A stretch of 64,000 nucleotides of DNA, from positions 992,001 through 1,056,000 of the forward strand of contig NZ_CP104040.1 of NCBI RefSeq assembly GCF_025152745.1. Direction: 5' to 3'. Positions 1 through 64,000 of this stretch are shown piece after piece. Position numbers and translations under genes: made by a program. The first letter of the stretch is position 1. Every line of letters begins with the position of its first letter. The stretch comes from Rhizobium sp. WSM4643 (GTDB taxonomy: Bacteria; Pseudomonadota; Alphaproteobacteria; Rhizobiales; Rhizobiaceae). The notes under the pieces are model-generated. The model was not told where the DNA came from, did not search any database, and worked only from the letters and a program-made list of their open reading frames with translations.

Positions 1-1110
1 CTCTGGCATGGCCTGCAACCGCCTTATCAGACATTGTTCGAATGGCTGGCAGGTGGCGGCGAAAAACCGGTGCTGGCCACACCGGCGATCTTCCATTCCG
101 TCATGCTCGCCAATGCGGTGGAGGAGGGCGACCTTACCGGCCTTGATCCGGCCGACTACGCCGCTGAATGGAAATGGGACGGCATCCGCGTCCAGCTCTC
201 CCGCTCCGGCGACAGGCGCAAGATCTATTCCCGCTCGGGCGACGACATTTCAGGCGCCTTTCCCGATGTTCTCGACGCGATCAATTTTTCCGGTGTCGTC
301 GACGGCGAATTGCTGGTCGGCGGCACCGCCCGCTCCAACAGCCCGACCCGCACCTTCTCCGACCTGCAACAGCGCCTGAACCGCAAGACGGTGACGTCGA
401 AGATGCTTGGCGATTACCCCGCCTTCATCCGCGCCTATGACCTGCTCTTCGACGATGAGGAAGATATTCGCGGTCTTACCTATGTCGATCGCCGCGATCG
501 GCTGACCGAGATCATCGATCGCGCCCCCCATGACCGTTTCGATCTCTCGCCGCTCGTGCCGTTCTCGTCGTGGGAAGAACTCGACGCTCTGCGTGCCGCC
601 CCGCCTGATCCGGTCATCGAAGGGGTGATGATCAAACGCCGCGACAGCGTCTATCAGGCCGGCCGCATGAAGGGTCCCTGGTTCAAGTGGAAGCGTAACC
701 CCTATAATGTCGATGCGGTGCTGATGTATGCCCAGCGCGGCCACGGCAAGCGCTCGAGTTACTATTCCGATTTCACCTTCGGCGTCTGGGCCGATGACCA
801 GGACGGCGAACAGCTGGTGCCGGTGGGAAAGGCCTATTTCGGCTTCACCGATGCCGAACTCGAGGTGCTCGACAAGTTCGTGCGTGACAATACCACCGAG
901 CGCTTCGGCCCGGTGCGGGCCGTGCGCGCCGACAAGGATTTCGGCTTCGTCGTCGAAGTGGCCTTTGAGGGCATCAACCGCTCGACCCGGCACAAGTCGG
1001 GGGTCGCCATGCGCTTCCCCCGTATCGCCCGCCTTCGCCCCGACAAACCCTCCTACGAGGCAGACCGGCTGCGCACGCTGATCGCCATGATCGAGGCCAA
1101 GCCGGCGTGA
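1..1110 (+). CDS. ATP-dependent DNA ligase, C-terminal part (5' end outside window)
   Basis: The reading frame is open from the first base, so the N-terminal part of the gene lies upstream. The nucleotidyl-transfer motif KWDGIR (codons near 172-189, catalytic Lys) starts the adenylation domain. DGELLVG, EGVMIKRRDS and the FKWKRNP motif follow, then an OB-fold region ending in the VEVAFEGINRSTRHKSGVAMRFPR pattern of ATP-dependent ligases. The protein seals nicks using ATP. The style matches the alphaproteobacterial cisplatin-damage-response ligase, usually about 540 residues and linked to a DEXH helicase and exonuclease; here those neighbours would lie to the left. Family is certain, subfamily is inferred. 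Confidence 0.9.
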   Translation, partial: LWHGLQPPYQTLFEWLAGGGEKPVLATPAIFHSVMLANAVEEGDLTGLDPADYAAEWKWDGIRVQLSRSGDRRKIYSRSGDDISGAFPDVLDAINFSGVVDGELLVGGTARSNSPTRTFSDLQQRLNRKTVTSKMLGDYPAFIRAYDLLFDDEEDIRGLTYVDRRDRLTEIIDRAPHDRFDLSPLVPFSSWEELDALRAAPPDPVIEGVMIKRRDSVYQAGRMKGPWFKWKRNPYNVDAVLMYAQRGHGKRSSYYSDFTFGVWADDQDGEQLVPVGKAYFGFTDAELEVLDKFVRDNTTERFGPVRAVRADKDFGFVVEVAFEGINRSTRHKSGVAMRFPRIARLRPDKPSYEADRLRTLIAMIEAKPA

Positions 1111-1189
1111 TGCTGCGCAAAATGACGCAGGGCAATATTTTCAACACGATGTGTATTGGCGGCAGCGATCTTCCGGTGCAGATTTTCCA

Positions 1190-1242
1190 GAGCATGATGG
1201 CGAAAAGTGTAAGCAGTTTTCGGACGGCATCATGCGCATTTA
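1190..1242. repeat. Rhizobial palindromic intergenic repeat (GAGCATGATG...CATCATGC type)
   Basis: Imperfect hairpin with GAGCATGATG and CATCATGCGC arms around a GCGAAAAGTGT...GTTTTCGG core. The same element recurs at 7432-7484, and a short form lies near 39745-39776. It occupies the gap between the ligase and the hydrolase. Confidence 0.7.
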
Positions 1243-1273
1243 GAATGGCCGGGGAAATGATGGATGCTGCGTT

Positions 1274-2194
1274 ATGAGCTCGCGTGAACAAAATTCCTTT
1301 TTCCATCAACGCCGTGCCGTTCTGGCGGGTCTTGCGGGTGCACTTGTCCTGCCGCGTATGGCGGCAGCTTTCGATGTCCCGGATGAGCCGCGCCTTGCCA
1401 AGCACGACTACGCCAAGGTCCGCCACCATTTCCGCACCAAGCTGTTGCAGAAGGGCCCGGCGCCCGACAAATACGAATCGCTGAATGCGCCTGCCGACGC
1501 CGACAAGATCTTCTACCGTTCCGGTTACGGCGAGCTGGAACTGGCGGCCTGGGTCTCGAAATACAAGCGCGAGCGCGCCGCCAAGCCTGCCGTGCTCTTC
1601 CTGCATGGCGGCAATGCCATGGGCGTCGGCCACTGGCAGCTGATGAAACCCTATATGGATGCCGGTTATGTCGTGATGATGCCGTCGCTGCGCGGCGAAA
1701 ACGGCCAGATGGGCAATTTCTCCGGCTTTTACGACGAGGTCGACGACGTGCTCGCTGCCACCGAACGCCTGGCGCATCTGCCGGGTGTCGATCCCGAACG
1801 CCTGTTCATCGCCGGCCACAGCATCGGCGGCACGCTGACCATGCTGACGGCGATGACTACCCATAAATTCCGCGCCGCCGCGCCGATTTCGGGCAACCCC
1901 GACGCCTTCCGCTTCTTCAACCGCTATCCGCAGGATATCCGCTTCGACGACAGCAATACGCATGAATTCGAGGTGCGTTCGGCGCTATGCTACGCCCACA
2001 GCTTCAAATGTCCGGTCCGCGTCGTCCACGGTACGGAGGAGCCGCATTTCAACGATCGCGCCGATCTGCTTGCCCGCCGCGCCCGCGGCGCCGGCGTTCA
2101 GATCGAGACTGAAACCGTCGCCGGCAACCACACCTCGGCGCTGCCGACCGAGATCGAACAGAGCATCCGCTTTTTCCATGGGGTGGCGGCCTGA
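1274..2194 (+). CDS. Exported alpha/beta hydrolase (prolyl oligopeptidase/dienelactone hydrolase-like)
   Basis: 306 residues. The N-terminus has a twin-arginine pair (R13-R14) followed by a hydrophobic stretch ending in AAA near residue 32, which suggests Tat export. The fold signature is clear: HGG oxyanion segment at 111-113, nucleophile elbow GHSIGG at 181-186 (Ser183), a late RVVHGTEEPHF segment with the acid, and His286 in AGNHTS. Substrate is unknown; carboxyl-ester or peptide hydrolysis in the periplasm is likely. No good Shine-Dalgarno sequence precedes the ATG. It appears monocistronic. Confidence 0.85.
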   Translation: MSSREQNSFFHQRRAVLAGLAGALVLPRMAAAFDVPDEPRLAKHDYAKVRHHFRTKLLQKGPAPDKYESLNAPADADKIFYRSGYGELELAAWVSKYKRERAAKPAVLFLHGGNAMGVGHWQLMKPYMDAGYVVMMPSLRGENGQMGNFSGFYDEVDDVLAATERLAHLPGVDPERLFIAGHSIGGTLTMLTAMTTHKFRAAAPISGNPDAFRFFNRYPQDIRFDDSNTHEFEVRSALCYAHSFKCPVRVVHGTEEPHFNDRADLLARRARGAGVQIETETVAGNHTSALPTEIEQSIRFFHGVAA

Positions 2195-2240
2195 ATTTCC
2201 AGCCGCTTCAAATAGAGGGCCATTGGCCTATATTGCTGTC

Positions 2241-2477
2241 ATGACGACGAACGCTAAGAGCATGCCAGAGAGCATGATTGTGCCGAACGACTTCCCCGAG
2301 CTGAAATCGCTCGCCTGGAATCGTGATCTTGCGCGCGCCATGCCTGCCCGCGAGGCCTTCGCGCTTTATGAACGCAACTGGCGTTTCGTCGATACCGGCA
2401 GGCTGACCGAGCGGGAGGTGCAACTGATCCGCGATCTGGCCGCCACCTATGGTAACGGCGTCCTGCTCGTTTCCTGA
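2241..2477 (+). CDS. Small conserved-looking hypothetical protein (78 aa)
   Basis: Short ORF starting at ATG 2241 (MTTNAKSMPESM), 46 bases after the hydrolase stop. The body (NDFPELKSLAWNRD ... ALYERNWRFVD ... LTEREVQLIRDLAATYG) is charged and helical with good rhizobial codon use and no signal peptide or membrane segment. I do not recognise a named family. It is not the AbiEi antitoxin expected upstream of an AbiEii gene. Confidence 0.6.
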   Translation: MTTNAKSMPESMIVPNDFPELKSLAWNRDLARAMPAREAFALYERNWRFVDTGRLTEREVQLIRDLAATYGNGVLLVS

Positions 2478-2532
2478 TTTTCCGTTTCTTTATCCTTCGC
2501 GTTTAGGCTTGGGCGGAAATTGGGTGGCCACC

Positions 2533-3230
2533 ATGGAATTCAGACGTCCGGAACATCGCATCATCGCCGCGGCCCTTCGGCTGATGGGACTGATTTTCTT
2601 CTGGCCAACAAGTGTTGGTTTGCCGGCGGAACCGCCATTGTCATTCATCTCGACGAATACCGACTGTCGCTCGATGTCCATTTTCTCTGTGCGGATGGCG
2701 AGGGATATCGCGCCTTGCGTATGGCGGCGGTCGAAAGCGGAGTAGGAGCCTTTTTCGGAAGGCCGGTTGCCGCGCTCCGAGACTTCAGGACAGACCAATA
2801 CGGCATCCGCACGGTCCTTACCCTCGACGGGCAGCCGATTCGCTTCGAAATCGTGCGCGAGGCGCGGATTGCTCTTGAAGGCACTATCGATCCTCGGCTG
2901 AGTGTTCCCATATTGTCGCTGCCTGATATGTTCGCCGAAAAACTGCTCGCCAATGCCGACCGCTGCCAGGACAGGGCCGTCGCCTATCGTGATGCTATCG
3001 ATCTCGGCATGCTTCTCACCCGCTACGTGGAAATTCCCGCTGTCGCTGTTCTCAAGGCGACGGAAGCTTATGGGCAAGACATTGAGCGCAAGATCGGTTG
3101 GGTCCTCGCCAGACTTGAGGACGACACCGAGTTGAGACATGCCGCAAGCGTCCTACAGATGGACGGCGACCTTGCCGTGCGGGCGATCGCTGCGCTTCGT
3201 GGCGAAGCCCGGCGACTCTGGTCGTCTTAG
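2533..3230 (+). pseudogene. AbiEii/AbiGii-type nucleotidyltransferase, frameshifted and with altered active site
   Basis: The expected N-terminus (MEFRRPEHRIIAAALRLM) starts at ATG 2533, but the rest (DFLLANKCWFAGGTAI ... EYRLSLDVHFLCAD ...) lies in another frame. The switch point is near 2587-2592, where the five bases GGACT separate the two parts, consistent with loss of one base. The family normally has a D-x-D metal motif (S-x-D-I-D-F); here it reads SLDVHF, so the second Asp is His. The downstream domain (LPDMFAEKLLANADR ... YRDAIDLGML) is intact. A TTG at 2520 could open the second frame alone. No antitoxin partner is adjacent. Probably a decaying gene; a sequencing error could explain the shift but not the D-to-H change. 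Confidence 0.65.
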
Positions 3231-3328
3231 CCCCCGCCTTCCCACGCCGACGCCAGCCTCGCGCCAGCCGCGGATGCCATCGTTCCGGCAGATATCGCTG
3301 TCTGCCGATCGTTGATAAGGGTGGTTCC

Positions 3329-4135
3329 ATGAATTTTCTGCGCCGGGTCTTCCCGATTGCCGGGCTCGTGATTGCAGTTGCGTCGCTGAGCGGCTGCAAC
3401 ATCCTCATTCCCGATGTCGCCGCCGATTCGCCCGCCCGCTTCGTCCAGGAAACCTCGCCGGTCTTCTATCAGCCGCCCGGCGTCGATCCGCGCCGGGTGC
3501 GGCCGATCCCCGATCAGCCGGTGCCGCAGACGCGCGAGCTCTACAAGACACAGTTCCACCAGACCTATGGCCTGCCGGTTAGCAATCCCGTGCATATGGC
3601 GATGTATGGTGAGCTTCGTGACGAGGATTTCACCCTGCCGGCAATCCCGGTCAGCCGCGTGCAGCCGCAGTTCCTGCGCCAGGAGGTCGATTATCAGACG
3701 GCCGAGCGTCCCGGCACCGTGGTCGTCGATACCAAGGCGCATTTCCTCTATTTCGTCGAGGGCAACGGCAAGGCGATGCGCTACGGCGTCGGCCTCGGCC
3801 GCGACGGTTACGCCTGGTCCGGCCGCGGCGTCATCCAGTGGAAGCAGAAATGGCCGCGCTGGACACCGTCGGTCGAAATGGTGTCGCGCCAGCCTGAGGT
3901 TCGTCCCTTCGGGGCGGAGAATGGCGGCATGAATCCGGGGCTGATGAACCCGCTCGGCGCGCGCGCCATGTATATCTACAAGGACGGGCAGGATACGCTC
4001 TACCGCGTCCATGGCACCCCCGACTGGCAGTCGATCGGCAAGGCCACCTCGTCGGGCTGCGTACGCATGCTAAACCAGGATGTCATCGATCTTTATAACC
4101 GCATTCCTGCCAGGGCCGAGATCGTTGTGATGTAG
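3329..4135 (+). CDS. L,D-transpeptidase (YkuD family), lipoprotein
   Basis: 268 residues with a lipoprotein signal: MNFLRR, hydrophobic core, lipobox LSGC with Cys23. The YkuD catalytic domain fills the C-terminal half (PGTVVVDTKAHFLYF onward) and ends in HGTPDWQSIG (His228) and SSGCVRM (catalytic Cys244). Such enzymes make 3-3 peptidoglycan cross-links or attach proteins to peptidoglycan in the periplasm. AAGGGTGG sits 5 bases before ATG 3329. It is followed by a paralogue at 4312. Confidence 0.93.
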   Translation: MNFLRRVFPIAGLVIAVASLSGCNILIPDVAADSPARFVQETSPVFYQPPGVDPRRVRPIPDQPVPQTRELYKTQFHQTYGLPVSNPVHMAMYGELRDEDFTLPAIPVSRVQPQFLRQEVDYQTAERPGTVVVDTKAHFLYFVEGNGKAMRYGVGLGRDGYAWSGRGVIQWKQKWPRWTPSVEMVSRQPEVRPFGAENGGMNPGLMNPLGARAMYIYKDGQDTLYRVHGTPDWQSIGKATSSGCVRMLNQDVIDLYNRIPARAEIVVM

Positions 4136-4311
4136 CGCTGCAACAGCGCAGCCCATATCGTCCGCTGCGGGTCGGACACGTCTGCGTGAAGCTATGGTTT
4201 ATTTAGCGCAAGCCGATAGATTTCCTATTGTCGTTACCGGCATTGGACGAATCATCGGTTTAGTCGATGTCTCGTCCGGCTTCCCGTATCAAAGGAAATC
4301 AGTCCCGCGTC

Positions 4312-5046
4312 ATGAGCTTCGATAGACATCTTTCCCGCCGTAGCTTTCTTTCCTTTTCGGCGTTGACCGCAGCCTCCGCGCTCACCGGCTGCGCCTCCTC
4401 GGCCAACACCGTGACATCAGGCGATCAAACGATCATTTACCGTTCGCCCATGCGCCTGTTCCAGTCGCCGGAAACGTCGAGCGTACCGAGCGGCGCCGAG
4501 CTTGCCGTCATGTATGGCCCCGTCGAGGACGGCGGGTTTCTCATTCCCGCTGTTCCCTACGAACAGATCGATCCGCGCTATTATCGCCAGCGCGTCGTCG
4601 ATCCTACCGGCCAGGCCCCCGGCACCATCGTCGTCGATACGCCGTCACGCTTCCTTTATCTCGTCCAGGGCGACGGCATGGCAATGCGTTACGGCGTCGG
4701 CATCGGCCGCGAGGGTTTCGCCTGGCAGGGGTCGGGCGTCATCCAGTGGCGTCAGAGATGGCCGCGCTGGAAGCCGCCGAACGAGATGGTCGCTCGCCAG
4801 CCGGAACTCGTCAAATATTCGATCGACAACGGCGGCATGGAGCCGGGCCTGAAGAACCCGCTCGGCGCCCGCGCCCTCTATATCTTCTCGAATGGAGAGG
4901 ACACGCTCTACCGCCTGCACGGCAATCCGGACTGGCGCTCGATCGGCAAGGCCGTCTCGTCGGGCTGCGTGCGGCTGCTCAACCAGGATATCATCGATCT
5001 CTACGACCGCGTTCCGACAAAGGCGCCGATCGTCGTCTGGCAGTAA
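4312..5046 (+). CDS. L,D-transpeptidase (YkuD family), second tandem copy
   Basis: 244 residues from ATG 4312; an in-frame ATG at 4267 is also possible but would bury the signal. The N-terminus has an RR pair (residues 9-10), a hydrophobic segment and ALTGC with Cys27, so it is probably a Tat-exported lipoprotein. The catalytic part parallels the upstream gene nearly motif for motif: HGNPDWRSIG (His203) and SSGCVRL (Cys219). The two genes are tandem duplicates that diverged mainly in their N-terminal halves. They are separated by 176 bases, so they may have separate promoters. Confidence 0.92.
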   Translation: MSFDRHLSRRSFLSFSALTAASALTGCASSANTVTSGDQTIIYRSPMRLFQSPETSSVPSGAELAVMYGPVEDGGFLIPAVPYEQIDPRYYRQRVVDPTGQAPGTIVVDTPSRFLYLVQGDGMAMRYGVGIGREGFAWQGSGVIQWRQRWPRWKPPNEMVARQPELVKYSIDNGGMEPGLKNPLGARALYIFSNGEDTLYRLHGNPDWRSIGKAVSSGCVRLLNQDIIDLYDRVPTKAPIVVWQ

Positions 5047-5094
5047 TTTTCACCGAGGCGGTCGCGATCCGGCCGCCTCGGACCAATCCCTTTT

Positions 5095-5198
5095 CCCAGG
5101 CAAGCAGGTGCTTTGCCCCAGGCAAGCAGGTGCTTTGCCCCAGGCAAGCGGCTGCTTTGCCCCAGGCAAGCAGTGCTTTGCCTCCCAGGCAAGAGCTT
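5095..5198. repeat. Tandem array of 22-bp self-complementary repeats
   Basis: Four head-to-tail units: 5095-5116, 5117-5138, 5139-5160 and 5161-5181 (the last lacks one base), plus a partial fifth to about 5198. The unit is CCCAGGCAAGCAGGTGCTTTGC. Each unit can fold on itself (GGCAAGCA against TGCTTTGCC). The array fills the gap between the second transpeptidase and the cold-shock gene. No spacers, so it is not CRISPR. Confidence 0.85.
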
Positions 5199-5394
5199 CA
5201 TTTTGCGCCCGCAAGAGAATTATTTTCCGAAATACCATTGCTTAATTCGGTAAATATCCTACATGGTGCGTATCGAATTGCTTGCGACCTTTGTCCACGC
5301 GCTTGAGCGCTCCGTCAGATATCCTCTCAACATCGATACGGCTTGTCGGGGACTGTTCCGCAGGCGAACACAAACGGTTGAAAAGGAGATCGTT

Positions 5395-5604
5395 ATGAAT
5401 TCAGGCGTCGTCAAGTGGTTCAATGGCACCAAGGGTTTTGGCTTCATTCAGCCCGATGATGGTTCTACGGACGTTTTTGTCCATATCTCAGCGGTTGAAC
5501 GCGCCGGAATGCGCGAACTCGTTGAAGGTCAGAAGATCCGCTACGATCTCGTCCGCGACAAGAAGTCCGGCAAGAATTCGGCTGACAATCTTCAGGCCGC
5601 ATAA
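5395..5604 (+). CDS. cspA: Cold-shock protein (CspA family)
   Basis: 69 residues, a single cold-shock domain. RNP1 is KGFGFI (13-18) and RNP2 is VFVHIS (27-32), the single-strand nucleic-acid binding motifs. It acts as an RNA chaperone in the cytoplasm. AAAAGGAG lies just upstream of ATG 5395. The roughly 200 bases between the repeat array and the start could hold a long 5' leader as in other csp genes. It is followed by a terminator and a small conserved gene, then rpsU. Confidence 0.95.
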
Positions 5605-5681
5605 TTTGTCATTCGCCTATGCTGACCACGGATGTACTGGCAGCGGGCTGACCAAACTGGCAGCGGGCTGAGTGACTGGAA

Positions 5682-5708
5682 GAGGTCGGGTTCGAGCCCG
5701 GCCTTTTT
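5682..5708 (+). terminator. Rho-independent terminator after cspA
   Basis: Stem AGGTCGGGTTC / GAGCCCGGCCT (with G-T pairs) followed by TTTTT. The GGTTCGAGCCC core resembles a tRNA T-arm, but no other tRNA parts are present. Confidence 0.65.
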
Positions 5709-5768
5709 GCTTTGCGCAGGCCTTGTGAGCGACAGATTGAGCAGCCGAAGAGTCGAAGGAACGCTGAA

Positions 5769-6053
5769 ATGGGCAGACAAAACTATAAAGTCGGCGACAT
5801 GATCGTGCTGAAATCCGGCCTCACCCGCACGGCGAAAGCCGATAAGCGGTGCCGGATCTCCAGCATCCTGCCCAACGACCATGGGCATGTGCAATATCGC
5901 GTCCAGTTCGACGCAGAGAATTTCGAGCGCCGCATCACTGAGGCCGACATCGATACCGGTGAAACTCCGTCGAGGGCTTCTCCCGAGGCGGCGGCCAAGT
6001 CCGACGGCGCCGAGCCCTGGCTGAAGTTTTCGAGCATCAAAATCGGGAAGTAG
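5769..6053 (+). CDS. Small basic conserved hypothetical protein (94 aa)
   Basis: Starts at ATG 5769 (MGRQNYKVGDMIVLKSG), with GAAGGA 8 bases upstream. The first half is beta-rich (VGDMIVLKSGL ... CRISSILPNDHGHVQYRVQFD) like a short SH3-type or KOW-like barrel. The tail is charged and ends in KFSSIKIGK. No signal peptide. It sits between cspA and rpsU, so a link to RNA or translation is plausible, but the function is unknown. Confidence 0.75.
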   Translation: MGRQNYKVGDMIVLKSGLTRTAKADKRCRISSILPNDHGHVQYRVQFDAENFERRITEADIDTGETPSRASPEAAAKSDGAEPWLKFSSIKIGK

Positions 6054-6126
6054 TCCCGGGTTTTTATTTTGGCCCGGGTTTTAATTTGGACAGTGCGGCG
6101 GCCGCCGCGACAGGAAGGATATCGTT

Positions 6127-6366
6127 TTGCAGGTACTCGTCAGAGATAACAATGTCGATCAGGCGCTCCGCGTGCTCAAGAAGAAGATGCAGCGGGAAGG
6201 CCTGTTCCGGGAAATGAAGGCGCGCAGCGCCTTTGAAAAGCCGTCCGAGAAGCGCGCCCGCGAAAAGGCCGAGGCCATTCGCCGCCAGCGCAAGCTCGCC
6301 CGCAAGAAGCTGCAGCGCGAAGGTCTGCTGCCGGCACCGAAGAAGGTTCTCCGCCCGACCCGCTAA
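6127..6366 (+). CDS. rpsU: 30S ribosomal protein S21
   Basis: 79 residues: [39 protein letters not shown] pattern with the very basic helix KKKMQREG and a [20 protein letters not shown] tail, typical of rhizobial S21. The start is TTG at 6127, supported by AGGAAGGA about 8 bases before it. S21 contacts the 30S platform near the anti-Shine-Dalgarno. The pairing with cspA is common in Rhizobiaceae. Confidence 0.93.
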
Positions 6367-6446
6367 TCCCGGCCGTGGCATCACGGCCCCCACCGTGCAA
6401 TCATGGTTCAGCCGTGAATCATGGGATCTGCCGTCGAGCCATGGCT

Positions 6447-6550
6447 TACAGCGCCGCGCGTCTTTTCAGGCGCGCAAAGGGCGGTGTAACAGTTTGAATT
6501 TTTGCATAATTCCTTGAACCGATTCCGATTTAAGGAATTATGCGACAGCG
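6447..6550. repeat. Rhizobial mosaic intergenic repeat (GCCGCGCGTCTTT ... GGAATTATGCG type)
   Basis: About 105 bases starting ACAGCGCCGCGCGTCTTTTC, with GGCGCGCAAAGG, then a palindrome around ATTCCTTGAACCGATTCCGA. Near-identical copies are at 53541-53645 and 55068-55170. It lies in the 209-base gap after rpsU. Confidence 0.75.
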
Positions 6551-6575
6551 CCGCCATCACCTGGGAAAGGGGCAC

Positions 6576-6800
6576 ATGACCGCCACCAAGGGAGAATTCT
6601 TCAATCCTGCCAAGCTCTCGTCTCGCGACAAGGCGGAAGCGACCGATCACACGGCCCGCGCCATCATCGCCGCCGAGGCATCGGCCCGTGACAAGAAGAC
6701 GGAGAAGCTGAAGGCGTTGCGTTTGCAGCAGGAAGCCGAGGCCGAACCTAAGGTGGCGCCTGCAAAGAAGCGCCGGTCACCGGCTAAGCCGCAGCCCTGA
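6576..6800 (+). CDS. Small charged hypothetical protein (74 aa)
   Basis: Starts at ATG 6576 with AAAGGGG just upstream. Sequence runs MTATKGEFFNPAKLSSRDKAEATDHTARAII then a Lys/Glu-rich helix and a basic Pro-containing tail (KKRRSPAKPQP). Probably a coiled-coil or nucleic-acid-binding small protein. No family recognised. Confidence 0.65.
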   Translation: MTATKGEFFNPAKLSSRDKAEATDHTARAIIAAEASARDKKTEKLKALRLQQEAEAEPKVAPAKKRRSPAKPQP

Positions 6801-6837
6801 TTCTCGGCGCGCACGCCGGCTCTAACGGGTGATGCGT

Positions 6838-7317
6838 TCAGCCGTCGCCGGTGCCGGTCCGCCCGAGATTGCCCCGCAGCCGATGCAGCATGTCGCGCAT
6901 CTCGGCCATTTCCTTAAGCGTGCAGCCTGCGGCTTGCCCGATCGCCGTCATGATCGTATCGATCTCTCCCTTCATCGCCTGGCCTTTTGGGGTCAGCGAC
7001 ACGATCACCTGCCGTTCGTCGCGCAGGTCGCGGATGCGCTTGATCAGCCCGCCCTGTTCCAGCCGCTTCAGCAGCGGTGACAACGTGCCGGAATCGAGGT
7101 CGAGCTGCTCGCCGATCATCTTCACCGGCAGCTCGCCGCGTTCCCACAGCACCAGCATCACCAGATATTGAGGATAGGTCAGGCCGACCCTGTCGAGTAT
7201 CGGCTTGTAGGCGCGGGTGAAGGCATGCGCCGTCGCGTAGACCGCGAAGCACAACTGCTTTTCCAGCCGCTTCTCCTCTTCCGGTATCTCCATCGTCTTC
7301 GTCGTTTGCGCTCTCAT
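6838..7317 (-). CDS. ohrR: Organic hydroperoxide sensor, MarR family
   Basis: 159 residues from the ATG at 7317; ATGs at 7323 and 7326 are alternatives. GGGG 9 bases upstream favours 7317. The N-terminal LEKQLCFAVYATAHAF holds the single reactive Cys (Cys23) of OhrR, and the winged helix (MIGEQLDLDSGTLSPLLKRLEQGGLIKRIRDLRDERQV) is typical. OhrR represses until its Cys is oxidised by organic peroxides. It is divergent from ohr with operator-like palindromes between them. Confidence 0.92.
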   Translation of the reverse strand: MRAQTTKTMEIPEEEKRLEKQLCFAVYATAHAFTRAYKPILDRVGLTYPQYLVMLVLWERGELPVKMIGEQLDLDSGTLSPLLKRLEQGGLIKRIRDLRDERQVIVSLTPKGQAMKGEIDTIMTAIGQAAGCTLKEMAEMRDMLHRLRGNLGRTGTGDG

Positions 7318-7330
7318 ATCCATCATCCCC

Positions 7331-7484
7331 AGAGCATTTCCGTTTTTCTTCGAATCACGGAAATGCTCTATCCCTTTGTTTTCACGCAATTCCGGGCGCC
7401 AACCGCTGCGCAGCTTTGCTGGAATTGCTCTAGAGCATGATGCCGAAAAGTGTGCGCGGTTTTCGGGCGGCATCATGCTCTAAC
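7331..7484. repeat. Cluster of three rhizobial palindromic repeats upstream of ohrR
   Basis: Three hairpin elements in a row: AGAGCATTTCCGT/ACGGAAATGCTCT (7331-7369), GCAATTCCGG...GGAATTGC (7386-7428) and GAGCATGATGCCG...CGGCATCATGCTC (7432-7484). The middle one is the same family as the 62077-62210 tandem repeats. They would lie in the ohrR 5' untranslated region. Confidence 0.75.
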
Positions 7485-7562
7485 TCTTTAATTTAGAATA
7501 GGATTCAGATTTTAGGCCGATGCTGCTTAAAATCATCCTGTTCCAAGGCCGGATTGTCCTCC

Positions 7563-7615
7563 TTTCGAATTCGAAATGCAATTTGCAAAATTCACTTGCG
7601 TACAATTTAATTGAG
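7563..7615. promoter_or_regulatory. OhrR operator region
   Basis: Two dyads between ohrR and ohr: a perfect 14-bp palindrome TTTCGAATTCGAAA (7563-7576) and TACAATTTAATTGAG (7601-7615). The second has the CAATT-N-AATTG core known for OhrR operators, and is the best candidate. Confidence 0.6.
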
Positions 7616-7665
7616 CGATATTAAAAAATCCAACCCGATCGAAGGGCCAACCAAAGGAGATCGTC

Positions 7666-8088
7666 ATGCCTATTCTCTATACGACCAAAGCCTCTGCCAC
7701 CGGCGGCCGCGCAGGCCGCGCTGTTTCCGATAACGGCGTTCTGGACGTGACCCTGACCGTTCCCAAGGAACTCGGCGGCGACGGTGCGACCGGCACCAAT
7801 CCCGAACAGCTCTTCGCTGCCGGATATTCTGCCTGCTTCCTCGGTGCATTGAAATTTGTCGCGGGTCAGCAGAAGGTCAAGATTCCGGAAGATACGACGG
7901 TCTCCGCCAAGGTCGGCATCGGCCCGCGTGAAGATGGCGGTGGCTTCGGCATCGAAGTGGCCCTGACGGTCAATATCCCCGGCCTCGACCGCGAAACCGC
8001 TGAAAAGCTCGCAGCCGCAGCCCACATCGTCTGCCCCTACAGCCACGCCATGCGCACCTCGACCGAGGTCCCGGTCACCGTAGCCTGA
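7666..8088 (+). CDS. ohr: Organic hydroperoxide resistance protein
   Basis: 140 residues, Ohr/OsmC fold. The two catalytic cysteines are Cys57 (YSACFLG) and Cys123 (IVCPYSHA). Ohr reduces organic and fatty-acid hydroperoxides to alcohols with lipoyl-protein as reductant. AAAGGAGATC precedes the ATG. Divergent from ohrR, whose operator lies in its promoter region. Confidence 0.96.
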   Translation: MPILYTTKASATGGRAGRAVSDNGVLDVTLTVPKELGGDGATGTNPEQLFAAGYSACFLGALKFVAGQQKVKIPEDTTVSAKVGIGPREDGGGFGIEVALTVNIPGLDRETAEKLAAAAHIVCPYSHAMRTSTEVPVTVA

Positions 8089-8202
8089 TCCAGGCGTTTC
8101 CAGCAAAATGCTGGAGCGGCTTCCGTCTTCAGCCGGAGACCGTCGCGCTTCTGCTCCTGTGACGAACGCAGTATAGCCCGGCCCAGGAGATCGGTGAGGC
8201 CA

Positions 8203-8344
8203 GCCCCTCATCCGGCTGCCGCCACCTTCTCCCCGTAAACGGGGCGAAGGGGATATGCCGCGGCCTCTCCGTTCCTCGCTAACCTCTCGCGGGGCACGTC
8301 CCCTCTCCCCGTTTTTACGGGGAGAGGGCTAGGGTGAGGGGCAG
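8203..8344. repeat. RIME-type intergenic element
   Basis: Composite of CCCCTCATCCGGCTGCC, CACCTTCTCCCCG with its complement, and CCTCTCCCCG...CGGGGAGAGG GTTAGGGTGAGGGG-like end. Fills most of the 343-base gap between ohr and the MarR gene. It contains an unoccupied CCCCTCATC site (8204-8212) like the one used by the IS110 elements. Confidence 0.75.
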
Positions 8345-8431
8345 CCATCGGCTTGCTCTATTCGGCCGTTACCTGTCCGCTGTGACGAAGTCGGCGTTCA
8401 GCCTGGCCGGCTTCGGCGTTTTTATCGTCAT

Positions 8432-8878
8432 TCATGACAGTGCCTGCAGATCCTGCCGCAGTCGGGCGGCGCCGCCTTCCGGCAGCTTCGCGTCGATCAT
8501 CGCATGCGTGCTTTGCCAGATCGGTAGCGCCATTGCCAGCACCGCCTTGCCCTCAGTGGTGAGGCTCAGCAGCCGGCCGCGCCTGTCCCTCGGGTTCTCC
8601 ATCACCTTCACCCAACCCTTGCGCTGTAACGGTTTCAGCGCCGCCGTTAGCGTCGTCTGGTCCATGGCGAGCAGGGCGGCGACCGGCCCCATCGGCGGCG
8701 GCTCCGGCCGGTTCAGCGACATCATCAGCGAAAACTGGCCGTTGGTCAGGCCGGCCGGCCTCAGCGCGTCGTCGAACAGCCGAGCAAGCGCGCGCGCCGC
8801 CCGCTGCACATGCAGGCAGAGGCAGGTGTCGCGCACCATCAGCGTCGTGGAAAAGGCAATCTCGATCGAATTTGACAT
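8432..8878 (-). CDS. MarR family transcriptional regulator
   Basis: 148 residues with a central winged helix (NGQFSLMMSLNRPEPPPMGPVAALLAMDQTTLTAALKPLQRKGWVKV, wing ENPRDRRGRLLSLT). It is divergent from the DUF899/DUF1579/VOC cluster. The 12-bp palindrome at 8890-8901 lies 12 bases before its start, so it probably controls itself and the cluster. Ligand unknown. Confidence 0.88.
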   Translation of the reverse strand: MSNSIEIAFSTTLMVRDTCLCLHVQRAARALARLFDDALRPAGLTNGQFSLMMSLNRPEPPPMGPVAALLAMDQTTLTAALKPLQRKGWVKVMENPRDRRGRLLSLTTEGKAVLAMALPIWQSTHAMIDAKLPEGGAARLRQDLQALS

Positions 8879-8889
8879 GCTCCATTTCT

Positions 8890-8901
8890 ATTGATATCAA
8901 T
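8890..8901. promoter_or_regulatory. Candidate MarR operator
   Basis: Perfect palindrome ATTGATATCAAT between the divergent MarR gene and the DUF899 gene. Confidence 0.55.
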
Positions 8902-8966
8902 GTATTTAGTCAAGGAGAAGGAGATGGGCCGGCTTCACCGGCAAGCGCCGGAGGAGGGCGCATTTC

Positions 8967-9695
8967 ATGCAGAATGAGGTTGTTTCCCGCGAAGAATGGC
9001 TCGAAGCCCGGCGTGCCCTGCTGGCAAAGGAGAAGGAGGCGACACGGCTGCGCGACAGCGTCAACGCTGCCCGTCTGGCGCTGCCCTGGGTGAAGGTCGA
9101 CAAGGACTATGTCTTCGAAACACCGGAGGGCAGGAAGTCTCTCGCCGATCTCTTCGACGGCCGCAGCCAGCTGTTGATCTACCATTTCATGCTCGGCCCG
9201 GATTGGGATGCCGGCTGCACCGGCTGCTCCTTCCTGTCGGATCATGTCGATGGCGCCCTGCCGCATCTGAACCATCACGACGTCACCTGGGTCGCCGTTT
9301 CGCGCGCGCCGCTCGATAAGATCGTCGCCTATAAACAGCGCATGGGCTGGAAATTTCCCTGGGTCTCCTCCTTCGGCAGCGATTTTAATTTCGATTATCA
9401 CGTTTCTTTCAGCCCGGAGGACCTTGCCAAAGACAAGGTCTTCTACAATTTCACCCCCATGCAGCCGGCTGATGCCAATGACGAACTGCCCGGCCTCAGC
9501 GCTTTCTACCGCAACGACAAGGGCGAGGTCTTCCACACCTATTCGAGTTATGCCCGCGGCCCGGAAGAACTGATCGGAACCCTGATGATCCTCGACCGCG
9601 CGCCGAAGGGCCGCAACGAGGACAGCACGATGAATTTCGTGCGCCGCCACGACGAGTATGAGGAGGCCCCGAAGGCGCCATCCTGCTGTCACTGA
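8967..9695 (+). CDS. DUF899 family thioredoxin-like protein
   Basis: 242 residues. Begins VVSREEWLEARRALLAKEKE, followed by LPWVKVDKDYVFETPEGRKSL and a GPDWDAGCTGCSFLSDH motif with a CxxC pair, typical of DUF899, a thioredoxin-fold family without assigned substrate. It ends in SCCH. GGAGGAGG lies upstream of ATG 8967. First gene of a three-gene cluster whose spacing (30 and 73 bases) suggests one transcript under the divergent MarR protein. Confidence 0.88.
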   Translation: MQNEVVSREEWLEARRALLAKEKEATRLRDSVNAARLALPWVKVDKDYVFETPEGRKSLADLFDGRSQLLIYHFMLGPDWDAGCTGCSFLSDHVDGALPHLNHHDVTWVAVSRAPLDKIVAYKQRMGWKFPWVSSFGSDFNFDYHVSFSPEDLAKDKVFYNFTPMQPADANDELPGLSAFYRNDKGEVFHTYSSYARGPEELIGTLMILDRAPKGRNEDSTMNFVRRHDEYEEAPKAPSCCH

Positions 9696-9725
9696 CATAG
9701 GCCGCCATCACTCAAGGGAGAAGAG

Positions 9726-10193
9726 ATGATGAAGACCGCTGAAGTGCTGAAGGAACATTCCTTCCTGGAGAGACTGCTTGGCGACTGGACCGTCACCGCA
9801 CCCGACATGACGGGCGGCGAACCCTGGGCCGAGACCGTCCGCTCGCTGCACGGCATCTGGTTCGTCGCCGAAGGAACCGGCCGCATGCCGGACGGTAGGG
9901 AGGCCACCAGCATCCTGACGCTTGGCTATAACGCCGCAAAAGGCAAGTACATCGGCAGCTGGATCGGCAGCATGATGGATTATATGTGGGTCTATGAGGG
10001 CGAGGTCGACGCGTCGGGCAACGTGCTGGACCTCTATACGAGAGGTCCCGACTTCACTGGCGAGGGCCTTGCCGATTACCGCGAGCAGATCATCTTCGTC
10101 GATGCCGATCACCGCAGCTTTATCTCCAGCACCAGGCAGCCGGATGGCTCCTGGAAGCAGTTCATGGAAGCGCAATACGCCCGCAGGTTCTGA
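9726..10193 (+). CDS. DUF1579 family protein
   Basis: 155 residues. HSFLERLLGDWTVTAPDM and GEPWAETVRSLHGIWFVAEGTG match the DUF1579 lipocalin-like family, which often sits beside DUF899 and glyoxalase-fold genes. Starts at ATG 9726 with AGGGAGAAG upstream; the next codon is also ATG. No signal peptide. Function unknown. Confidence 0.85.
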   Translation: MMKTAEVLKEHSFLERLLGDWTVTAPDMTGGEPWAETVRSLHGIWFVAEGTGRMPDGREATSILTLGYNAAKGKYIGSWIGSMMDYMWVYEGEVDASGNVLDLYTRGPDFTGEGLADYREQIIFVDADHRSFISSTRQPDGSWKQFMEAQYARRF

Positions 10194-10266
10194 CAATCAC
10201 GGCGCCCAGCCTCGAAAAGGGGCCTCATAGGAGGCCTCGGAAGAGGGGCGTCGAAATAGGGAGAGT

Positions 10267-11049
10267 ATGATGTCTGAGACGCATGGAAAGTTCATCTGGT
10301 GTGAGTTGATGACCCCCGACACATCAGCTGCTGCGAAATTCTACAGCTCGGTCGTCGGCTGGACCACCTCCGAGATGAAAATGGAGGGCATGCCCACCTA
10401 CACGATCTTCGAGGCGAACGGCATCGGCGTCGCCGGCCTGATGGAATTTCCGGCCGAACTCGAAGGCAAGGGCATTCCGCCGAACTGGACGGGTTATGTC
10501 GATGTCGACGACGTCGACCAGACGGCCAAGGATTTCGCCGCCAATGGCGGTTCGGTCCGCCGTCCGCCGGAAGACATCCCGACCATCGGCCGCTTCGCCG
10601 TCGTCGCCGATCCGCATGGCGCGGTGCTCTGCATCATGACGCCGGCGCCGATGGAGAAGCCCATGCCGGAACTGGCCGTCGACGCTCCCGGCAATATCGG
10701 CTGGCGCGAACTCTATGCCGGCAATGGCAAAGAGGCGCTGGCCTTCTATTCCAAGCTGTTCGGCTGGACGAAGGACAGCGAGATGGATATGGGACCGATG
10801 GGCGTCTATTATCTCTTCGCCCATAACGGCAAGCAGATCGGCGGCATGATGACCAAGCCGGAAAATATCCAGATGCCGTTCTGGTGTTATTATTTCATCG
10901 TGCCGACCCTCGACGCCGCAACCGAACGCCTCACATCAGGCGGCGGCAAGGTGGTCCACGGCCCGATGGAAGTCCCCGGCGGCAGCTGGATCATCCAGGC
11001 CACCGACCCCCAAGGCGCCTTCTTCTGCCTAGTGGCACCGAAGCGGTAG
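10267..11049 (+). CDS. VOC (glyoxalase/bleomycin-resistance fold) protein, two-domain
   Basis: 260 residues made of two VOC domains of about 125 residues: HGKFIWCELMTPDTSAAAKFYSSVVGW and NIGWRELYAGNGKEALAFYSKLFGW. Each has the beta-alpha-beta-beta-beta start and late acidic position used for metal binding in the superfamily. Substrate unknown. Last gene of the MarR-linked cluster. Confidence 0.9.
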   Translation: MMSETHGKFIWCELMTPDTSAAAKFYSSVVGWTTSEMKMEGMPTYTIFEANGIGVAGLMEFPAELEGKGIPPNWTGYVDVDDVDQTAKDFAANGGSVRRPPEDIPTIGRFAVVADPHGAVLCIMTPAPMEKPMPELAVDAPGNIGWRELYAGNGKEALAFYSKLFGWTKDSEMDMGPMGVYYLFAHNGKQIGGMMTKPENIQMPFWCYYFIVPTLDAATERLTSGGGKVVHGPMEVPGGSWIIQATDPQGAFFCLVAPKR

Positions 11050-11076
11050 GGTTTAGCGCATCGTTGGCGGCGTGCC

Positions 11077-11204
11077 GTGTGGCCCCCTTCCTGCTGCCGC
11101 CACCTTCTCCCCGAGGGGAGAAGAGACTCGTGGCGACGTCTCGATTCCCTCTTCTCCCCAGCGGGGAGAAGGTGCCCGTAGGGCGGATGAGGGGGCTGCA
11201 CGGT
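11077..11204. repeat. RIME-type intergenic element
   Basis: GTGCCGTGTGGCCCCCTTCCTG, two copies of the CTTCTCCCC...GGGGAGAAG hairpin and GGTGCCCGTAGGGCGGATGAGGGGG. This is an uninterrupted relative of the repeat split by the second IS110 copy. Confidence 0.75.
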
Positions 11205-11245
11205 ACACCGTCAACAACAACTACGCTCCGGATCCCACCATCCGT

Positions 11246-12766
11246 TCACCCCGCAACCGAAGCAAAAAATCCTTCCGGGCTCTCGACTTCCACCAGCCGC
11301 TTCCTCTCGATCAGCCAGAACCGGTTTCCCACCGCCCGCACGAAACTGCGGTCGTGGGAGACCAGCAGGCAGCTCGCTTCATGCGCCATCAACTCACTCT
11401 CCAGCGCCTCCTGTCCCTCGATGTCGAGATGGTTGGTCGGCTCGTCGAGCAGGGTGAAGTTCGGTTCCGTCAGCCGCAGCACCAGCATGCCGAGCCGCGC
11501 TTTCTGGCCGCCGGAGAGTTGGCCGATCGGTTTTGCTTGCATGTCGATCGTCATGCCGGCGCCGGCCAGCAAGGCGCGGGCCCGCTGGTCGCCGACATCG
11601 AAGCGGCGGATGATCGTGCCGATCGGCGTATCGGTGTCAGTGAGATCGGCAAGCGCCTGGTCGCCATAGCCGAGCACCAGCGAAGGCGTCGCCTTGATGC
11701 TGTCGCGCGCCGTCTCCGGTCTTTCGATCGCCTGTTTCAGCATCGACACCAGCCGTGACTTGCCGGCGCCGTTGAGGCCGAGCAGCACGATGCGGTCGCC
11801 CTGGCAGATGAACTGCCGGCCGGTTTTGAACAGCAGCGTTCCATCCGGCGTTGTCACCGCCGCATCCTCCAGCGTCACCAGCACCTTGGCATGCGTGCCG
11901 CGATTGGCAAGCCGGATGGCGCCGGCCGACCGCTCCAGGTGCGCCGGTTTTGCCGCGTCCTCCAGCTTCTCCGCCCGCTGCTTGAGCTGCTTCGTCTTGA
12001 CGACGAGCAGATCGCTGCCGGAATTGATGCCGATATTGTTGAGTTTGGCCGCCTGCTTCCGCAACTGCTCCGCCACCTTCATGTCCCGCTCGTAACGCCT
12101 GGCTTCGGAAGCGTCGGTCTCGTCGAGGGCAGCGCGCGCCCGGGTATAGGGCAGGGCGAAGACCGGCGATTGTTCCGGCCGCAGGAACAGCGTCCGGTTG
12201 GTTGTCGCATCGAGAAAGGCGCGGTCGTGGCTGGACAGGATGACCGGCACGTCGCGCGGCAGCGCATTCAGCCAGCCCTCCAGCTGCGCGATCTTTTCGA
12301 GGTCGAGATGGTTGGTCGGCTCGTCGAGCAGAAGCACGTCGGGCTCGCTCACCCAGGTGCGGGCAAGCATGGCAAGCCGCTGCCATCCGCCGCTCAACTG
12401 TTTCAGCGGCCGGCCGCGCATGGCCTCCGGCACATCGAGCGAGTCCAGCACCACGTCGACCCGCCAGCTCTCGCTTTCGGCCTGATCGGCCGGCAGCGCC
12501 TGCAGCACCGCATCGTAGAACGGCGTGTCGAAAAGGGCAGGCGGCACATTCTGCGCGACATGGCCGATGGTCAGCCCGCGCGCCTTGGTGATCTCGCCCT
12601 CGCTCGGCTCCAGCGCGCCGGTGATGCAGGCAAGCAGCGTTGATTTCCCCCGCCCGTTGGCGGCGACGAGGCCGATGCGGTCGCCGGCATTGACGACGAG
12701 ATTGAGCTTGGAAAACAAGGGATTGCCCAGCGTCACGCCGAGATTGCGGATATTGATGAGTGTCAT
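11246..12766 (-). CDS. ABC-F family ATPase
   Basis: 506 residues from ATG 12766 (MTLINIRNLGVTLG); no membrane segment. Two ATPase cassettes: Walker A ANGRGKST near 37-43 with LSGGWQ and LLLDEPTNHLD, then GLNGAGKS with LSGGQKAR and LLDEPTNHLD, separated by a charged linker (about 230-290). ABC-F proteins act on the ribosome, as translation factors or in antibiotic resistance. In the original chromosome a short leader ORF and hairpins lay upstream; the 10-kb element at 12944-23000 now separates the gene from that leader's promoter. Confidence 0.9.
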   Translation of the reverse strand: MTLINIRNLGVTLGNPLFSKLNLVVNAGDRIGLVAANGRGKSTLLACITGALEPSEGEITKARGLTIGHVAQNVPPALFDTPFYDAVLQALPADQAESESWRVDVVLDSLDVPEAMRGRPLKQLSGGWQRLAMLARTWVSEPDVLLLDEPTNHLDLEKIAQLEGWLNALPRDVPVILSSHDRAFLDATTNRTLFLRPEQSPVFALPYTRARAALDETDASEARRYERDMKVAEQLRKQAAKLNNIGINSGSDLLVVKTKQLKQRAEKLEDAAKPAHLERSAGAIRLANRGTHAKVLVTLEDAAVTTPDGTLLFKTGRQFICQGDRIVLLGLNGAGKSRLVSMLKQAIERPETARDSIKATPSLVLGYGDQALADLTDTDTPIGTIIRRFDVGDQRARALLAGAGMTIDMQAKPIGQLSGGQKARLGMLVLRLTEPNFTLLDEPTNHLDIEGQEALESELMAHEASCLLVSHDRSFVRAVGNRFWLIERKRLVEVESPEGFFASVAG

Positions 12767-12900
12767 GATCGTTCTCTGGTCTTGACCGGGTATCAAGCGC
12801 GGTCCGGGGCGTTCAGCCATCACGGGATTGCGCGGTTCGAGCCGGAAAATGAGAGGAATGCGCGCTGTCAGCTACGGCGTCGCATTGGTCACGAAGGGCA

Positions 12901-12960
12901 GACCAGGAAGAGATGTCGAGAAACGGTCTCTGGTCAGCCCTGCAAACGCATTTGCAGGGC
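12901..12960 (-). promoter_or_regulatory. Hairpins in the ABC-F 5' leader
   Basis: Two inverted repeats on the ABC-F transcript: arms GCCCTGCAAA/TTTGCAGGGC with a 4-base loop (12937-12960), overlapping the end of the reconstructed leader ORF, and GACCAG/CTGGTC (12901-12906 with 12930-12935). GACCAGAGAACG near the ABC-F start repeats the GACCAGAGACCG of the second hairpin. Neither is followed by a T-run on the ABC-F strand. The rest of the 353-base gap up to 13119 holds attL and the 10-bp repeats. Confidence 0.45.
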
Positions 12961-12962
12961 GT
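12944..12962. other. attL core
   Basis: AAACGCATTTGCAGGGCGT, identical to 22982-23000. It overlaps the right arm of a 10-bp inverted repeat that is complete only on this side. Confidence 0.8.
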
Positions 12963-13066
12963 TTTGGCTGTCCATCAGTGTCTATGTGCGTTCGGAAAAG
13001 TCGATGGCTTCTCAAATGCTTACTCCATTGCGGTCTATTCTTGTCTACTGGTTCCGATGGGTATAA

Positions 13067-13106
13067 ATTGGACACTATTGGACACTATTGGACACTATTG
13101 GACACT
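13067..13106. repeat. Four tandem 10-bp repeats ATTGGACACT beside attL
   Basis: Perfect head-to-tail units at 13067, 13077, 13087 and 13097, one per helical turn, just before the integrase start. One exact and one near copy lie beside attR (22918-22939). Likely arm-type binding sites for integrase or excisionase. Confidence 0.75.
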
Positions 13107-13119
13107 CTGGATACGGATC

Positions 13120-14436
13120 ATGGTATCGAAGATTGACACAGTTGCGAAGCGAAACAAGCTTCCAATTGCCAAGAAGCCAGTTTGGGAGCGTCTGGCGCCG
13201 GGCGTATTTCTTGGTTACAGAAAATCTCCAGAGACCAGAAAATGGCTCGTTCGTTACCACGACCCGGACGCGCCCAAAGGTGCAAGCAATCCCTACAAGG
13301 TGCAAGTCTTCGCCAATGCGGATGATGCTCACGTCGATGAAGAGGCGCTGAGTTTCAAGCACGCGTCGGTGAAGGCACTGACGCTCGCTGAGGCCGCAAA
13401 CGTCCCCAGTGCCAAGAATGCGCTTCCGCTGACGGTGCGCCGTGCTGTGGAGGAGTACATTGCCGGTCGGAATGCGCGCGACAGGAAACACAAAGGCCGT
13501 GAGAACATTCGATCCGACGCTGACACCCGGCTGACACGGCACGTTCTGTCTGACATGGACCTGTCCGATACGAAGCTGAAGGACACGACGCCGGAGCGGC
13601 TGCTTGAATGGCTCAGCAACGTGCCGCTCAAGGTGGCCACGAAGAAGCGGCTTGCTGGGGACTTCAAGGCGGCGCTACGGCTTGCCGGGAGCAAATATGC
13701 TAAGTTCCTTCCAGCGACGTGGAAGGCAGAGATTTCCGGCGCTCTCACCGTGAAAAACGACGAGCTAAATGGCCGTGCTATTCAAGTTCTTGCTGATGAC
13801 GAGATCAGGGCCGCATTGCGCGCTGCAAAGGAAGTGGACGAGGCAGGAAACTGGGACGGCGATTTGCACCGCCTAATGGTCGCACTCGCATCCACGGGTG
13901 CACGGTTTTCACAAGCGGTGAGGATCGACCGGAAAGGCGCGTTCCGGCAGCGGCGCTTGGACCGCAGGACCGGCGCGGAGATGACCGATTGTGTCGTAAT
14001 GGTCCCGGCATCCCGCAAGGGCAATGGTAGCAAAGTCAAACCGCCGACGAAGCGACATCTGGCAGAAACCGACTTTGACATACTAACATCCGGGATGGAT
14101 ACCGACCCGGACGGCCCATTGCTCCAACGCTGGAAAAACGAAGAGATATCGCCGACCGTTTGGAAGCGTGGCGACCGTGCGACATGGTACCACGCGTCTG
14201 AAATCACCCGTCCTTGGCACCAAATCGTGGAAAAGGCGGGGCTTCAAAAGCACACGCTGCCATATGCCTTCCGCCATTCCTCTATCGTTCGCCATCTTCA
14301 AGATGGAATTGACGTGTCGACCGTCGCGGCGCTCCATGACACGTCTCCTCTGATGATACAAAAGCACTACGCTGCATATATCGTTGACGCCAGTGACGAC
14401 GCGATTGCCGCCCGTACGGTGAGCCTTTCGGAGTGA
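13120..14436 (+). CDS. int: Tyrosine recombinase (phage-type integrase)
   Basis: 438 residues from ATG 13120 (MVSKIDTVAKRNK); the frame is open further upstream but runs through the repeats. An arm-binding/SAM-like N-terminal region (to about 220) is followed by the catalytic domain: first Arg in ASTGARFSQAVRI, the box LPYAFRHSSIVRHL, and the tyrosine segment DTSPLMIQKHYAAYI. It would recombine the 19-bp core with attB. Located at the left end, pointing inward, as in many islands. Confidence 0.9.
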   Translation: MVSKIDTVAKRNKLPIAKKPVWERLAPGVFLGYRKSPETRKWLVRYHDPDAPKGASNPYKVQVFANADDAHVDEEALSFKHASVKALTLAEAANVPSAKNALPLTVRRAVEEYIAGRNARDRKHKGRENIRSDADTRLTRHVLSDMDLSDTKLKDTTPERLLEWLSNVPLKVATKKRLAGDFKAALRLAGSKYAKFLPATWKAEISGALTVKNDELNGRAIQVLADDEIRAALRAAKEVDEAGNWDGDLHRLMVALASTGARFSQAVRIDRKGAFRQRRLDRRTGAEMTDCVVMVPASRKGNGSKVKPPTKRHLAETDFDILTSGMDTDPDGPLLQRWKNEEISPTVWKRGDRATWYHASEITRPWHQIVEKAGLQKHTLPYAFRHSSIVRHLQDGIDVSTVAALHDTSPLMIQKHYAAYIVDASDDAIAARTVSLSE

Positions 14437-14647
14437 CCCATCAAGGGAATTTATGGGTCTGGAATTCCGCAACAGATCGGCAGCCGCAACCTTTTTAAAC
14501 TTAATCTTTAAACCGGATCGGCACCAAACCACTGACGCAGCGGCGCTAAAGAAAAAACGGCTTTAAACCTAAGGAAAAATTATTTAGATCAATGGCTTGA
14601 AGGGCGCCCATCGAATATTTTCATTTGTCATTACTCCCCCGGACCTG

Positions 14648-14663
14648 TGATGCTTGTGCATCA
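14648..14663. promoter_or_regulatory. Inverted repeat upstream of the excisionase-like gene
   Basis: TGATGC-TTGT-GCATCA, 37 bases before the start at 14700, with a further ATGCATC just after it. Possible operator. The rest of the 263-base gap from 14437 is A/T-richer than its surroundings and shows no gene. Confidence 0.35.
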
Positions 14664-14699
14664 ACATGCATCTGATTTCCATCCGCAGGGAGACACCCC

Positions 14700-14993
14700 A
14701 TGACTGCAGAAAAGCAGAAACCGAAGCGTGGGTCACGCAGGCCAGCGATCGAAGTCCGCGCCGCACTAACGATAGAGGAAGCTGGCGACTACCTAAACAT
14801 CTGTCGAGCCAAGCTATATCAAGAAATGAAATCCGGGCGGCTGCCGCATCGGAAAAACGGCCGTAAGACCCTAATCCTCAAGGCCGATGCTGATTTATAC
14901 CTGCAGGCGTTGCCCACCGGGCTGGGCTCGCCAGTTGGCAGACAGGCCCAGCAGGCGAACGATGTACCGTCCGCAGCCGAAACCCACTCATAA
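14700..14993 (+). CDS. Excisionase-like helix-turn-helix protein
   Basis: 97 residues. ALTIEEAGDYLNICRAKLYQEMKSGRLPHRKNGRKTLILKADADLYLQAL is the MerR-like winged helix of excisionase/AlpA-type proteins, with a basic N-terminus (KQKPKRGSRRP). AGGGAGA precedes the ATG. Directly follows int. Likely directs excision and/or regulates the element, as AlpA does in Gram-negative phage islands. Confidence 0.8.
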   Translation: MTAEKQKPKRGSRRPAIEVRAALTIEEAGDYLNICRAKLYQEMKSGRLPHRKNGRKTLILKADADLYLQALPTGLGSPVGRQAQQANDVPSAAETHS

Positions 14994-15153
14994 GAAGCCC
15001 GCCCCGATTGTGCAGGACGGGCCACAGCGTTTCATCTCAACCGCCAAGGACGTAACGCCGGTCTGCATTGCGCGCCACGTGGCACCCAACTCGGAATGCA
15101 CCGGGTTCGTTCCATCGGCGCGGGAAAGCCGTGACCGTTTTGGAGGGTATGCA

Positions 15154-15987
15154 ATGAAGGCTACCGGTCGGAAGAAATCGGAAGCGGCAGCGGCACCGGA
15201 AAGGAAGGCCAGCAGCCACGCGACATGGAAGTTTGAGCTTTTGGCTACCGTCAGCGCCGATCCGATGGCTGGCCCCGGATACGTTGGGATTGTGCTGTCG
15301 TATCTCAATTTCATGGGGTCTGCGGATGCCTGTCCATATCGGTCGCTGATTGACTTACAGGTCGATACCGGCTTGGCCAGACGCACGCTTATCGAGCACC
15401 GCCATGAGCTGGTCAAACTGGGTTATTTCACCCCGGCAGGGATCACCAGCGACGGTGCCCAGCGATATCGGATCGTGAACGCCAGAGAAAATCACGTCCT
15501 CGACCACAAGATAGTTATGCGCGAGACGCTTCGGGAGCGTAACGCCGAGGAGAAGGAAATCGAGCGCCGGAAACGAAACGCCAAGGCTGCAGCCATGTCG
15601 CCATCGACGCGAGACAGTGCCACGAATGACGATTTCGGGGGGGCGCCGTTTGCACCCCCAGATGGCGATAGGCGGTGCGCCGTTTGCACCGACAGGGGTG
15701 CGCCGTTTGCACCCAATTACGTAGAGGAAACCGTAGATAGCTTTAGTATGGAGAGAGGAGCTATCTCTCAGAGCGCTTCTTTTCCGACGTGTATTGATGT
15801 CGTCGTACCCCACGATTTTTTGCTTGGTGACGAGATTTCCATCGGTGACGACGTGCTCGTCGAAGACGAAGTTTCCATCGAAGATGAACTCGACCTATGG
15901 CTTCCAAAACTTGGCGGGCGTGACAGCGGTCTCAAAAAGCAGGACGAAATTGAGCCTACAGCGAATGGAGGCCGCCATGACGCATGA
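15154..15987 (+). CDS. Putative replication initiator, helix-turn-helix protein with internal iterons
   Basis: 277 residues from ATG 15154, chosen because GGAGGG lies 7 bases upstream; the open frame extends further up. After a Lys/Ala-rich start comes a winged-helix domain (TVSADPMAGPGYVGIVLSYLNF ... YRSLIDLQVDTGLARRTLIEHRHELVKLGYFTPAG) as in phage replication proteins. A charged helix (RETLRERNAEEKEIERRKRNAK) follows. The middle of the gene carries three 17-bp repeats in different codon frames, recalling lambda gene O, where the origin lies inside the initiator gene. The tail is very acidic (DEISIGDDVLVEDEVSIEDELD). Role is inferred. Confidence 0.6.
   Translation: MKATGRKKSEAAAAPERKASSHATWKFELLATVSADPMAGPGYVGIVLSYLNFMGSADACPYRSLIDLQVDTGLARRTLIEHRHELVKLGYFTPAGITSDGAQRYRIVNARENHVLDHKIVMRETLRERNAEEKEIERRKRNAKAAAMSPSTRDSATNDDFGGAPFAPPDGDRRCAVCTDRGAPFAPNYVEETVDSFSMERGAISQSASFPTCIDVVVPHDFLLGDEISIGDDVLVEDEVSIEDELDLWLPKLGGRDSGLKKQDEIEPTANGGRHDA
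15640..15713. repeat. Three 17-bp iterons inside the rep-like gene (candidate origin)
   Basis: GGTGCGCCGTTTGCACC at 15674-15690 and 15697-15713, and the one-mismatch copy GGGGCGCCGTTTGCACC at 15640-15656. Ends are mutually complementary (GGTGC/GCACC). Spacings of 34 and 23 bases put the middle copy in another reading frame, so the conservation is at DNA level. An AGATAGCT/AGCTATCT inverted repeat follows at 15735-15766. Confidence 0.7.
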
Positions 15988-16243
15988 CCATCCTTGCCAC
16001 CTTGTCCTGTTCCCGATGGTCAACCGGATCGGCAAAATCCGCCATGTCGCCGCGAAGATGCTCACAATGACCACGCGCCGGGAGGCCGAAATTTACTACA
16101 AGCAGGTCACGCACGGCATCCGCCGTCACTTCGACCACATTGACCTTTCCGAAGCCGAACAGCGCGAGCAGATGAAGGTGTTTTGGGATGCGGTCTGGAA
16201 TGAATGGTCGCGACAGCGCGGTCGGGTGTCCCGAAAACCGTGA
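15977..16243 (+). CDS. Small prophage-type protein (DUF6074-like)
   Basis: 88 residues from ATG 15977, with GGAGG 5 bases upstream; it overlaps the end of the previous gene by 11 bases, so translation is probably coupled. CHLVLFPMVNRIGKIRHVAAKMLTMTTRREAEIYYKQVTHGIRRH ... FWDAVWNEWSRQ matches the style of DUF6074 proteins of rhizobial prophages and islands. Function unknown. Confidence 0.65.
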   Translation: MTHDHPCHLVLFPMVNRIGKIRHVAAKMLTMTTRREAEIYYKQVTHGIRRHFDHIDLSEAEQREQMKVFWDAVWNEWSRQRGRVSRKP

Positions 16244-16277
16244 CAGGAAAGTGCCCGAACCGGAGTATCATCGCCCT

Positions 16278-16865
16278 ATGCCACCGCTTTCGAACCAACG
16301 CCATGAAGCTTTCTCCCGCCTCATCGCCAAGGGTGAAGCCGCGTCCAGAGCCTATTCCAGCGCCTATGGCGTCTCTGGTCGAACGGCTGAGGTGAGCGCC
16401 CATAGATTGATGAGAAATGATGCAGTGCTCGGGCGCATCGCAGAACTGCAGGGAGCGGCGGCTACGCGGACGGAAAAAACAACCGCCTCGCTAGTTGCCG
16501 ACCTCGACGAAATCATTGCGTTTGCAAGGCAATGCGGCAATCCGACTGCCATGGTTGCCGCCGTCAATACCCAAGCAAAACTGCTTGGTTTGATGATTGA
16601 TCGAAGCGAAACGACCGTGTTGCAGAGGCCAGCACCCTTGCCGACTAAAGTCCTCGAACTTTCCGAAAGCGAATGGATCGCCCAATTCGGCAAAGGACCG
16701 GGCCCACGGCCCGCGCTCACCGATGGGGCCAAGCAGCGGAAAGCCGAGGCGCGGAAATTGGGCGACGCGGGCAATCGGCGTACCGTAGAGCCGCCCATCA
16801 CATGGGATATCGAGACGGACGAGATAAAGGCCAGAGGAGTGATAGGGCTTGATGACGATGATTGA
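16278..16865 (+). CDS. terS: Phage terminase small subunit-like protein
   Basis: 195 residues from ATG 16278; a GTG at 16251 with AGGAAA just upstream is an alternative. The N-terminal SNQRHEAFSRLIAKGEAASRAYSSAYGVSGRTAEVSAHRLMRNDAVLGRIAELQ matches the HTH part of Terminase_2-type small subunits, followed by a helical SLVADLDEIIAFARQ region and an acidic end. TerS recognises DNA for packaging. No large terminase or structural gene accompanies it, which is the situation in phage satellites that redirect a helper's packaging; a prophage remnant is the alternative. Confidence 0.75.
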   Translation: MPPLSNQRHEAFSRLIAKGEAASRAYSSAYGVSGRTAEVSAHRLMRNDAVLGRIAELQGAAATRTEKTTASLVADLDEIIAFARQCGNPTAMVAAVNTQAKLLGLMIDRSETTVLQRPAPLPTKVLELSESEWIAQFGKGPGPRPALTDGAKQRKAEARKLGDAGNRRTVEPPITWDIETDEIKARGVIGLDDDD

Positions 16866-17046
16866 CGAACGCACCCCAATCACCCGGGAAGGCATAACCG
16901 CGGATCTTCGAAGGTTGGCCGATCTGGCGGAAGCGAGCGGTGACAGGGTTTCCGCCGTCCGGGCGCTGAAACTTGCATGGAGCATCGAGCGCCGCTGCCG
17001 CACCGACCTCGTCGCGGCAGAGCGGGAAAACTCTACCTTGCACTGA
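16849..17046 (+). CDS. Small hypothetical protein (65 aa)
   Basis: Overlaps the end of the terS-like gene by 17 bases, in another frame. Helical: ITREGITADLRRLADLAEASGDRVSAVRALKLAWSIERRCRTDLVAAERENS. No recognised family; position suggests co-translation with terS. Confidence 0.55.
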   Translation: MMTMIDERTPITREGITADLRRLADLAEASGDRVSAVRALKLAWSIERRCRTDLVAAERENSTLH

Positions 17047-17073
17047 TCCTCGACGGCTTTCGCTCTCGGCCGG

Positions 17074-17172
17074 GTGAGGACCAAGACCCGCTTTGACGGG
17101 CGTGGCAAGTGGAGGGCGGCGGGGAAGCGGCTGAAATATTGCGGCGTCAGCTTTGAGGGAGATGGGTCATGA
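17074..17172 (+). CDS. Possible small ORF (32 aa)
   Basis: GTG-started frame encoding a very basic peptide (RTKTRFDGRGKWRAAGKRLKYCG...). It ends in an ATGA overlap with the next small ORF. No clear ribosome site; kept because of the coupling. Confidence 0.3.
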   Translation: MRTKTRFDGRGKWRAAGKRLKYCGVSFEGDGS

Positions 17173-17267
17173 CTGACCCCTTCGCAATCGCCCCGCATGG
17201 CCGCCATCGCCCGGTGCGGTCATTAGAGCGGGCGGCGGGCAGCGAGTGCGCCTTCCCGAACTCATAG
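17169..17267 (+). CDS. Possible small ORF (32 aa)
   Basis: ATG 17169 preceded by GAGGGAGATGGG, a strong ribosome site inside the previous ORF. Encodes MTDPFAIAPHGRHRPVRSLE and a short tail. Ends 9 bases before the stop of the convergent gene. Unknown. Confidence 0.35.
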   Translation: MTDPFAIAPHGRHRPVRSLERAAGSECAFPNS

Positions 17268-17276
17268 TCGCCAGTA

Positions 17277-17672
17277 TTACCCAACCGTCGAGACAGCATG
17301 TACCTTCATGTCATCTCGCACTTCATAGAACTTGTTCCCGTCGATATATATGAAGTGGCAATTTGGCTTCTCGCCTTTGCCGTTCGTGCACGCTTTATCA
17401 CCCTTGAACGTGAGCTTGGTCTTCACGTCTATCATCTTACCGTCTACGTTCGCCTTACCCGTGACAGTGCCTTTCTTCCAACTCCATACCAGATCAGCGC
17501 TCACCGGCTTATCGAGGTCGAAAATCTCGACCTTCATGTGCTTGCCGTCAGCAAAGGTTTTGAACTCTTCCATCGTGACCTTCTTGGCCCCTGCTGGAAG
17601 ATCCACGGCATGTGCGTTTACGCCTAATAGTAAGAACGCCAGTGCACTGAGGCTTGAAAGAAACCTTCTCAT
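17277..17672 (-). CDS. Secreted small protein of unknown function
   Basis: 131 residues with a clear Sec signal (MRRFLSSLSALAFLLLGVNAHA, cleavage near 22). The mature part has VTMEEFKTFADGKHMKV, WSWKKGTVTGKANVDGK and a Cys pair (ACTNGKGEKPNC) and is beta-rich, resembling DUF995-type periplasmic proteins of rhizobia. Antisense to the int-terS run, so it is probably separate cargo. Confidence 0.75.
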   Translation of the reverse strand: MRRFLSSLSALAFLLLGVNAHAVDLPAGAKKVTMEEFKTFADGKHMKVEIFDLDKPVSADLVWSWKKGTVTGKANVDGKMIDVKTKLTFKGDKACTNGKGEKPNCHFIYIDGNKFYEVRDDMKVHAVSTVG

Positions 17673-17911
17673 GGTGAAGTCCTCTATCTAAAAGTAGGGA
17701 TCGCTAAATTACCAGCCGTGGGTTGGTGCTGCAACGAGGCACACCTCCGCCATTTTGATAGGGGTGAGGGTGTCACAATGCCTTATTGTGGCGCAAAGCC
17801 GTCCCAGCGAAAAGTTGCCGCCTTCATAGACATGCGCATTTTTCTGGCATCTCCCTGCATCGTCATGTATCATTTGCTCAAGGAAACGATACACGAAAGA
17901 GGACGGATGCT

Positions 17912-18616
17912 TTGAGCAACAGGGGAAACATCAAGGCGGTGGCCTATCTCCGGACCTCCAGCGCGGCCAATGTCGGGCAGGACAAGGACAGCGAGCGGCG
18001 GCAGCGCGAAACTATAGATGCCTATGCAGGGGCTGCAGGTTACGAGATCGTGGACAGCTACTACGACGCAGCCGTTTCCGGCGCCGATGCCGTCACCGCG
18101 AGGCCGGGCTTCTCGGCAATGCTGGAACGGCTGCTGTCGAATGGCGTGCGCACGATCCTTGTGGAGACCGCCAGCCGTTTCGCCCGTGACCTCATTGTGC
18201 AGGAAACTGGCCACGGGATGTTGAAGGCGCGCGGTATCGATCTGATCGCAGTCGACAGCCCCGACAGCTTCGTTGCGGATACGCCGACAGCTCGCTTGAT
18301 CCGGCAGGTTCTCGGTGCGGTTTCCGAGTTCGAGAAGGCGATGCTGGTTGAGAAGTTGCGCGGCGCCCGTGAGCGCAAGCGCCGGGAGACAGGCAAGAAG
18401 GTGGGCGGGCGAAAGAACTACACCGAACTTAACGGGGGACAGGACATGGTTGCCCTTGCGAAAAAGCTTCATCGCTACCCGGTCAACAGCAAGCGGCGCT
18501 CGCTCAACGATGTCGCTGACGCCCTTGCCGAGGCTGGGTATCTGTCGAGCGCCGGAAAGCCCTTCACTCGGATGGCCGTCTCGCGGATGCTGGAGCGGAA
18601 GCACGAGGCGAATTAG
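17912..18616 (+). CDS. Serine recombinase (resolvase/invertase family)
   Basis: 234 residues from TTG 17912, with AGAGGA 8 bases upstream. Catalytic domain: KAVAYLRTSSAAN (nucleophile Ser at 16 or 17), ARPGFSAMLERLLSNGVRTILVETASRFARDL, LIRQVLGAVSEFEKAMLVEKLRGARERK. A short C-terminal HTH (SLNDVADALAEAGYLSSAGKPFTRMAVSRMLER) follows. It is a small resolvase/invertase, not a large serine integrase. No obvious res or inversion sites were identified beside it. Confidence 0.9.
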   Translation: MSNRGNIKAVAYLRTSSAANVGQDKDSERRQRETIDAYAGAAGYEIVDSYYDAAVSGADAVTARPGFSAMLERLLSNGVRTILVETASRFARDLIVQETGHGMLKARGIDLIAVDSPDSFVADTPTARLIRQVLGAVSEFEKAMLVEKLRGARERKRRETGKKVGGRKNYTELNGGQDMVALAKKLHRYPVNSKRRSLNDVADALAEAGYLSSAGKPFTRMAVSRMLERKHEAN

Positions 18617-18816
18617 GCAGGGGGCTTGCCCCCGGACGCCCTTCCGGTGGCGGGGGTGGCAAAAGGCTCCAGCTGTGCGCCATCCTTTGCTGCGGCGCAG
18701 GGTCTATCCGATCCTTGGCAAAGGGCAGCGTTCAAACGGTTCTTGCCCAAAACGGGAAGCTTCGCTCAAGCAGCGATGACTATATCGGATCATCAACTGA
18801 TGATCTGGAGTAATTC

Positions 18817-19599
18817 ATGCGACGCTCATGGATATGCATCGTAGTGGCGGCGTCCGCCCTGCCGGTATTTGCCGATAGCTATCCGCCACTGGCCCAGACC
18901 TTCGCCGACGCGGCAGCGACGGGCCGGGAGATACGCGATCTACAAGCCCAAGAGGCCATGGCTTGGTGGGCGGCGGCCATGTTCTGGGTCACATTGGCCT
19001 CATCTTTGGTTGGCGGGCTAGGGCTTGTAGGCTTGTTCGTATCGCTCTACCAAACGCGCGCCGCGATCAAGCACGCTAGGGAAACCTCTTTCATCGACGT
19101 GCGGCCGTGGCTTCTGATAGAAGGCGTTGAGATCACCAGCACGGCTGGTGTGTATGACGAGAAAGGCTTTCACTTCACCGCGCAGGGCTCCATCAACGTC
19201 CGCAACGCGGGCAAACTACCTGCCGAAGCGCTCGCGCATGTTGTTACCTTTGGCCCTACTGCCGGCAGCGCCCGACCATTGACGGAAGCTCTGCATGCAC
19301 GGATCGAAGAACTAGACGGGAACGGCTACATTGTTCCGCCGGGGCAATCGTTTAGGTTGCCGCTTCTCTTGCAGGTCGAGATGACCTCTGAAGAGGCGGA
19401 GAAGATCGCGGACGAAATGCTTCGCCTTTCCATCAGCGCGCACTATCAAACTGCGGGACTAGAACGGGATTTCCGAACGATAGCCGGTGCATCCGCACTC
19501 CCAAGTGCTGGAAACCATAAGCCCCTCACTATTAAAGATTTCAAGATCTATCGCGAAAGCTGGCATTTGGATCGCCTAATGTACGGCGTTCTCACATAG
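18817..19599 (+). CDS. Membrane-anchored hypothetical protein
   Basis: 260 residues. N-terminal signal-like segment (WICIVVAASALPVFA), a short periplasmic stretch, then one clear membrane segment (AMFWVTLASSLVGGLGLVGLFVSLY, about 49-73). The rest (RPWLLIEGVEITS ... FTAQGSINVRNAGKLPAEALAHVV) is a cytoplasmic beta-rich domain. This architecture is frequent among island genes of unknown role. The 200 bases before it hold no supported gene. Confidence 0.7.
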   Translation: MRRSWICIVVAASALPVFADSYPPLAQTFADAAATGREIRDLQAQEAMAWWAAAMFWVTLASSLVGGLGLVGLFVSLYQTRAAIKHARETSFIDVRPWLLIEGVEITSTAGVYDEKGFHFTAQGSINVRNAGKLPAEALAHVVTFGPTAGSARPLTEALHARIEELDGNGYIVPPGQSFRLPLLLQVEMTSEEAEKIADEMLRLSISAHYQTAGLERDFRTIAGASALPSAGNHKPLTIKDFKIYRESWHLDRLMYGVLT

Positions 19600-19806
19600 G
19601 CTTTCGACGATCGGCAACCGATACGCCAACCACGATGGCCATGCGTGTTGCACAGACCGCAGAGCAGTTAATAGCCTGCTGCCGCCGCTAACCACTTGCT
19701 TAGCCGCTCCGCAAAACGAAACACCAGTTGAATTTGCCTGTGGGCAATTGCAGCACCCGTCTGGCCGTCACTTTCGTACCGATGCTGCTTGTCCTACAGT
19801 CCACCA

Positions 19807-20625
19807 ATGATCGATGAATTGACCGGAATTGCGGACGATATGGCGGCCTTGCTCCCATTGTTCGTTGATGGGGGAAATATATCCGGCCTTATTCTTCCGA
19901 CAACGCACTCGGCAGCATTCAAGGCTCTCGCGATTGAGGCAAAGTCGATTATCGACCAAGAACTCGGTTACGCCAACGAGTACTCTTTGAACCTTCTGCA
20001 TGCCGTTAAGACCGGTTCTGGAGGTTTTATCGGCGGGCCATCTTATGCCTCTGTTGAAGAGGCCACTCAGATCGTGCGTGCTGCGGTGCGTACAATCGAG
20101 CGAAAGCGGCGAATACCTGCACAGTCAGCACTTTCTGGCAAATCCTATGTCGATCCCACCCGGGTTCTGGCGCTGCAAGCGATCGGCAATGGCCCCTGGG
20201 ACTTCGCACGCCTCATTGAGCTTTGCCGCGAAATCAATATTGCGGCGGCGAACCGATGCCATCTATCAACAGCTATGCTTCTCCGTACGATCATAAACCA
20301 TGTACCGCCAGTTTTTGGTTTCGCTACCTTTGCCGAATTGGCCAACCAGTATGGCGGCGCTAAGTCGCAGAAATCGTTCAAGGCTTCAATGCAGCGGCTT
20401 GAGACCTCACTTCGCAACATTGCCGATATGCATCTCCATTCCCCAATAAGATCCCGAGAAGACGTGCCTACAGCAGTCCAAGTCGACTTCGCGGCAGACC
20501 TAGACGTCCTTCTCGGCGAAATTGTTCGTCTGAGCCGGGGGAAAAATAACAAGGTAAAGGACGTCGTTGCAGGTAAGGCGGGTAATCTATTTTTTGCGCC
20601 GAGCAAGCTCCGAGTAGGACCGTAA
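19807..20625 (+). CDS. Hypothetical protein, island cargo
   Basis: 272 residues from ATG 19807; a TTG at 19789 would add six. Neither start has a good ribosome site. The C-terminal half (LIELCREINIAAANRCHLSTAMLLRTIINHVPPVFGFATFAELANQYGG ... LRNIADMHLHSPIR ... VQVDFAADLDVLLGEIVRL) has the look of a widespread island-associated family. I cannot name it. No signal or membrane segment; a cytoplasmic, possibly defence-related role is only a guess. Confidence 0.7.
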   Translation: MIDELTGIADDMAALLPLFVDGGNISGLILPTTHSAAFKALAIEAKSIIDQELGYANEYSLNLLHAVKTGSGGFIGGPSYASVEEATQIVRAAVRTIERKRRIPAQSALSGKSYVDPTRVLALQAIGNGPWDFARLIELCREINIAAANRCHLSTAMLLRTIINHVPPVFGFATFAELANQYGGAKSQKSFKASMQRLETSLRNIADMHLHSPIRSREDVPTAVQVDFAADLDVLLGEIVRLSRGKNNKVKDVVAGKAGNLFFAPSKLRVGP

Positions 20626-20960
20626 TGGCGGTTTACGACACTGGCCTCGCCATCGGATCTGAGCGCTTCGGAAGCGACAGAGCGGGGGGCGGCCCCTCCT
20701 GGGTCTTCCGGTTGGTGGGGTGGGGTGGCAAAAGGGTCCCCAAGCTCACACAGAATTGGCCCTCTTACAAAACCGGTGGCGTCGAAAGCCCCTCCCGGCG
20801 CTCGGCAATACATTCTGTGGCGACCGCATGGGGCTAGCAGAGGTTGCCCTGCAGAAGCTTTGGGGTTCTCGTGAAAAGACATTTGTTAGAAGCCGTGGCT
20901 TTGACTGCGTTCTCACCGCGTGCGCGGTGTCGCTTGAGCATCTGCGCCAGTTCGTTCTTT
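20626..20960. other. Intergenic stretch without supported gene
   Basis: 335 bases between convergent genes. Contains GGTGGCAAAAGG, also present near 18656, after a G/C-rich patch. Nothing else supported. Confidence 0.5.
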
Positions 20961-21728
20961 TCATTCGTCATTTTTTTCGATCCTCTTTGGGACTACGCCA
21001 TCCACGACCAGCGGAAGGACGCCATCCTTAATTTCATGGATGTTCTCGACGGTGAAGCCATCAAGCGACAGGTGTGCCTTGCGCGCCTTGAGAAACACCT
21101 TCACTTCGTCGCAGCAGAAGTAGAGAGCATGGACGCCGCTGACGTTGCGGCCGACCGCTTCCGCCCGCGCCTCGCACGCTTCGATACGCTGGCCGGGCTG
21201 GAACTTGTCTTTCATCAGGCACTCAACGACCAGATCTACATCACCGATATCGGCGGCATCGGCGTCTAGCATACTGCCGTAAAGCCAAGCGTTCTTGACA
21301 TAGAAGACATACGGGCTGTCTGGATCGTTGACTTGTCGGACGCGATCAAGGAAGTCGTTGAGCAGTTTCAGCCCTTGCGCTTGCGAAATGCGCTTGACGA
21401 ACTTGACGCGGGCCAGATCGCCACCCTTGTTGGTGAGCTTATAGCCCATGCGCTCACCCCATTGCTCGCTCTGGTGTAGTCCGTCTTCCGCGACATAGCC
21501 TTCCTGGATCATCTTGGAGAGTAGCGCAGGAGCCTGTAGGCGAGCTGCCTCATGATCGGGGTATTTGCGGCCATATTCCTCCTTGAAGCATACTTTAACT
21601 TCCAGCGCGCGTTCGACGTCGGGGAGGAAAAAACGATCCCCAGAGTTGCCGACAATCTTGATGATGTCGCGGGCGGTGACGGCAGGCAGACCAATGACGG
21701 TCTCAGTTCTGGATAGTTGCAGCCCCAT
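20961..21728 (-). CDS. Nucleotidyltransferase-fold protein
   Basis: 255 residues from ATG 21728, with AAAGGAA upstream. N-terminal part (ALLSKMIQEGYVAED ... MGYKLTNKGGDLARVKFVKRIS) looks like a winged helix. The C-terminal part has WLYGSMLDADAADIGDVDLVVE, a GS...D-x-D nucleotidyltransferase signature. Such proteins occur in toxin-antitoxin and abortive-infection systems, but no partner is evident. Function inferred only from the fold. Confidence 0.65.
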   Translation of the reverse strand: MGLQLSRTETVIGLPAVTARDIIKIVGNSGDRFFLPDVERALEVKVCFKEEYGRKYPDHEAARLQAPALLSKMIQEGYVAEDGLHQSEQWGERMGYKLTNKGGDLARVKFVKRISQAQGLKLLNDFLDRVRQVNDPDSPYVFYVKNAWLYGSMLDADAADIGDVDLVVECLMKDKFQPGQRIEACEARAEAVGRNVSGVHALYFCCDEVKVFLKARKAHLSLDGFTVENIHEIKDGVLPLVVDGVVPKRIEKNDE

Positions 21729-21899
21729 TTGGCGGTTCCTTTAGCGGGCGGCGTCCAGCCGCTTAGACCGAACGGCGGATAGGCGTATCGGTCCGCCAAT
21801 CCAGATGCACCATCGCATCTTGATCCCTAAATCGTACTGTTCAATCTTAGCGCGTCGGCAGCGTTGAAAGCACTCAAAGCCCCCCGGACGCTGACGGCG

Positions 21900-22328
21900 T
21901 CATCTTGAGCTTTTCAGTACCGCCGCTGCATCAATGGCGTTGCCGGGGATGTTCGGCGATCTGAACATCGCGACGACGATGGAGGTCTGCGATTGCCGCC
22001 TGTATATCGCCTGTCCGCCGGCATAGGTCGTGTTTCCGTAAGCTGTGTTGCCGACGATGTTGACGTTGGTGTTCGCATAGACCGGCATGTTGCCCGCGTA
22101 GGTGCGCGAGTTTTGCGTGTCGGCCGCTTGTATCAAGTAATGCGTAAAGCCCTTGTCCAGCGTAAGTTGCGCCACGCGGCGTTGTGCCTGCCCTTTGGCG
22201 ATACTCGTCCCGATGAGCCCGCTCGCATCAATGTCTAATTTGTAGACGTTGTTCGAAAGCGCCATCTCGCTTTGGCTGACGCAGCCTGCCAAGACCGCGA
22301 CAGCCAGCGCCAACATAATTCGTTTCAT
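21900..22328 (-). CDS. Small lipoprotein
   Basis: 142 residues from ATG 22328. Lipobox VLAGC with Cys16 after MKRIMLALAVAV. The mature part has DIDASGLIGTSIAKGQAQRRVAQLTLDKGFTHYLIQAADTQNSRT and a Gly/Asn/Tyr-rich middle, as in rhizobial lipoproteins of unknown role. Confidence 0.75.
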   Translation of the reverse strand: MKRIMLALAVAVLAGCVSQSEMALSNNVYKLDIDASGLIGTSIAKGQAQRRVAQLTLDKGFTHYLIQAADTQNSRTYAGNMPVYANTNVNIVGNTAYGNTTYAGGQAIYRRQSQTSIVVAMFRSPNIPGNAIDAAAVLKSSR

Positions 22329-22536
22329 AACCACCCCCTAGTTGTGCATTAAGCCTTGGCGAGCATGGCATGGCAAGTCAACGGCGTGGCGGGAGGTGGT
22401 GAGATCGCCCACAGCTTTCTGTAGGCCGATCCGGCGCCGTCATTCATCTCGTCGTTCTGCGACAACGCCTTGATCTGGCATCTCGTCAAATCAGATCGTC
22501 CCCGATAAGTTGCGAACGAATTGGGAGACATCCTCT

Positions 22537-22929
22537 ATGAAGAAACTCGCATTCCTCGCATTCTGCCTCGCATCTCCTAGCCTAAGCTTTGCGATGAGTG
22601 GCGCAGAGCTCATTCAATCAAATGATCAATTCGCTGCCGGTTACGTCCTCGGCGTGACTGAGTATCGGATTGGCGTGGTCTTCAAGGAAGATGCAGCCCG
22701 CGCTCATATCTACCAGTGCGTCGTCGAAAGCAGAGCGAACAGTGAAACCCTTCTGAGTGTCACCAAGGAATACCTCAACCGCCACCCCGAGCATCTTTCA
22801 TTACCTGCCTTTGGCGTGGTCATGAATGCTCTAGCTGAGATGTGCCCGCAGTGGGTGGCTCACTTTGGCAGTGCGTCCGCTTGTTTCTTTCGACGTTCGC
22901 GATTGTTCATCGGCGAAATTGGACACTAA
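22537..22929 (+). CDS. Secreted Rap1a/Tai-like protein
   Basis: 130 residues with a Sec signal (MKKLAFLAFCLASPSLSFA). GAELIQSNDQFAAGYVLGVTEYRIG ... YQCVVESRANSETLLSVTKEYLNRHPEHLSLPAFGVVMNALAEMCPQ resembles the Rap1a/Tai family, periplasmic proteins that include type VI effector immunity proteins. The last about 25 residues after CPQ look unlike the family and the stop falls in an ATTGGACACTAA repeat, so the tail may have been made by the element boundary. Immunity function is not shown. Confidence 0.65.
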   Translation: MKKLAFLAFCLASPSLSFAMSGAELIQSNDQFAAGYVLGVTEYRIGVVFKEDAARAHIYQCVVESRANSETLLSVTKEYLNRHPEHLSLPAFGVVMNALAEMCPQWVAHFGSASACFFRRSRLFIGEIGH

Positions 22930-22939
22930 ATTTGACACT
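22918..22939. repeat. ATTGGACACT repeats beside attR
   Basis: Exact copy at 22918-22927 and ATTTGACACT at 22930-22939, same orientation as the four copies beside attL. Likely right-arm recombination sites. Confidence 0.65.
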
Positions 22940-22968
22940 TTAATATAAGCATTTGAAAAATAACAATA

Positions 22969-23043
22969 TTATGCAGAGTAAAAACGCATTTGCAGGGCGT
23001 CGACGGGACCACGCTGGCGATTAAACCGAAAATAATATTGCAT
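22969..23043 (-). CDS. Leader ORF of the ABC-F gene, 3' end replaced by the element
   Basis: Starts at ATG 23043 with AAAGGAGG 8 bases upstream, one of the strongest ribosome sites in the window. Encodes MQYYFRFNRQRGPVDALQMR, then FYSA from element DNA. Rejoining attL gives LQG and a TGA stop (12934-12936), a 23-residue peptide ending 167 bases before the ABC-F start on the same strand. No homologue known to me; a regulatory leader peptide is inferred from position and the ribosome site. Confidence 0.45.
   Translation of the reverse strand: MQYYFRFNRQRGPVDALQMRFYSA
22982..23000. other. attR core
   Basis: AAACGCATTTGCAGGGCGT, identical to 12944-12962. Confidence 0.8.
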
Positions 23044-23051
23044 TGCGTGAT

Positions 23052-23104
23052 CCTCCTTTCTCGAAGGGTTGCGAGATTCCAATAACATTGCCCGCAAAAG
23101 GAGG
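23052..23104 (-). promoter_or_regulatory. Possible Shine-Dalgarno-sequestering hairpin of the leader ORF
   Basis: On the - strand, CCTCCTTT (23097-23104) precedes and is exactly complementary to the leader's ribosome site AAAGGAGG (23052-23059). Confidence 0.4.
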
Positions 23105-23187
23105 CAAGGGAGCTCGGAGTCTCCGATATTCCCGGCGCCGGACCGGTGCCGATAGTTCTGAGGACGATCCAGACGATTGCCCCTAGC

Positions 23188-23253
23188 CTTATAATGGTTT
23201 AATATCGGATCAAGCAATCTGATATTAAATGATTTGATCGGATATCGGATCAA
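23188..23253. promoter_or_regulatory. Divergent promoter/operator region between leader ORF and MNT gene
   Basis: On the - strand TTGCTT (23212-23217) and TATAAG (23188-23193) with an 18-base spacer form a plausible sigma-70 promoter for the leader. Direct repeat ATATCGGATCAA at 23202-23213 and 23242-23253 (40 bases apart) plus inverted GATATC half-sites suggest an operator for the HTH of the MNT protein. The rest of the gap from 22930 holds attR and the leader ORF. Confidence 0.5.
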
Positions 23254-23281
23254 CGGATTTGATATCCGTCTGGAGAAAGAT

Positions 23282-23944
23282 GTGGCACGATCAGAACCAC
23301 AGAGTGCAATGCGGGCGCCGCTCGACACCGTGTTTGGGGTCGATTCCAACGTTCGCGTTCTGCGTGTCCTCGCTGCCCACGGCGGACCGCTCTCCAGTTC
23401 GGACATCACACGGCGAGCGAAGCTCTCGAAGACCGGCACGCGACAGGGTCTGATCTCCCTGGAAGAATGTGGTGCGATCGTCACCGAAGGTTCGGGGCAC
23501 AGTCGCCTGCACCGGTTCAATCACGATTATTATCTGGCGCCGCAGATCAAGGCGCTGTTCGGCGCCGAATCCGTGAGGTTCGAGAAGATGCTCGATGCCG
23601 TACGTCTCAGCGCGGGAGAACAGACGCCGGATCTTTCGAGTCTCTTTGTCTACGGTAGTGTGGCAAGGGGTGAGGATCACCTCGGCAGCGATCTGGATAT
23701 CGGCCTTGTCGCCCGCCGGGAAGTCCTTGCGGGAATTGTCGAAAAGGTGAGAGAGAATCTGCGGCAGTCGTCAAGGTCGCTCGGATTCACTCCTTCGGTC
23801 GTTGGCTTGGACCTCGATGACGTTAGTCGCCTCGACCGCGATGGGGATCCTTGGTGGAACTCGATGCTCGAAGATGCCATCGTCCTGCAGGGAGCACGCC
23901 CAGAGGATCTTGCGGCACGGGTCAGGGAGCGCGCGGATGGTTAG
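23282..23944 (+). CDS. HTH-MNT nucleotidyltransferase (antitoxin-type)
   Basis: 220 residues from GTG 23282, supported by GGAGA 5 bases upstream. A winged helix (SNVRVLRVLAAHGGPLSSSDITRRAKLSKTGTRQGLISLEECGAIV, about 17-62) is followed by a minimal nucleotidyltransferase domain with LFVYGSVARGEDHLGSDLDIGLV (intact GS-x-D-x-D). It overlaps the next gene by 8 bases. MNT proteins of this sort pair with HEPN toxins and can AMPylate them; the HTH probably gives autoregulation. Confidence 0.8.
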   Translation: MARSEPQSAMRAPLDTVFGVDSNVRVLRVLAAHGGPLSSSDITRRAKLSKTGTRQGLISLEECGAIVTEGSGHSRLHRFNHDYYLAPQIKALFGAESVRFEKMLDAVRLSAGEQTPDLSSLFVYGSVARGEDHLGSDLDIGLVARREVLAGIVEKVRENLRQSSRSLGFTPSVVGLDLDDVSRLDRDGDPWWNSMLEDAIVLQGARPEDLAARVRERADG

Positions 23945-24349
23945 AACCGGGTCCAGAAAAAGGACGGCACCTATGTTGCTGGAAGGCTCGCCGTCGCTCG
24001 TGGCTTTCTCAAGGATGCTCGCAACAGCAATGCGGTCGCCGATCCCGGCGACATTGGAAACCCCTCGATATCCACCGTGATCAACTGTGCGATCGCCTAT
24101 GCAGACGCGGTCACCGCTAAGTTTAAGGGCGAGATCAACCAAGGAGATCATCAGGCGGTCGTCAAACTCCTTCGTGGCGCACTGGGCAACGAACTGCCCA
24201 ACAGACAGGAAGCGAATCTCAAGACACTTCTCGAACAGAAGGACGAAGTGCAGTACGGTTCGAGGGCGAAGACGCGCGACGACGCGTTACGCGCCCTCAA
24301 GCGCCTCGAAGAGTTCGCAGCCTGGGCGGAAGTCGTTCTTTCGAAATAA
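23937..24349 (+). pseudogene. HEPN-like partner of the MNT gene, frameshifted in an A-run
   Basis: ATG 23937 overlaps the MNT stop and reads MVRTGSRK; the family-like continuation (KDGTYVAGRLAVARGFLKDARNSN ... CAIAYADAVTAKFKGEINQGDHQAVVKLLRGALGNELPNRQEANLKTLL ... RALKRLEEFAAWAEVVLSK) is in the -1 frame. The switch coincides with five A's in CCAGAAAAAGG; a sixth A would give one continuous ORF of 137 residues. Either a one-base deletion, a sequencing error or ribosomal slippage. A GTG at 24077 could give only the last 90 residues. The HEPN assignment rests on the all-helical pattern and the MNT neighbour. Confidence 0.55.
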
Positions 24350-24452
24350 CCGCCGTGGTGCCGGCATCGGCGATGCCAGTGGCCGCATATGGCTGACCGA
24401 CAATTGGTATGTGTCCGCCTGTCTTTGGCGCAGTTGCGACCCAATTTCTGAT

Positions 24453-26048
24453 TTATCCGGCCGCCTCGCCGCCAAGCAGCTCCAGCCGCCGCGTTATCCC
24501 GATACTCCTGAGGAATGTCTCGTCGTGGCTGACCACCAGCAGCGCGCCGTCATAGGCGCGCAGTCCTGCCTCGACCGCTGATATCGAGTCGATGTCGAGA
24601 TGGTTGGTCGGCTCGTCGAGGATCAACAGCGGCGGCGGTGCCGAACCCAAAACGCAGGCAAGGCCCGCCCGCAGCAATTGCCCGCCGCTCAGCGTCGATA
24701 CGGCCTGCAGCGCCGCATCGGCCCTGAACATGAAGCGGGCAAGCGCCGCCCGGCAGGTATTTTCATCGGCCAGCGGATTGATCCGGCGAAAATTGTCGCG
24801 GATCGAGGCCGACGGATCGATAAGGCTCACTTTCTGATCAAGCATCGAGAGGTCGGTCATGACGCTGACCGTGCCGGCCCAGGGTTTCAGCGCGCCGGTG
24901 ACGAGCGCCAGCAAGGTCGTCTTGCCCGAGCCGTTGCGGCCGGTGACGGCAATCCGTTCCGGTCCCGTCACATCGAAGGAGAGATCGCGGATGACGGGAT
25001 CGCCCGGCTGATAACCCGATGTCACGCCATCCATCTTCAGCACGATCTTGCCGGCCGGCAGCCCGGTCGGCGGCAGGGTGACCGTCAAGGGCTGGAGGAT
25101 CTCGATCTTCTCGCGCGCCACCCTTGCCTCTTCCAGCGCCTGGGCGCGCCGGCGTTCGGCGAGGCGGGCATTGTCGCCGCCGGTCGTTTCGCTCCGCTCC
25201 TTCATGCCGCCGAGCATGATGCGCGGTATGCCGCCCTTGGCGGCCATCTTCCGTCCAGCGCTGTCCCGCTGCGCCTGGCGCTCCACCGTCGCCTGCGCCT
25301 TCCTTGCCACCTCGGCCATGCGTTTTTCGGCTTCAGTGAGATCATGTTGTGCCGCCGCGAGCTCGAGCGCCTTGCGCTCGCGATAATGGCTCCAGTTGCC
25401 GCCGTAGCGCGTGGCACCGAGCGACGTCAGTTCGACAATCGCGTCGACACTTTCGAGCAGTTCCCGATCATGGCTGACGATGATGGCGCCGGCCCGCCAG
25501 CCTGCCATCAGCGCGATCACCGCGTCGCGGCCCTCGCGGTCGAGATTGTTTGTGGGTTCGTCGAGCAGCAGAAAGTCCGGCTCGGCGAAAACAAGCGCCG
25601 CAAGCCCGGCACGGGTGCGCTGCCCGCCGGAGAGCACGGCAAGCGGCGTCTCCGGCGGTGCGTCGAGCCCTGTCCGATTGAGCGCTGCGGCGATGCGCGC
25701 CTCCAGCACCCAGTCCGCGGATGCCAGCTCGTCGGCCGTTGCCTCGCCGGCTTCGGCACGGCGAAGAATAGCGAGCGCGTCGGTCACGCCGAAGAGATCG
25801 GCAACCGTTTCGTCAGACGTCACCTGAACGCTCTGCCGCAGCACGCCGAGACTGCCGCTGACGGATACCGTCCCCGAATGCGGCTGGAGTTCCCCGGAGA
25901 CGAGCTTGAGCAGCGTCGTCTTGCCGACGCCGTTGCGCCCGACGAGACCGGTACGTTCCGCTCCGAAACTCAGGTCGAGATTGGAAAAAAGCGGCCGCCC
26001 GTCAGGCGCGGACCATGAAATTTGGGAAAGAATGATGGATGCAGGCAT
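24453..26048 (-). CDS. ABC-F family ATPase (second)
   Basis: 531 residues from ATG 26048 (MPASIILSQISWSAPDGRPLF). Walker A GRNGVGKT (37-44), LSGGQRTRAG, LLLDEPTNNLD; a long basic linker with repeated EKRMAEVARKAQ and KMAAKGGIPRIMLGGMKERSE; then GRNGSGKT, LSGGQLLRAG and LILDEPTNHLD. Soluble, ribosome-acting type. The linker style resembles ABC-F proteins annotated as drug-resistance or Uup-like. A 34-codon frame overlapping the start from upstream has good codon use but no firm support as a leader. Confidence 0.9.
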   Translation of the reverse strand: MPASIILSQISWSAPDGRPLFSNLDLSFGAERTGLVGRNGVGKTTLLKLVSGELQPHSGTVSVSGSLGVLRQSVQVTSDETVADLFGVTDALAILRRAEAGEATADELASADWVLEARIAAALNRTGLDAPPETPLAVLSGGQRTRAGLAALVFAEPDFLLLDEPTNNLDREGRDAVIALMAGWRAGAIIVSHDRELLESVDAIVELTSLGATRYGGNWSHYRERKALELAAAQHDLTEAEKRMAEVARKAQATVERQAQRDSAGRKMAAKGGIPRIMLGGMKERSETTGGDNARLAERRRAQALEEARVAREKIEILQPLTVTLPPTGLPAGKIVLKMDGVTSGYQPGDPVIRDLSFDVTGPERIAVTGRNGSGKTTLLALVTGALKPWAGTVSVMTDLSMLDQKVSLIDPSASIRDNFRRINPLADENTCRAALARFMFRADAALQAVSTLSGGQLLRAGLACVLGSAPPPLLILDEPTNHLDIDSISAVEAGLRAYDGALLVVSHDETFLRSIGITRRLELLGGEAAG

Positions 26049-26203
26049 GGATATGGATGTCTCCGTTGGCAAGGCGAACTGGCGTTGCGATCGGGTTGAA
26101 ATCCATTGCGGCACACATCCTGTTAAAATGGTCGATGGCAGATAATTTAGGGAATGAAGGCTGAAGGTTCAAGGCAAAGGGCCAATCTAGCGGCAGGCAG
26201 CGA

Positions 26204-26309
26204 TCTTGCTCCCCTTCTCCCCAGCGGGGAGAAGGTGGCCCGAAGGGTCGGATGAGGGGGCCACACGGCACTCCGCAACGGCCTTTCGCTGGCCGCTCAA
26301 GGCACCCCC
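26204..26309. repeat. RIME-type element, left part (interrupted by IS110 copy 1)
   Basis: CTTCTCCCCAGCGGGGAGAAG, GGTGGCCCGAAGGGTCGGATGAGGGGG and further repeat DNA up to the C-run where the IS begins. Confidence 0.65.
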
Positions 26310-26329
26310 CTTGCATGTTCAAACTGCAT

Positions 26330-26495
26330 CCGTTGATGATGGGTGCGACCCCTGGGGGATGGCCATCCCCCAGGGGTCGGACGGGCGGGACCGTAACCCC
26401 CTTGGCGTGAACCGGGGATGAGCCTGGTCCGCCCGTCCTTCGCGTTTGTCCTGAACAGATAGTGGGGAGCAGGTCCCGTATGCAAGGCAAGGTAT
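26330..26495 (+). ncRNA. Candidate bridge RNA of IS110 copy 1
   Basis: A perfect 17-bp-arm palindrome (26346-26379) is followed by a stem GGACGGGCGGGACC (26379-26392) / GGTCCGCCCGTCC (26426-26438) enclosing a loop. The loop holds ACCCCCTT (26396-26403), matching the target's left side, and GGATGAG (26416-26422), complementary to CTCATCC on its right. Further on, ACAGAT (26455-26460) matches the IS right end and ATGCAAG (26480-26486) is complementary to CTTGCAT at its left end, around a GGGA/TCCC hairpin. This is the two-loop target/donor layout known for IS621. Ends are approximate. Confidence 0.65.
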
Positions 26496-26512
26496 CGTCC
26501 GAACGCACCGCG

Positions 26513-27466
26513 ATGGCGACAGTTTATGTCGGCATCGATGTCTGTAAAGAGTGGCTGGACATTCATCTGCATCCTCTCGGCCGCAGTTTTCGGGTGACCA
26601 ACGACACGGCCGGCCTGCGCCGCCTCAAGCGGGAGCTCGATGCGCTTGACCAGATGCCGCGCTCGGCGCTGCGTATCGTCATGGAAGCGACCGGCAAGTG
26701 GCATCGCGCCGTCCAGCGCTCGCTGCATGCCGATGGCTTTTACGTGTCGGTCGTCGACCCGCTGCGCGCCCGGCTGTTTGCCAAAGCCTGCGGCTTTCTC
26801 GCCAAGACCGATCGGCTCGATGCGCGGTTTCTGGCCATCATGGGAGAAGCCCTCAAGCCCGCACAGACCCCACCGCCGGACCAAGCGCTGGAAGCCCTGC
26901 AGGAACTGGTCAATGCCCGATCTGCCGCCAATGGCGAACGCACCGCCCTGTCCAACCGGATGAAGACGGCCGTGACCGCCTTCCTGCGCAAGGAACTGAC
27001 GCGCCGGCTTGCCGCGCTCGACACCCATATCGCAAGACTGGACGCCGAGATCGAGCGCAGCATCTGCGCCGATCCCGAGATGCGCCGCCGCCTCGACATC
27101 CTCATCTCCATTCCCGGCATCGGAGCCGTCACCGCCGCAAGCCTGATCGCTGGCCTTTGCGAACTTGGCGCCTGCTCCGGCAAGCAGGCCGCCATGCTGA
27201 CCGGCCTTGCGCCGATTGCCTGCGAAAGTGGCGAGCGGGCCGGACATCGCTCCATCAGGGGCGGACGCCCAGCACCCAGGAACGCCATCTACATGGCCGC
27301 CCTGTCCGCCTCCCGTCACAACCCGGACCTCGCACGCTTCGCCGCAAGGCTGAAGAAAGTCGGAAAACCCAATAAGGTCGTCCTCGTCGCCGTCATGAGA
27401 AAGCTCATCGTCCTGGCAAACACCCTCATCACCAAAAACCGCATCTGGACACCAAATCCACCTTGA
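26513..27466 (+). CDS. IS110-family transposase (recombinase), copy 1
   Basis: 317 residues from ATG 26513. GTG 26462 and ATG 26480 are open upstream in frame but fall within the bridge-RNA donor loop. DEDD RuvC-like residues: Asp9 (VGIDVCKEW), Glu58 (MEATGKW), Asp100 and Asp103 (KTDRLDARF). The C-terminal Transposase_20 domain has SIPGIGAVTAASLIAG and Ser239 in IACESGERAG, the position of the catalytic serine. All five sit two residues before their IS621 counterparts. Differs from copy 2 by Ala128 versus Thr. Confidence 0.92.
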   Translation: MATVYVGIDVCKEWLDIHLHPLGRSFRVTNDTAGLRRLKRELDALDQMPRSALRIVMEATGKWHRAVQRSLHADGFYVSVVDPLRARLFAKACGFLAKTDRLDARFLAIMGEALKPAQTPPPDQALEALQELVNARSAANGERTALSNRMKTAVTAFLRKELTRRLAALDTHIARLDAEIERSICADPEMRRRLDILISIPGIGAVTAASLIAGLCELGACSGKQAAMLTGLAPIACESGERAGHRSIRGGRPAPRNAIYMAALSASRHNPDLARFAARLKKVGKPNKVVLVAVMRKLIVLANTLITKNRIWTPNPP

Positions 27467-27481
27467 CACCAAACACAGATG

Positions 27482-27529
27482 CTCATCTGCCTGCCGGCAT
27501 CTTCTCCCCGAGGGGAGAAGAGACCCAGC
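27482..27529. repeat. RIME-type element, right part (interrupted by IS110 copy 1)
   Basis: CTCATCTGCCTGCCGGCATC and CTTCTCCCCGAGGGGAGAAG, continuing the repeat broken at 26310. Confidence 0.65.
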
Positions 27530-29095
27530 TTACCGCTTCAAGCTCCCCAAGATCCCGCGCACCAGCGCCCGGCCGACTTGCGTCGCAACTGTGCGCGCCA
27601 CGCTCTTCATTGCCGCCTCCACCACCGTTTCGCGCTGATAGCCGGACGCCCGGCCGCGCGATTGGCCGCGGCTCTGGTTGTCGTCGTCATTGCCGCCGCC
27701 GAAGCCCGGCAGGTTCCAGCCGGAGGTGGTGTTGCCCTGCTGCGGAGGCGCTTCTTCCTGGGCTCGCTTGGCGGCCTCGGCATCGGCCGCCTTCTTCGCT
27801 CGTGCGGCCAGCAGTTCGAAGGCGGATTCGCGGTCGACATCCTCGTCGTAGACGCCGAGAACCGGGCTCTTGTCCATGATCTGCCGGCGCTCGTCATCGG
27901 TCACCGGGCCGACGCGGCCGGAGGGTGGGCGGACCAGCGTGCGCTCGACGATCGAAGGCGCGCCCTTGGCCTCCAGCGTCGAGACCAGCGCCTCGCCGGT
28001 GCCGAGATTGGTGATGACGGTGGCGCAATCGAAGGCCGGATTCGCACGGAACGTATCGGCCGCCGTCCTCACCGCCTTCTGCTCGCGCGGCGAATAGGCG
28101 CGTAGTGCATGCTGCGCCCGGTTGCCGAGCTGGGCGAGGACCGTTTCCGGCACGTCGAGCGGATTCTGTGTCACGAAATAGACGCCGACGCCCTTGGAAC
28201 GAATCAGTCGTACGACCTGCTCGACACGTTCGGTCAGCACCTTCGGCGCGTCGTTGAAGAGCAGGTGCGCCTCGTCGAAGAAGAAGACGAGCTTCGGCTT
28301 GTCGGGGTCGCCCACCTCGGGCAATTCCTCGAAAAGCTCGGAGAGCAGCCAGAGCAGGAAAGTGGCGTAAAGCCGCGGGTTCATCATCAGCTTGTCGGCA
28401 GCCAGCACCGAGATCTGGCCGTAGCCGTTGTTGCTGGTGCGCATGATGTCGGAAATCTTCAGCGCCGGTTCACCGAAGAAATGCTCCGCACCCTGCTGTT
28501 CGAGTACGAGCAGCGCCCGCTGGATCGAGCCGACCGAGGCCTTGGAGATCAGCCCGTACTGGCTGGAAAGTTGGCTGGCGTTCTCGCCCATATAGTTGAG
28601 CAGCGAGCTGAAATCCTTGAGATCGAGCAGCGGCAGCCCGCCCTGGTCGGCGATCTTGAAGGCGATGTTGATGACGCCTTCCTGCGGTTCGGAGGCATCC
28701 ATCAGCCGGGCGAGCAGCAGCGGTCCCATCTCGGCGATGGTGGTGCGCACCCGGTGGCCCTTCTCGCCGAACAGATCCCAGAAAATCACCGGAAACTGGT
28801 CGAATTCATAGTCGGTGAAGCCGATCTGCTCGGCACGCTTCGTCAGGAAATCCTTGGGCTCGCCCTTGGCGGCGATGCCGGAAAGATCGCCCTTGATATC
28901 GGCCGCAAAGACCGGAACACCGGCGCGGGAGAAGCCTTCGGCCAGCACCTGCAGCGTCACCGTCTTGCCAGTGCCGGTAGCGCCGGTGACGAGGCCGTGG
29001 CGGTTGCCGAATTTCAGGTCGAGATATTCCGGCTTGTTGATGCTGTCATCGGGATTGCGGCTCGCGCCGATGAAAATCTTGCCTTCCTCGATCAT
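27530..29095 (-). CDS. HerA-like ATPase/helicase (DUF853, YjgR type)
   Basis: 521 residues. Walker A GATGTGKT (38-45), [12 protein letters not shown], Walker [11 protein letters not shown], an FVTQNP sensor segment and an arginine-rich region; the C-terminus has a long charged, Gly/Gln-rich linker ([22 protein letters not shown]) and a basic end. Members are FtsK/HerA-superfamily DNA-translocating ATPases of uncertain role. No NurA nuclease gene is adjacent, so it is the stand-alone YjgR type. Confidence 0.9.
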
Positions 29096-29321
29096 CCGGA
29101 ATGCTCCCTTGGGGCTCTGCCGCCATTTGTATGAGAAGGCTTGCTTCTGCTGCCTTCATCGAACCATCGTTTCCCTGTTATAAGCAGGCATGCGCATGCG
29201 GACAACTGTTTGCATTGAAAGCAAAACCGGACAAAGTGCCGCCCGGCGAGGGGCTGGCTTGAGTTGCTGTCAAATCTCGATTAACGCTGACGTTAACGTC
29301 AAAAAAAACAGGAGGCTGACG

Positions 29322-29714
29322 ATGAATGAAATTGTGACCCAGATCGCCGATCGCGTAGGTATTGCGCCTGATTTGGCCGAAAAGGCGCTCGGCATGATGC
29401 TCGGCTTCCTGCAGCGCGAGGCCGCCGATGGCCCGGTTGCCAAGATGATCGAAGCGATCCCCGGCGGCGCCGATCTCGTCGCCCAGTTCAACGGCGCAGG
29501 TGCCGGCGGCGGCGGTCTGCTCGGCGGGCTGATGAGCTCGCTCGGCGGCGGCGGCATCATGGGGCTCGGCCAGCAGCTGATGGGCGAAGGCCTCGGCATG
29601 GGCGAGATCACCTCGCTTGCCAAGGAAACCATCGCGATCGCCAAGCAATATGCCGGCGAGGAAGTCGTCGACGAGGTCGTCGCATCCGTCCCGGGCCTCA
29701 GCCAGTTCGTCTGA
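29322..29714 (+). CDS. Conserved small protein (DUF2267/DUF2780-like)
   Basis: 130 residues from ATG 29322, AGGAGG 6 bases upstream. VTQIADRVGIAPDLAEKALGMMLGFLQREAADGPVAKMIEAIPGGADLV, then a Gly-rich hinge (GAGAGGGGLLGGLMSSLGGGGIMGL) and a second helical part. Resembles small alpha-helical bacterial families with an unknown role. Divergent from the HerA-like gene. Confidence 0.7.
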   Translation: MNEIVTQIADRVGIAPDLAEKALGMMLGFLQREAADGPVAKMIEAIPGGADLVAQFNGAGAGGGGLLGGLMSSLGGGGIMGLGQQLMGEGLGMGEITSLAKETIAIAKQYAGEEVVDEVVASVPGLSQFV

Positions 29715-29811
29715 GACGAGGGATCGGCAGGAGCCTCGCTTTGTAGCGGGGCGCACTGTTTTCGCCACACCGGGGTGAAAAGCAAGCACTGTCCCTATGG
29801 AAGGAGAGCAG

Positions 29812-30276
29812 ATGGCCATCTGGCGCCCATCGCAGCAGATCAGGGTGAAGGTGATCGGCCTCGCCTGGCGGAAAGATCAGCTCCTTGCGGCTGAAGTGGA
29901 GGATGACAGCGGCCGCATCAAGGGCGTTCGCCCGCTCGGCGGCGCGATCGAATTCGGCGAGAGCCGCGAAGAGGCCCTGCACCGCGAGTTTGGCGGGGAA
30001 CTCCAGACCGATATCCGGATCGTCGGCCCCTGGCATCTGCTTGAAAACATCTACGAGCATCATGGCGCGACCGGTCACGAATTCATCTTCGCCGCCGACA
30101 TCGAACTGGCCGATGCATCGCTCTACGAACGCGATGAAATCCGCTACTGCGAACTCGACGAGACGGCGGCGACAGCGCGCTGGTTCGGCCGCGACAGGCT
30201 GCGTAACGCCGGCATCGATCTCTATCCGACAGGCCTCGACAACTGCTGTCGCGCTGGCGCGATTGAGCCGAGATGA
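29812..30276 (+). CDS. Nudix hydrolase
   Basis: 154 residues from ATG 29812, with AAGGAG upstream. Nudix box GGAIEFGESREEALHREFGGEL (43-64): the G-x5-E-x7-RE part is present, but the usual REUxEExGU end reads REFGGEL, so the second catalytic Glu pair is altered. Probably hydrolyses a nucleoside-diphosphate-linked compound if active. Substrate unknown. Confidence 0.85.
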   Translation: MAIWRPSQQIRVKVIGLAWRKDQLLAAEVEDDSGRIKGVRPLGGAIEFGESREEALHREFGGELQTDIRIVGPWHLLENIYEHHGATGHEFIFAADIELADASLYERDEIRYCELDETAATARWFGRDRLRNAGIDLYPTGLDNCCRAGAIEPR

Positions 30277-30396
30277 CACCATTTCGACGCCATGTAGTCC
30301 GATCGCCAAACTTTGATCGCCTGCGTTCGCTCCTTGGGAACAATGAGGTTATAATGCTGTTTCTGCCGCATCGCTGAAACCATAGGGAATAGCATC

Positions 30397-30684
30397 ATGC
30401 GTATGTTTCTCGCAGCAGCCTCGATCATTCTCCTCGGCTTCGCCGCGCCGGCCTTTTCCCAGGCGCTTGCTGATATGGACTATAGCGGCCGCTTCGGCGG
30501 TATGCCGCCCGGCACGGTGCCGGGAGCGGAATCCAACGGCGGACTCACCATTCCGCTCGATTCAGTCGAAACCGGTGATATCAACGTCGTCATTCCGCCG
30601 GATCGGCCCAAGTGTCCACGGCCCGGGACGCGTCAGTACCGCGCGGCCGAGCGCAACGGTACGCTAAGCGACGCCTGCCGCTGA
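30397..30684 (+). CDS. Small secreted hypothetical protein (95 aa)
   Basis: Sec signal MRMFLAAASIILLGFAAPAFSQA, then a Gly/Pro-rich periplasmic part (MDYSGRFGGMPPGTVPGAESNGG ... IPPDRPKCPRPGTRQYRAAERNG ... DACR) with two Cys that could form a disulfide. No family recognised. Confidence 0.65.
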   Translation: MRMFLAAASIILLGFAAPAFSQALADMDYSGRFGGMPPGTVPGAESNGGLTIPLDSVETGDINVVIPPDRPKCPRPGTRQYRAAERNGTLSDACR

Positions 30685-30716
30685 CGGGATAGTCCCGGAT
30701 TGGAAAGCCGAACCGT

Positions 30717-32225
30717 CTATTTGCCGTTTTTGTGCAACACAACGCCGAGTTCATGCCACTGCCGCCTGTCGCGCTGGATCAGTTCGTCGGCGCAGGCCGG
30801 TCCCATGCTGCCCGGCGCGTAAGTGTCGGGCACGCTCTGATCCCCAGCCCAGATGTCGAGGAAAGGCTGCACCGCCGCCCATCCGGCCTCGATGCCGTCG
30901 GCGCGCTGGAACAGCGTCTGGTCGCCGATGAAGAGATCGTAGAGCAGCGATTCATAGCCGGTCGTCTTGGCGATATCGAATTTGTCGGCATAGCGGAAAT
31001 CGAGTGAGACCGGCACGGTATCGACGGAAAGCCCCGGCGATTTGATCGAGATTTCCATGCTCATGCCCTCGTCGGGCTGCACCTGGATCACCAGCCGGTT
31101 TGGCGGCAGGCGCCTATTGACCTCGGTCTCGCGAAACTGCGCAAATGGCACCGGCTGGAAGGTGATGACGATCTCGGTGTCGCGCGCCGTCAGTGCCTTG
31201 CCAGTCCTGAGATAAAAGGGCACGCCGGCCCAGCGCCAGGTATCGGCGTAGAGCTTCAGCGCCACATAGGTTTCGGTGCGGCTGTCGGGCGACACATCCT
31301 TGGTGTCGCGATAGGCCGGAAGCGCAGCACCATTAAGCGGGCCTGCGCCATAGGCGCCGCGCACGCCATGCGTCTTGGCCTCCTCAGGCGTATAGATGCG
31401 CAGAGCCTTCAGCACCTTGCTTTTCTCGTTGCGGATCGCTTCGGCATCGAAGCTGTTCGGCGGCTCCATGGCGATCATCGCCAGCAGCTGGAAGAGATGG
31501 TTCGGCACCATGTCGCGCAGCGCGCCGGTTGCATCGTAGAATTTGCCGCGGCTGCCGACATCGACGATCTCGGCGGCGGTGATCTGCACATGGTCGATAT
31601 AGCGGCTGTTCCACAAGGACTCGATCATCATGTTGGCGAAACGCGCCGTCATCAGGTTCTGCACCGTCTCCTTGCCGAGGAAATGGTCGAGCCGGTAGAC
31701 TTGGCTTTCTTCGACCTGGGCGAGAATCTGCGCATTGAGCGCCTGCGCCGAGGCGAGATCGGTGCCGAACGGCTTCTCGATGGCGACGCGGCGGAAGACG
31801 CGGTCACTTTCATCGGTCAACCCGTGGCCGGCGAGCTTCTCGACGATCGTGCCGAAAAAGGATGGCGGGACGGCGAGATAAAAGGCGGCATTGGCGTTCG
31901 GCCCCAACCGCTTGCCGATCTCGACGAAAATATCGTCCTTGGTGAAATCCCCGGACGTATAGGAAATGCGCCGGCGCAGGCTTTCCCAGGCCTCGTCCTT
32001 CACCGTCGGCTCTTCGCCGCTCAGATGGCTGAGGAATTGGTCGAGCCGCCCGCGCAGGAACTCGTCGTCGCCCGGCTCGATGCCGATGCCGAGAATGTGA
32101 AGGTCCTCGCCGACGAGGCGGCTGCGCGTCAGGTTGATGATCGCCGGCACCAGCAGCCGGCGCGTTAGGTCTCCCGTGGCGCCGAAGATGACGAGGGTGA
32201 CCGGCGGGGTAGGGGCAGCGTCCAT
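30717..32225 (-). CDS. zwf: Glucose-6-phosphate 1-dehydrogenase
   Basis: 502 residues. NADP-binding FGATGDLTRR (14-23), EKPFG (150-154) and the active-site RLDHFLGKE (178-186, catalytic His181), plus the later FYLRTGK segment. Oxidises glucose-6-phosphate to 6-phosphogluconolactone, the entry to the Entner-Doudoroff and pentose-phosphate routes that rhizobia use. pgl and edd are not adjacent, so this may be a second zwf paralogue of the genome. It lies between two IS110 copies. Confidence 0.94.
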   Translation of the reverse strand: MDAAPTPPVTLVIFGATGDLTRRLLVPAIINLTRSRLVGEDLHILGIGIEPGDDEFLRGRLDQFLSHLSGEEPTVKDEAWESLRRRISYTSGDFTKDDIFVEIGKRLGPNANAAFYLAVPPSFFGTIVEKLAGHGLTDESDRVFRRVAIEKPFGTDLASAQALNAQILAQVEESQVYRLDHFLGKETVQNLMTARFANMMIESLWNSRYIDHVQITAAEIVDVGSRGKFYDATGALRDMVPNHLFQLLAMIAMEPPNSFDAEAIRNEKSKVLKALRIYTPEEAKTHGVRGAYGAGPLNGAALPAYRDTKDVSPDSRTETYVALKLYADTWRWAGVPFYLRTGKALTARDTEIVITFQPVPFAQFRETEVNRRLPPNRLVIQVQPDEGMSMEISIKSPGLSVDTVPVSLDFRYADKFDIAKTTGYESLLYDLFIGDQTLFQRADGIEAGWAAVQPFLDIWAGDQSVPDTYAPGSMGPACADELIQRDRRQWHELGVVLHKNGK

Positions 32226-32324
32226 GCGTCATCTCCTTGGATTTTCCGGCCGACTATACTGCGCGCCGGCTTTGCCGCAACATAGGCAGCGAGGGGTAAC
32301 AGGCATTTGACATCCTCGGGCGCT

Positions 32325-32526
32325 CGCGGCCGCCCCTCATCCGCCTGCCGGCACCGTCTGCCGCAACGTCTCGATTCCCTCTTCTCCCCAGCGGGGAGAA
32401 GGTGCCCGTAGGGCGGATGAGGGGGCCGGCGAAGCCGGTCTTTCCAACAATGTTCATGCGGAATTCGACCGCGCTCTCGTCGGCTTGGCGGGATAACTAA
32501 GATGAGAGGGCGTGCCGTGTGGCCCC
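32325..32526. repeat. RIME-type elements left of IS110 copy 2
   Basis: One whole element (32331-32435; CCCCTCATCCGCCTGCCGGC ... CTTCTCCCCAGCGGGGAGAAG ... GGCGGATGAGGGGGCC) and then GTGCCGTGTGGCCCC, the left part of a second one cut at 32527. Confidence 0.7.
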
Positions 32527-32546
32527 CTTGCATGTTCAAACTGCAT

Positions 32547-32712
32547 CCGTTGATGATGGGTGCGACCCCTGGGGGATGGCCATCCCCCAGGGGTCGGACG
32601 GGCGGGACCGTAACCCCCTTGGCGTGAACCGGGGATGAGCCTGGTCCGCCCGTCCTTCGCGTTTGTCCTGAACAGATAGTGGGGAGCAGGTCCCGTATGC
32701 AAGGCAAGGTAT
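32547..32712 (+). ncRNA. Candidate bridge RNA of IS110 copy 2
   Basis: Identical in the recognised parts to the copy 1 RNA: palindrome 32563-32596, target-loop guides at 32613-32620 and 32633-32639, donor guides at 32672-32677 and 32697-32703. Here the right target side is CTCATCC, pairing with seven bases of the guide GGATGAG. Confidence 0.65.
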
Positions 32713-32729
32713 CGTCCGAACGCACCGCG

Positions 32730-33683
32730 ATGGCGACAGTTTATGTCGGCATCGATGTCTGTAAAGAGTGGCTGGACATTCATCTGCATCCTCTCGGCCG
32801 CAGTTTTCGGGTGACCAACGACACGGCCGGCCTGCGCCGCCTCAAGCGGGAGCTCGATGCGCTTGACCAGATGCCGCGCTCGGCGCTGCGTATCGTCATG
32901 GAAGCGACCGGCAAGTGGCATCGCGCCGTCCAGCGCTCGCTGCATGCCGATGGCTTTTACGTGTCGGTCGTCGACCCGCTGCGCGCCCGGCTGTTTGCCA
33001 AAGCCTGCGGCTTTCTCGCCAAGACCGATCGGCTCGATGCGCGGTTTCTGGCCATCATGGGAGAAGCCCTCAAGCCCGCACAGACCCCACCGCCGGACCA
33101 AGCGCTGGAAACCCTGCAGGAACTGGTCAATGCCCGATCTGCCGCCAATGGCGAACGCACCGCCCTGTCCAACCGGATGAAGACGGCCGTGACCGCCTTC
33201 CTGCGCAAGGAACTGACGCGCCGGCTTGCCGCGCTCGACACCCATATCGCAAGACTGGACGCCGAGATCGAGCGCAGCATCTGCGCCGATCCCGAGATGC
33301 GCCGCCGCCTCGACATCCTCATCTCCATTCCCGGCATCGGAGCCGTCACCGCCGCAAGCCTGATCGCTGGCCTTTGCGAACTCGGCGCCTGCTCCGGCAA
33401 GCAGGCCGCCATGCTGACCGGTCTTGCACCGATTGCCTGCGAAAGTGGCGAGCGCGCCGGACATCGCTCCATCAGGGGCGGACGCCCAGCACCCAGGAAC
33501 GCCATCTACATGGCCGCCCTGTCCGCCTCCCGTCACAACCCGGACCTCGCACGCTTCGCCGCAAGGCTGAAGAAAGTCGGAAAACCCAATAAGGTCGTCC
33601 TCGTCGCCGTCATGAGAAAGCTCATCGTCCTGGCAAACACCCTCATCACCAAAAACCGCATCTGGACACCAAATCCACCTTGA
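32730..33683 (+). CDS. IS110-family transposase (recombinase), copy 2
   Basis: 317 residues, same catalytic set as copy 1 (Asp9, Glu58, Asp100, Asp103, Ser239), with Thr128 in place of Ala128. Intact, so both copies may be active. Confidence 0.92.
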   Translation: MATVYVGIDVCKEWLDIHLHPLGRSFRVTNDTAGLRRLKRELDALDQMPRSALRIVMEATGKWHRAVQRSLHADGFYVSVVDPLRARLFAKACGFLAKTDRLDARFLAIMGEALKPAQTPPPDQALETLQELVNARSAANGERTALSNRMKTAVTAFLRKELTRRLAALDTHIARLDAEIERSICADPEMRRRLDILISIPGIGAVTAASLIAGLCELGACSGKQAAMLTGLAPIACESGERAGHRSIRGGRPAPRNAIYMAALSASRHNPDLARFAARLKKVGKPNKVVLVAVMRKLIVLANTLITKNRIWTPNPP

Positions 33684-33698
33684 CACCAAACACAGATG

Positions 33699-33840
33699 CT
33701 CATCCGACCCTTCGGGCCACCTTCTCCCCGAGGGGAGAAGAGGAGATGCCGCACCCTCTTCGTTCCCTCGTCCCGTTTACGGGGGCCGAAAGACGGGTCG
33801 AGACAAGTGGCTCGACCCCGGTGGATTAGGGGCAGCCATC
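33699..33840. repeat. RIME-type element, right part (interrupted by IS110 copy 2)
   Basis: CTCATCCGACCCTTCGGGCC, CTTCTCCCCGAGGGGAGAAG and a divergent right end GTGGATTAGGGGCAGCC. Confidence 0.65.
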
Positions 33841-33859
33841 GGTGCGAACAAGCAGCCGA

Positions 33860-34630
33860 TCATTTCTTCACCGCCACCATGAAAATCCTCGGAAACCGCA
33901 GCAGCACCCGCCCGTCCGACATCCTGGGATAGGCCTTTTCCAACCGCTTGAGGTAATCCGCCAGGAAGGTCTCGCGATGCTCTTCGCCGGCTTGGGCGAG
34001 ATAGGGCATCAGCCCGGTCCCCTTGACCCATTCGACGATCGCCGCCGCATCCGCCATCGGGTGATTGTAGATGGTGTGCCAGATATCGACGCGTGAAGCT
34101 TTGGCGATCAGCCTGGAGTAATAGGTGGACGGTGGCGGCAGCACCTTGCGGCGCACGCTCTTCGCCTCGAAGGCAGTCTTCCACGGGCCGGCATGCGCCG
34201 TTTGCTCCATCGCCAGATGTGAGGGTTCGCCGAGATTGTCGGGCATCTGCACGGCCAGCACGCCGCCTTCGGAAAGCCCGTCCATCAGCCGGTCGAAGAT
34301 ATCGAGATGATCGGGAAGCCATTGGAAGACAGCATTGGCAAACAAAAGGTCGGCGGGTGCGGCCGGCTGCCAGCGGGTGAGATCGGCCTCGACGAAGACA
34401 GTACCTGGAAGCCGCTTGCGCGCTGCCTCCAGCATGTTCATGTCGCTATCGACGCCGGAGACGCCGGTGGCCCCATAGCGCCGGATGATCAGCTCGGTCG
34501 AATTGCCCGGGCCGCAGCCGAGATCGATGGCATGACGAATGTTTTGCAGCGGCACCTGTGCCAACAGGTCACGCGCCGGTCGCGTGCGCTCGTCCTCGAA
34601 TTTCACATACTGGTTGGCGGACCATGCCAT
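33860..34630 (-). CDS. tam: Trans-aconitate 2-methyltransferase
   Basis: 256 residues. SAM motif [10 protein letters not shown] (35-44), then [31 protein letters not shown] and AVQMPDN, in the order of Tam. [23 protein letters not shown] is the usual N-terminus. Methylates trans-aconitate, a spontaneous inhibitor of the TCA cycle. Stand-alone gene. Confidence 0.93.
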
Positions 34631-34647
34631 GATGCTCGCTCCTGCTG

Positions 34648-34743
34648 TCAGGCCACATCTTCCATGTGGCGGATGCGGATCTTGTCGATGTTGCGGCCGT
34701 CGAGATTGATGGCCTCATCGGCAAAGTCGTTGGCGACGAAGCC
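34648..34743 (-). other. In-frame coding-like tail after the hemolysin-type gene
   Basis: Directly after the TGA of the next gene the same frame continues as [31 protein letters not shown] and a stop. Its [12 protein letters not shown] echoes the gene's own last residues DLDGRRVDKILV. Possible remnant of an older C-terminus or duplicated end. Confidence 0.3.
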
Positions 34744-36018
34744 TCACTCAGCCGACACAAGTATTTTGTCCACGCGCCTCCCGTCGAGATCGACGACTTC
34801 GAAGCGCCATCCATCTCTCGTGAAGCTCTCGCCCAATTCCGGCAGATGTTTCAACTCTTCCAGCACCAGGCCAGCGACAGTCTGATACTCCAGATCGCCA
34901 TCGAGCCTGAGGTTTAGGAATTCAGCGAACTCGTCAATCGGCGTCCAGCCCGACACGAGGTACGAGCCGTCGTCTCGACGAGCGATGGCCTGTTCATCGA
35001 CAGGTCCCTCCTGGAGAGCCCCCATGATTGCTTCCAAAATGTCGCCTGACGAAACAATCCCCTCGAAGTGGCCGTACTCGTCGAAAACCAGCACCATGTG
35101 AACGGGCGATTTCCTGATGGATTCAATAACATTGATGGCAGTCGAAAGGTCCGAAACCACCGGGACCTCTTGCGTCAGAGCCTTGATGTCGGCACTGCCG
35201 TGTTCGGACATCGCGTCGTAGAAGTCCTTAACCGGAAGGATGCCGATCACCTCGTCCGAACTGCCTTTCCGAACGGGCAACCGCGACCGCTTCGTCCTGT
35301 GCAATTGGGTCCGAATGTCATCAAGGCTGTCGTCAATATCGATAATTTCGACGTCCCGCCGGGGCGTCATAAGCGCTCGCGCAGTGCGGTCCGCCAGCCG
35401 CATGACGCCTGATATCATCGCGGACTCTTCGCTTTCGATCACGCCGGCCGACTGCGCCTCTGCCAGAACGGTTTTGATCTCTGCGTCAGAGACATTGTCG
35501 CCACCCTTTCCTGTTTGGCCCAAGAGATTAAGCACAAGATTTCCGGAGGCGTTGAGAAGCCACACGAGTGGCAGCGCGATTTTTGAAAGTACCGCCATAG
35601 CGGGTGCGACCTTGGCCGCAACCGCTTCGGGTTCCCGCAATGCAATCTGCTTGGGAACAAGTTCGCCGACGATCAATGAAAGATATGTGATTGCCACAAC
35701 GACTGAACCGACGCCCATGGCATCAGCCGCCGTCGATGACATCCCCTGGGCCTCCAGCCAGCCGCTCAGGCGGCCGCCGAGCGTGGCCCCTGAGAAAGCC
35801 CCGGACAGAACGCCGACCAGCGTGATGCCGATCTGCACCGTAGAGAGAAAACGACCGGGATTTTCGGCAAGTTTGATCGCTTGAGCTGCGCCGTTGCTTC
35901 CATTGTCGGAGAGAACTTTCAGGCGGGCCGTTCGAGAAGAGACAACAGCCAACTCCGACATGGCGAGCACACCGTTCAGGATGGTGAGAAACGCCACAAT
36001 TCCAATTTCCAGAAACAC
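34744..36018 (-). CDS. CNNM/HlyC-type membrane protein (DUF21-CBS-CorC_HlyC)
   Basis: 424 residues. DUF21 domain with about four membrane segments (1-190; IGIVAFLTILNGVLAMSELAVVSSR, VGSVVVAITYLSLIVGELVPKQIAL), a CBS pair (MTPRRDVEIIDIDDSL ... VHMVLVFDEYGHFEGIVSSGDILEAIMG) and a CorC_HlyC domain (DGSYLVSGWTPIDEF). Often named hemolysin; relatives export Mg2+ or Co2+. The gene ends with DKILVSAE. Confidence 0.92.
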   Translation of the reverse strand: MFLEIGIVAFLTILNGVLAMSELAVVSSRTARLKVLSDNGSNGAAQAIKLAENPGRFLSTVQIGITLVGVLSGAFSGATLGGRLSGWLEAQGMSSTAADAMGVGSVVVAITYLSLIVGELVPKQIALREPEAVAAKVAPAMAVLSKIALPLVWLLNASGNLVLNLLGQTGKGGDNVSDAEIKTVLAEAQSAGVIESEESAMISGVMRLADRTARALMTPRRDVEIIDIDDSLDDIRTQLHRTKRSRLPVRKGSSDEVIGILPVKDFYDAMSEHGSADIKALTQEVPVVSDLSTAINVIESIRKSPVHMVLVFDEYGHFEGIVSSGDILEAIMGALQEGPVDEQAIARRDDGSYLVSGWTPIDEFAEFLNLRLDGDLEYQTVAGLVLEELKHLPELGESFTRDGWRFEVVDLDGRRVDKILVSAE

Positions 36019-36701
36019 AGGGACCCTATTCGTTGAGGTTGTAATGCCGCATTTATCAGGCGAAGCGGCGAGGCATTCGAAGGGATGCTATATAGACGCA
36101 TATACGCATCGCCTATCGTCTTTCCATCATTGTGTTGACACCAATGCAGGTTCCATCAGGCCGCTCCTCTGAAGTGAAAGTCATGGGCCATCGGTAAAAC
36201 CGGGTAGGCCCCGCGGCCACCCGTCATCGACAATGGTCTGGGAAGCGGCTCTCTGCGGGAGCGTTGATATGCTTGAGGCGAGGCGGCGTCATCGCACCGT
36301 CTACAGTGGTCGCCTGCTTCCTCGGTCGGGAGATCCCGGTTGGGAGGGGCGGAGCTTGTACTGGATGGGTCACTGTCAGGCATGGCACAATTTTGACGGT
36401 GAAACAGTGCCGACGCAAGAGGTGCTCGGCGAAAATCCTTATAGCGTGTTGATGTGACAGTTTCGACAACGGCAGCATCACCGCGTTTGCGCGTCTTAAA
36501 AGAGGCGCAGCAGGCTGCCCGGTCATAAGTAAAGCCGGAGCAATACACCGTAAATTAACAGCCTTTTCGTATTTTCCTTAAATTGCGAACGATTTCCGCG
36601 ACGTGCAGGCACGTCTCGAAATCAGTTCTCGGTCAGGGGAAGCCGGGACGGAATAGATCGGTGCGCGATCGATGACCTGCCCGCTCGAGGAGGTTAAGCG
36701 C
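36019..36701. other. 683-base intergenic region, no supported gene
   Basis: Between the divergent hemolysin-type and chemoreceptor genes. Short frames exist on both strands, but none has a ribosome site or convincing composition. Presumably holds the two promoters. Confidence 0.5.
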
Positions 36702-39083
36702 ATGCAGTTCAAATCGGCTACCGGACGCAACATTTTTTCCGTGGCGGCCTGCGGTGTCATTGCCACGATCGCGGCATCGGGCGTTCTTTTTTACATCGCC
36801 TATAACGACATGCGCAAATCGAGCCTCGACGAGATGCTCCAGATCGCTGCTGCCAATGCGCTCAACGTCGAGAAATCGATGAGCGTGGCGCTCGGCATCG
36901 TCAATGCGTTGGAAACGTCGCTATCGACGATGAAGGACGGCGGAAACGCCAATCGTGCGGCCGCCGACGACCTGCTGAAAAACATGCTGCAGGATAATCC
37001 GATGGCGCTTGGTGTTTGGACCGGTTGGGAACCGAATGCTTTCGACGGCAAAGACAAGGATTTCGTCGGCAAGGAAGGCCACGACACGACCGGCCGCTAC
37101 CTGCCCTACTGGGTGCGCAGTGGCGACAAGATCCAGCACACGCCGCTGGTCGATTATGGCGTGTCGGGCGCCGGCGACTACTACCAGCTTCCCTTTACTC
37201 AGAAGAAGACCGTCGTCATCGAACCCTATGTCTATGCGGTCGACGGCAAGGAGGTGCTGATGACCTCGGTCGCCAAGCCGATCATGGTCGACGGCAAGGC
37301 ACTGGGCGTCGCCGGCATGGACATTTCGCTCGACGACGCCAACAAGTCGATCTCCGCAGTCCACCCGATGGAGACCGGCTATCTCAGCTTGGTGACGGGC
37401 GCTGGCGGCATCATCAGCCATCCCTCCGCCGAACTCGCAGGCAAGAATATCAAGGACGGCGGCGATCTCACGGCCGGCTGGGATCAGTTGATCGCCAAGC
37501 CCGGCGTCGCGCAGGAGATCGCAGGCCCGGACGGCCAGACCTATTTCTCGGTCGCCTATCCGGTAAAGCTCACGAATGACCTGAACTGGTACGCCATTGT
37601 TTCGGTGCCTAAATCCACCGTCTTTGCCCAACTCAACAACATGGCCTGGAGCGCCGTTGCGATCACCGCCATCGCTGCACTCCTGCTCGGTCTCGCAGGC
37701 TGGCTCATTGCCCGCAAATTCATCCGCCGCATTGAGGGCGTGATTGCCGAGACTGACCGCATCGCCCATGGCCAACTCGACGTGCAACTGAGCGACAACA
37801 ATGCGAAGGACGAAATCGGCGACCTCTCACGCTCCCTCGCCATCCTGCTGGAAAACAATCGCCAGAAGATCAAGCTCGAAGCCGATGCGGAAACCTCCCG
37901 GTCCCGCGAAGAGATCGAACGACAGCAACGTTCCGTCCTCCACGCCGCCCGCGAGGATTCGATCAAGTTCGCGGTGAGCGAACTCGGCAACGGACTGGCC
38001 AGCCTATCCAATGGAGACATGACCATCCGGCTGGAAAAGCCATTCGCCGACTCCCTTGACGAAATCCGCGTCGATTTCAATGCGTCTGTCGAAAAGCTCC
38101 AGGCGGCGCTGATTTCCTTCTCCGAAAACGCTGCCGTCATTCAGGCCGGTTCGGAAGAAATCCGCTCGGGCGCCGACGATCTCGCCCGCCGCACCGAACA
38201 GCAGGCCGCTTCCGTCGAGGAGACCGCCGCCGCGCTCGAGCAGATCACCACCTCGGTCAAGGACTCCACCCTTCGGGCCGAGGAGGCGGGAACGCTCGTC
38301 AGCCGCACCAAGGATGGTGCGGAAAACTCCGGAGAGATCGTGCGCAATGCCGTCGACGCCATGACCGGCATCGAGCAATCCTCGCAGTCGATCTCCAACA
38401 TCATCGGCGTGATCGACGATATTGCCTTCCAGACCAACCTGCTGGCCCTCAATGCAGGCGTCGAGGCAGCACGCGCGGGGGAGGCCGGCAAGGGCTTTGC
38501 CGTCGTCGCACAGGAAGTGCGCGAACTGGCGCAGCGCTCGGCGACGGCCGCCAAGGAGATCAAGGCGCTAATCACCTCGTCCGGCGCCCAGGTCAAGCGT
38601 GGCGTCGATCTCGTCGGCCAGACTGGCAAGGCGCTGCAGGCGATCGTTGCCGAGGTCCAGCAGATCAACAGCAATGTCCAGGCGGTCGTCCAGGCCGCCC
38701 GTGAACAGTCGACGGGTCTTCTGGAGATCAACACGGCGGTCAACCAGATGGACCAGTCGACCCAGAAGAATGCCGCAATGGTCGAGGAATCGAATGCCGC
38801 CTCGCACACGCTGGTGACGGAGGTGTCTGCCCTCTCGGAGCGTCTGGCACAGTTCAATCTCGGCCAGGCGGCCAACGCGGCTCCTGCCGCGCGGACGACT
38901 GCCAGGCCGTTGGCGCGCCCGGTCGCGGCGACGCTTGCGGCGCGCAGATCGGTTCCCGCCTCGGCCACCGACCACGCCAGGCCCGCTCCGTCACCAGCCC
39001 GCGCACTCGGCGGCAAGCTCGCAGCCGCCTTCGGCACGTCGGCCGCACCGGCTTCGACCGAGGGCAACTGGGAAGAGTTTTAG
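36702..39083 (+). CDS. Methyl-accepting chemotaxis protein
   Basis: 793 residues from ATG 36702, with GAGGAGG 8 bases upstream. Topology: membrane segment 1 (about 12-32), a large periplasmic dCache sensor ([21 protein letters not shown] ... [34 protein letters not shown] ... [16 protein letters not shown]), membrane segment 2 (about 317-337), HAMP region, and the signalling hairpin tip [44 protein letters not shown]. The C-terminal NWEEF is a CheR/CheB-binding pentapeptide after an Ala/Pro-rich tether. Ligand unknown. Confidence 0.95.
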
Positions 39084-39214
39084 TCTTGAGGCTGGTGGTG
39101 AAAACCCAATGCTGACGAAGGAATTGCGAACCGGGGCTTAATGGTGAAGTATTGCACGACCGTGAGCTGCTTTGACGTTCTCGGGAAGCTTCTCCAATCA
39201 ACGCCGAGGTCACG

Positions 39215-39730
39215 ATGCTCATTATCTTTGGCGGTCTGCCTGGCAGTGGAAAGACGACGATTGCCCGCGCTTTGGCCGAGCGGTTGAATGCGGTCCATGT
39301 GCGCGTCGATACCATCGAGCAGGCAATCCGTGCCTCCGGAATAGCCGATGATGCCGGGCCTGCCGGCTATATCGCGGCTTATGGTATTGCCGGAGACAAT
39401 CTGACCCTCGGCAGGACCGTTATCGCCGACTCCGTCAATCCGCTCTGGATAACCAGGTCAGCATGGCGTTCGGTCGCGCAGGCTGCCGGGGTGGCAGCGG
39501 CGGAGGTCGAGATCGTTTGCTCGGACAAAGCCGAGCACCGCAAGCGTGCTGAAACGCGCCTCACCGACGTCGAAGGTCTGGTGAAGCCGACATGGCAGGA
39601 GATTTCCGAAAGAGCCTATGACGAATGGCACGATGCAATCGTCATCGATACAGCTTCGAAAACGGTCGACGCCGTTTTGGACGAACTGGTGAGCCGATTG
39701 AAATCGGCTCCTGCCAAAAGCCTAGCATAA
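39215..39730 (+). CDS. P-loop ATPase/kinase
   Basis: 171 residues. Walker A GLPGSGKTT (7-15) at the very N-terminus, then VRVDTIEQAIRASG and a later CSDKAEHRKRAETRL with an arginine-rich lid, as in gluconate- or chloramphenicol-kinase-like small AAA proteins. Substrate unknown. Confidence 0.85.
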   Translation: MLIIFGGLPGSGKTTIARALAERLNAVHVRVDTIEQAIRASGIADDAGPAGYIAAYGIAGDNLTLGRTVIADSVNPLWITRSAWRSVAQAAGVAAAEVEIVCSDKAEHRKRAETRLTDVEGLVKPTWQEISERAYDEWHDAIVIDTASKTVDAVLDELVSRLKSAPAKSLA

Positions 39731-39744
39731 CCGACGAAGGAACG

Positions 39745-39776
39745 CATGATGCCGTCCGAAAAACGGCATCATGCGC
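39745..39776. repeat. Short rhizobial palindromic repeat
   Basis: GCATGATGCCGT/ACGGCATCATGC around CCGAAAA, a short form of the element at 1190 and 7432. Lies between convergent genes and may terminate transcription. Confidence 0.6.
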
Positions 39777-39784
39777 TCACGCCG

Positions 39785-40249
39785 TCACGCCGCGAGAATA
39801 GTAATCCCGTATGCATTGGCCGCCGCCGTCATGCGGGCGATGGTTTCCGCCGAAGGGCTGGCCTTCGGGGGCTCGGTCGCGCCTTCCGCTTCGATGAACT
39901 CGGCCATATCTCGATCGACGACCGCGGAAAAGACCACGGGTACGGTTCCGCGGTTGGAATAGCCGTGCACCATGAAGGGCGGGATGGTGACGATGTCGCC
40001 GGCGCTGGCCTCGATCTCTTCGGGGCCGCTGTCGCTCCGGCGCCAGATCGTTAGGTTTCCCTCGATGATGCGGAACACTTCCGGGCTCGCATGCGCATGT
40101 TTCGGCGTTCGGCTGCCTGATGGCACGGTGACATCGAATATATTGAGCCAGGTTCCGCTGATCCTAAGCCGCCGCTCGACCCGGTCGCCGAGGACGAAAA
40201 ACCGCTTGGCCTCGTCGCTTGCTGGCATTTTCACAAATGAGTTGGACAT
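39785..40249 (-). CDS. Cupin domain protein
   Basis: 154 residues from ATG 40249 (ATG 40252 also possible). Single cupin: GSRTPKHAHASPEVFRIIEGNLTIWR (motif 1 with His, His, Glu) and PPFMVHGYSNRGTVPVVF (motif 2). Likely a small metal-binding sensor or enzyme. Substrate unknown. Confidence 0.85.
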   Translation of the reverse strand: MSNSFVKMPASDEAKRFFVLGDRVERRLRISGTWLNIFDVTVPSGSRTPKHAHASPEVFRIIEGNLTIWRRSDSGPEEIEASAGDIVTIPPFMVHGYSNRGTVPVVFSAVVDRDMAEFIEAEGATEPPKASPSAETIARMTAAANAYGITILAA

Positions 40250-40680
40250 CATGTCTCTTTCTTTTTCTTACGGGCTTTTTCTTGCGGGCGCAGCCGTTAG
40301 ACCTTTGCAACGCCTTTGACAACCCGCCCTGTCGTTGGGGGTAACATCGCCGAGCGCTTTCATAGAAGCGCGCTATATCAGCCGAAGCGCTGAACAAACG
40401 GCTCCATTGCCAGGGTTCAACGCCGCTCGCGCGCCACTGCGTCACGAGACTGTCGGGGCCGATATCGGTACTTCGGGGCGTTTCCGCAAGTCCGCCAATG
40501 CCACATCAGCTATGCGGAAATGACTGAGGCCGGAGGGGGTTCGAAAGGTTCTGCGCCTGTAATACCGCCGACACAGAAGGGGTGCATAGAACGCGGCGGC
40601 TGTTCTTGGCCTTCCCTGCGGCCGTCCTTCCACGCCGTCCCGGCATTTACATTGATCATTCACATTGATGGAGCGCATCC
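40250..40680. other. 431-base intergenic region, no supported gene
   Basis: Between divergent cupin and isomerase genes. Starts with a pyrimidine-rich tract (CTTTCTTTTTCTTACGGGC). No ORF with support. Confidence 0.45.
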
Positions 40681-41499
40681 ATGTCCTCTCTTCCCGTCGT
40701 CGGCGCCGCCATGACGCTCGATGAAGTCGAACTTCACCGTGAGTGGCTCTTCGAAAAGTCCCGCGATCTCGAATTGCAGAGCTTCATCGATGCCGAGGTT
40801 CTGAACGGCGATTGGGCGCCGCTTGCCGCCCGCGCCAGGCGGCTTCTCGACGGTCATGGCGGCCGCCTCGGCATTCACGGCCCCTTCTGGGGCTTCACCA
40901 TCGCCTCGGAGGATCCCGATATCCGCGCCATCGTCACAAAACGCCTGCTGCAGGGCCTGGATGTCTGCGCCGCCATCGGCGCGACTCATATGGTCATCCA
41001 CAGCCCCTATACGTCCTGGTCCTACAACAATCTCGACGACAATGCCGGCGCCCGTGAAGCGTTGGCCGAGCGCACGCACGTGACCCTGCGCGACGCCGTC
41101 AGGCGCGCCGAGGATATCGGCTGCACCATGGTCATCGAGAACATCGAGGACAAGGATCCGCATAGTCGCGTGGCGCTTGCCGAGAGCTTCCAATCGCCTG
41201 CCGTCGCCGTCTCGATCGATACCGGCCACGCCCATTATGCCCATGGCTATACCGGTGCGCCGCCGGTCGATTATTACGTCAAGGCCGCCGGCAATCGCCT
41301 CCAGCATGTCCACCTGCAGGATGCCGACGGCTATGCCGACCGCCACTGGAGCCTCGGCGAAGGCACGATCCGCTGGCATGCCGTTTTCGCGGCCCTTGCC
41401 AAGCTCGAAAGCAACCCGCGCCTCATCATCGAGATCAAGGACAAGTCGAAGATCCCGGCTTCTGCTGCCTATCTCGCCTCGATCGGTCTGGCTGAATAA
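40681..41499 (+). CDS. Sugar phosphate isomerase/epimerase family protein (TIM barrel)
   Basis: 272 residues. AP-endonuclease-2-type barrel: RLGIHGPFWGF, AAIGATHMVIHSPY, MVIENIEDKDP, VSIDTGHAHYAHGY, LQHVHLQDADGYADRHWSLGEGTIRW and LIIEIKD. The His/Glu/Asp residues in these strands would bind a metal. Probably a sugar or inositol-type isomerase. Confidence 0.88.
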   Translation: MSSLPVVGAAMTLDEVELHREWLFEKSRDLELQSFIDAEVLNGDWAPLAARARRLLDGHGGRLGIHGPFWGFTIASEDPDIRAIVTKRLLQGLDVCAAIGATHMVIHSPYTSWSYNNLDDNAGAREALAERTHVTLRDAVRRAEDIGCTMVIENIEDKDPHSRVALAESFQSPAVAVSIDTGHAHYAHGYTGAPPVDYYVKAAGNRLQHVHLQDADGYADRHWSLGEGTIRWHAVFAALAKLESNPRLIIEIKDKSKIPASAAYLASIGLAE

Positions 41500-41516
41500 G
41501 GTCTGTTGCAGAGCGG

Positions 41517-41740
41517 CCTGGCTCCCTCTTCTCCCCTCGGGGAGAAGGTGCCCGTAGGGCGGATGAGGGGGCCGCACGGCAGAACATTTACTATTGCCCT
41601 TCGCTTGCGCTCAGCGCATTCGCGGCTTTGCCGCTCACCCCCTCATCGCCTCGCTATCGCTCCGGCACTTCTCCCCGCTGGGGAGAAGAGGACAGTGGCG
41701 GCGCTTTGCTCCTCCCCTACTCGCCACGAGCGGGCAGGGC
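41517..41740. repeat. Pair of RIME-type elements
   Basis: CTTCTCCCCTCGGGGAGAAGGTGCCCGTAGGGCGGATGAGGGGGCCGC on the left and, after a short spacer, CACCCCCTCATCGCC ... CTTCTCCCCGCTGGGGAGAAG in the opposite orientation. Both contain unoccupied CCCCTCATC-type IS110 targets. Confidence 0.7.
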
Positions 41741-41749
41741 GGAACTCGC

Positions 41750-42793
41750 TCATGAAAACCGCGTAATCACGCTAATCCCCGTGGCCTCGGCCTTGTCGAG
41801 CGCCATCAGCGCCGGCACGGCTTCCTCGAGGCTGACGCGGCGTCCGATCAGCTTCTGCGGTGCGATCTTTCCGGCCGAAAGCATCGACAACATGGCGTCG
41901 TAACGCCAGGCCTGCATGCCGTGGCTGCCGTAGATTTCCAGTTCGTGGCCGATCACCTGCGCCATTGGAATCTCAGGCGTAGCGTGCTCGCCGAGCATCA
42001 GCCCCACCTGCACATGCCGCCCGCGCCGGCGCAGGTTCTTGATCGAGTTGAAGCAGGTGACGGGATGGCCGAGCGCGTCGATCGAGACATGCGCGCCGCC
42101 CTTGGTGATCTCGCGGACTGCCTCCGCCACGTCGGCGACGCCTGACGCATTGACCGTCGCCACCGCCCCGCACTCCCGCGCAAAGGCGAGCTTCTCCTTG
42201 GATATATCGATGCCGATCGCATTCGCCCCGAGCGCTGTGGCGATCATGATTGCCGACAGGCCGACACCGCCGCAGCCATGCACGGCGATCCATTCGCCGG
42301 GCCCGGTGCGCGCCTGGTCGGCGACGGCGCGAAACGAGGTGGCGAAGCGGCAGCCGAGGCTTGCCGCCGTCGCATCGTCGATCGTATCGGGCAGGTGCAC
42401 CAGATTGGTGTCGGCATAATCGATCGCCACATATTCGGCAAACGACCCCCAATGGGTAAAGCCCGGCTGGAACTGGTTCGGGCAGACCTGCTGGTTACCG
42501 GAATGGCATTCGCTGCAATGGCCGCAGCCGGAAACGAAGGGCACGGTCACCCGGTCGCCGACCTTGAAGCGCATCACGCCGCGGCCGGTGGCGACGATCC
42601 GCCCGGCAAGCTCGTGTCCCGGCACATGCGGCAGCCGGATATCGGGGTCGTGGCCCATCCAGCCGTGCCAGTCGCTGCGGCAGAGCCCGCTGGCGCCGAT
42701 CGCTATGACCACACCGTCCTCGGCCGGCGTCGGATCGGCAACGGTACGGATCTCCGGCGCCTGTCCGAAGGCTTCGTAAAACATGGCTTTCAT
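41750..42793 (-). CDS. Zinc-dependent alcohol dehydrogenase (MDR family)
   Basis: 347 residues from ATG 42793 ([11 protein letters not shown]). Catalytic zinc site [10 protein letters not shown] and VPGHELAG; structural zinc loop [18 protein letters not shown](P) fold [31 protein letters not shown] segment lies between. Oxidises an alcohol or polyol, substrate unknown. Upstream repeat elements flank its 3' end. Confidence 0.92.
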
Positions 42794-43040
42794 CGGCGTC
42801 TTTCCTTGCTGCTTTCCGAGATTGCACGCATCATCGCATGCGGCAAGCAGGCATTCCAACCTTCCATTCCATCATTTTTGCTGATGCACCCATCGATGAA
42901 GCTGCCATCGCTGCGCACGAATATTGCGGCCTGGCGCCATTCCCCGGCATTTTCTTGCTTCCGTGTTTCCGCTCGGGATTTGTCCTTGACCCGGCTTGCC
43001 GCGGCGGTTTTTCCTTCTCCGGCTTCAGGAGGAGACCATC

Positions 43041-43928
43041 ATGGCCGTCGATACATCACCCCGTTCAACCACTTGGACTCATGTCGACGGGGAGTGGCTG
43101 CCCGGCAATCCGCCGCTGATCGGGCCGACCTCGCATGCCATGTGGCTCGGCTCCACGGTCTTCGACGGCGCCCGCTGGTTCGACGGCATCGCGCCGGATC
43201 TCGACCTGCACTGCCAGCGCATCAACCGCTCGGCGCTCGCCATGGGCTTGAAGCCGGTGAAATCAGCCGAGGAGATCGTGGCACTTGCCTGGGAAGGTGT
43301 TGCGAAATTCGATGGCGACACGCCGATCTACATCAAGCCGATGTATTGGGGCGAACACGGTTCTCCGGGCAGCGTCGTCTCGGTCGATGGGGAATCGACC
43401 CGCTTCGCGCTCTGCCTGTTCGAGGCGCCGATGGGCGGCCATGGCGGCACCAGCCTCACCGTCTCGCCCTATCGCCGCCCGTCGCCGGAAACGGCGATGA
43501 CCGAGGCGAAGACCGGCTCGCTCTATCCCAACAGCGGCCGCATGATCGCCGAGGCGCGCAGCCGCGGTTTCGACAACGCGCTGGTGCGCGACCTCAACGG
43601 CAACGTCGTCGAGACCGCCTCGTCGAACGTCTTCATGGTCAGGGACGGCGTGGTGATGACACCCGCCGCCAATCGCACTTTCCTCGCCGGCATTACGCGT
43701 TCCCGCGTCATCGGTCTGCTGCGCAAGGCCGGTTTCGACGTGCATGAAGCAGCGCTCTCCGTCGAGGACTTCATGCAAGCCGACGAGATCTTCACCACCG
43801 GCAACTATTCCAAAGTCGTCGGCGTCATCCGCCTCGACGGCCGCGACCTCCAGGAAGGCCCGGTCACCCGCAAGGCGCTGGAACTCTACATGGACTGGGC
43901 CTTCGGCCGCAGCGAGAGTGAAGAGTGA
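43041..43928 (+). CDS. ilvE: Branched-chain amino acid aminotransferase (class IV)
   Basis: 295 residues from ATG 43041, with AGGAGGAG upstream. SHAMWLGSTVFDGARWFDG, the PLP lysine in TEAKTGSLYPNSG, EARSRGFDNALVRDLNGNVVETASSNVFMV and AGITRSRVIGLL are class IV motifs. Transfers the amino group between branched-chain amino acids and 2-oxoglutarate; a D-amino-acid transaminase or ADC lyase is less likely. The gene symbol is by family only. Confidence 0.85.
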   Translation: MAVDTSPRSTTWTHVDGEWLPGNPPLIGPTSHAMWLGSTVFDGARWFDGIAPDLDLHCQRINRSALAMGLKPVKSAEEIVALAWEGVAKFDGDTPIYIKPMYWGEHGSPGSVVSVDGESTRFALCLFEAPMGGHGGTSLTVSPYRRPSPETAMTEAKTGSLYPNSGRMIAEARSRGFDNALVRDLNGNVVETASSNVFMVRDGVVMTPAANRTFLAGITRSRVIGLLRKAGFDVHEAALSVEDFMQADEIFTTGNYSKVVGVIRLDGRDLQEGPVTRKALELYMDWAFGRSESEE

Positions 43929-43950
43929 GGAGAGGTCCCGCAAAGCGGGA

Positions 43951-44089
43951 GCAATCGATCCAGTGAATCGATTGCAACGACGAACGCCCGGAGCGCAAGC
44001 GCAGGGCAGGGGCGGTTCGGCGAAGCCGAAGCAATCGATCCAGTGAATCGATTGCAGCGACGAACGCCCGAAGCGCAAGCGCAGGGCCG
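43951..44089. repeat. Two 59-base direct repeats with period 80
   Basis: Copies at 43951-44009 and 44031-44089, two mismatches. Each has the inverted repeat GCAATCGAT/ATCGATTGC and AACGCCCGGAGCGCAAGCGC-like sequence. They follow the aminotransferase stop. Confidence 0.8.
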
Positions 44090-44120
44090 GGGCGGCCGCC
44101 TCTCGCAGAACTGAGATCCG

Positions 44121-44291
44121 CACCCCCCTCTGCCTTGCCGGGCATCTCCCCCACAGGTGGGGAGGTCGGCAAGAAGCCATGCCTCGCCCTCAATTTACGA
44201 TTCATGTGACGGCCAGTTGTTTGGGGAAACCATCGCGCCCAGCCAATCTCCCTCCTTGTGGGGGAGATGCCCGGCAGGGCAGAGGGGGGTG
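44121..44291. repeat. Inverted pair of a second rhizobial repeat type
   Basis: CACCCCCCTCTGCC...GGGCATCTCCCCCACA (44121-44155) and its near-complement ending GGCAGAGGGGGGTG (to 44291), about 100 bases apart. Together with 43951-44089 they fill the 416-base gap. Confidence 0.7.
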
Positions 44292-44344
44292 CCAGCCACA
44301 CCCGAGCCCATTCAAAAAAATGCGAGAGCAATCCCCCGCTCCGC

Positions 44345-45247
44345 TCACGTCATCCACTTCCGATGCTCCGCAAATCTCTCCGCCAAGAGGTCGATGAACA
44401 GCCGCACCTTCGTCGGCAGATGGCTGCGGTTGGGATAGACCGCGTTGATATTGAATTCGACCGGCCGGTAGTCCGGCATGATCTTCACCAGCCGCCCTTC
44501 GGCGATGTCGTCGAATACCACGAAACTCGGTGCCAGGAAGATGCCCCGCCCGGTCAGCGTCAGGAAGCGCAGCATCTCGGCGCTGTTGGAGACGACATTG
44601 CCGCTGATCTTGACGCTTTCCTTGTTGCCCTCGCCATCCTCGAAGCGCCATTCGTCGCCATAGGGGTAATAGGCATATTGCAGGCAATTGTGGTCGGCGA
44701 CCTCGGCCGGCGTGTTCGGCATCGGATGGCTCTCGAAATAGGTCGGCGAGCAGACGAGCATATGGCGCCAGGGCGTCAGCTTGCGGGCGACGAGCGATGA
44801 ATCCGGCGGCGGTACGGTGCGCATCACCAGGTCGTATCCATCCTCGATCATGTCGACCATCCGCTCGCCCACGCTGAAATCGAGTGCGATCGACGGATAG
44901 AGCTCCATAAATTCGCTGACGACAGGCAGCAGGAAACGCACGATGGCGCTACTGGTGTAGACCTTCAGCGTGCCGCGCGGCGTCGTGCTCAGCGCGCCCG
45001 CCGTCCGGTCCGCCTCATCGAGTTCGGCCAGGATCTGCGACGAGCGCTCATAATAATATTTGCCGGTTTCCGTCAGGCTGACCTTGCGCGTCGTGCGGTT
45101 AAGCAGCCGCACGCCGAGGCGGTCCTCCAGCGATTGCACGTGGTTGCCGACCATAGTGACGGACATGTTGAGCCGCGCGCGGCGGCGGAAAAAACCGCCG
45201 CATTCGACCACGCGGCCAAAGACTGTGAGACTTGTCAACCGATCCAT
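44345..45247 (-). CDS. LysR family transcriptional regulator
   Basis: 300 residues. N-terminal HTH (LTVFGRVVECGGFFRRRARLNMSVTMVGNHVQSLEDRLGVRLLNRTTRKVSLTETG) and an effector domain beginning GTLKVYTSSAIVRFLLPVVSEF. In the HTH, the usual SFSAAARxLxxS reads GFFRRRARLNMS. Divergent from the emrAB-like genes 138 bases away, so it likely controls them. Confidence 0.92.
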   Translation of the reverse strand: MDRLTSLTVFGRVVECGGFFRRRARLNMSVTMVGNHVQSLEDRLGVRLLNRTTRKVSLTETGKYYYERSSQILAELDEADRTAGALSTTPRGTLKVYTSSAIVRFLLPVVSEFMELYPSIALDFSVGERMVDMIEDGYDLVMRTVPPPDSSLVARKLTPWRHMLVCSPTYFESHPMPNTPAEVADHNCLQYAYYPYGDEWRFEDGEGNKESVKISGNVVSNSAEMLRFLTLTGRGIFLAPSFVVFDDIAEGRLVKIMPDYRPVEFNINAVYPNRSHLPTKVRLFIDLLAERFAEHRKWMT

Positions 45248-45385
45248 ATTGCCCTCGGATTATCCGCTGAGAGTTGATGATCCTTCCCGATTTAAGCAGA
45301 TTATCAAAATGAATGTCAGGGTGCATTTTCCTTCGCATCGAACGGGGCCTCTCACAGAGGAGGCCAACGCTGAAGGAGAGTTAGG

Positions 45386-46672
45386 ATGGTCGAGTTACCC
45401 CACAGGCAAGTTTTCGAAAGTGCGAGGCAAGCCGAGCAGATCCTGGCCGAGGAAGCCGCCAGGGCGCCTTCCGCCGAGGCGGCTCCCATGCCTGTCTCCG
45501 AAGCGCGGGCTGCTGCACCACCGGCCACCGAAGCACCGGTTGCGGAAACTCCCAAAAAGACCGGCCGCCGCATCGTCAAGCGCGCCGTCCTTGCCGCCGC
45601 CCTGCTTGCCGGCGTCGCTTTCGCAGGCGATTTCGGCTACCGCTACTGGACGGTCGGCCGCTTCATCGAATCCACCGACGATGCCTATGTGAAGGCCGAT
45701 TACACCACTGTCGCCCCGAAGGTTGCCGGCTACATCAGCCAGGTGCTGGTCAACGACAATGACGCGGTCAAGGCCGGCCAGGTTCTCGCTCGCATCGATG
45801 ATCGCGACTTCCAGGCCGCACTGTCGCAGGCGAAGGCCGATGTGAAGGCAGCCGAAGCCGCCATCACCAATATCGACGCCCAGATCGCCCTGCAGCAGTC
45901 GGTGATCGAGCAGGCCAAGGCGACGATCGATGCCTCGCAGGCCTCGCTGGATTTTGCCGTGTCCGATGCCGCCCGCTCGGCCCGCCTGATCACCAACGGC
46001 GCCGGCACCCAGTCTCGCGCCGAGCAGACCCAGTCAGCCCGCGACCAGGCCGCTGCCGCCCTCGAGCGCGACCGGGCGGCCCTCGTCACGGCTCAGAATA
46101 GGGTGCCGGTGCTTCAGACTGAGCGCGAACAGACGGTTGCCCAGCGTGACCGTGCGGTCGCCGCCGCCCATCAGGCAGAACTCAACCTCTCCTATACCGA
46201 CATCGTCGCCGCCGTTGACGGCACGGTCGGCGCCCGCTCGATCCGAGTCGGCCAATATGTCACCTCGGGCACGCAACTGATGGCGGTCGTGCCGCTGCAC
46301 GCGGTCTACGTCGTCGCCAATTTCAAGGAGACGCAGCTGACCTATATCAGCCCCGGCCAGTCGGTCGAGATCAAGGTCGACAGCTTTCCCGATATCTCGA
46401 TCAGGGGTCATGTCGACAGCGTTTCGCCGGCAAGCGGGCTGGAATTCTCGCTGTTGCCGCCGGACAATGCCACCGGCAACTTCACCAAGATCGTCCAACG
46501 CATCCCGGTCAAGATCGTCATTGACGATGAGGCTCTGAGTGTCCTGTTGCGCTCGGGCATGTCGGTCGAGCCCGAAATCGACACCAAGGCTGCCCAGACC
46601 GAAGCTGCCGAGACCAAGCCTGCCCAAGCCCCTGGAACAGCCGGGGAGGGATTATCCAGCCACGCTGGATGA
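45386..46672 (+). CDS. emrA: HlyD/EmrA-type membrane fusion protein
   Basis: 428 residues. Cytoplasmic Ala/Pro/Glu-rich N-terminus (to about 58), one membrane segment (AVLAAALLAGVAFAGDFGYRYW), biotinyl-lipoyl half STDDAYVKADYTTVAPKVAGYISQVLVNDNDAVKAGQVLARID, a long coiled-coil hairpin rich in Ala/Gln (about 155-265), and the second lipoyl half LSYTDIVAAVDGTVG. Periplasmic adaptor linking the EmrB-type pump to an outer-membrane channel. GGAGAG precedes the start. First gene of an operon. Confidence 0.93.
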   Translation: MVELPHRQVFESARQAEQILAEEAARAPSAEAAPMPVSEARAAAPPATEAPVAETPKKTGRRIVKRAVLAAALLAGVAFAGDFGYRYWTVGRFIESTDDAYVKADYTTVAPKVAGYISQVLVNDNDAVKAGQVLARIDDRDFQAALSQAKADVKAAEAAITNIDAQIALQQSVIEQAKATIDASQASLDFAVSDAARSARLITNGAGTQSRAEQTQSARDQAAAALERDRAALVTAQNRVPVLQTEREQTVAQRDRAVAAAHQAELNLSYTDIVAAVDGTVGARSIRVGQYVTSGTQLMAVVPLHAVYVVANFKETQLTYISPGQSVEIKVDSFPDISIRGHVDSVSPASGLEFSLLPPDNATGNFTKIVQRIPVKIVIDDEALSVLLRSGMSVEPEIDTKAAQTEAAETKPAQAPGTAGEGLSSHAG

Positions 46673-46698
46673 TCCTACCCTTGTTCGCCCAATTATCC

Positions 46699-46746
46699 CG
46701 ATCATTCCCGATCATTCCCGAATGATCCGATCATTCCCGAATGATC
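46699..46746. promoter_or_regulatory. Repeated palindromes between emrA and emrB
   Basis: Two identical 18-bp palindromes GATCATTCCCGAATGATC (46710-46727, 46729-46746) and three CCGATCATTCC direct repeats. Could be regulator sites or an mRNA hairpin setting the adaptor/pump ratio. Confidence 0.55.
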
Positions 46747-46799
46747 ACCCGAACCCCGTCATGAGAAAGTTTTCCGCAAGAGCCGGAAGGAGATAGGTC

Positions 46800-48419
46800 A
46801 TGGCCACTCTTCAGATCGCCGCAAACAGCAATGCGCTTGCGCGCCCCGCCGCCCCAGCGCCCGTGGCACCTGCCGCACTGAGCCCGCTGCGCATGTGGGC
46901 AGCCGTTGTCGGCTCGACGCTCGGCGCCTTCATGGCGGTCCTCAACATCCAGATCGTCAATGCCTCGCTGGCCGATATCCAGGGCGCGATCGGCGCCGGC
47001 ACGGATGACGGTGGTTGGATTTCCACCTCCTATCTGATCGCCGAAATCGTCGTCATTCCCTTGAGCGCTTGGCTGGCGCGCGTCTTCTCGGTCCGCAATT
47101 ATCTGCTTGCTAACGCCATCCTCTTCCTCGTCTTCTCGGTTGCCTGCGCCTTCGCGGCCAACCTGCAGCAGATGATCATCCTGCGCGCCATTCAGGGCTT
47201 TTCCGGCGGCGTGCTGATCCCGATGGCCTTCACCATCATCATCACGCTGCTGCCCAAGGCCAAGCAGCCGATCGGCCTTGCCCTCTTTGCCCTGTCCGCC
47301 ACCTTCGCACCGGCCATCGGCCCGACGATCGGCGGTTACCTCACCGAGAACTGGGGCTGGGAATATATCTTCTATGTCAACTTGGTGCCCGGCGCGCTGA
47401 TGGTCGGCATGCTCTGGGCTTCGCTCGATCGCGGGCCGATGAACCTGAAGCTGCTCGCCAAGGGCGACTGGCCGGGCATCGTCACCATGGCGATCGGCCT
47501 GGCGGCCCTGCAGACGGTCCTGGAGGAGGGCAACAAGGAAGATTGGTTCGGCTCCGATTTCATCGTCCGCCTGTCTGTTATCGCTGCCATCTCGCTGACG
47601 TTGTTCCTGATCATCGAGCTGAAGACCGCCCATCCGCTCTTGAACCTTCGCCTGCTGGTGCGCCGCAATTTCGGCTTCGGCATCGTCGCCAATTTCCTGC
47701 TCGGCATTGCGCTTTACGGCTCGGTTTTCGTGCTGCCGATTTATCTCACCCGCATCCAGGGCTATAATTCCGAGCAGATCGGCATGGTTCTCGCCTGGAC
47801 CGGTATTCCGCAACTGCTGCTGATTCCGCTGGTGCCACGGCTGATGAAGCGTTTCGATGTGCGCCTGCTGATCATCATCGGCTTTGCACTTTTCGCCGCC
47901 TCGAACTTCATGAACGTGCACATGACCGGCGATTACGCGAGCGATCAGCTATTCTGGCCGAACATCGTCCGAGCTATCGGCCAGGCGCTCGTCTTCACGC
48001 CCCTCTCGGCGATCGCCACCGCAGGCATCGAACAGGAGAATGCCGGTTCGGCTTCGGCACTCTTCAACATGATGCGCAATCTCGGCGGCGCCGTCGGCAT
48101 TGCCTCGCTGCAGACCTTCCTGTCGAAGCGCGAACAATTCCACTCGAACATCCTGACCAATTCGGTCTCGGTCTTCGAGGAAGCCACCCGCGATCGTATC
48201 GCCAGGCTCACCGGCTATTTCATGAGCCACGGTGTCAGCGATCAGGCGCTTGCCAGCCACAAGGCCGTCGTCGCCATCGCACTCAAAATACGTAAGCAGG
48301 CCAATATCATGGCCTTCAGCGACACGTTCTTCCTGCTCGGAGTGGCCCTGGTCGTCGCCCTGCTTGCAAGCCTGCTTCTGAGGAAACCCGGTCAACTCTC
48401 CGGCGGCGGCGCTCACTAG
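46800..48419 (+). CDS. emrB: DHA2-family MFS multidrug efflux pump (EmrB/QacA type)
   Basis: 539 residues, about 14 membrane segments. First segment WAAVVGSTLGAFMAVLNIQIVNASL has the D/N pattern of the subfamily; LARVFSVRNYL and the motif C region FALSATFAPAIGPTIGGYLTENWGWEYIF are present. Works with the EmrA-type adaptor upstream to extrude hydrophobic compounds, driven by protons. The start is preceded by GGAAGGAGATAGGTC. Confidence 0.94.
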   Translation: MATLQIAANSNALARPAAPAPVAPAALSPLRMWAAVVGSTLGAFMAVLNIQIVNASLADIQGAIGAGTDDGGWISTSYLIAEIVVIPLSAWLARVFSVRNYLLANAILFLVFSVACAFAANLQQMIILRAIQGFSGGVLIPMAFTIIITLLPKAKQPIGLALFALSATFAPAIGPTIGGYLTENWGWEYIFYVNLVPGALMVGMLWASLDRGPMNLKLLAKGDWPGIVTMAIGLAALQTVLEEGNKEDWFGSDFIVRLSVIAAISLTLFLIIELKTAHPLLNLRLLVRRNFGFGIVANFLLGIALYGSVFVLPIYLTRIQGYNSEQIGMVLAWTGIPQLLLIPLVPRLMKRFDVRLLIIIGFALFAASNFMNVHMTGDYASDQLFWPNIVRAIGQALVFTPLSAIATAGIEQENAGSASALFNMMRNLGGAVGIASLQTFLSKREQFHSNILTNSVSVFEEATRDRIARLTGYFMSHGVSDQALASHKAVVAIALKIRKQANIMAFSDTFFLLGVALVVALLASLLLRKPGQLSGGGAH

Positions 48420-48449
48420 CGCCTTGCGGCCCTCAAGGAGGAGAAAGCC

Positions 48450-49655
48450 ATGACGCCAGCGATCCATGCCCCCGATATCGACAGGCTCCAGCCCAAGGCC
48501 GCCGGCCATGCCGTCAGTGTCGGCGCACTGCTCTCCATCATCGAATGGCTCTCCGGCGACGAATGCCACGCGCTCGACGAAGCCGGCCTCGTCTCCGGGC
48601 TTGGCCGCCGGCTTCAGGCGCTCGGCCTTCCGATCGACCGGTTGACGCTGCATCTGATGACCCTGCATCCCGAGTTCATCGGCCGCACCATCGCCTGGGC
48701 GCCGGGTGAACCGGTCGAGATCCATGATCGGGAACACGGCGTGCGCGTCGCCATATCAAATACGCCGCTGCGCAAGGTCATGGAAACCCGCGAGCCGCTG
48801 GTCGTCGATACCGGCGAAAGCGTGCATGGCCGCTGGCAGCATATCGATGTCTTCGCCGATCGCGGCCTGATGCAGCTCGTCATCGCGCCGCTCTGCAATG
48901 TCGACGGCCCGGTCAGCGCCGCCGTCTTCGGCACGAAGCGACCGGGCGGCTTCACCGCCTCCGAGCGTCAGGTGATCGAGCGAATCTTGCCGGCGCTGCG
49001 CAACACCAGCGAGTTGCGCATCCTTCGCCAGGTCGAGCTCAGCCTGCTCGATACCTATATCGGCCCGCTGACGGCAAGCCGCATCCTGGCCGGCCGCATC
49101 CGCCGCGACGAGATCGAATCGATGGAGGCAGCGCTGCTGCTCTGCGATCTGCGCGGCTTCACCGAGCTGTCGAACCGGCTGCCCGGCAGCACCGTGCTCG
49201 GGCTGCTGAACGCCTATTTCGACAGGATCGTACCGGCCATCACCCGCGAGGGCGGCGAAGTGCTGAAATTCATGGGCGACGCCGTGCTTGCCTTCTTCCC
49301 GGGTTATGATGCCGCCCATTCCTGCGGCGCGGCCCTGGCATCGGCCCGCGCCATCCTCGATGAGATCGACCATTTCCAATATGAGGGCATCGGTGTCAAA
49401 GCCGGCATCGCTCTGCACTACGGCGAGGTCAGCTACGGCAATGTCGGCTCCGGCCGCCGCCTCGACTTCACCCTGATCGGCGGCGACGTCAACCTGGTCA
49501 GCCGCATCCAGACCGCCTGCAGCGAACTCGGAGAAGCCTTGCTGATGTCGGCGCCGTTCCGTGAGGAGGCTGGGGCAGGGGATGTGGTGTCGGTCGGGTC
49601 GCACAGGCTGAAAGGTTTTGCCGATCCGGCCGAGCTATTCACGATTGTGCGGTAG
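48450..49655 (+). CDS. Class III adenylate/guanylate cyclase
   Basis: 401 residues, soluble. An N-terminal GAF-like region (about 20-190) precedes the catalytic domain: AALLLCDLRGFTELSNRLPG (metal Asp), EGGEVLKFMGDAVLAFF (second Asp), GVKAGIALHYGEVSYGNVGSGRRLDFTLIGGDVNLVSRIQ. The LRGFT and DFTLIG positions are variants of the class. Starts 30 bases after emrB with AGGAGGAG, so it is probably co-transcribed with the pump. Confidence 0.92.
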   Translation: MTPAIHAPDIDRLQPKAAGHAVSVGALLSIIEWLSGDECHALDEAGLVSGLGRRLQALGLPIDRLTLHLMTLHPEFIGRTIAWAPGEPVEIHDREHGVRVAISNTPLRKVMETREPLVVDTGESVHGRWQHIDVFADRGLMQLVIAPLCNVDGPVSAAVFGTKRPGGFTASERQVIERILPALRNTSELRILRQVELSLLDTYIGPLTASRILAGRIRRDEIESMEAALLLCDLRGFTELSNRLPGSTVLGLLNAYFDRIVPAITREGGEVLKFMGDAVLAFFPGYDAAHSCGAALASARAILDEIDHFQYEGIGVKAGIALHYGEVSYGNVGSGRRLDFTLIGGDVNLVSRIQTACSELGEALLMSAPFREEAGAGDVVSVGSHRLKGFADPAELFTIVR

Positions 49656-49693
49656 GCGAGCCCACCCAGCTGGCAGAATCCAGATTTCTGGTC

Positions 49694-49836
49694 CGCCCCT
49701 CATCCGCCTGCCGGCACCTTCTCCCCGCTCGCGGGGAGAAGGGATATGCCGCGACGTCTCTATTGCCTTCCACCGTTGCTTGAGGCACGTCCCCTCTCCC
49801 CGTCAGAACGGGGAGAGGGTTAGGGTGAGGGGCAGC
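49694..49836. repeat. RIME-type element
   Basis: CCCCTCATCCGCCTGCCGGC (unoccupied IS110-type target 49696-49704), CTTCTCCCCGCTCGCGGGGAGAAG and CCCTCTCCCCGT...ACGGGGAGAGGGTTAGGGTGAGGGG. Fills much of the 331-base gap before nadE. Confidence 0.75.
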
Positions 49837-49986
49837 TTTATTGCTGTGAGGTCAGGCAGTTCATTCCCAAAACCCCAACGCCCACTTGCATAAAATGCAT
49901 GGCAGGTTTGCCCAAAACGGCTTCGTCCTCCCCCATCTTTTCGCCATAGTGACACCGAAATTCCGTAAGCGGGGAGGAAGAGGCCT

Positions 49987-50820
49987 ATGACTGTGCTGTT
50001 CGACGAACAAGGCGAGATCATCCGCGAACTGGGTGTTGCCGCCGATATCGACCCTGAGCGGGAGATCGAACGGCGAACCGCTTTCCTCAAGGATTATCTC
50101 GTTGCCTCCGGCATGCGCGGCTACGTCCTCGGCATCAGTGGCGGCGTCGATTCGCTGACGGCGGCGCTGCTGGCTCAAAAGGCGGTGCGCGAGCTGCGGG
50201 AAGGCGGCCATGCGGCCGAATTCATCGCCGTGCGCCTTCCCTATGCTGTCCAGGCGGATGAGGCCGATGCGGTGAGGGCGCTGGAAACGATCGGCGCCGA
50301 CCGCTCTATGGTGGTCAACATCAAGGCGCCGGCGGATGCGATGCTTGCCGCTGCGCTAAACGGCGGCCTCGCCTTTGCCGATGCCGGCCGCCAGGATTTC
50401 ATCCTCGGCAATATCAAGGCGCGCCAGCGGATGATTGCCCAGTTCGCCCTTGCCGGGGCGCTTGGCAGCCTCGTCATCGGCACCGATCATGCGGCCGAGG
50501 CGGTCATGGGTTTCTTCACCAAGTTCGGCGACGGCGCCGCCGATATCCTGCCGCTCGCCGGCCTCAACAAGCGCCGCGTCCGCCTGCTGGCAAAACGGCT
50601 CGGCGCCCCGGACGAACTGGTGTTCAAGGTGCCCACAGCCGATCTCGAGGACCAGCGGCCGCTGCGCCCCGACGAGGAGGCCTATGGCGTCAGCTATGAC
50701 GAGATCGACGATTTCCTCGAAGGCAAGCCGGTCGGCGAGATCGCCCGCCGCCGCATCCTCGCCGCCTATCGGGCGACCGCCCACAAGCGCGCTTTGCCGG
50801 TGGCTGTGAGCGCCCTCTGA
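49987..50820 (+). CDS. nadE: Ammonia-dependent NAD+ synthetase
   Basis: 277 residues. P-loop [15 protein letters not shown] (49-63, SGGVDS at 51-56), [54 protein letters not shown] and [31 protein letters not shown] are classical NadE motifs. It lacks a glutaminase domain, so ammonia is the donor. GGGGAGGAAGAGG precedes the ATG. Makes NAD+ from nicotinic acid adenine dinucleotide. Confidence 0.95.
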
Positions 50821-50859
50821 CGGTCGCACAAGCGGGATGCGCGCGGACGCGACCTGGAT

Positions 50860-51543
50860 TTACGGCCTGACCGGCTCGCCCGTCCGTCCTGACGAAGCGA
50901 GATAGGCATGCGGCGCGAAATAGACGCCGTCGGCATCGAAGGCCTCGAGGTCTTCGGCCTGCAGCGCCTCGCGCACCTTCGGCCGTGCCGCAACACGGGC
51001 CATGAAGCCGTGCAGCGCCGGCCATTGCTTGAGATCGATATCGGTCCAGGGCGACCAGTTCAGGCAGACGAAGAGATAGGCATCCGCGACTGTGAATGAA
51101 TCGCCGGTGAGATAGGGTTCGGCAAGACGACCGTTCAGCCATGTCAGCCGCTTCGATATCAGCGCGCGGACCTCCCTATGAACGCTGGAATAAATCGGAT
51201 TGAAGAGCAGCACCATCGGCTTGTGCAGCTCGGCGGTGATGAAGTTGAGATAGGATTGCACCTCGTTGCGGCGGATATTGCCGAGCTCAGGCAAAAGGGC
51301 TGCCCCTTCGGGCACACTGTCGGCAAGGAACTGCACGATCGCCGGCCCCTCGGTCAGCACCTTGCCATCGTCGAGCATCAGCGCCGGCACATAGCCGTTG
51401 CCGTTGATCGCGAGATAATCCTCGCCGGTGCTCGTCCTGTGGGTCTGCCGGTCGACTTGGACGAGCTCGATATCGAGCCCGAGCTCCCGGCAGATGATGT
51501 GCGGCGAAAGCGAGCAGGCGGCTGCGTGCATATAAAGTTTCAT
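50860..51543 (-). CDS. Glutathione S-transferase
   Basis: 227 residues from ATG 51543 (MKLYMHAAACSLSPHIICRELG), with AGGAGAGGAAA upstream. The N-terminal thioredoxin-like domain has the beta-class CSLSPHI motif and NGYVPALMLDDGKVLTEGPAIVQFLAD; the helical C-terminal domain has FTVADAYLFVCLNWSPW. Divergent from a TetR gene and sharing its operator, so probably induced by a toxic or oxidative compound. Confidence 0.93.
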   Translation of the reverse strand: MKLYMHAAACSLSPHIICRELGLDIELVQVDRQTHRTSTGEDYLAINGNGYVPALMLDDGKVLTEGPAIVQFLADSVPEGAALLPELGNIRRNEVQSYLNFITAELHKPMVLLFNPIYSSVHREVRALISKRLTWLNGRLAEPYLTGDSFTVADAYLFVCLNWSPWTDIDLKQWPALHGFMARVAARPKVREALQAEDLEAFDADGVYFAPHAYLASSGRTGEPVRP

Positions 51544-51599
51544 TGCGGTTTCCTCTCCTTGTGGAGGCGGTCGATGCCGCCGGCCGACAGTGTTGAACA

Positions 51600-51657
51600 T
51601 TTGTACTGTTTCGCATAAAATAACCCTCGTCAAGAATTTAATGCGAAACGGTACAAA
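51600..51657. promoter_or_regulatory. Candidate TetR operator / divergent promoter
   Basis: 17-bp arms TTTGTACTGTTTCGCAT (51600-51616) and ATGCGAAACGGTACAAA (51641-51657) are inverted repeats with one mismatch, 24 bases apart, directly before the TetR start. Confidence 0.65.
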
Positions 51658-51658
51658 T

Positions 51659-52273
51659 ATGAAAAACGAGAAGAAGCGCGGCCGCCCGCGGGCTTTCGAC
51701 GCCAAGGCGGCGCTCGGTAAGGCGCGGGATGTCTTCTGGGACAGGGGGTTTACCGCCGCCTCGCTCGACAATTTGAGCGCTGCGACCAACCTCAACCGCC
51801 CGAGCCTTTACGGCGCCTTCGGCGACAAGGAGGATCTCTATCTCGATACGCTGGAGGGCTATCGGCAGGACGGCATGAATACGCTCGCCGAGGCGCTCGA
51901 CCCGTCACTGCCGCTGCGCGACAATATCGCCCGCGTCTATGCCGGTGCGCTGGCGATCTATCTGCATGGCGAAACCGCGGCCCGCGGCTGTCTGCTGATC
52001 GGCACGGCATCGGCCGAGGCGGTCCAGCATGAGCGGGTCCGCGAGGTGCTCGGCCGCAGCCTCAACGATTTCGACGACGAAATCGAAAAGCGCGTGCGGC
52101 TTGGCGTCGAAAGGGGCGAGCTTCCCCGAAACGCCGATCCACAGATGCTTGCCAGGCTCGCCTCCGCCGTCATGCATTCGCTCGCCGTTCGCGCCCGCGC
52201 CGGCGACAGCCGCGAGACGCTGGAGGCGATTGCCCGGTCAGGCGTCGAACTGATCTGCGGGGAGCGCCAATAA
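51659..52273 (+). CDS. TetR/AcrR family regulator
   Basis: 204 residues from ATG 51659 (MKNEKKRGRPRAFDAKAALGKARDVFWDRGFTAASLDNLSAATNLNRPSLYGAFGDKEDLYL, the TetR HTH); ATG 51641 is possible but lies in the operator arm. C-terminal ligand domain has LDPSLPLRDNIARVYAGALAIYLHGETAARGCLLIGTAS, with the Gly-Cys of the YezE-like group. Probably represses the divergent GST gene and itself. Confidence 0.92.
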   Translation: MKNEKKRGRPRAFDAKAALGKARDVFWDRGFTAASLDNLSAATNLNRPSLYGAFGDKEDLYLDTLEGYRQDGMNTLAEALDPSLPLRDNIARVYAGALAIYLHGETAARGCLLIGTASAEAVQHERVREVLGRSLNDFDDEIEKRVRLGVERGELPRNADPQMLARLASAVMHSLAVRARAGDSRETLEAIARSGVELICGERQ

Positions 52274-52276
52274 TCC

Positions 52277-53518
52277 TCAGGTCGAGTCCCGAGTCTCCCC
52301 ATCGCTCGGCCGCACTATCCAGGCATAGGCCGCACCGGCGAGAAGCAGCACGGAGGTGCCGAGGAAAACCGCCCGCATGCCGATATGGCCGCCGACAAGG
52401 CCGCCAAGGATGGGGCCGGCCACCTGGCCGACATATTGCGAGGAAATCGAAAGCCCGAGAATGCCGCCGGCCGCACTATCCGGCACGCTGTGGCGGATGA
52501 CCGAGGCGATGCAGGGCAGCAGCCCGCCGAGCGCCACACCCATCAGGAAACGCAGGATGATCAGTTGCCAGGAACTGGTGACGAAGGCCTGCGGGATCAG
52601 CAGCAGCCCGGCGACGGCGAGCGCGCCTGCAATCACCGGCCAATGGCCGATCCTGTCGGCGAGCTTGCCGAGCCGTGAGGCCGACAGAATGCTGCCAAGG
52701 GCAGCCGCCGACATGACGATGCCCGATATCATCGTCACCTGGGATTCGAGGGGCACGAGCTGCGCGACATAGACGGTGATGATCGGCTCGATCGACATAT
52801 TGGCGAACATCAGCAGCATGCCTGTTGCCAGCATGGCGATGACGGGCCGCTTGTCGGCGATGGATTTCCAGCCGCCGCTGGCCTTGGCCGCCTGCTTGCG
52901 GGCCGGCGATTTCTCTTCCTTGATCAGGAAGGCCGTGGCGAGAAAAGCAAGGAAGATCATGCCGCCGGCGGCAAGAAACGTGCCGCGGATGCCGATGATG
53001 GGCGGCAGCGCCCCGCCGATCAGCGGCCCGACGAGATTGCCGGCCATGATGCCGGAGGAGAGCACGCCGAGCGCCCAGGCCGAACGATCCTTCGGCGTCT
53101 GCGTCGCCACCAGCACCATCGAGCCGGAGGCATAACCGCCGGCAAGCCCGACGAAAAGGCGCAGCGCCACCAGCTGCCAGACGTTGCCGGCCATGCCCAT
53201 CAGCGAGATCGCCAGCGTCATGCCGAGGCTGGCGCGCACCAGCATCAGCTTGCGGCCGTAAATATCGCCGAGCCGGCCCCAGAGCGGCGCGACGAGAGCC
53301 GCGGCGAAGAAGGTGGCGCCATAGGCGATGCCCGACCATTGCACGATGTCAGCATGATCGCTGACGCCGAGTTCCTCGACATAAAGCGGCAGGAAGGGAA
53401 GCAGCAGCGTCATCGCCACGATCGTGGTGAAGGAGCCGATCAGCGAGATGGTAAGGTTGCGCTTCCAGAAGACCGAGCCCGGCCTGGCGCTGGCGGCGTC
53501 CAATTGCGTATCGGTCAT
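52277..53518 (-). CDS. MFS transporter (DHA1, multidrug-type)
   Basis: 413 residues from ATG 53518, 12 membrane segments. Motif A GRLGDIYGRKLMLVRA, motif C GIMAGNLVGPLIGGAL, and a charged central loop (KEEKSPARKQAAKASGGWKSI). Ends three bases from the TetR stop, convergent. Exports an unknown drug or metabolite by proton antiport. Confidence 0.92.
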   Translation of the reverse strand: MTDTQLDAASARPGSVFWKRNLTISLIGSFTTIVAMTLLLPFLPLYVEELGVSDHADIVQWSGIAYGATFFAAALVAPLWGRLGDIYGRKLMLVRASLGMTLAISLMGMAGNVWQLVALRLFVGLAGGYASGSMVLVATQTPKDRSAWALGVLSSGIMAGNLVGPLIGGALPPIIGIRGTFLAAGGMIFLAFLATAFLIKEEKSPARKQAAKASGGWKSIADKRPVIAMLATGMLLMFANMSIEPIITVYVAQLVPLESQVTMISGIVMSAAALGSILSASRLGKLADRIGHWPVIAGALAVAGLLLIPQAFVTSSWQLIILRFLMGVALGGLLPCIASVIRHSVPDSAAGGILGLSISSQYVGQVAGPILGGLVGGHIGMRAVFLGTSVLLLAGAAYAWIVRPSDGETRDST

Positions 53519-53540
53519 TCTCTCGGCCTCGGCATTGATT

Positions 53541-53645
53541 CTACAGCGCCGCGCGTCTTTTAAGGCGCGCAAAGGACGCTTTAACACATTGAAATCTGCA
53601 TATTTCCTCAAATCGGTTCCGATTTGAGGAAATATGCGGCAAGCG
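53541..53645. repeat. Rhizobial mosaic intergenic repeat
   Basis: TACAGCGCCGCGCGTCTTTT ... CAAATCGGTTCCGATTTGAG ..., same family as 6447-6550 and 55068-55170. The rest of the gap to 53946 shows no supported gene. Confidence 0.75.
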
Positions 53646-53946
53646 AAGTTCCGCCGCGCCTAATGAAACGATGTGTTCTTTACCGCGGCGAGGAGATCGG
53701 CGCAGTGAATCTGTCCTGAGATCGAGCTTTCGATGTCGAGCGCATGGGCCTTAGCGGCGGATGCGCCCGTCGTTCCAGGGCGGGCACGCGCTGATATAGC
53801 CGCGCTGTGGCCCGTCCTTCAAGACGGCGCTTCCGGGATCGGCGGCCTGTTTTTGGAAATTGCCGCTGCAATCTGGACCTTCTCAGGCAAAAGTGCTAGA
53901 AGAAGACCGATTGCATTACGCAATCGGTTAATCCGAGGACATTGCC

Positions 53947-54291
53947 ATGAGCGACATGCGCACATCCCGAGAACAGACCGTCCGTCATCTCTACGCCGCC
54001 TATCTCGACGACCGCAAGGATATCGTCGGCGCCATGTTGACTGAGGATTTCACCTTCTCCAGTCCGCGTGACGACCACATCGACCGGACGACTTATTTCG
54101 AGCGCTGCTGGCCGAAGGAGCCGGTCTTCCGAGGTTTTGACATCGAATTCCTCGCGATCGACGGCGACGAGGCGGTTGTCCGCTACCGCGCCGAAAAACG
54201 GGATGGCGGCAGCTTCCGCAACATCGAGAGCCTTCGCTTCCGCGGCGACAAGATCGCATCCGTGGATGTCTATTTCGGCCGGAATCTGTGA
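53947..54291 (+). CDS. SnoaL-like/NTF2-fold protein
   Basis: 114 residues. TSREQTVRHLYAAYLDDRKDIVGAMLTEDFTFSSPRDDHIDRTTYFERCWP then VVRYRAEKRDGGSFRNIESLRFRGDKIASVDVYFG, the cone-shaped NTF2-like fold of small isomerase/hydrolase-type proteins. Substrate unknown. Confidence 0.85.
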   Translation: MSDMRTSREQTVRHLYAAYLDDRKDIVGAMLTEDFTFSSPRDDHIDRTTYFERCWPKEPVFRGFDIEFLAIDGDEAVVRYRAEKRDGGSFRNIESLRFRGDKIASVDVYFGRNL

Positions 54292-54308
54292 CCCTAAAAC
54301 GCAGATCT

Positions 54309-55040
54309 TCACAGGATCCGCATCGCCGAAGTGCCGATGATGATCATCGACACCGCCACCATCAGCGGCCGCACCGGCAGCCGCTTGACGAGGATCGCGC
54401 CGAAGGGGGCAGCGATGACGCCGCCGATGATCAGGCCGATCGCCGAATTGAGCTCCGACCAGCCAAGCGTCAGCATGAAGGTCAGGGAAATCGTCAGTGT
54501 CACGGCGAATTCGGTGAAGTTGGTCGAGCCGATCACCCGCTTCAGGTCATGGCCGCGGCTGACGAGCGAACTGGTGACGATCGGCCCCCATCCGCCGCCG
54601 CCGATCGCATCGAGCACGCCGCCGCAGAACCCGACGGGCGGCACCATCCAGTCGCGAACATCCCGCTTCGGCGGCGGCCGAAAGGCCTTGTAGAGGATCA
54701 CCAGTCCGATCGCGATCAGATACGCCGACACGAAGGGCTCGATCACCTTGCCGTCGATATTGGCAAGCAGATAGGCGCCGATCGCGCCGCCGATCATGCC
54801 GGCCGGTGCAAGCCGCGCCACCAGGCGCCAGTCCACATTGCGATGATAGGCATGCGACAGGCCCGAAGCGGCGGTCGTGAACATTTCCGCCACATGCGTC
54901 ATGGCGCTGGCATTGGCGGCCGGCACCCCGAAGGCGAGAAGGCTCGTCGTCGACAGCACGCCGAAGGCCATGCCGAGTGCGCCGTCGACGATCTGCGCGC
55001 AGAAACCCACGACGATGAAGACGAAGAAATCCAATGTCAT
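54309..55040 (-). CDS. TauE/SafE family transporter (sulfite exporter-type)
   Basis: 243 residues with about 7-8 membrane segments. FVFIVVGFCAQIVDGALGMAFGVLSTTSLLAFGVPAANASAMTHVAEMF and the second half VGFCGGVLDAIGGGGWGPIVTSSLVSRG form the duplicated TauE/SafE pattern with GG(G)WGP. Exports a sulfur-containing or other small anion; substrate not known. Confidence 0.92.
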   Translation of the reverse strand: MTLDFFVFIVVGFCAQIVDGALGMAFGVLSTTSLLAFGVPAANASAMTHVAEMFTTAASGLSHAYHRNVDWRLVARLAPAGMIGGAIGAYLLANIDGKVIEPFVSAYLIAIGLVILYKAFRPPPKRDVRDWMVPPVGFCGGVLDAIGGGGWGPIVTSSLVSRGHDLKRVIGSTNFTEFAVTLTISLTFMLTLGWSELNSAIGLIIGGVIAAPFGAILVKRLPVRPLMVAVSMIIIGTSAMRIL

Positions 55041-55067
55041 GCATTCCCCTCAGACAAACGGTAGCAT

Positions 55068-55170
55068 TACAGCGCCGCGCGTCTTTAGACGCGCAAAGGA
55101 CGTTGTAACACTTTGAATTGCCGCATAACTCCTTAAGTCGATTCCGGTTTAAGGAATTATGCGGCAGAAC
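55068..55170. repeat. Rhizobial mosaic intergenic repeat
   Basis: ACAGCGCCGCGCGTCTTTAG ... TTAAGTCGATTCCGGTTTAAGG ..., third copy of the 6447-6550 family, upstream of the TauE/SafE gene. Confidence 0.75.
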
Positions 55171-55198
55171 CCGCGACGCCGGGAAAAAGTTTCCGTTC

Positions 55199-55852
55199 TC
55201 AGGCGGCAATTCCGTGCTGCTTCAGCCGGATGATCTTGAAGAAGCCGTTCGGAAAGACCGGCAGAATACCGGCAGGAGCGAAATCACCGCGGCGCTCGGC
55301 CCAGGCGACGATGCGGTGAATACGGAAGGCGGAGGACCAGCCGATGTGACGCACCAGCGGCGCCACCGCCGTCTCGATCACGCCCTGCAGGCCGGCGCCG
55401 TCGCCAAGTTTGCTGGCAAGGATGATCTCGCCGCCCGGCCTGAGCACTCTCGCGCATTCGTCGAGCGCGCGTTCGGGCTCGGGGATCAGCGTGATGACGA
55501 AGGGCAGGCAGACCGCATCGAAAGACCGGTCGGCAAAGGTGAGCGCATGCGCATCCATCACATCAAGCGCCTGCACATGCTGCAGCTTCTCGCGTCTTGC
55601 CTTTTCGCGCGCCCGCGCGATCATGTGTTCGGAAATGTCGATGCCGGTTACGCGGCAGTGGCGTGGGTAATGCCCGAGCGTCAGGCCGGTGCCGACGCCG
55701 ATCTCCAGAATATCGGTGCCGGCCGCGGCGGCGAGGGCAGCAAGCTTGCGGTGGCCGTCGCGCAGGATGCCGCGATAGACCCGGTCATAGACCGGCGCCC
55801 AGCGCTGATAGATTTTCTGCTGATCTTCCGCCCTGCTGCGAAGCTCCGACAT
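55199..55852 (-). CDS. SAM-dependent methyltransferase (phospholipid N-methyltransferase-like)
   Basis: 217 residues. QQKIYQRWAPVYDRVYRGILRDGHRKLAALAAAAGTDILEIGVGTGLTLGHYP (SAM motif I), GIDISEHMIARAREKA, LDVMDAHALTFADRSFDAVCLPFVITLIPEPERALDECARVLRPGGEIILAS. The layout resembles Rhodobacter-type PmtA, which methylates phosphatidylethanolamine; a UbiE-like or other methyltransferase is possible. No membrane segment. Confidence 0.8.
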   Translation of the reverse strand: MSELRSRAEDQQKIYQRWAPVYDRVYRGILRDGHRKLAALAAAAGTDILEIGVGTGLTLGHYPRHCRVTGIDISEHMIARAREKARREKLQHVQALDVMDAHALTFADRSFDAVCLPFVITLIPEPERALDECARVLRPGGEIILASKLGDGAGLQGVIETAVAPLVRHIGWSSAFRIHRIVAWAERRGDFAPAGILPVFPNGFFKIIRLKQHGIAA

Positions 55853-55959
55853 GCCTGCACCTCCCTAAAGCCCAGGCTTTCAACTCCTGAGCGTAGGCTT
55901 CGGTTCCCCAGAAATGTGACGCAGGCACAAACCAGCACGGTAAGTAACCTCATAGCGGC

Positions 55960-56286
55960 CTATTTCGCCGGCGTGAGCCCGAGCTTTGTGACATCCAGCT
56001 CGCTGCCGATCTCGACGGTTTTCTTTTGCTTGTCGTAGACGCAGATCTGGGCGATCAGCCCCTTGGCGCCCTTCGGCTTGCCTGTCACCAGGGCAAGCCC
56101 GTAATGCGAGCTGCCGAAGGGATCGACGGTGGCGCTGGGCTTTTCGATCGCGACCGCCGCCTTCTTGCATTTGGCCTCGACGTCGGCGGCGAGCTGCTTC
56201 CAGGCGTCATCGGAGGAGGCATGCGCCGCACCTGCCAGCGAAAGCAGGGCGGCCGCGGCGAGAGGCTGGATTATATTCCTGTTCAT
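55960..56286 (-). CDS. Small periplasmic protein of unknown function
   Basis: 108 residues with a Sec signal (MNRNIIQPLAAAALLSLAGAAHA). Mature DDAWKQLAADVEAKCKKAAVAIEKPSATVDPFGSSHYGLALVTG ... AQICVYDKQKKTVEIGSELD is a compact conserved-looking domain with two Cys. Function unknown. Confidence 0.7.
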   Translation of the reverse strand: MNRNIIQPLAAAALLSLAGAAHASSDDAWKQLAADVEAKCKKAAVAIEKPSATVDPFGSSHYGLALVTGKPKGAKGLIAQICVYDKQKKTVEIGSELDVTKLGLTPAK

Positions 56287-56511
56287 ATAGGGGCTCCGTT
56301 GATCTCCATAACAGGCAAAGTGGTTTTCGGGGCGGGTATTCCCAATGATTTGCCCAGGCGATTTCTACGCACGACTCCAACCCGCAACTGAGGCAAATTT
56401 TCCTCCGGCCGGGTCGTTTTTTGATAATTCGCCGGTTGCCTCTCCCCCTTTCCCCTCCTATGTTCCGCCTCACCTGCCGAGACGCAATCTATTGCCAAGA
56501 GGAGATCTGAC

Positions 56512-57114
56512 ATGGCTTTCGAATTGCCTGAACTTCCCTATGATTACGAAGCGCTTGCTCCCTTCATGTCGAAGGAAACGCTGGAGTTCCATCACGACAA
56601 GCACCACAAGGCCTATGTCGACAACGGCAACAAGCTCGCCGCCGAAGCCGGTCTTTCGGACCTTTCGCTCGAAGACGTCGTCAAGAAGTCCTTCGGCACC
56701 AATGCCGGCCTCTTCAACAACGCGGCCCAGCATTACAACCACATCCATTTCTGGAAGTGGATGAAGAAGGGCGGCGGCGGCAACAAGCTGCCGGGCAAGC
56801 TCGAAGCGGCCTTTGCCTCCGATCTCGGCGGCTACGACAAGTTCAAGGCCGACTTCGCCAATGCCGGCGCCACCCAGTTCGGCTCCGGATGGGCCTGGGT
56901 TTCCGTCAAGAACGGCAAGCTCGAAATCTCCAAGACCCCGAACGGCGAAAACCCGCTCGTTCACGGCGCCACCCCGATCCTCGGCGTCGACGTCTGGGAA
57001 CACTCTTATTACATCGACTATCGCAATGCTCGCCCGAAGTACCTCGAAGCCTTCGTCGACAGCCTGATCAACTGGGACTATGTCCTGGAACGCTACGAAG
57101 CAGCCACGAAGTAA
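56512..57114 (+). CDS. sodB: Superoxide dismutase (Fe/Mn)
   Basis: 200 residues. Metal ligands His27, His74, Asp160 and His164 in EFHHDKHHKAYVDN, AAQHYNHIHFW and DVWEHSYYIDY. MAFELPELPYDYEALAPFMSKETLEFHH is the usual rhizobial start. The Fe/Mn choice cannot be read with confidence; cytoplasmic enzyme, no signal peptide. GAGGAGATC lies upstream, and a strong terminator follows. Confidence 0.95.
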   Translation: MAFELPELPYDYEALAPFMSKETLEFHHDKHHKAYVDNGNKLAAEAGLSDLSLEDVVKKSFGTNAGLFNNAAQHYNHIHFWKWMKKGGGGNKLPGKLEAAFASDLGGYDKFKADFANAGATQFGSGWAWVSVKNGKLEISKTPNGENPLVHGATPILGVDVWEHSYYIDYRNARPKYLEAFVDSLINWDYVLERYEAATK

Positions 57115-57163
57115 GCGGTATCAGGCTCGCCGCCCTGGCGGCGATGTCGTCAGCCTCTTAGAA

Positions 57164-57202
57164 TTTTACACCCGGCGCCTCAAACGCCGGGTGTTTCGTT
57201 TT
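57164..57202 (+). terminator. Rho-independent terminator after sodB
   Basis: Perfect 10-bp stem ACACCCGGCG/CGCCGGGTGT (57168-57177, 57185-57194) followed by TTCGTTTT. T-rich DNA on the left side may allow action in both directions. Confidence 0.85.
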
Positions 57203-57251
57203 CACACGAAGCCGTCACATCCCTGTCATCGGCCGCTCCTAATCACGCCCC

Positions 57252-58097
57252 ATGTCTTCTTCCTCTTCTCCCCTGTTCCGCTTCGGCATCATCGCCGACC
57301 CGCAATATGCGGCGATCGCGCCGCATGTCGCGATGGATCGCTATTATGCCAACAGCCTCGCCAAGGTCGCCGAGGCGATCGAGGTCTTCAACGGCGAGGA
57401 GCTAAGCTTCGTCATGACGCTCGGCGATGTCATCGACCGCAGCTTTTCAAGCTTCGACGATATCCTGCCGGTCTATGAGAAGCTCAGGCACGAGGCGCTC
57501 TTCCTGCTCGGCAACCACGATTTCTCGGTCTCTGCAGCACACTTGTCCGAAGTCGCCGCGCGCCTCGGCATGCCATCGCCCTATTACAGCTTCTTGCGCC
57601 ACGGCTGGCGCTTCATCGTGCTCGACGGCAACGAGGTCAGCATCTTCGCGCCGCCCGAGGGCCATCATCATCGGGCGCTTGCCGCTGAGATGCTGGCGGA
57701 GCTGCAGGCCAAGGGCGCCAGGAACGCCCATCGCTGGAATGCCGCGCTGAGCGACGAGCAGTTCGCCTGGCTTGGCGATGAAATCGCAAAAGCGGCCGAG
57801 GCCGGCGAGAAGGTGATCGTCATGAATCACTATCCCATTCATCCGCCCAGTGAGCACGGCATGTGGGACAGCGAACGCACCGTCGCGCTGCTCGCCTCGC
57901 GAGCCAATGTCGTTGCCTATCTCAACGGCCACGACCATGTCGGCAATTACGGCATGGCCGGCGCCTGCCACTTCGTCAATTTCAAGGGCGTGGTCGACAC
58001 CGAGACGGAAAACGCCTTCGCGATCGTCGAGGTCCATGCCTCCAGCATCGAAATCCGCGGCTTCGGCCGCGAGATGAGCCGAACGCTGTCCATCTAG
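57252..58097 (+). CDS. Calcineurin-like metallophosphoesterase
   Basis: 281 residues. Metal-site motifs in order: FGIIADPQY, MTLGDVID, LLGNHDF, VIVMNHYPIH and LNGHDH. The arrangement resembles ADP-ribose/CDP-alcohol diphosphatase (ADPRibase-Mn) rather than generic phosphatases. It converges with the AraC gene, overlapping by four bases. Confidence 0.88.
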   Translation: MSSSSSPLFRFGIIADPQYAAIAPHVAMDRYYANSLAKVAEAIEVFNGEELSFVMTLGDVIDRSFSSFDDILPVYEKLRHEALFLLGNHDFSVSAAHLSEVAARLGMPSPYYSFLRHGWRFIVLDGNEVSIFAPPEGHHHRALAAEMLAELQAKGARNAHRWNAALSDEQFAWLGDEIAKAAEAGEKVIVMNHYPIHPPSEHGMWDSERTVALLASRANVVAYLNGHDHVGNYGMAGACHFVNFKGVVDTETENAFAIVEVHASSIEIRGFGREMSRTLSI

Positions 58098-59002
58098 CTG
58101 ATTGCCGGCTCAGCCGGCATCGCCCTCATTTCACTGATGTCGCGCTTCGGTGGTGTCCCGAACATGCGGGCATATTCGCGGCTGAACTGGGAGGCGCTCT
58201 CGTAACCAACCTGATAGGCCGCGTTTGCGGCGTTGAACCCATCGGTCACCATCAGCCGCCGGGCCTCGAGTAGCCGCAACTGCTTCTGATACTGCAGCGG
58301 CGTCATCGTGGTCAGGATTTTGAAATGCTGGTGGAAGGAGGAAGGGCTCATCCTGGCTGCCGCCGCAAGCTTTTCCACCCGAACGGCGTGCGCAAAATTA
58401 CCGCGCAACAGGTAGATGGCCTCGGCCACGCGGCGCGTATGGCTGTCGGGCAATGCAAGCTTGCAGATCTCATCGCCATTTTTTCCGGAAAGCAACCAGA
58501 AACTGATCTCTCGCATGATTGCCGGATGAAGGATTGGGATCGCTTTGGGCGCCGCGAGCGTCCGGATCAGTCTCAGTATGCAGTCCTGCAACTCCGGGCC
58601 GAATTCTTGAACGAAAACACCGGGCCCGCCGTCGCCTGCCGGCTTCGGCGGTGCATCCATCTCCTCCAGCACCTCGCGCAGGATAGTGACGTCGAGTTCC
58701 AGGTTGATAGCGATCATCGGCCGTTCGGCACTGGCTTTCGTCACCTGTCCGAAGGCCGGCATCTCGACGCTGATGATCAGCGCTTGCATCGCTTCGTAAT
58801 CGAAAAGGCGGTCTCCGAACATGAGTTGCTTGGCGCCATCCACGATGATGCAGAGCGCCGGCCGGTAGATCGCCGGCTTCGGCATGGAGAGAGTGCTGGA
58901 ACGCATCAGGAAAAAACCGTCGACAGCGGTGGCAAAGAGCCCGTCACCTCCGCCATGTGCATCCATGTATCCATTGAGCGCCTGCTTCAGATCTGCGGAC
59001 AT
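58094..59002 (-). CDS. AraC family transcriptional regulator
   Basis: 302 residues. N-terminal cupin-like part (PKPAIYRPALCIIVDGAKQLMFGDRLFDYEAMQALIISVEMPAFGQV) as in the AraC_N family, and two C-terminal HTHs (HAVRVEKLAAAARMSPSSFHQHFKILTTMTPLQYQKQLRLLEARRLM; NAAYQVGYESASQFSREYARMFGTPPKRD). Divergent from an SDR dehydrogenase, a common pairing for this regulator family. Confidence 0.92.
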   Translation of the reverse strand: MSADLKQALNGYMDAHGGGDGLFATAVDGFFLMRSSTLSMPKPAIYRPALCIIVDGAKQLMFGDRLFDYEAMQALIISVEMPAFGQVTKASAERPMIAINLELDVTILREVLEEMDAPPKPAGDGGPGVFVQEFGPELQDCILRLIRTLAAPKAIPILHPAIMREISFWLLSGKNGDEICKLALPDSHTRRVAEAIYLLRGNFAHAVRVEKLAAAARMSPSSFHQHFKILTTMTPLQYQKQLRLLEARRLMVTDGFNAANAAYQVGYESASQFSREYARMFGTPPKRDISEMRAMPAEPAIS

Positions 59003-59181
59003 CTTCGCCTCCAGTGAACGCGGGGTCGGTCTGCCGCGCCGGTGAGAATGATCTTAATCCCTCAGCCCGGCTGGGCAAGGCGTTTGGAGGAATAGGCAAG
59101 AAATTGCGGGATTTCGGCATTCAGGATTCCAGGCTTGCGGCGCATAAAATTGGCCTGTCAAAACATCAGGAGGTACCTGAA

Positions 59182-59952
59182 ATGCCCAACCAGAATTCAA
59201 CCTCGAAAGTCGCAATCGTTACCGGCGGAAGCCGCGGCCTGGGCCGCAATACGGTCGTCAATCTGGCAAGGAGCGGCGTCGATGTGATCTTGACCTACAA
59301 CTCGAACCGCGACGAGGCGGAGAAGGTCGTCGCCGAGATCGAGGCGCTGGGCCGCAAGGCCGCTGCACTTCAACTCGATTCCGGCAACGTGGCGGCGTTC
59401 GATGCCTTTGTCGAAAGTGTACGCGAGATCCTCAAGGGCTGGGGGCGTGAGCATTTCGACTTTCTCGTCAACAATGCCGGCACCAGCTACCACGCCCCGA
59501 TTTTGGAGACGACCGAAGCGGAGATGGACAAGCTTTACAACCTGCATTTCAAGGGGGTTTTCTTCCTCACGCAGAAGCTCCTGCCGGTGATCGAGGACGG
59601 CGGCCGCATCGTCAACCTCTCCAGCGGTCTCGCCCGCATGGCCATGGTTGGCGCATCGGCCTATGGCTCGATGAAGGGTGCGGTCGAGGTGCTGACGCGC
59701 TACATGGCCAAGGAGCTTGGCCCGCGCGGCATTGCCGTCAACACCGTCGCCCCGGGCGCCATCGAGACCGATTTCAGCGGCGGGATGGTGCGGGACAATC
59801 CGGAGATCAACCGTGCGGTCGCCACCATGACTGCACTCGGCCGCGCCGGTGTGCCCGACGATATAGGGCCGATGATCGCTTCCCTCCTGAGCGATGCCAA
59901 CCGTTGGGTCAACGCCCAGCGCATCGAGGTTTCGGGCGGCATGTCGCTCTGA
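59182..59952 (+). CDS. Short-chain dehydrogenase/reductase
   Basis: 256 residues from ATG 59182, with AGGAGG upstream. TGGSRGLG (14-21), NNAG (97-100), Ser147/148, Tyr161 and Lys165 (SAYGSMK), and the C-terminal VNTVAPGAIETDF segment. NADP preference is likely because of the Arg after the Gly-rich loop region. Substrate unknown; probably controlled by the divergent AraC protein. Confidence 0.93.
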   Translation: MPNQNSTSKVAIVTGGSRGLGRNTVVNLARSGVDVILTYNSNRDEAEKVVAEIEALGRKAAALQLDSGNVAAFDAFVESVREILKGWGREHFDFLVNNAGTSYHAPILETTEAEMDKLYNLHFKGVFFLTQKLLPVIEDGGRIVNLSSGLARMAMVGASAYGSMKGAVEVLTRYMAKELGPRGIAVNTVAPGAIETDFSGGMVRDNPEINRAVATMTALGRAGVPDDIGPMIASLLSDANRWVNAQRIEVSGGMSL

Positions 59953-59974
59953 ATAATCGCGATTGGGCGAATAG

Positions 59975-60667
59975 CTAGACGGCGATCGGTTTCTCCGTCC
60001 AACCGCTGGTCCAGAGTTCCCGCAACCGGTCGCCGTCGCCCTTGAAGAAATCCTCAGCTGTCGCGCAGTGCTCCACCCGGTCGCTGCGGAAATTGCGGAT
60101 CGCCTGGCGTAACTCGCACCAGGCGACGATATTGGCGGTCTGCGAATAATAGATCAGCGCGACCGGTCGGATCGTCCTCTCGCTGGCGCGGCCGAGTTCG
60201 TCGCGGTAGCCGAGCATCAGCTTGCGTTCGTCGCGGATCGCGCGGCGCACGATCGCCAGGTCGAAGCCTGCCGGCTGCGCAATCGAGCCCCAGGCATAAA
60301 GCGCCTTATTGTCCATCGCCTGGCGCAGCGGCGGCGGCACGGCGCCTGATATCTTCCGGTTGACCCGGCGCGCGGCCTGCTTCAGCTCCTCGTCCGCAGT
60401 CCGTTCGAGCAGCGCCAGCGACAGCACAATCGCCTCCATCTCCTCGATCGAAAACATCAGCGGCGGCAGGTCGAAGCCCGGCCGCATGATGTAGCCGATG
60501 CCGCGCTCGCCCTCGATCGGCACCCGCATCGCCTGAAGCGCGGCGATGTCGCGATAGATCGAGCGCACGGTCACTTCGAGCGTCTCCGCCATCGCCGCCG
60601 CCGTCATCGGCTTTCTGGCCAGCCTGAGGATCTGAATGATCTCGAAAAGCCGCGAAGCCTTGCGCAT
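59975..60667 (-). CDS. WYL-domain transcriptional regulator (YafY/DeoR-like)
   Basis: 230 residues from ATG 60667. N-terminal HTH (SRLFEIIQILRLARKPMTAAAMAETLEVTVRSIYRDIAAL) and a WYL-type domain (RRAIRDERKLMLGYRDELGRASERTIRPVALIYYSQTANIVAWCELRQAIRNFRSDRVEHC). Divergent from a LysE-type exporter, with a palindrome in between. Confidence 0.92.
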   Translation of the reverse strand: MRKASRLFEIIQILRLARKPMTAAAMAETLEVTVRSIYRDIAALQAMRVPIEGERGIGYIMRPGFDLPPLMFSIEEMEAIVLSLALLERTADEELKQAARRVNRKISGAVPPPLRQAMDNKALYAWGSIAQPAGFDLAIVRRAIRDERKLMLGYRDELGRASERTIRPVALIYYSQTANIVAWCELRQAIRNFRSDRVEHCATAEDFFKGDGDRLRELWTSGWTEKPIAV

Positions 60668-60691
60668 TTTACCTCTCCCATACCAACGCTC

Positions 60692-60709
60692 CTGACAATA
60701 CACTGTCAG
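60692..60709. promoter_or_regulatory. Candidate WYL-regulator operator
   Basis: CTGACAATACACTGTCAG, 6-bp perfect arms, between the divergent regulator and exporter genes. Confidence 0.55.
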
Positions 60710-60796
60710 TTGGCTTTGCGTATAGAGCCGCCTATCGGATTGAAATTAATCAGGGTCTTTTGAAAACGGCCTGCAGAACCCAAGGCGGTAACTGAC

Positions 60797-61432
60797 ATGA
60801 ACTACCATGAAAACCTCTGGCTCTTCTTCACCCTTCTTTTCGGCATCATCATCGTGCCTGGCATGGACATGCTCTTCGTGCTCGCCAATTCGCTGACCGG
60901 CGGCGTCAGGCGCGGGCTGGCGGCCACCGGCGGCATCATGGCCGGCGGTGCCGTGCATTCGGCCTACGGCGCGGCCGGCGTCGGCGTGCTCGTCACCATG
61001 CTGCCGCAGCTTTTCAACGTGCTGCTCTTTGCCGGCGTTGCCTACATGATCTGGATCGGCATCTCGCTGATCCGCAGTTCGATCACGGTCGAGGCGGTCG
61101 GGCCGGGAACGGCACGCTCCGGCTGGCGCGCTTTTCGCCAGGGCGCTGTCACCTGTCTGGTCAATCCGAAGGCCTATATCTTCATGTTTGCCGTCTATCC
61201 GCAGTTCCTGAGACCGGAATATGGCCCGATCTGGATGCAGGGGCTGATCATGGGCGTCATGACTGTCGTCACCCAGTTTGCCATCTACGGCACCCTGGCG
61301 ATGACGGCCGGCCGCAGCCGCGACCTGCTCGTCGCCAACCCTGACGTCACGGCCTTTGTCGGCCGCTTCGCCGGACTGCTGCTGGTTGCGGTCTCCGCCT
61401 TCAGCCTCTGGCAGGGGTGGAAAAGCGCTTGA
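60797..61432 (+). CDS. LysE/RhtB family amino acid exporter
   Basis: 211 residues, about six membrane segments. LFGIIIVPGMDMLFVLANSLTGGVRRGLAATGGIMAGGAVHSAYGAAGVGVL and GAVTCLVNPKAYIFMFAVYPQFL (NPK motif) are typical. Exports an amino acid or derivative; probably regulated by the divergent WYL protein. Confidence 0.92.
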   Translation: MNYHENLWLFFTLLFGIIIVPGMDMLFVLANSLTGGVRRGLAATGGIMAGGAVHSAYGAAGVGVLVTMLPQLFNVLLFAGVAYMIWIGISLIRSSITVEAVGPGTARSGWRAFRQGAVTCLVNPKAYIFMFAVYPQFLRPEYGPIWMQGLIMGVMTVVTQFAIYGTLAMTAGRSRDLLVANPDVTAFVGRFAGLLLVAVSAFSLWQGWKSA

Positions 61433-61623
61433 GCGCCACTGCATGTCGCCCGGAAGTGTGCAGCGGTTCCGGGACAACGACATGCATAAAAGCAGAGAAC
61501 GGCCTATCACATTGTTTTTATGACGATCCGGCAAAACGTGACTGCCCGGAGGCATGGATTTTGTCATGCTCCCGGTGCAGATTGGCCATCGGCCATCTTG
61601 GCCGAGGAAAAATGGAGAGGAAT

Positions 61624-62064
61624 ATGAATTGGAAAGCAATAGCTGCGGCTGTAGCGATGGCCGGCATGGCCTTCGGTTCGGTGACCGCCGCCGACGGCAC
61701 CCATGATTCGCGCATTGCCTTGATGAAGCAGATCGGCGGTTCGGCTGGCGCGCTGGCGGACATCGCCAAGGGCACGAAGCCTTACGACGCCGAGGCGGTG
61801 AAGGCGGCGCTGACGAAGATTGCCGCAACGGCCAAGGTTTTTCCCGATCAGTTCAAGCCGGACACGGAGACCGGCGACAAAGAGGCGAGCCCGAAGATCT
61901 GGGAAAACATGGATGACTTCAAGGCGCGCGCCGCCAAGCTCTCCGCTGACGCCGAAACTGCGCTCGCCCAGCTTCCGGCCGATCCTGCCGCCGTCGGCGC
62001 CACGATCAACACGCTTGGCGCCAACTGCGCGGGCTGTCACAAGGCCTATCGTATCAAGGAGTGA
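61624..62064 (+). CDS. Cytochrome c' (class II)
   Basis: 146 residues with a Sec signal (MNWKAIAAAVAMAGMAFGSVTAA). Four-helix pattern starting RIALMKQIGGSAGALADIAKG and ending with the haem site CAGCH (135-139) ten residues from the C-terminus, as in cytochrome c'. Periplasmic; relatives bind NO or shuttle electrons. Followed by a diheme cytochrome. Confidence 0.93.
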   Translation: MNWKAIAAAVAMAGMAFGSVTAADGTHDSRIALMKQIGGSAGALADIAKGTKPYDAEAVKAALTKIAATAKVFPDQFKPDTETGDKEASPKIWENMDDFKARAAKLSADAETALAQLPADPAAVGATINTLGANCAGCHKAYRIKE

Positions 62065-62076
62065 TAGGCCGACTGA

Positions 62077-62210
62077 GCAATTCCAGCAAAAGTGTGCAGC
62101 GGTTTTGCGCCCGGAATTGCTCAACAAACGACAGCAATTCCAGCAAAAGTGTGCAGCGGTTTTGCGCCCGGAATTGCTCAACAAACGACAGCAACTCCAG
62201 CAAAGGTGCG
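62077..62210. repeat. 57-base tandem repeats between two cytochrome genes
   Basis: Units start at 62077, 62134 and 62191 (partial). Each has a palindrome with GCAATTCCAGCAAAAG and CCGGAATTGC arms, the same family as the element at 7386-7428. Confidence 0.85.
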
Positions 62211-62340
62211 CGGCTTGCTTCCGCGTGACGCGGGGGAAATGGAATGCTGGGGATCCACGATCCGTGCCCGGCTTGCCGCCGGCGCGGATCGCTTTATGTG
62301 GGACCGACGGCGGCAACATTGGCAAAAGGGGAGGCGGCGC

Positions 62341-63255
62341 ATGGTCCGCAGGTTCATCCGGTTACTGCTCTGTCTGATCGGCGTCGCCGTGCTCGGCGGC
62401 GGCGCCTTCTATCTAGTCACTGCGCCCGACCCGCTGCCGGAGAGCCATTGGGCGGGTCTCGTCGCGCCGGACCTGGCCAACGGCCAGATGGTGTTCTGGG
62501 CAGGCGGCTGCGTCAGCTGTCATGCGGCACCCGGTTCCGAAGGCGATGCAAAGCTGACGCTGTCAGGCGGACTGGCGCTGAAGAGCCCCTTCGGGACCTT
62601 CCACGTGCCGAACATCTCACCCGATGAAAAGGCTGGTATCGGCGGCTGGACGCTTGCCGAGTTCGGCAACGCGATGAAACGCGGCGTCGGCCCGGGTGGG
62701 CAGCATCTTTACCCATCTTTTCCCTATGGCTCTTATTCCCGCATGAGCGACAAGGACGTCAACGATCTCTTCGCCTTCCTGAAAACCCTGCCGAAAAGCA
62801 CAAATGTCGCGCCACCGCATGAGCTGCCGTTCCCCTTCAACATCCGGCTGGCGCTCGGCGGCTGGAAATTCCTCTATCTCAACGATCAGCCGCGCGTGGC
62901 TCTCGCCAAGGGCGACGACAAGATCAAGCGCGGGCAGTATCTCGTCGAAGGCCCCGGTCATTGCGGCGAATGCCATACGCCGCGTGATGCGCTCGGCGGC
63001 TTCAAGGCCGATATGTGGCTTGCCGGCGCGCCGAATCCGGAAGGCAAGGGCCGCATACCCGATATCACCCCGGCCTCCAAGAGTATCGGCTCCTGGAGCG
63101 AGGCCGATATCGTGAGCTACCTCGAAACCGGCTTCACCCCCGATTTCGATTCCGTCGGCGGCTCGATGGTTGATGTGCAACGGAACATCGCCCGCCTGCC
63201 CGCCTCCGACCGCGAGGCGATCGCCGCCTATCTGAAGGCGGTACCGGGCCGTTAG
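62341..63255 (+). CDS. Membrane-anchored diheme cytochrome c
   Basis: 304 residues from ATG 62341. N-terminal uncleaved-looking membrane anchor (FIRLLLCLIGVAVLGGGAFYLV), two haem sites CVSCH (57-61) and CGECH (208-212), and likely Met ligands later in each domain. Resembles the cytochrome subunits of periplasmic dehydrogenases, but no dehydrogenase gene is adjacent. With the cytochrome c' it may form an electron-transfer unit. Confidence 0.92.
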   Translation: MVRRFIRLLLCLIGVAVLGGGAFYLVTAPDPLPESHWAGLVAPDLANGQMVFWAGGCVSCHAAPGSEGDAKLTLSGGLALKSPFGTFHVPNISPDEKAGIGGWTLAEFGNAMKRGVGPGGQHLYPSFPYGSYSRMSDKDVNDLFAFLKTLPKSTNVAPPHELPFPFNIRLALGGWKFLYLNDQPRVALAKGDDKIKRGQYLVEGPGHCGECHTPRDALGGFKADMWLAGAPNPEGKGRIPDITPASKSIGSWSEADIVSYLETGFTPDFDSVGGSMVDVQRNIARLPASDREAIAAYLKAVPGR

Positions 63256-63329
63256 CGATGGAAGTCGCGCGAGGGTTGCTGCCACGGTCACTTGGTTGCT
63301 TGGCACCTTCGCAAGATCCCACGCCCTAT

Positions 63330-63959
63330 CTACAGGGAGGTGGGACCTGGCATCAGGTCATAGGGAGGGCGCCAGCCGGGCATGTTGCTGATACGATCTT
63401 TCCAGGCTGCGATTGCCGGAAAGGCGCTATGATCGATCCCGGTTTCCTCCGGCATGAAGACGTAGCCCGCCAGAGAGAGGTCTGCGATCGTCACCCGGTC
63501 GCCAACCATGAAGGCCCGACCGGCGAGGTGTTCGTCAACAATGGCATAGGCAGCTTTGGCCCTCAGTCTTAAAAACTCGACGACTGGCGTCTCGCCGCTC
63601 TTCTGGAGGCCATAGATGAACCGCAGCGTCGCGTAATAGCTCGTGAATTTGTGATTGTCGAAAAGGATCCAGCGCATGACGTCGCGCCGTTCTTCGGCCG
63701 TCTGCGCCCCGAAATGGCCTGTCACCTCTGACAAGTAGTCCAGGATAATCCCCGATTGGCTGATCTTGGTTTGCCCATGTTCGAGCACAGGCGCCTCGCC
63801 CTGTTCGTTGATGGTTTTTCGCCATTCTTCAGTACGCGTTTCGCCGCCCAGATAATCAACGAAAATGCTTTCCCACTTGATGCCGGCAAGCGCAAAGAAG
63901 AGTGCGACCTTGTAACAGTTCCCGGAGAGAGCGAAGCAATGAAGTTTGAAATCAGGCAT
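63330..63959 (-). CDS. Glutathione S-transferase family protein
   Basis: 209 residues from ATG 63959 (MPDFKLHCFALSGNCYKVALFFALAG); an ATG at 63974 would add five. SGNCYKV carries the N-terminal Ser/Cys region, EQGEAPVLEHGQTKISQSGIILDYLSE the glutathione-binding cis-Pro and QS motif, and VGDRVTIADLSLAGYVFM the conserved C-terminal Asp. Detoxifying or scavenging role; substrate unknown. Confidence 0.92.
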   Translation of the reverse strand: MPDFKLHCFALSGNCYKVALFFALAGIKWESIFVDYLGGETRTEEWRKTINEQGEAPVLEHGQTKISQSGIILDYLSEVTGHFGAQTAEERRDVMRWILFDNHKFTSYYATLRFIYGLQKSGETPVVEFLRLRAKAAYAIVDEHLAGRAFMVGDRVTIADLSLAGYVFMPEETGIDHSAFPAIAAWKDRISNMPGWRPPYDLMPGPTSL

Positions 63960-64000
63960 GAAAGCTCCTAACAAAAATAAAGACTTAAAGCGCCGATCAA

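Follow-up and report, generated by a model that had tools for sequence, protein, structure and literature searches.

Two copies of an IS110-group element lie in the 64,000-nt stretch of the Rhizobium sp. WSM4643 genome analysed here (hereafter the window), each interrupting a palindromic repeat at the same position, and the question raised by this locus is what leads the element there. Earlier work has described bridge RNAs and the loops within them, CT cores, promoters at the junction and targeting of REP sequences (available text of PMC11208160, Durrant et al. 2024, and of PMC11208158, 2024) and natural as well as artificial reprogramming (available text of PMC11187229, 2024). IS110 elements in REP sequences are also on record, including ISRm19 (IS110 family) of Sinorhizobium meliloti with 4/4 copies, which is likened to the present element, as sitting in rhizobial REP sequences, by its published description only (available text of PMC1525189, Tobes and Pareja 2006). 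We consider it highly probable (about 93%) that the element described here is an IS110-group member with a left-end bridge RNA that targets a rhizobial palindromic repeat and, through its donor loop, pairs with the ends of the element once these are joined. Feature coordinates are collected in Table 1.

Copies, ends and target repeats

The host genome (G000; 6.44 Mb in four contigs) gave 10 matches to a 204-base left-end query, nine of them scoring as identical and one nearly so; contig 1 carries nine of the copies and contig 4 the tenth. It contains 10 transposase frames, which share 99–100% identity and are free of stops. The junctions read CCCC-CT-TGCATG...ACAGATG-CT-CATC in all 10 copies, and the palindrome CTTCTCCCC...GGGGAGAAG is found on the right flank of each, with a mismatch in L011. 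The first-pass annotation had reported two copies at one repeat position with CT at every junction; this holds for both near-identical window copies and for all 10 genome copies. The extent of the element had to be corrected to 1,172 bp, because ACAGATG precedes the right CT. Its non-coding ends are long on the 5' side (170 nt before the ATG) and short on the 3' side (15 nt past the stop).

Unoccupied target sites are numerous. The sequence CCCCCTCATCNG has 79 unoccupied matches in the genome (control, 1), and the exact 13-mer GCCCCCTCATCCG occurs 61 times, compared with 0 for the same letters reversed. The 72 sites on contig 1 include 23 neighbouring pairs less than 250 nt apart, and because 22 of these pairs are inverted, many sites are the two arms of one repeat. 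The earlier suggestion that many unoccupied repeats lie in the window is borne out by five exact CCCCCTCATC sites, against 0.27 expected, two of which (26251 and 32416) are still-open arms beside the IS copies.

The joined flanks of copy 1 match across the junction in seven relatives. In G014 (91%) the match is gapless at the junction and the orthologous unoccupied site reads ACCCCCCTCAACTGCC; G031, G075 and G070 keep ACCCCCTCATCTGCC intact at this site with extra bases upstream, G067 has ACCCCTCATCTGC, and in G036 and G028 the core region of the site is divergent. The insertion is clean: only CT is common to element and target, and there is no further target duplication.

The target repeat may be the RIME (Rhizobium-specific intergenic mosaic element), the name given in the first-pass annotation. 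Being repeated, palindromic and from a rhizobial genus, it fits RIME by character. RIMEs are rhizobial intergenic repeats (available text of PMC2573895), and a search of the available papers returned none joining Rhizobium, RIME and IS110.

Other repeats were also seen in the window. An intergenic repeat, GGGGAGAGGG...TAGGGTGAGGGGCAGC, lies at 8250-8345 and 49741-49836, and an apparent variant of it holds the relative L059 of G078. A hairpin repeat rich in GC, GCGCCGCGCGTCTTT...GCGCAAAG, is present in three copies (6447-6498, 53542-53593 and 55066-55117), and a stretch resembling it adjoins L029. A perfect 57-bp tandem duplication is located at 62076-62189.

Table 1. Positions of the element copies, their predicted RNA parts and the target sites in the window
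Feature	Position	Strand	Remarks
IS110-group element, copy 1	26310..27481	+	1,172 bp, left core CT through ACAGATG; CT of the right core at 27482-27483
IS110-group element, copy 2	32527..33698	+	right core CT at 33699-33700
Interrupted palindromic repeat, right part, at copy 1	27482..27521	+	
Interrupted palindromic repeat, right part, at copy 2	33699..33742	+	
Predicted bridge RNA, copy 1	26326..26487	+	approximate ends, placed by the junction promoter (5') and the right donor guide (3')
Left target guide, CCCC+CT	26397..26402	+	target-binding loop
Right target guide, GGATGAG	26416..26422	+	complement of CTCATCC
Left donor guide, ACAGAT	26455..26460	+	equals the element's right end
Right donor guide, ATGCAAG	26480..26486	+	complement of left end CTTGCAT; the relatives H1-H5 have the transposase annotated from this ATG
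Guide region, copy 2	32614..32703	+	copy 1 coordinates + 6,217
Guides, copy 2	32614 (left target), 32633 (right target), 32672 (left donor), 32697 (right donor)	+	
IS110 transposase/recombinase, copy 1	26480..27466	+	328 aa; Pfam domains, IS621 alignment
Transposase, copy 2	32697..33683	+	Pfam domains
TTGACA, -35-like half	27463..27468	+	completed only by end joining; holds transposase stop TGA
CATGTT, -10-like half	26314..26319	+	spaced 17 nt from TTGACA after circularisation; agrees with TATAAT at 3 of 6 positions
Unoccupied exact target CCCCCTCATC	11186-11195	-	
Unoccupied exact target CCCCCTCATC	26251-26260	-	partner arm near copy 1
Unoccupied exact target CCCCCTCATC	32416-32425	-	partner arm beside copy 2
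Unoccupied exact target CCCCCTCATC	41562-41571	-	
Unoccupied exact target CCCCCTCATC	41638-41647	+	

Recombinase and predicted bridge RNA

The recombinase matches PF01548 (DEDD; 67.7 bits, cut-off 29) and PF02371 (58.8 bits, cut-off 21.3). Two solved relatives, IS621 and ISCro4, were found at E <= 0.001, and IS621 is the better of them (E 4.9e-34). Residues D20, E69, D111, D114 and S250 each line up with their counterpart in IS621, and we take these to be the catalytic ones. S250 is part of GLAPIACESG and is the serine of the G--P----SG motif as worded in the available text of PMC11187229. The label 'programmable recombinase' given by the first-pass annotation is supported by this homology and would apply by analogy.

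The left end (191 nt) is predicted to fold at -99.4 kcal/mol, compared with -76.8 +/- 4.4 for shuffled sequences (z -5.1). Because no Rfam family matches the window at gathering score, the RNA was modelled from relatives. When 21 distinct left ends were aligned, the 58 pairs of the fold were paired in 98.0% of cells, and 18 pairs changed on both sides, against 8.4 +/- 1.1 in shuffles, none of 500 of which reached this number; kinship among the aligned rows inflates such counts. When partners were slid by 1–3 columns, the pairs changed on both sides dropped to 2–4. The covarying pairs are in the two 5' hairpins (3/6 and 11/14) and the target-loop stem (4/14). Among the 21 left ends none occurs in the donor-loop stems, the target loop's small hairpin or the terminal stem, and the donor-loop fold thus rests on conservation only. 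The left-end fold also joins the right donor guide to the first 9 nt of the element, a pairing of consequence only if these 9 nt are transcribed. Covariance modelling of the 5' end across homologs, proposed with the original annotation, thereby yielded a conserved RNA fold in which a target loop is followed by a donor loop.

All four guide motifs (CCCCCT, GGATGAG, ACAGAT and ATGCAAG) are at the places where the loops had been read by eye (Table 1). In 20,000 dinucleotide-preserving shuffles of the left end minus its first 10 nt, with the target pair spaced 10–44 nt apart, the target guide pair arose 34 times, the donor pair 0 times and both pairs together 0 times. Two details of the original reading stood only in part. 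The left loop does resemble the target, but at most of the element's own sites the contiguous match is only 6 nt (CCCCCT); and the left donor guide matches the 6 nt ACAGAT but does not cover the core in the element's own clade, where GT replaces CT.

Because ends, site specificity, covarying RNA, guide–target match and the junction promoter geometry described below agree, the assignment of the element as a new member of the bridge-RNA family (IS110 group, IS621-like) is well supported from its sequence. As far as the available text on IS621 of E. coli goes, the two systems share a DEDD + PF02371 recombinase, a long left end, a target loop followed by a donor loop, a CT core, guides to the left-bottom and right-top strands, a promoter at the junction of the ends and host palindromic repeats as targets, but the element here targets a rhizobial repeat. 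Transcription, RNA–protein binding, circle formation and catalysis are carried over from IS621 by analogy. Excision by the DEDD/serine recombinase would release a circular form of the element, whose joined ends would create a promoter, TTGACA-17-CATGTT, transcribing both bridge RNA and recombinase. The donor loop (ACAGAT; ATGCAAG) would pair with these joined ends, ACAGATG-CT-TGCATG, and the target loop (CCCC-CT; GGATGAG) with both strands of the repeat edge GCCCC-CT-CATCCG, and recombination at CT would place the circle in an empty repeat.

Guides and targets among relatives

We scored each loop against the left target (6 nt + CT) and the right target (CT + 5 nt), comparing an element's own targets with those of others, for 20 elements with both flanks readable and one copy per group. 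The own score was 256, compared with 207.9 +/- 5.8 (maximum 237) under permutation. The left half alone gave 127 vs 104.6, the right half alone 129 vs 103.2 and a reduced set of 12 elements 150 vs 119.2; in each of these comparisons 0/100,000 permutations reached the own score, a p that is not a strict probability because elements and copies are related. In the first run, with 18 elements, own exceeded the mean against others in 17/18 cases on the left and 18/18 on the right; the exception was G636 on the left (own 5 of 8, mean 5.35 against others' targets). L069 and L091 were added after that run. The right score of L030, the element's own paralog, is not blind, because repeat and guide were both known when its right CT boundary was set.

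A search was also made for targets that bear no relation to the loops. The relatives' non-RIME sites mostly match their own loops, with poor fits among the 20 confined to L069 (left 5 of 8, right 4 of 7), L091 (5 and 5) and the left side of G636. Mapping of insertions to CCCC-CT-CATC, another of the proposed checks, placed 10/10 genome copies there, and relatives with different loops lie in correspondingly different targets.

Elements without a readable end (L085, L088, L090, L070, L072, L073 and the G816 contig-end pieces), partial or degenerate ones (L039, L042, L044-L046, L048 and L081), L111-L113, whose ends were not worked out, and extra copies of represented guides were left out of this test. 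In G816, contigs 46, 75, 50 and 78 end in bridge-RNA pieces (L087, L097, L101 and L105); multi-copy IS110 elements are thus probably where this draft assembly is broken. The Ciceribacter-type group was represented by L047, which fits at -4; three of the five sites of the group (L034, L044 and L045) do not, and all five were counted in the tabulation of that position. At left position -4, across 39 sites, guide C goes with target C in 20 cases and G in two, and guide G with target G in 10 and C in seven (Fisher p 0.0014, not a strict value since sites were counted by eye and copies are related). Among the relatives' sites with mismatches are L032 (left CCACCAC), L066 and L077 at -4, and 7/17 guide-G sites.

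Individual relatives illustrate how guides and targets change together. ISMno29, from plasmid pMNOD02 of Methylobacterium nodulans, has 52% amino acid identity, an alignable left end and the same donor ends, but differs in its target guides (TCTCCCT-CT and GGGAAAG) and correspondingly in its target (GCTCCCT-CT-TTCCCGG); no relative of its protein was found among viral contigs. G734, from another family of the same order, carries at least six copies, whose guides are CACC-CT and CGGGAGAG. Its sites read CT-CTCCC on the right in 6/6 scored cases and the left side CACC-CT in 4/6, with TCTCCCC-CT and AACCCT-CT at the remaining two. The four CACC-CT sites are within a different palindromic repeat, GGCGCC...CTCTCCC.

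A second IS110 element is present in the WSM4643 genome in two copies (L029 and L030; G000 C1:2698322-2699233 and 2520005-2520916) and is 44% identical. It has guides TCATC-CT and CCTCAG, sits at CTCATC-CT-GAGG in another palindromic repeat, and its reading frame seems to take its stop TGA from the core T and the target GA.

Palindromic repeats at 10/10 of the element's own sites might instead mean that the transposase protein itself recognises a RIME-like palindrome, with the loop matches being incidental or remnants of captured flanks, an idea put forward for REP-targeting transposases ahead of the 2024 work; recognition by transposases in general was argued in the available text of PMC1525189 (2006). 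However, the loops track targets across the 20 elements, and insertions lacking the CTTCTCCCC palindrome on the right were found (L032, L066/L076, L053/L079 and L077). L066/L076 and L053/L079, which share about 65% protein identity and the same right guide, use the same plasmid site, GCCC-CT-CATCC, without this palindrome. We therefore regard recognition by protein alone as very unlikely. (In L076 and L079 this plasmid site is beside a cold-shock gene.) Because palindrome-free insertions exist and two elements share one such site, it looks as if a short guide-matched sequence, not the RIME as such, determines insertion. The original proposal that the RIME family is the natural target thus stands insofar as 10/10 own insertions are at the same repeat position, but the determinant itself appears to be narrower.

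Still less probable is that the left-end RNA only holds down transposase translation, as a leader or attenuator would, without guiding insertion. The start codon, preceded by GGAG in the donor-loop region, does lie within the last stem-loop region, but such a leader would leave the two-strand target and donor matches and their co-variation unexplained. Spread by ordinary homologous recombination between RIMEs instead of guided insertion is scarcely credible, for although the copies are near-identical and the repeats share sequence, ends and insertion base are exact in 10/10 copies with differing flanks, the orthologous unoccupied site is intact and relatives' copies outside the repeat keep the same ends. 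These three explanations were rejected on guide–target co-variation, two-strand matches and exact ends.

Predicted junction promoter, start-codon overlap and implications

For an element mobilised through a bridge RNA, joining of the ends would bring the two promoter halves together. A TTGA[C/T]-17 nt-[C/T]AT hexamer arrangement is present in 28/28 tabulated joined ends, with 3–5 of 6 matches to TATAAT; the hexamer of the window element, CATGTT, is weak (3 of 6). These 28 distinct junctions include two alternative left ends of L084 and many that are near-identical, and elements without TTGA, such as the element's own paralog, are outside the set, since only junctions with TTGA were sought. The two parts vary in length from one subfamily to another, the left being longer where the right is shorter, and the 17-nt spacing stays constant. 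Such constancy is what would be predicted, as a matter of geometry only, for a promoter that arises when the element circularises. A promoter scan of the inserted state (26100-26520) returned no promoter-like site. IS621 (L126), read by eye, is alike in having TTGCAG-17-TATTAT.

The right donor guide ATGCAAG opens with the transposase ATG, and public annotation starts the gene there in 5/5 records (H1-H5). In 21/21 distinct subfamily sequences with ATGCAAGG, the frame from the guide ATG enters the conserved start of the recombinase domain (an unrelated match, L088, was set aside, and L039 is without the motif); a stop falls within the first 80 codons in three of them (L036, L048 and L081). L036, L037, L042, L051, L080 and L083-L086 lack the ATG that comes second in frame in the window copy. 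At the other end, the TGA stop is inside the TTGA box in 6/7 more distant relatives (L070-L075, not L069). The element differs in these respects from IS621, in which the counterpart of this guide, TTTGCAAGG, occupies 563-571 and the gene is annotated from 583 (L126); likewise, its stop lies in the -35-like box and its right end 15 nt past the stop, compared with about 105 nt in IS621 (by eye). In the available text, the term 'start codon' is absent from PMC11208160 and PMC11208158 and occurs once in PMC11187229, in the methods.

Tentatively, and with rather low confidence, we suggest that, in this lineage of Alphaproteobacteria, bridge RNA and recombinase message share bases such that binding of the donor loop by recombinase or donor DNA would block translation. 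If this were true, guide use and protein synthesis would be mutually exclusive and copy number would therefore be self-limiting.

The seekRNA systems ISEc11 (IS1111 family) and ISEc21 (IS110 family) resemble the present element in having an RNA from a non-coding region that matches both target strands; natural reprogramming has been reported, and in the IS110 types this RNA region is upstream, whereas in ISEc11 the RNA is downstream of the gene, and the targets of these systems differ (available text of PMC11187229).

The present element extends this group with a bridge-RNA system of a rhizobial genus that seems intact, occurs in multiple copies and has natural targets at hand: in one genome, 10 sites are occupied and CCCCCTCATCNG has 79 unoccupied matches. 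The overlap of its guide with the start codon would also make it a compact variant, and its relatives, with changed guides and changed targets, form a natural series for how guides and host repeats may follow each other.
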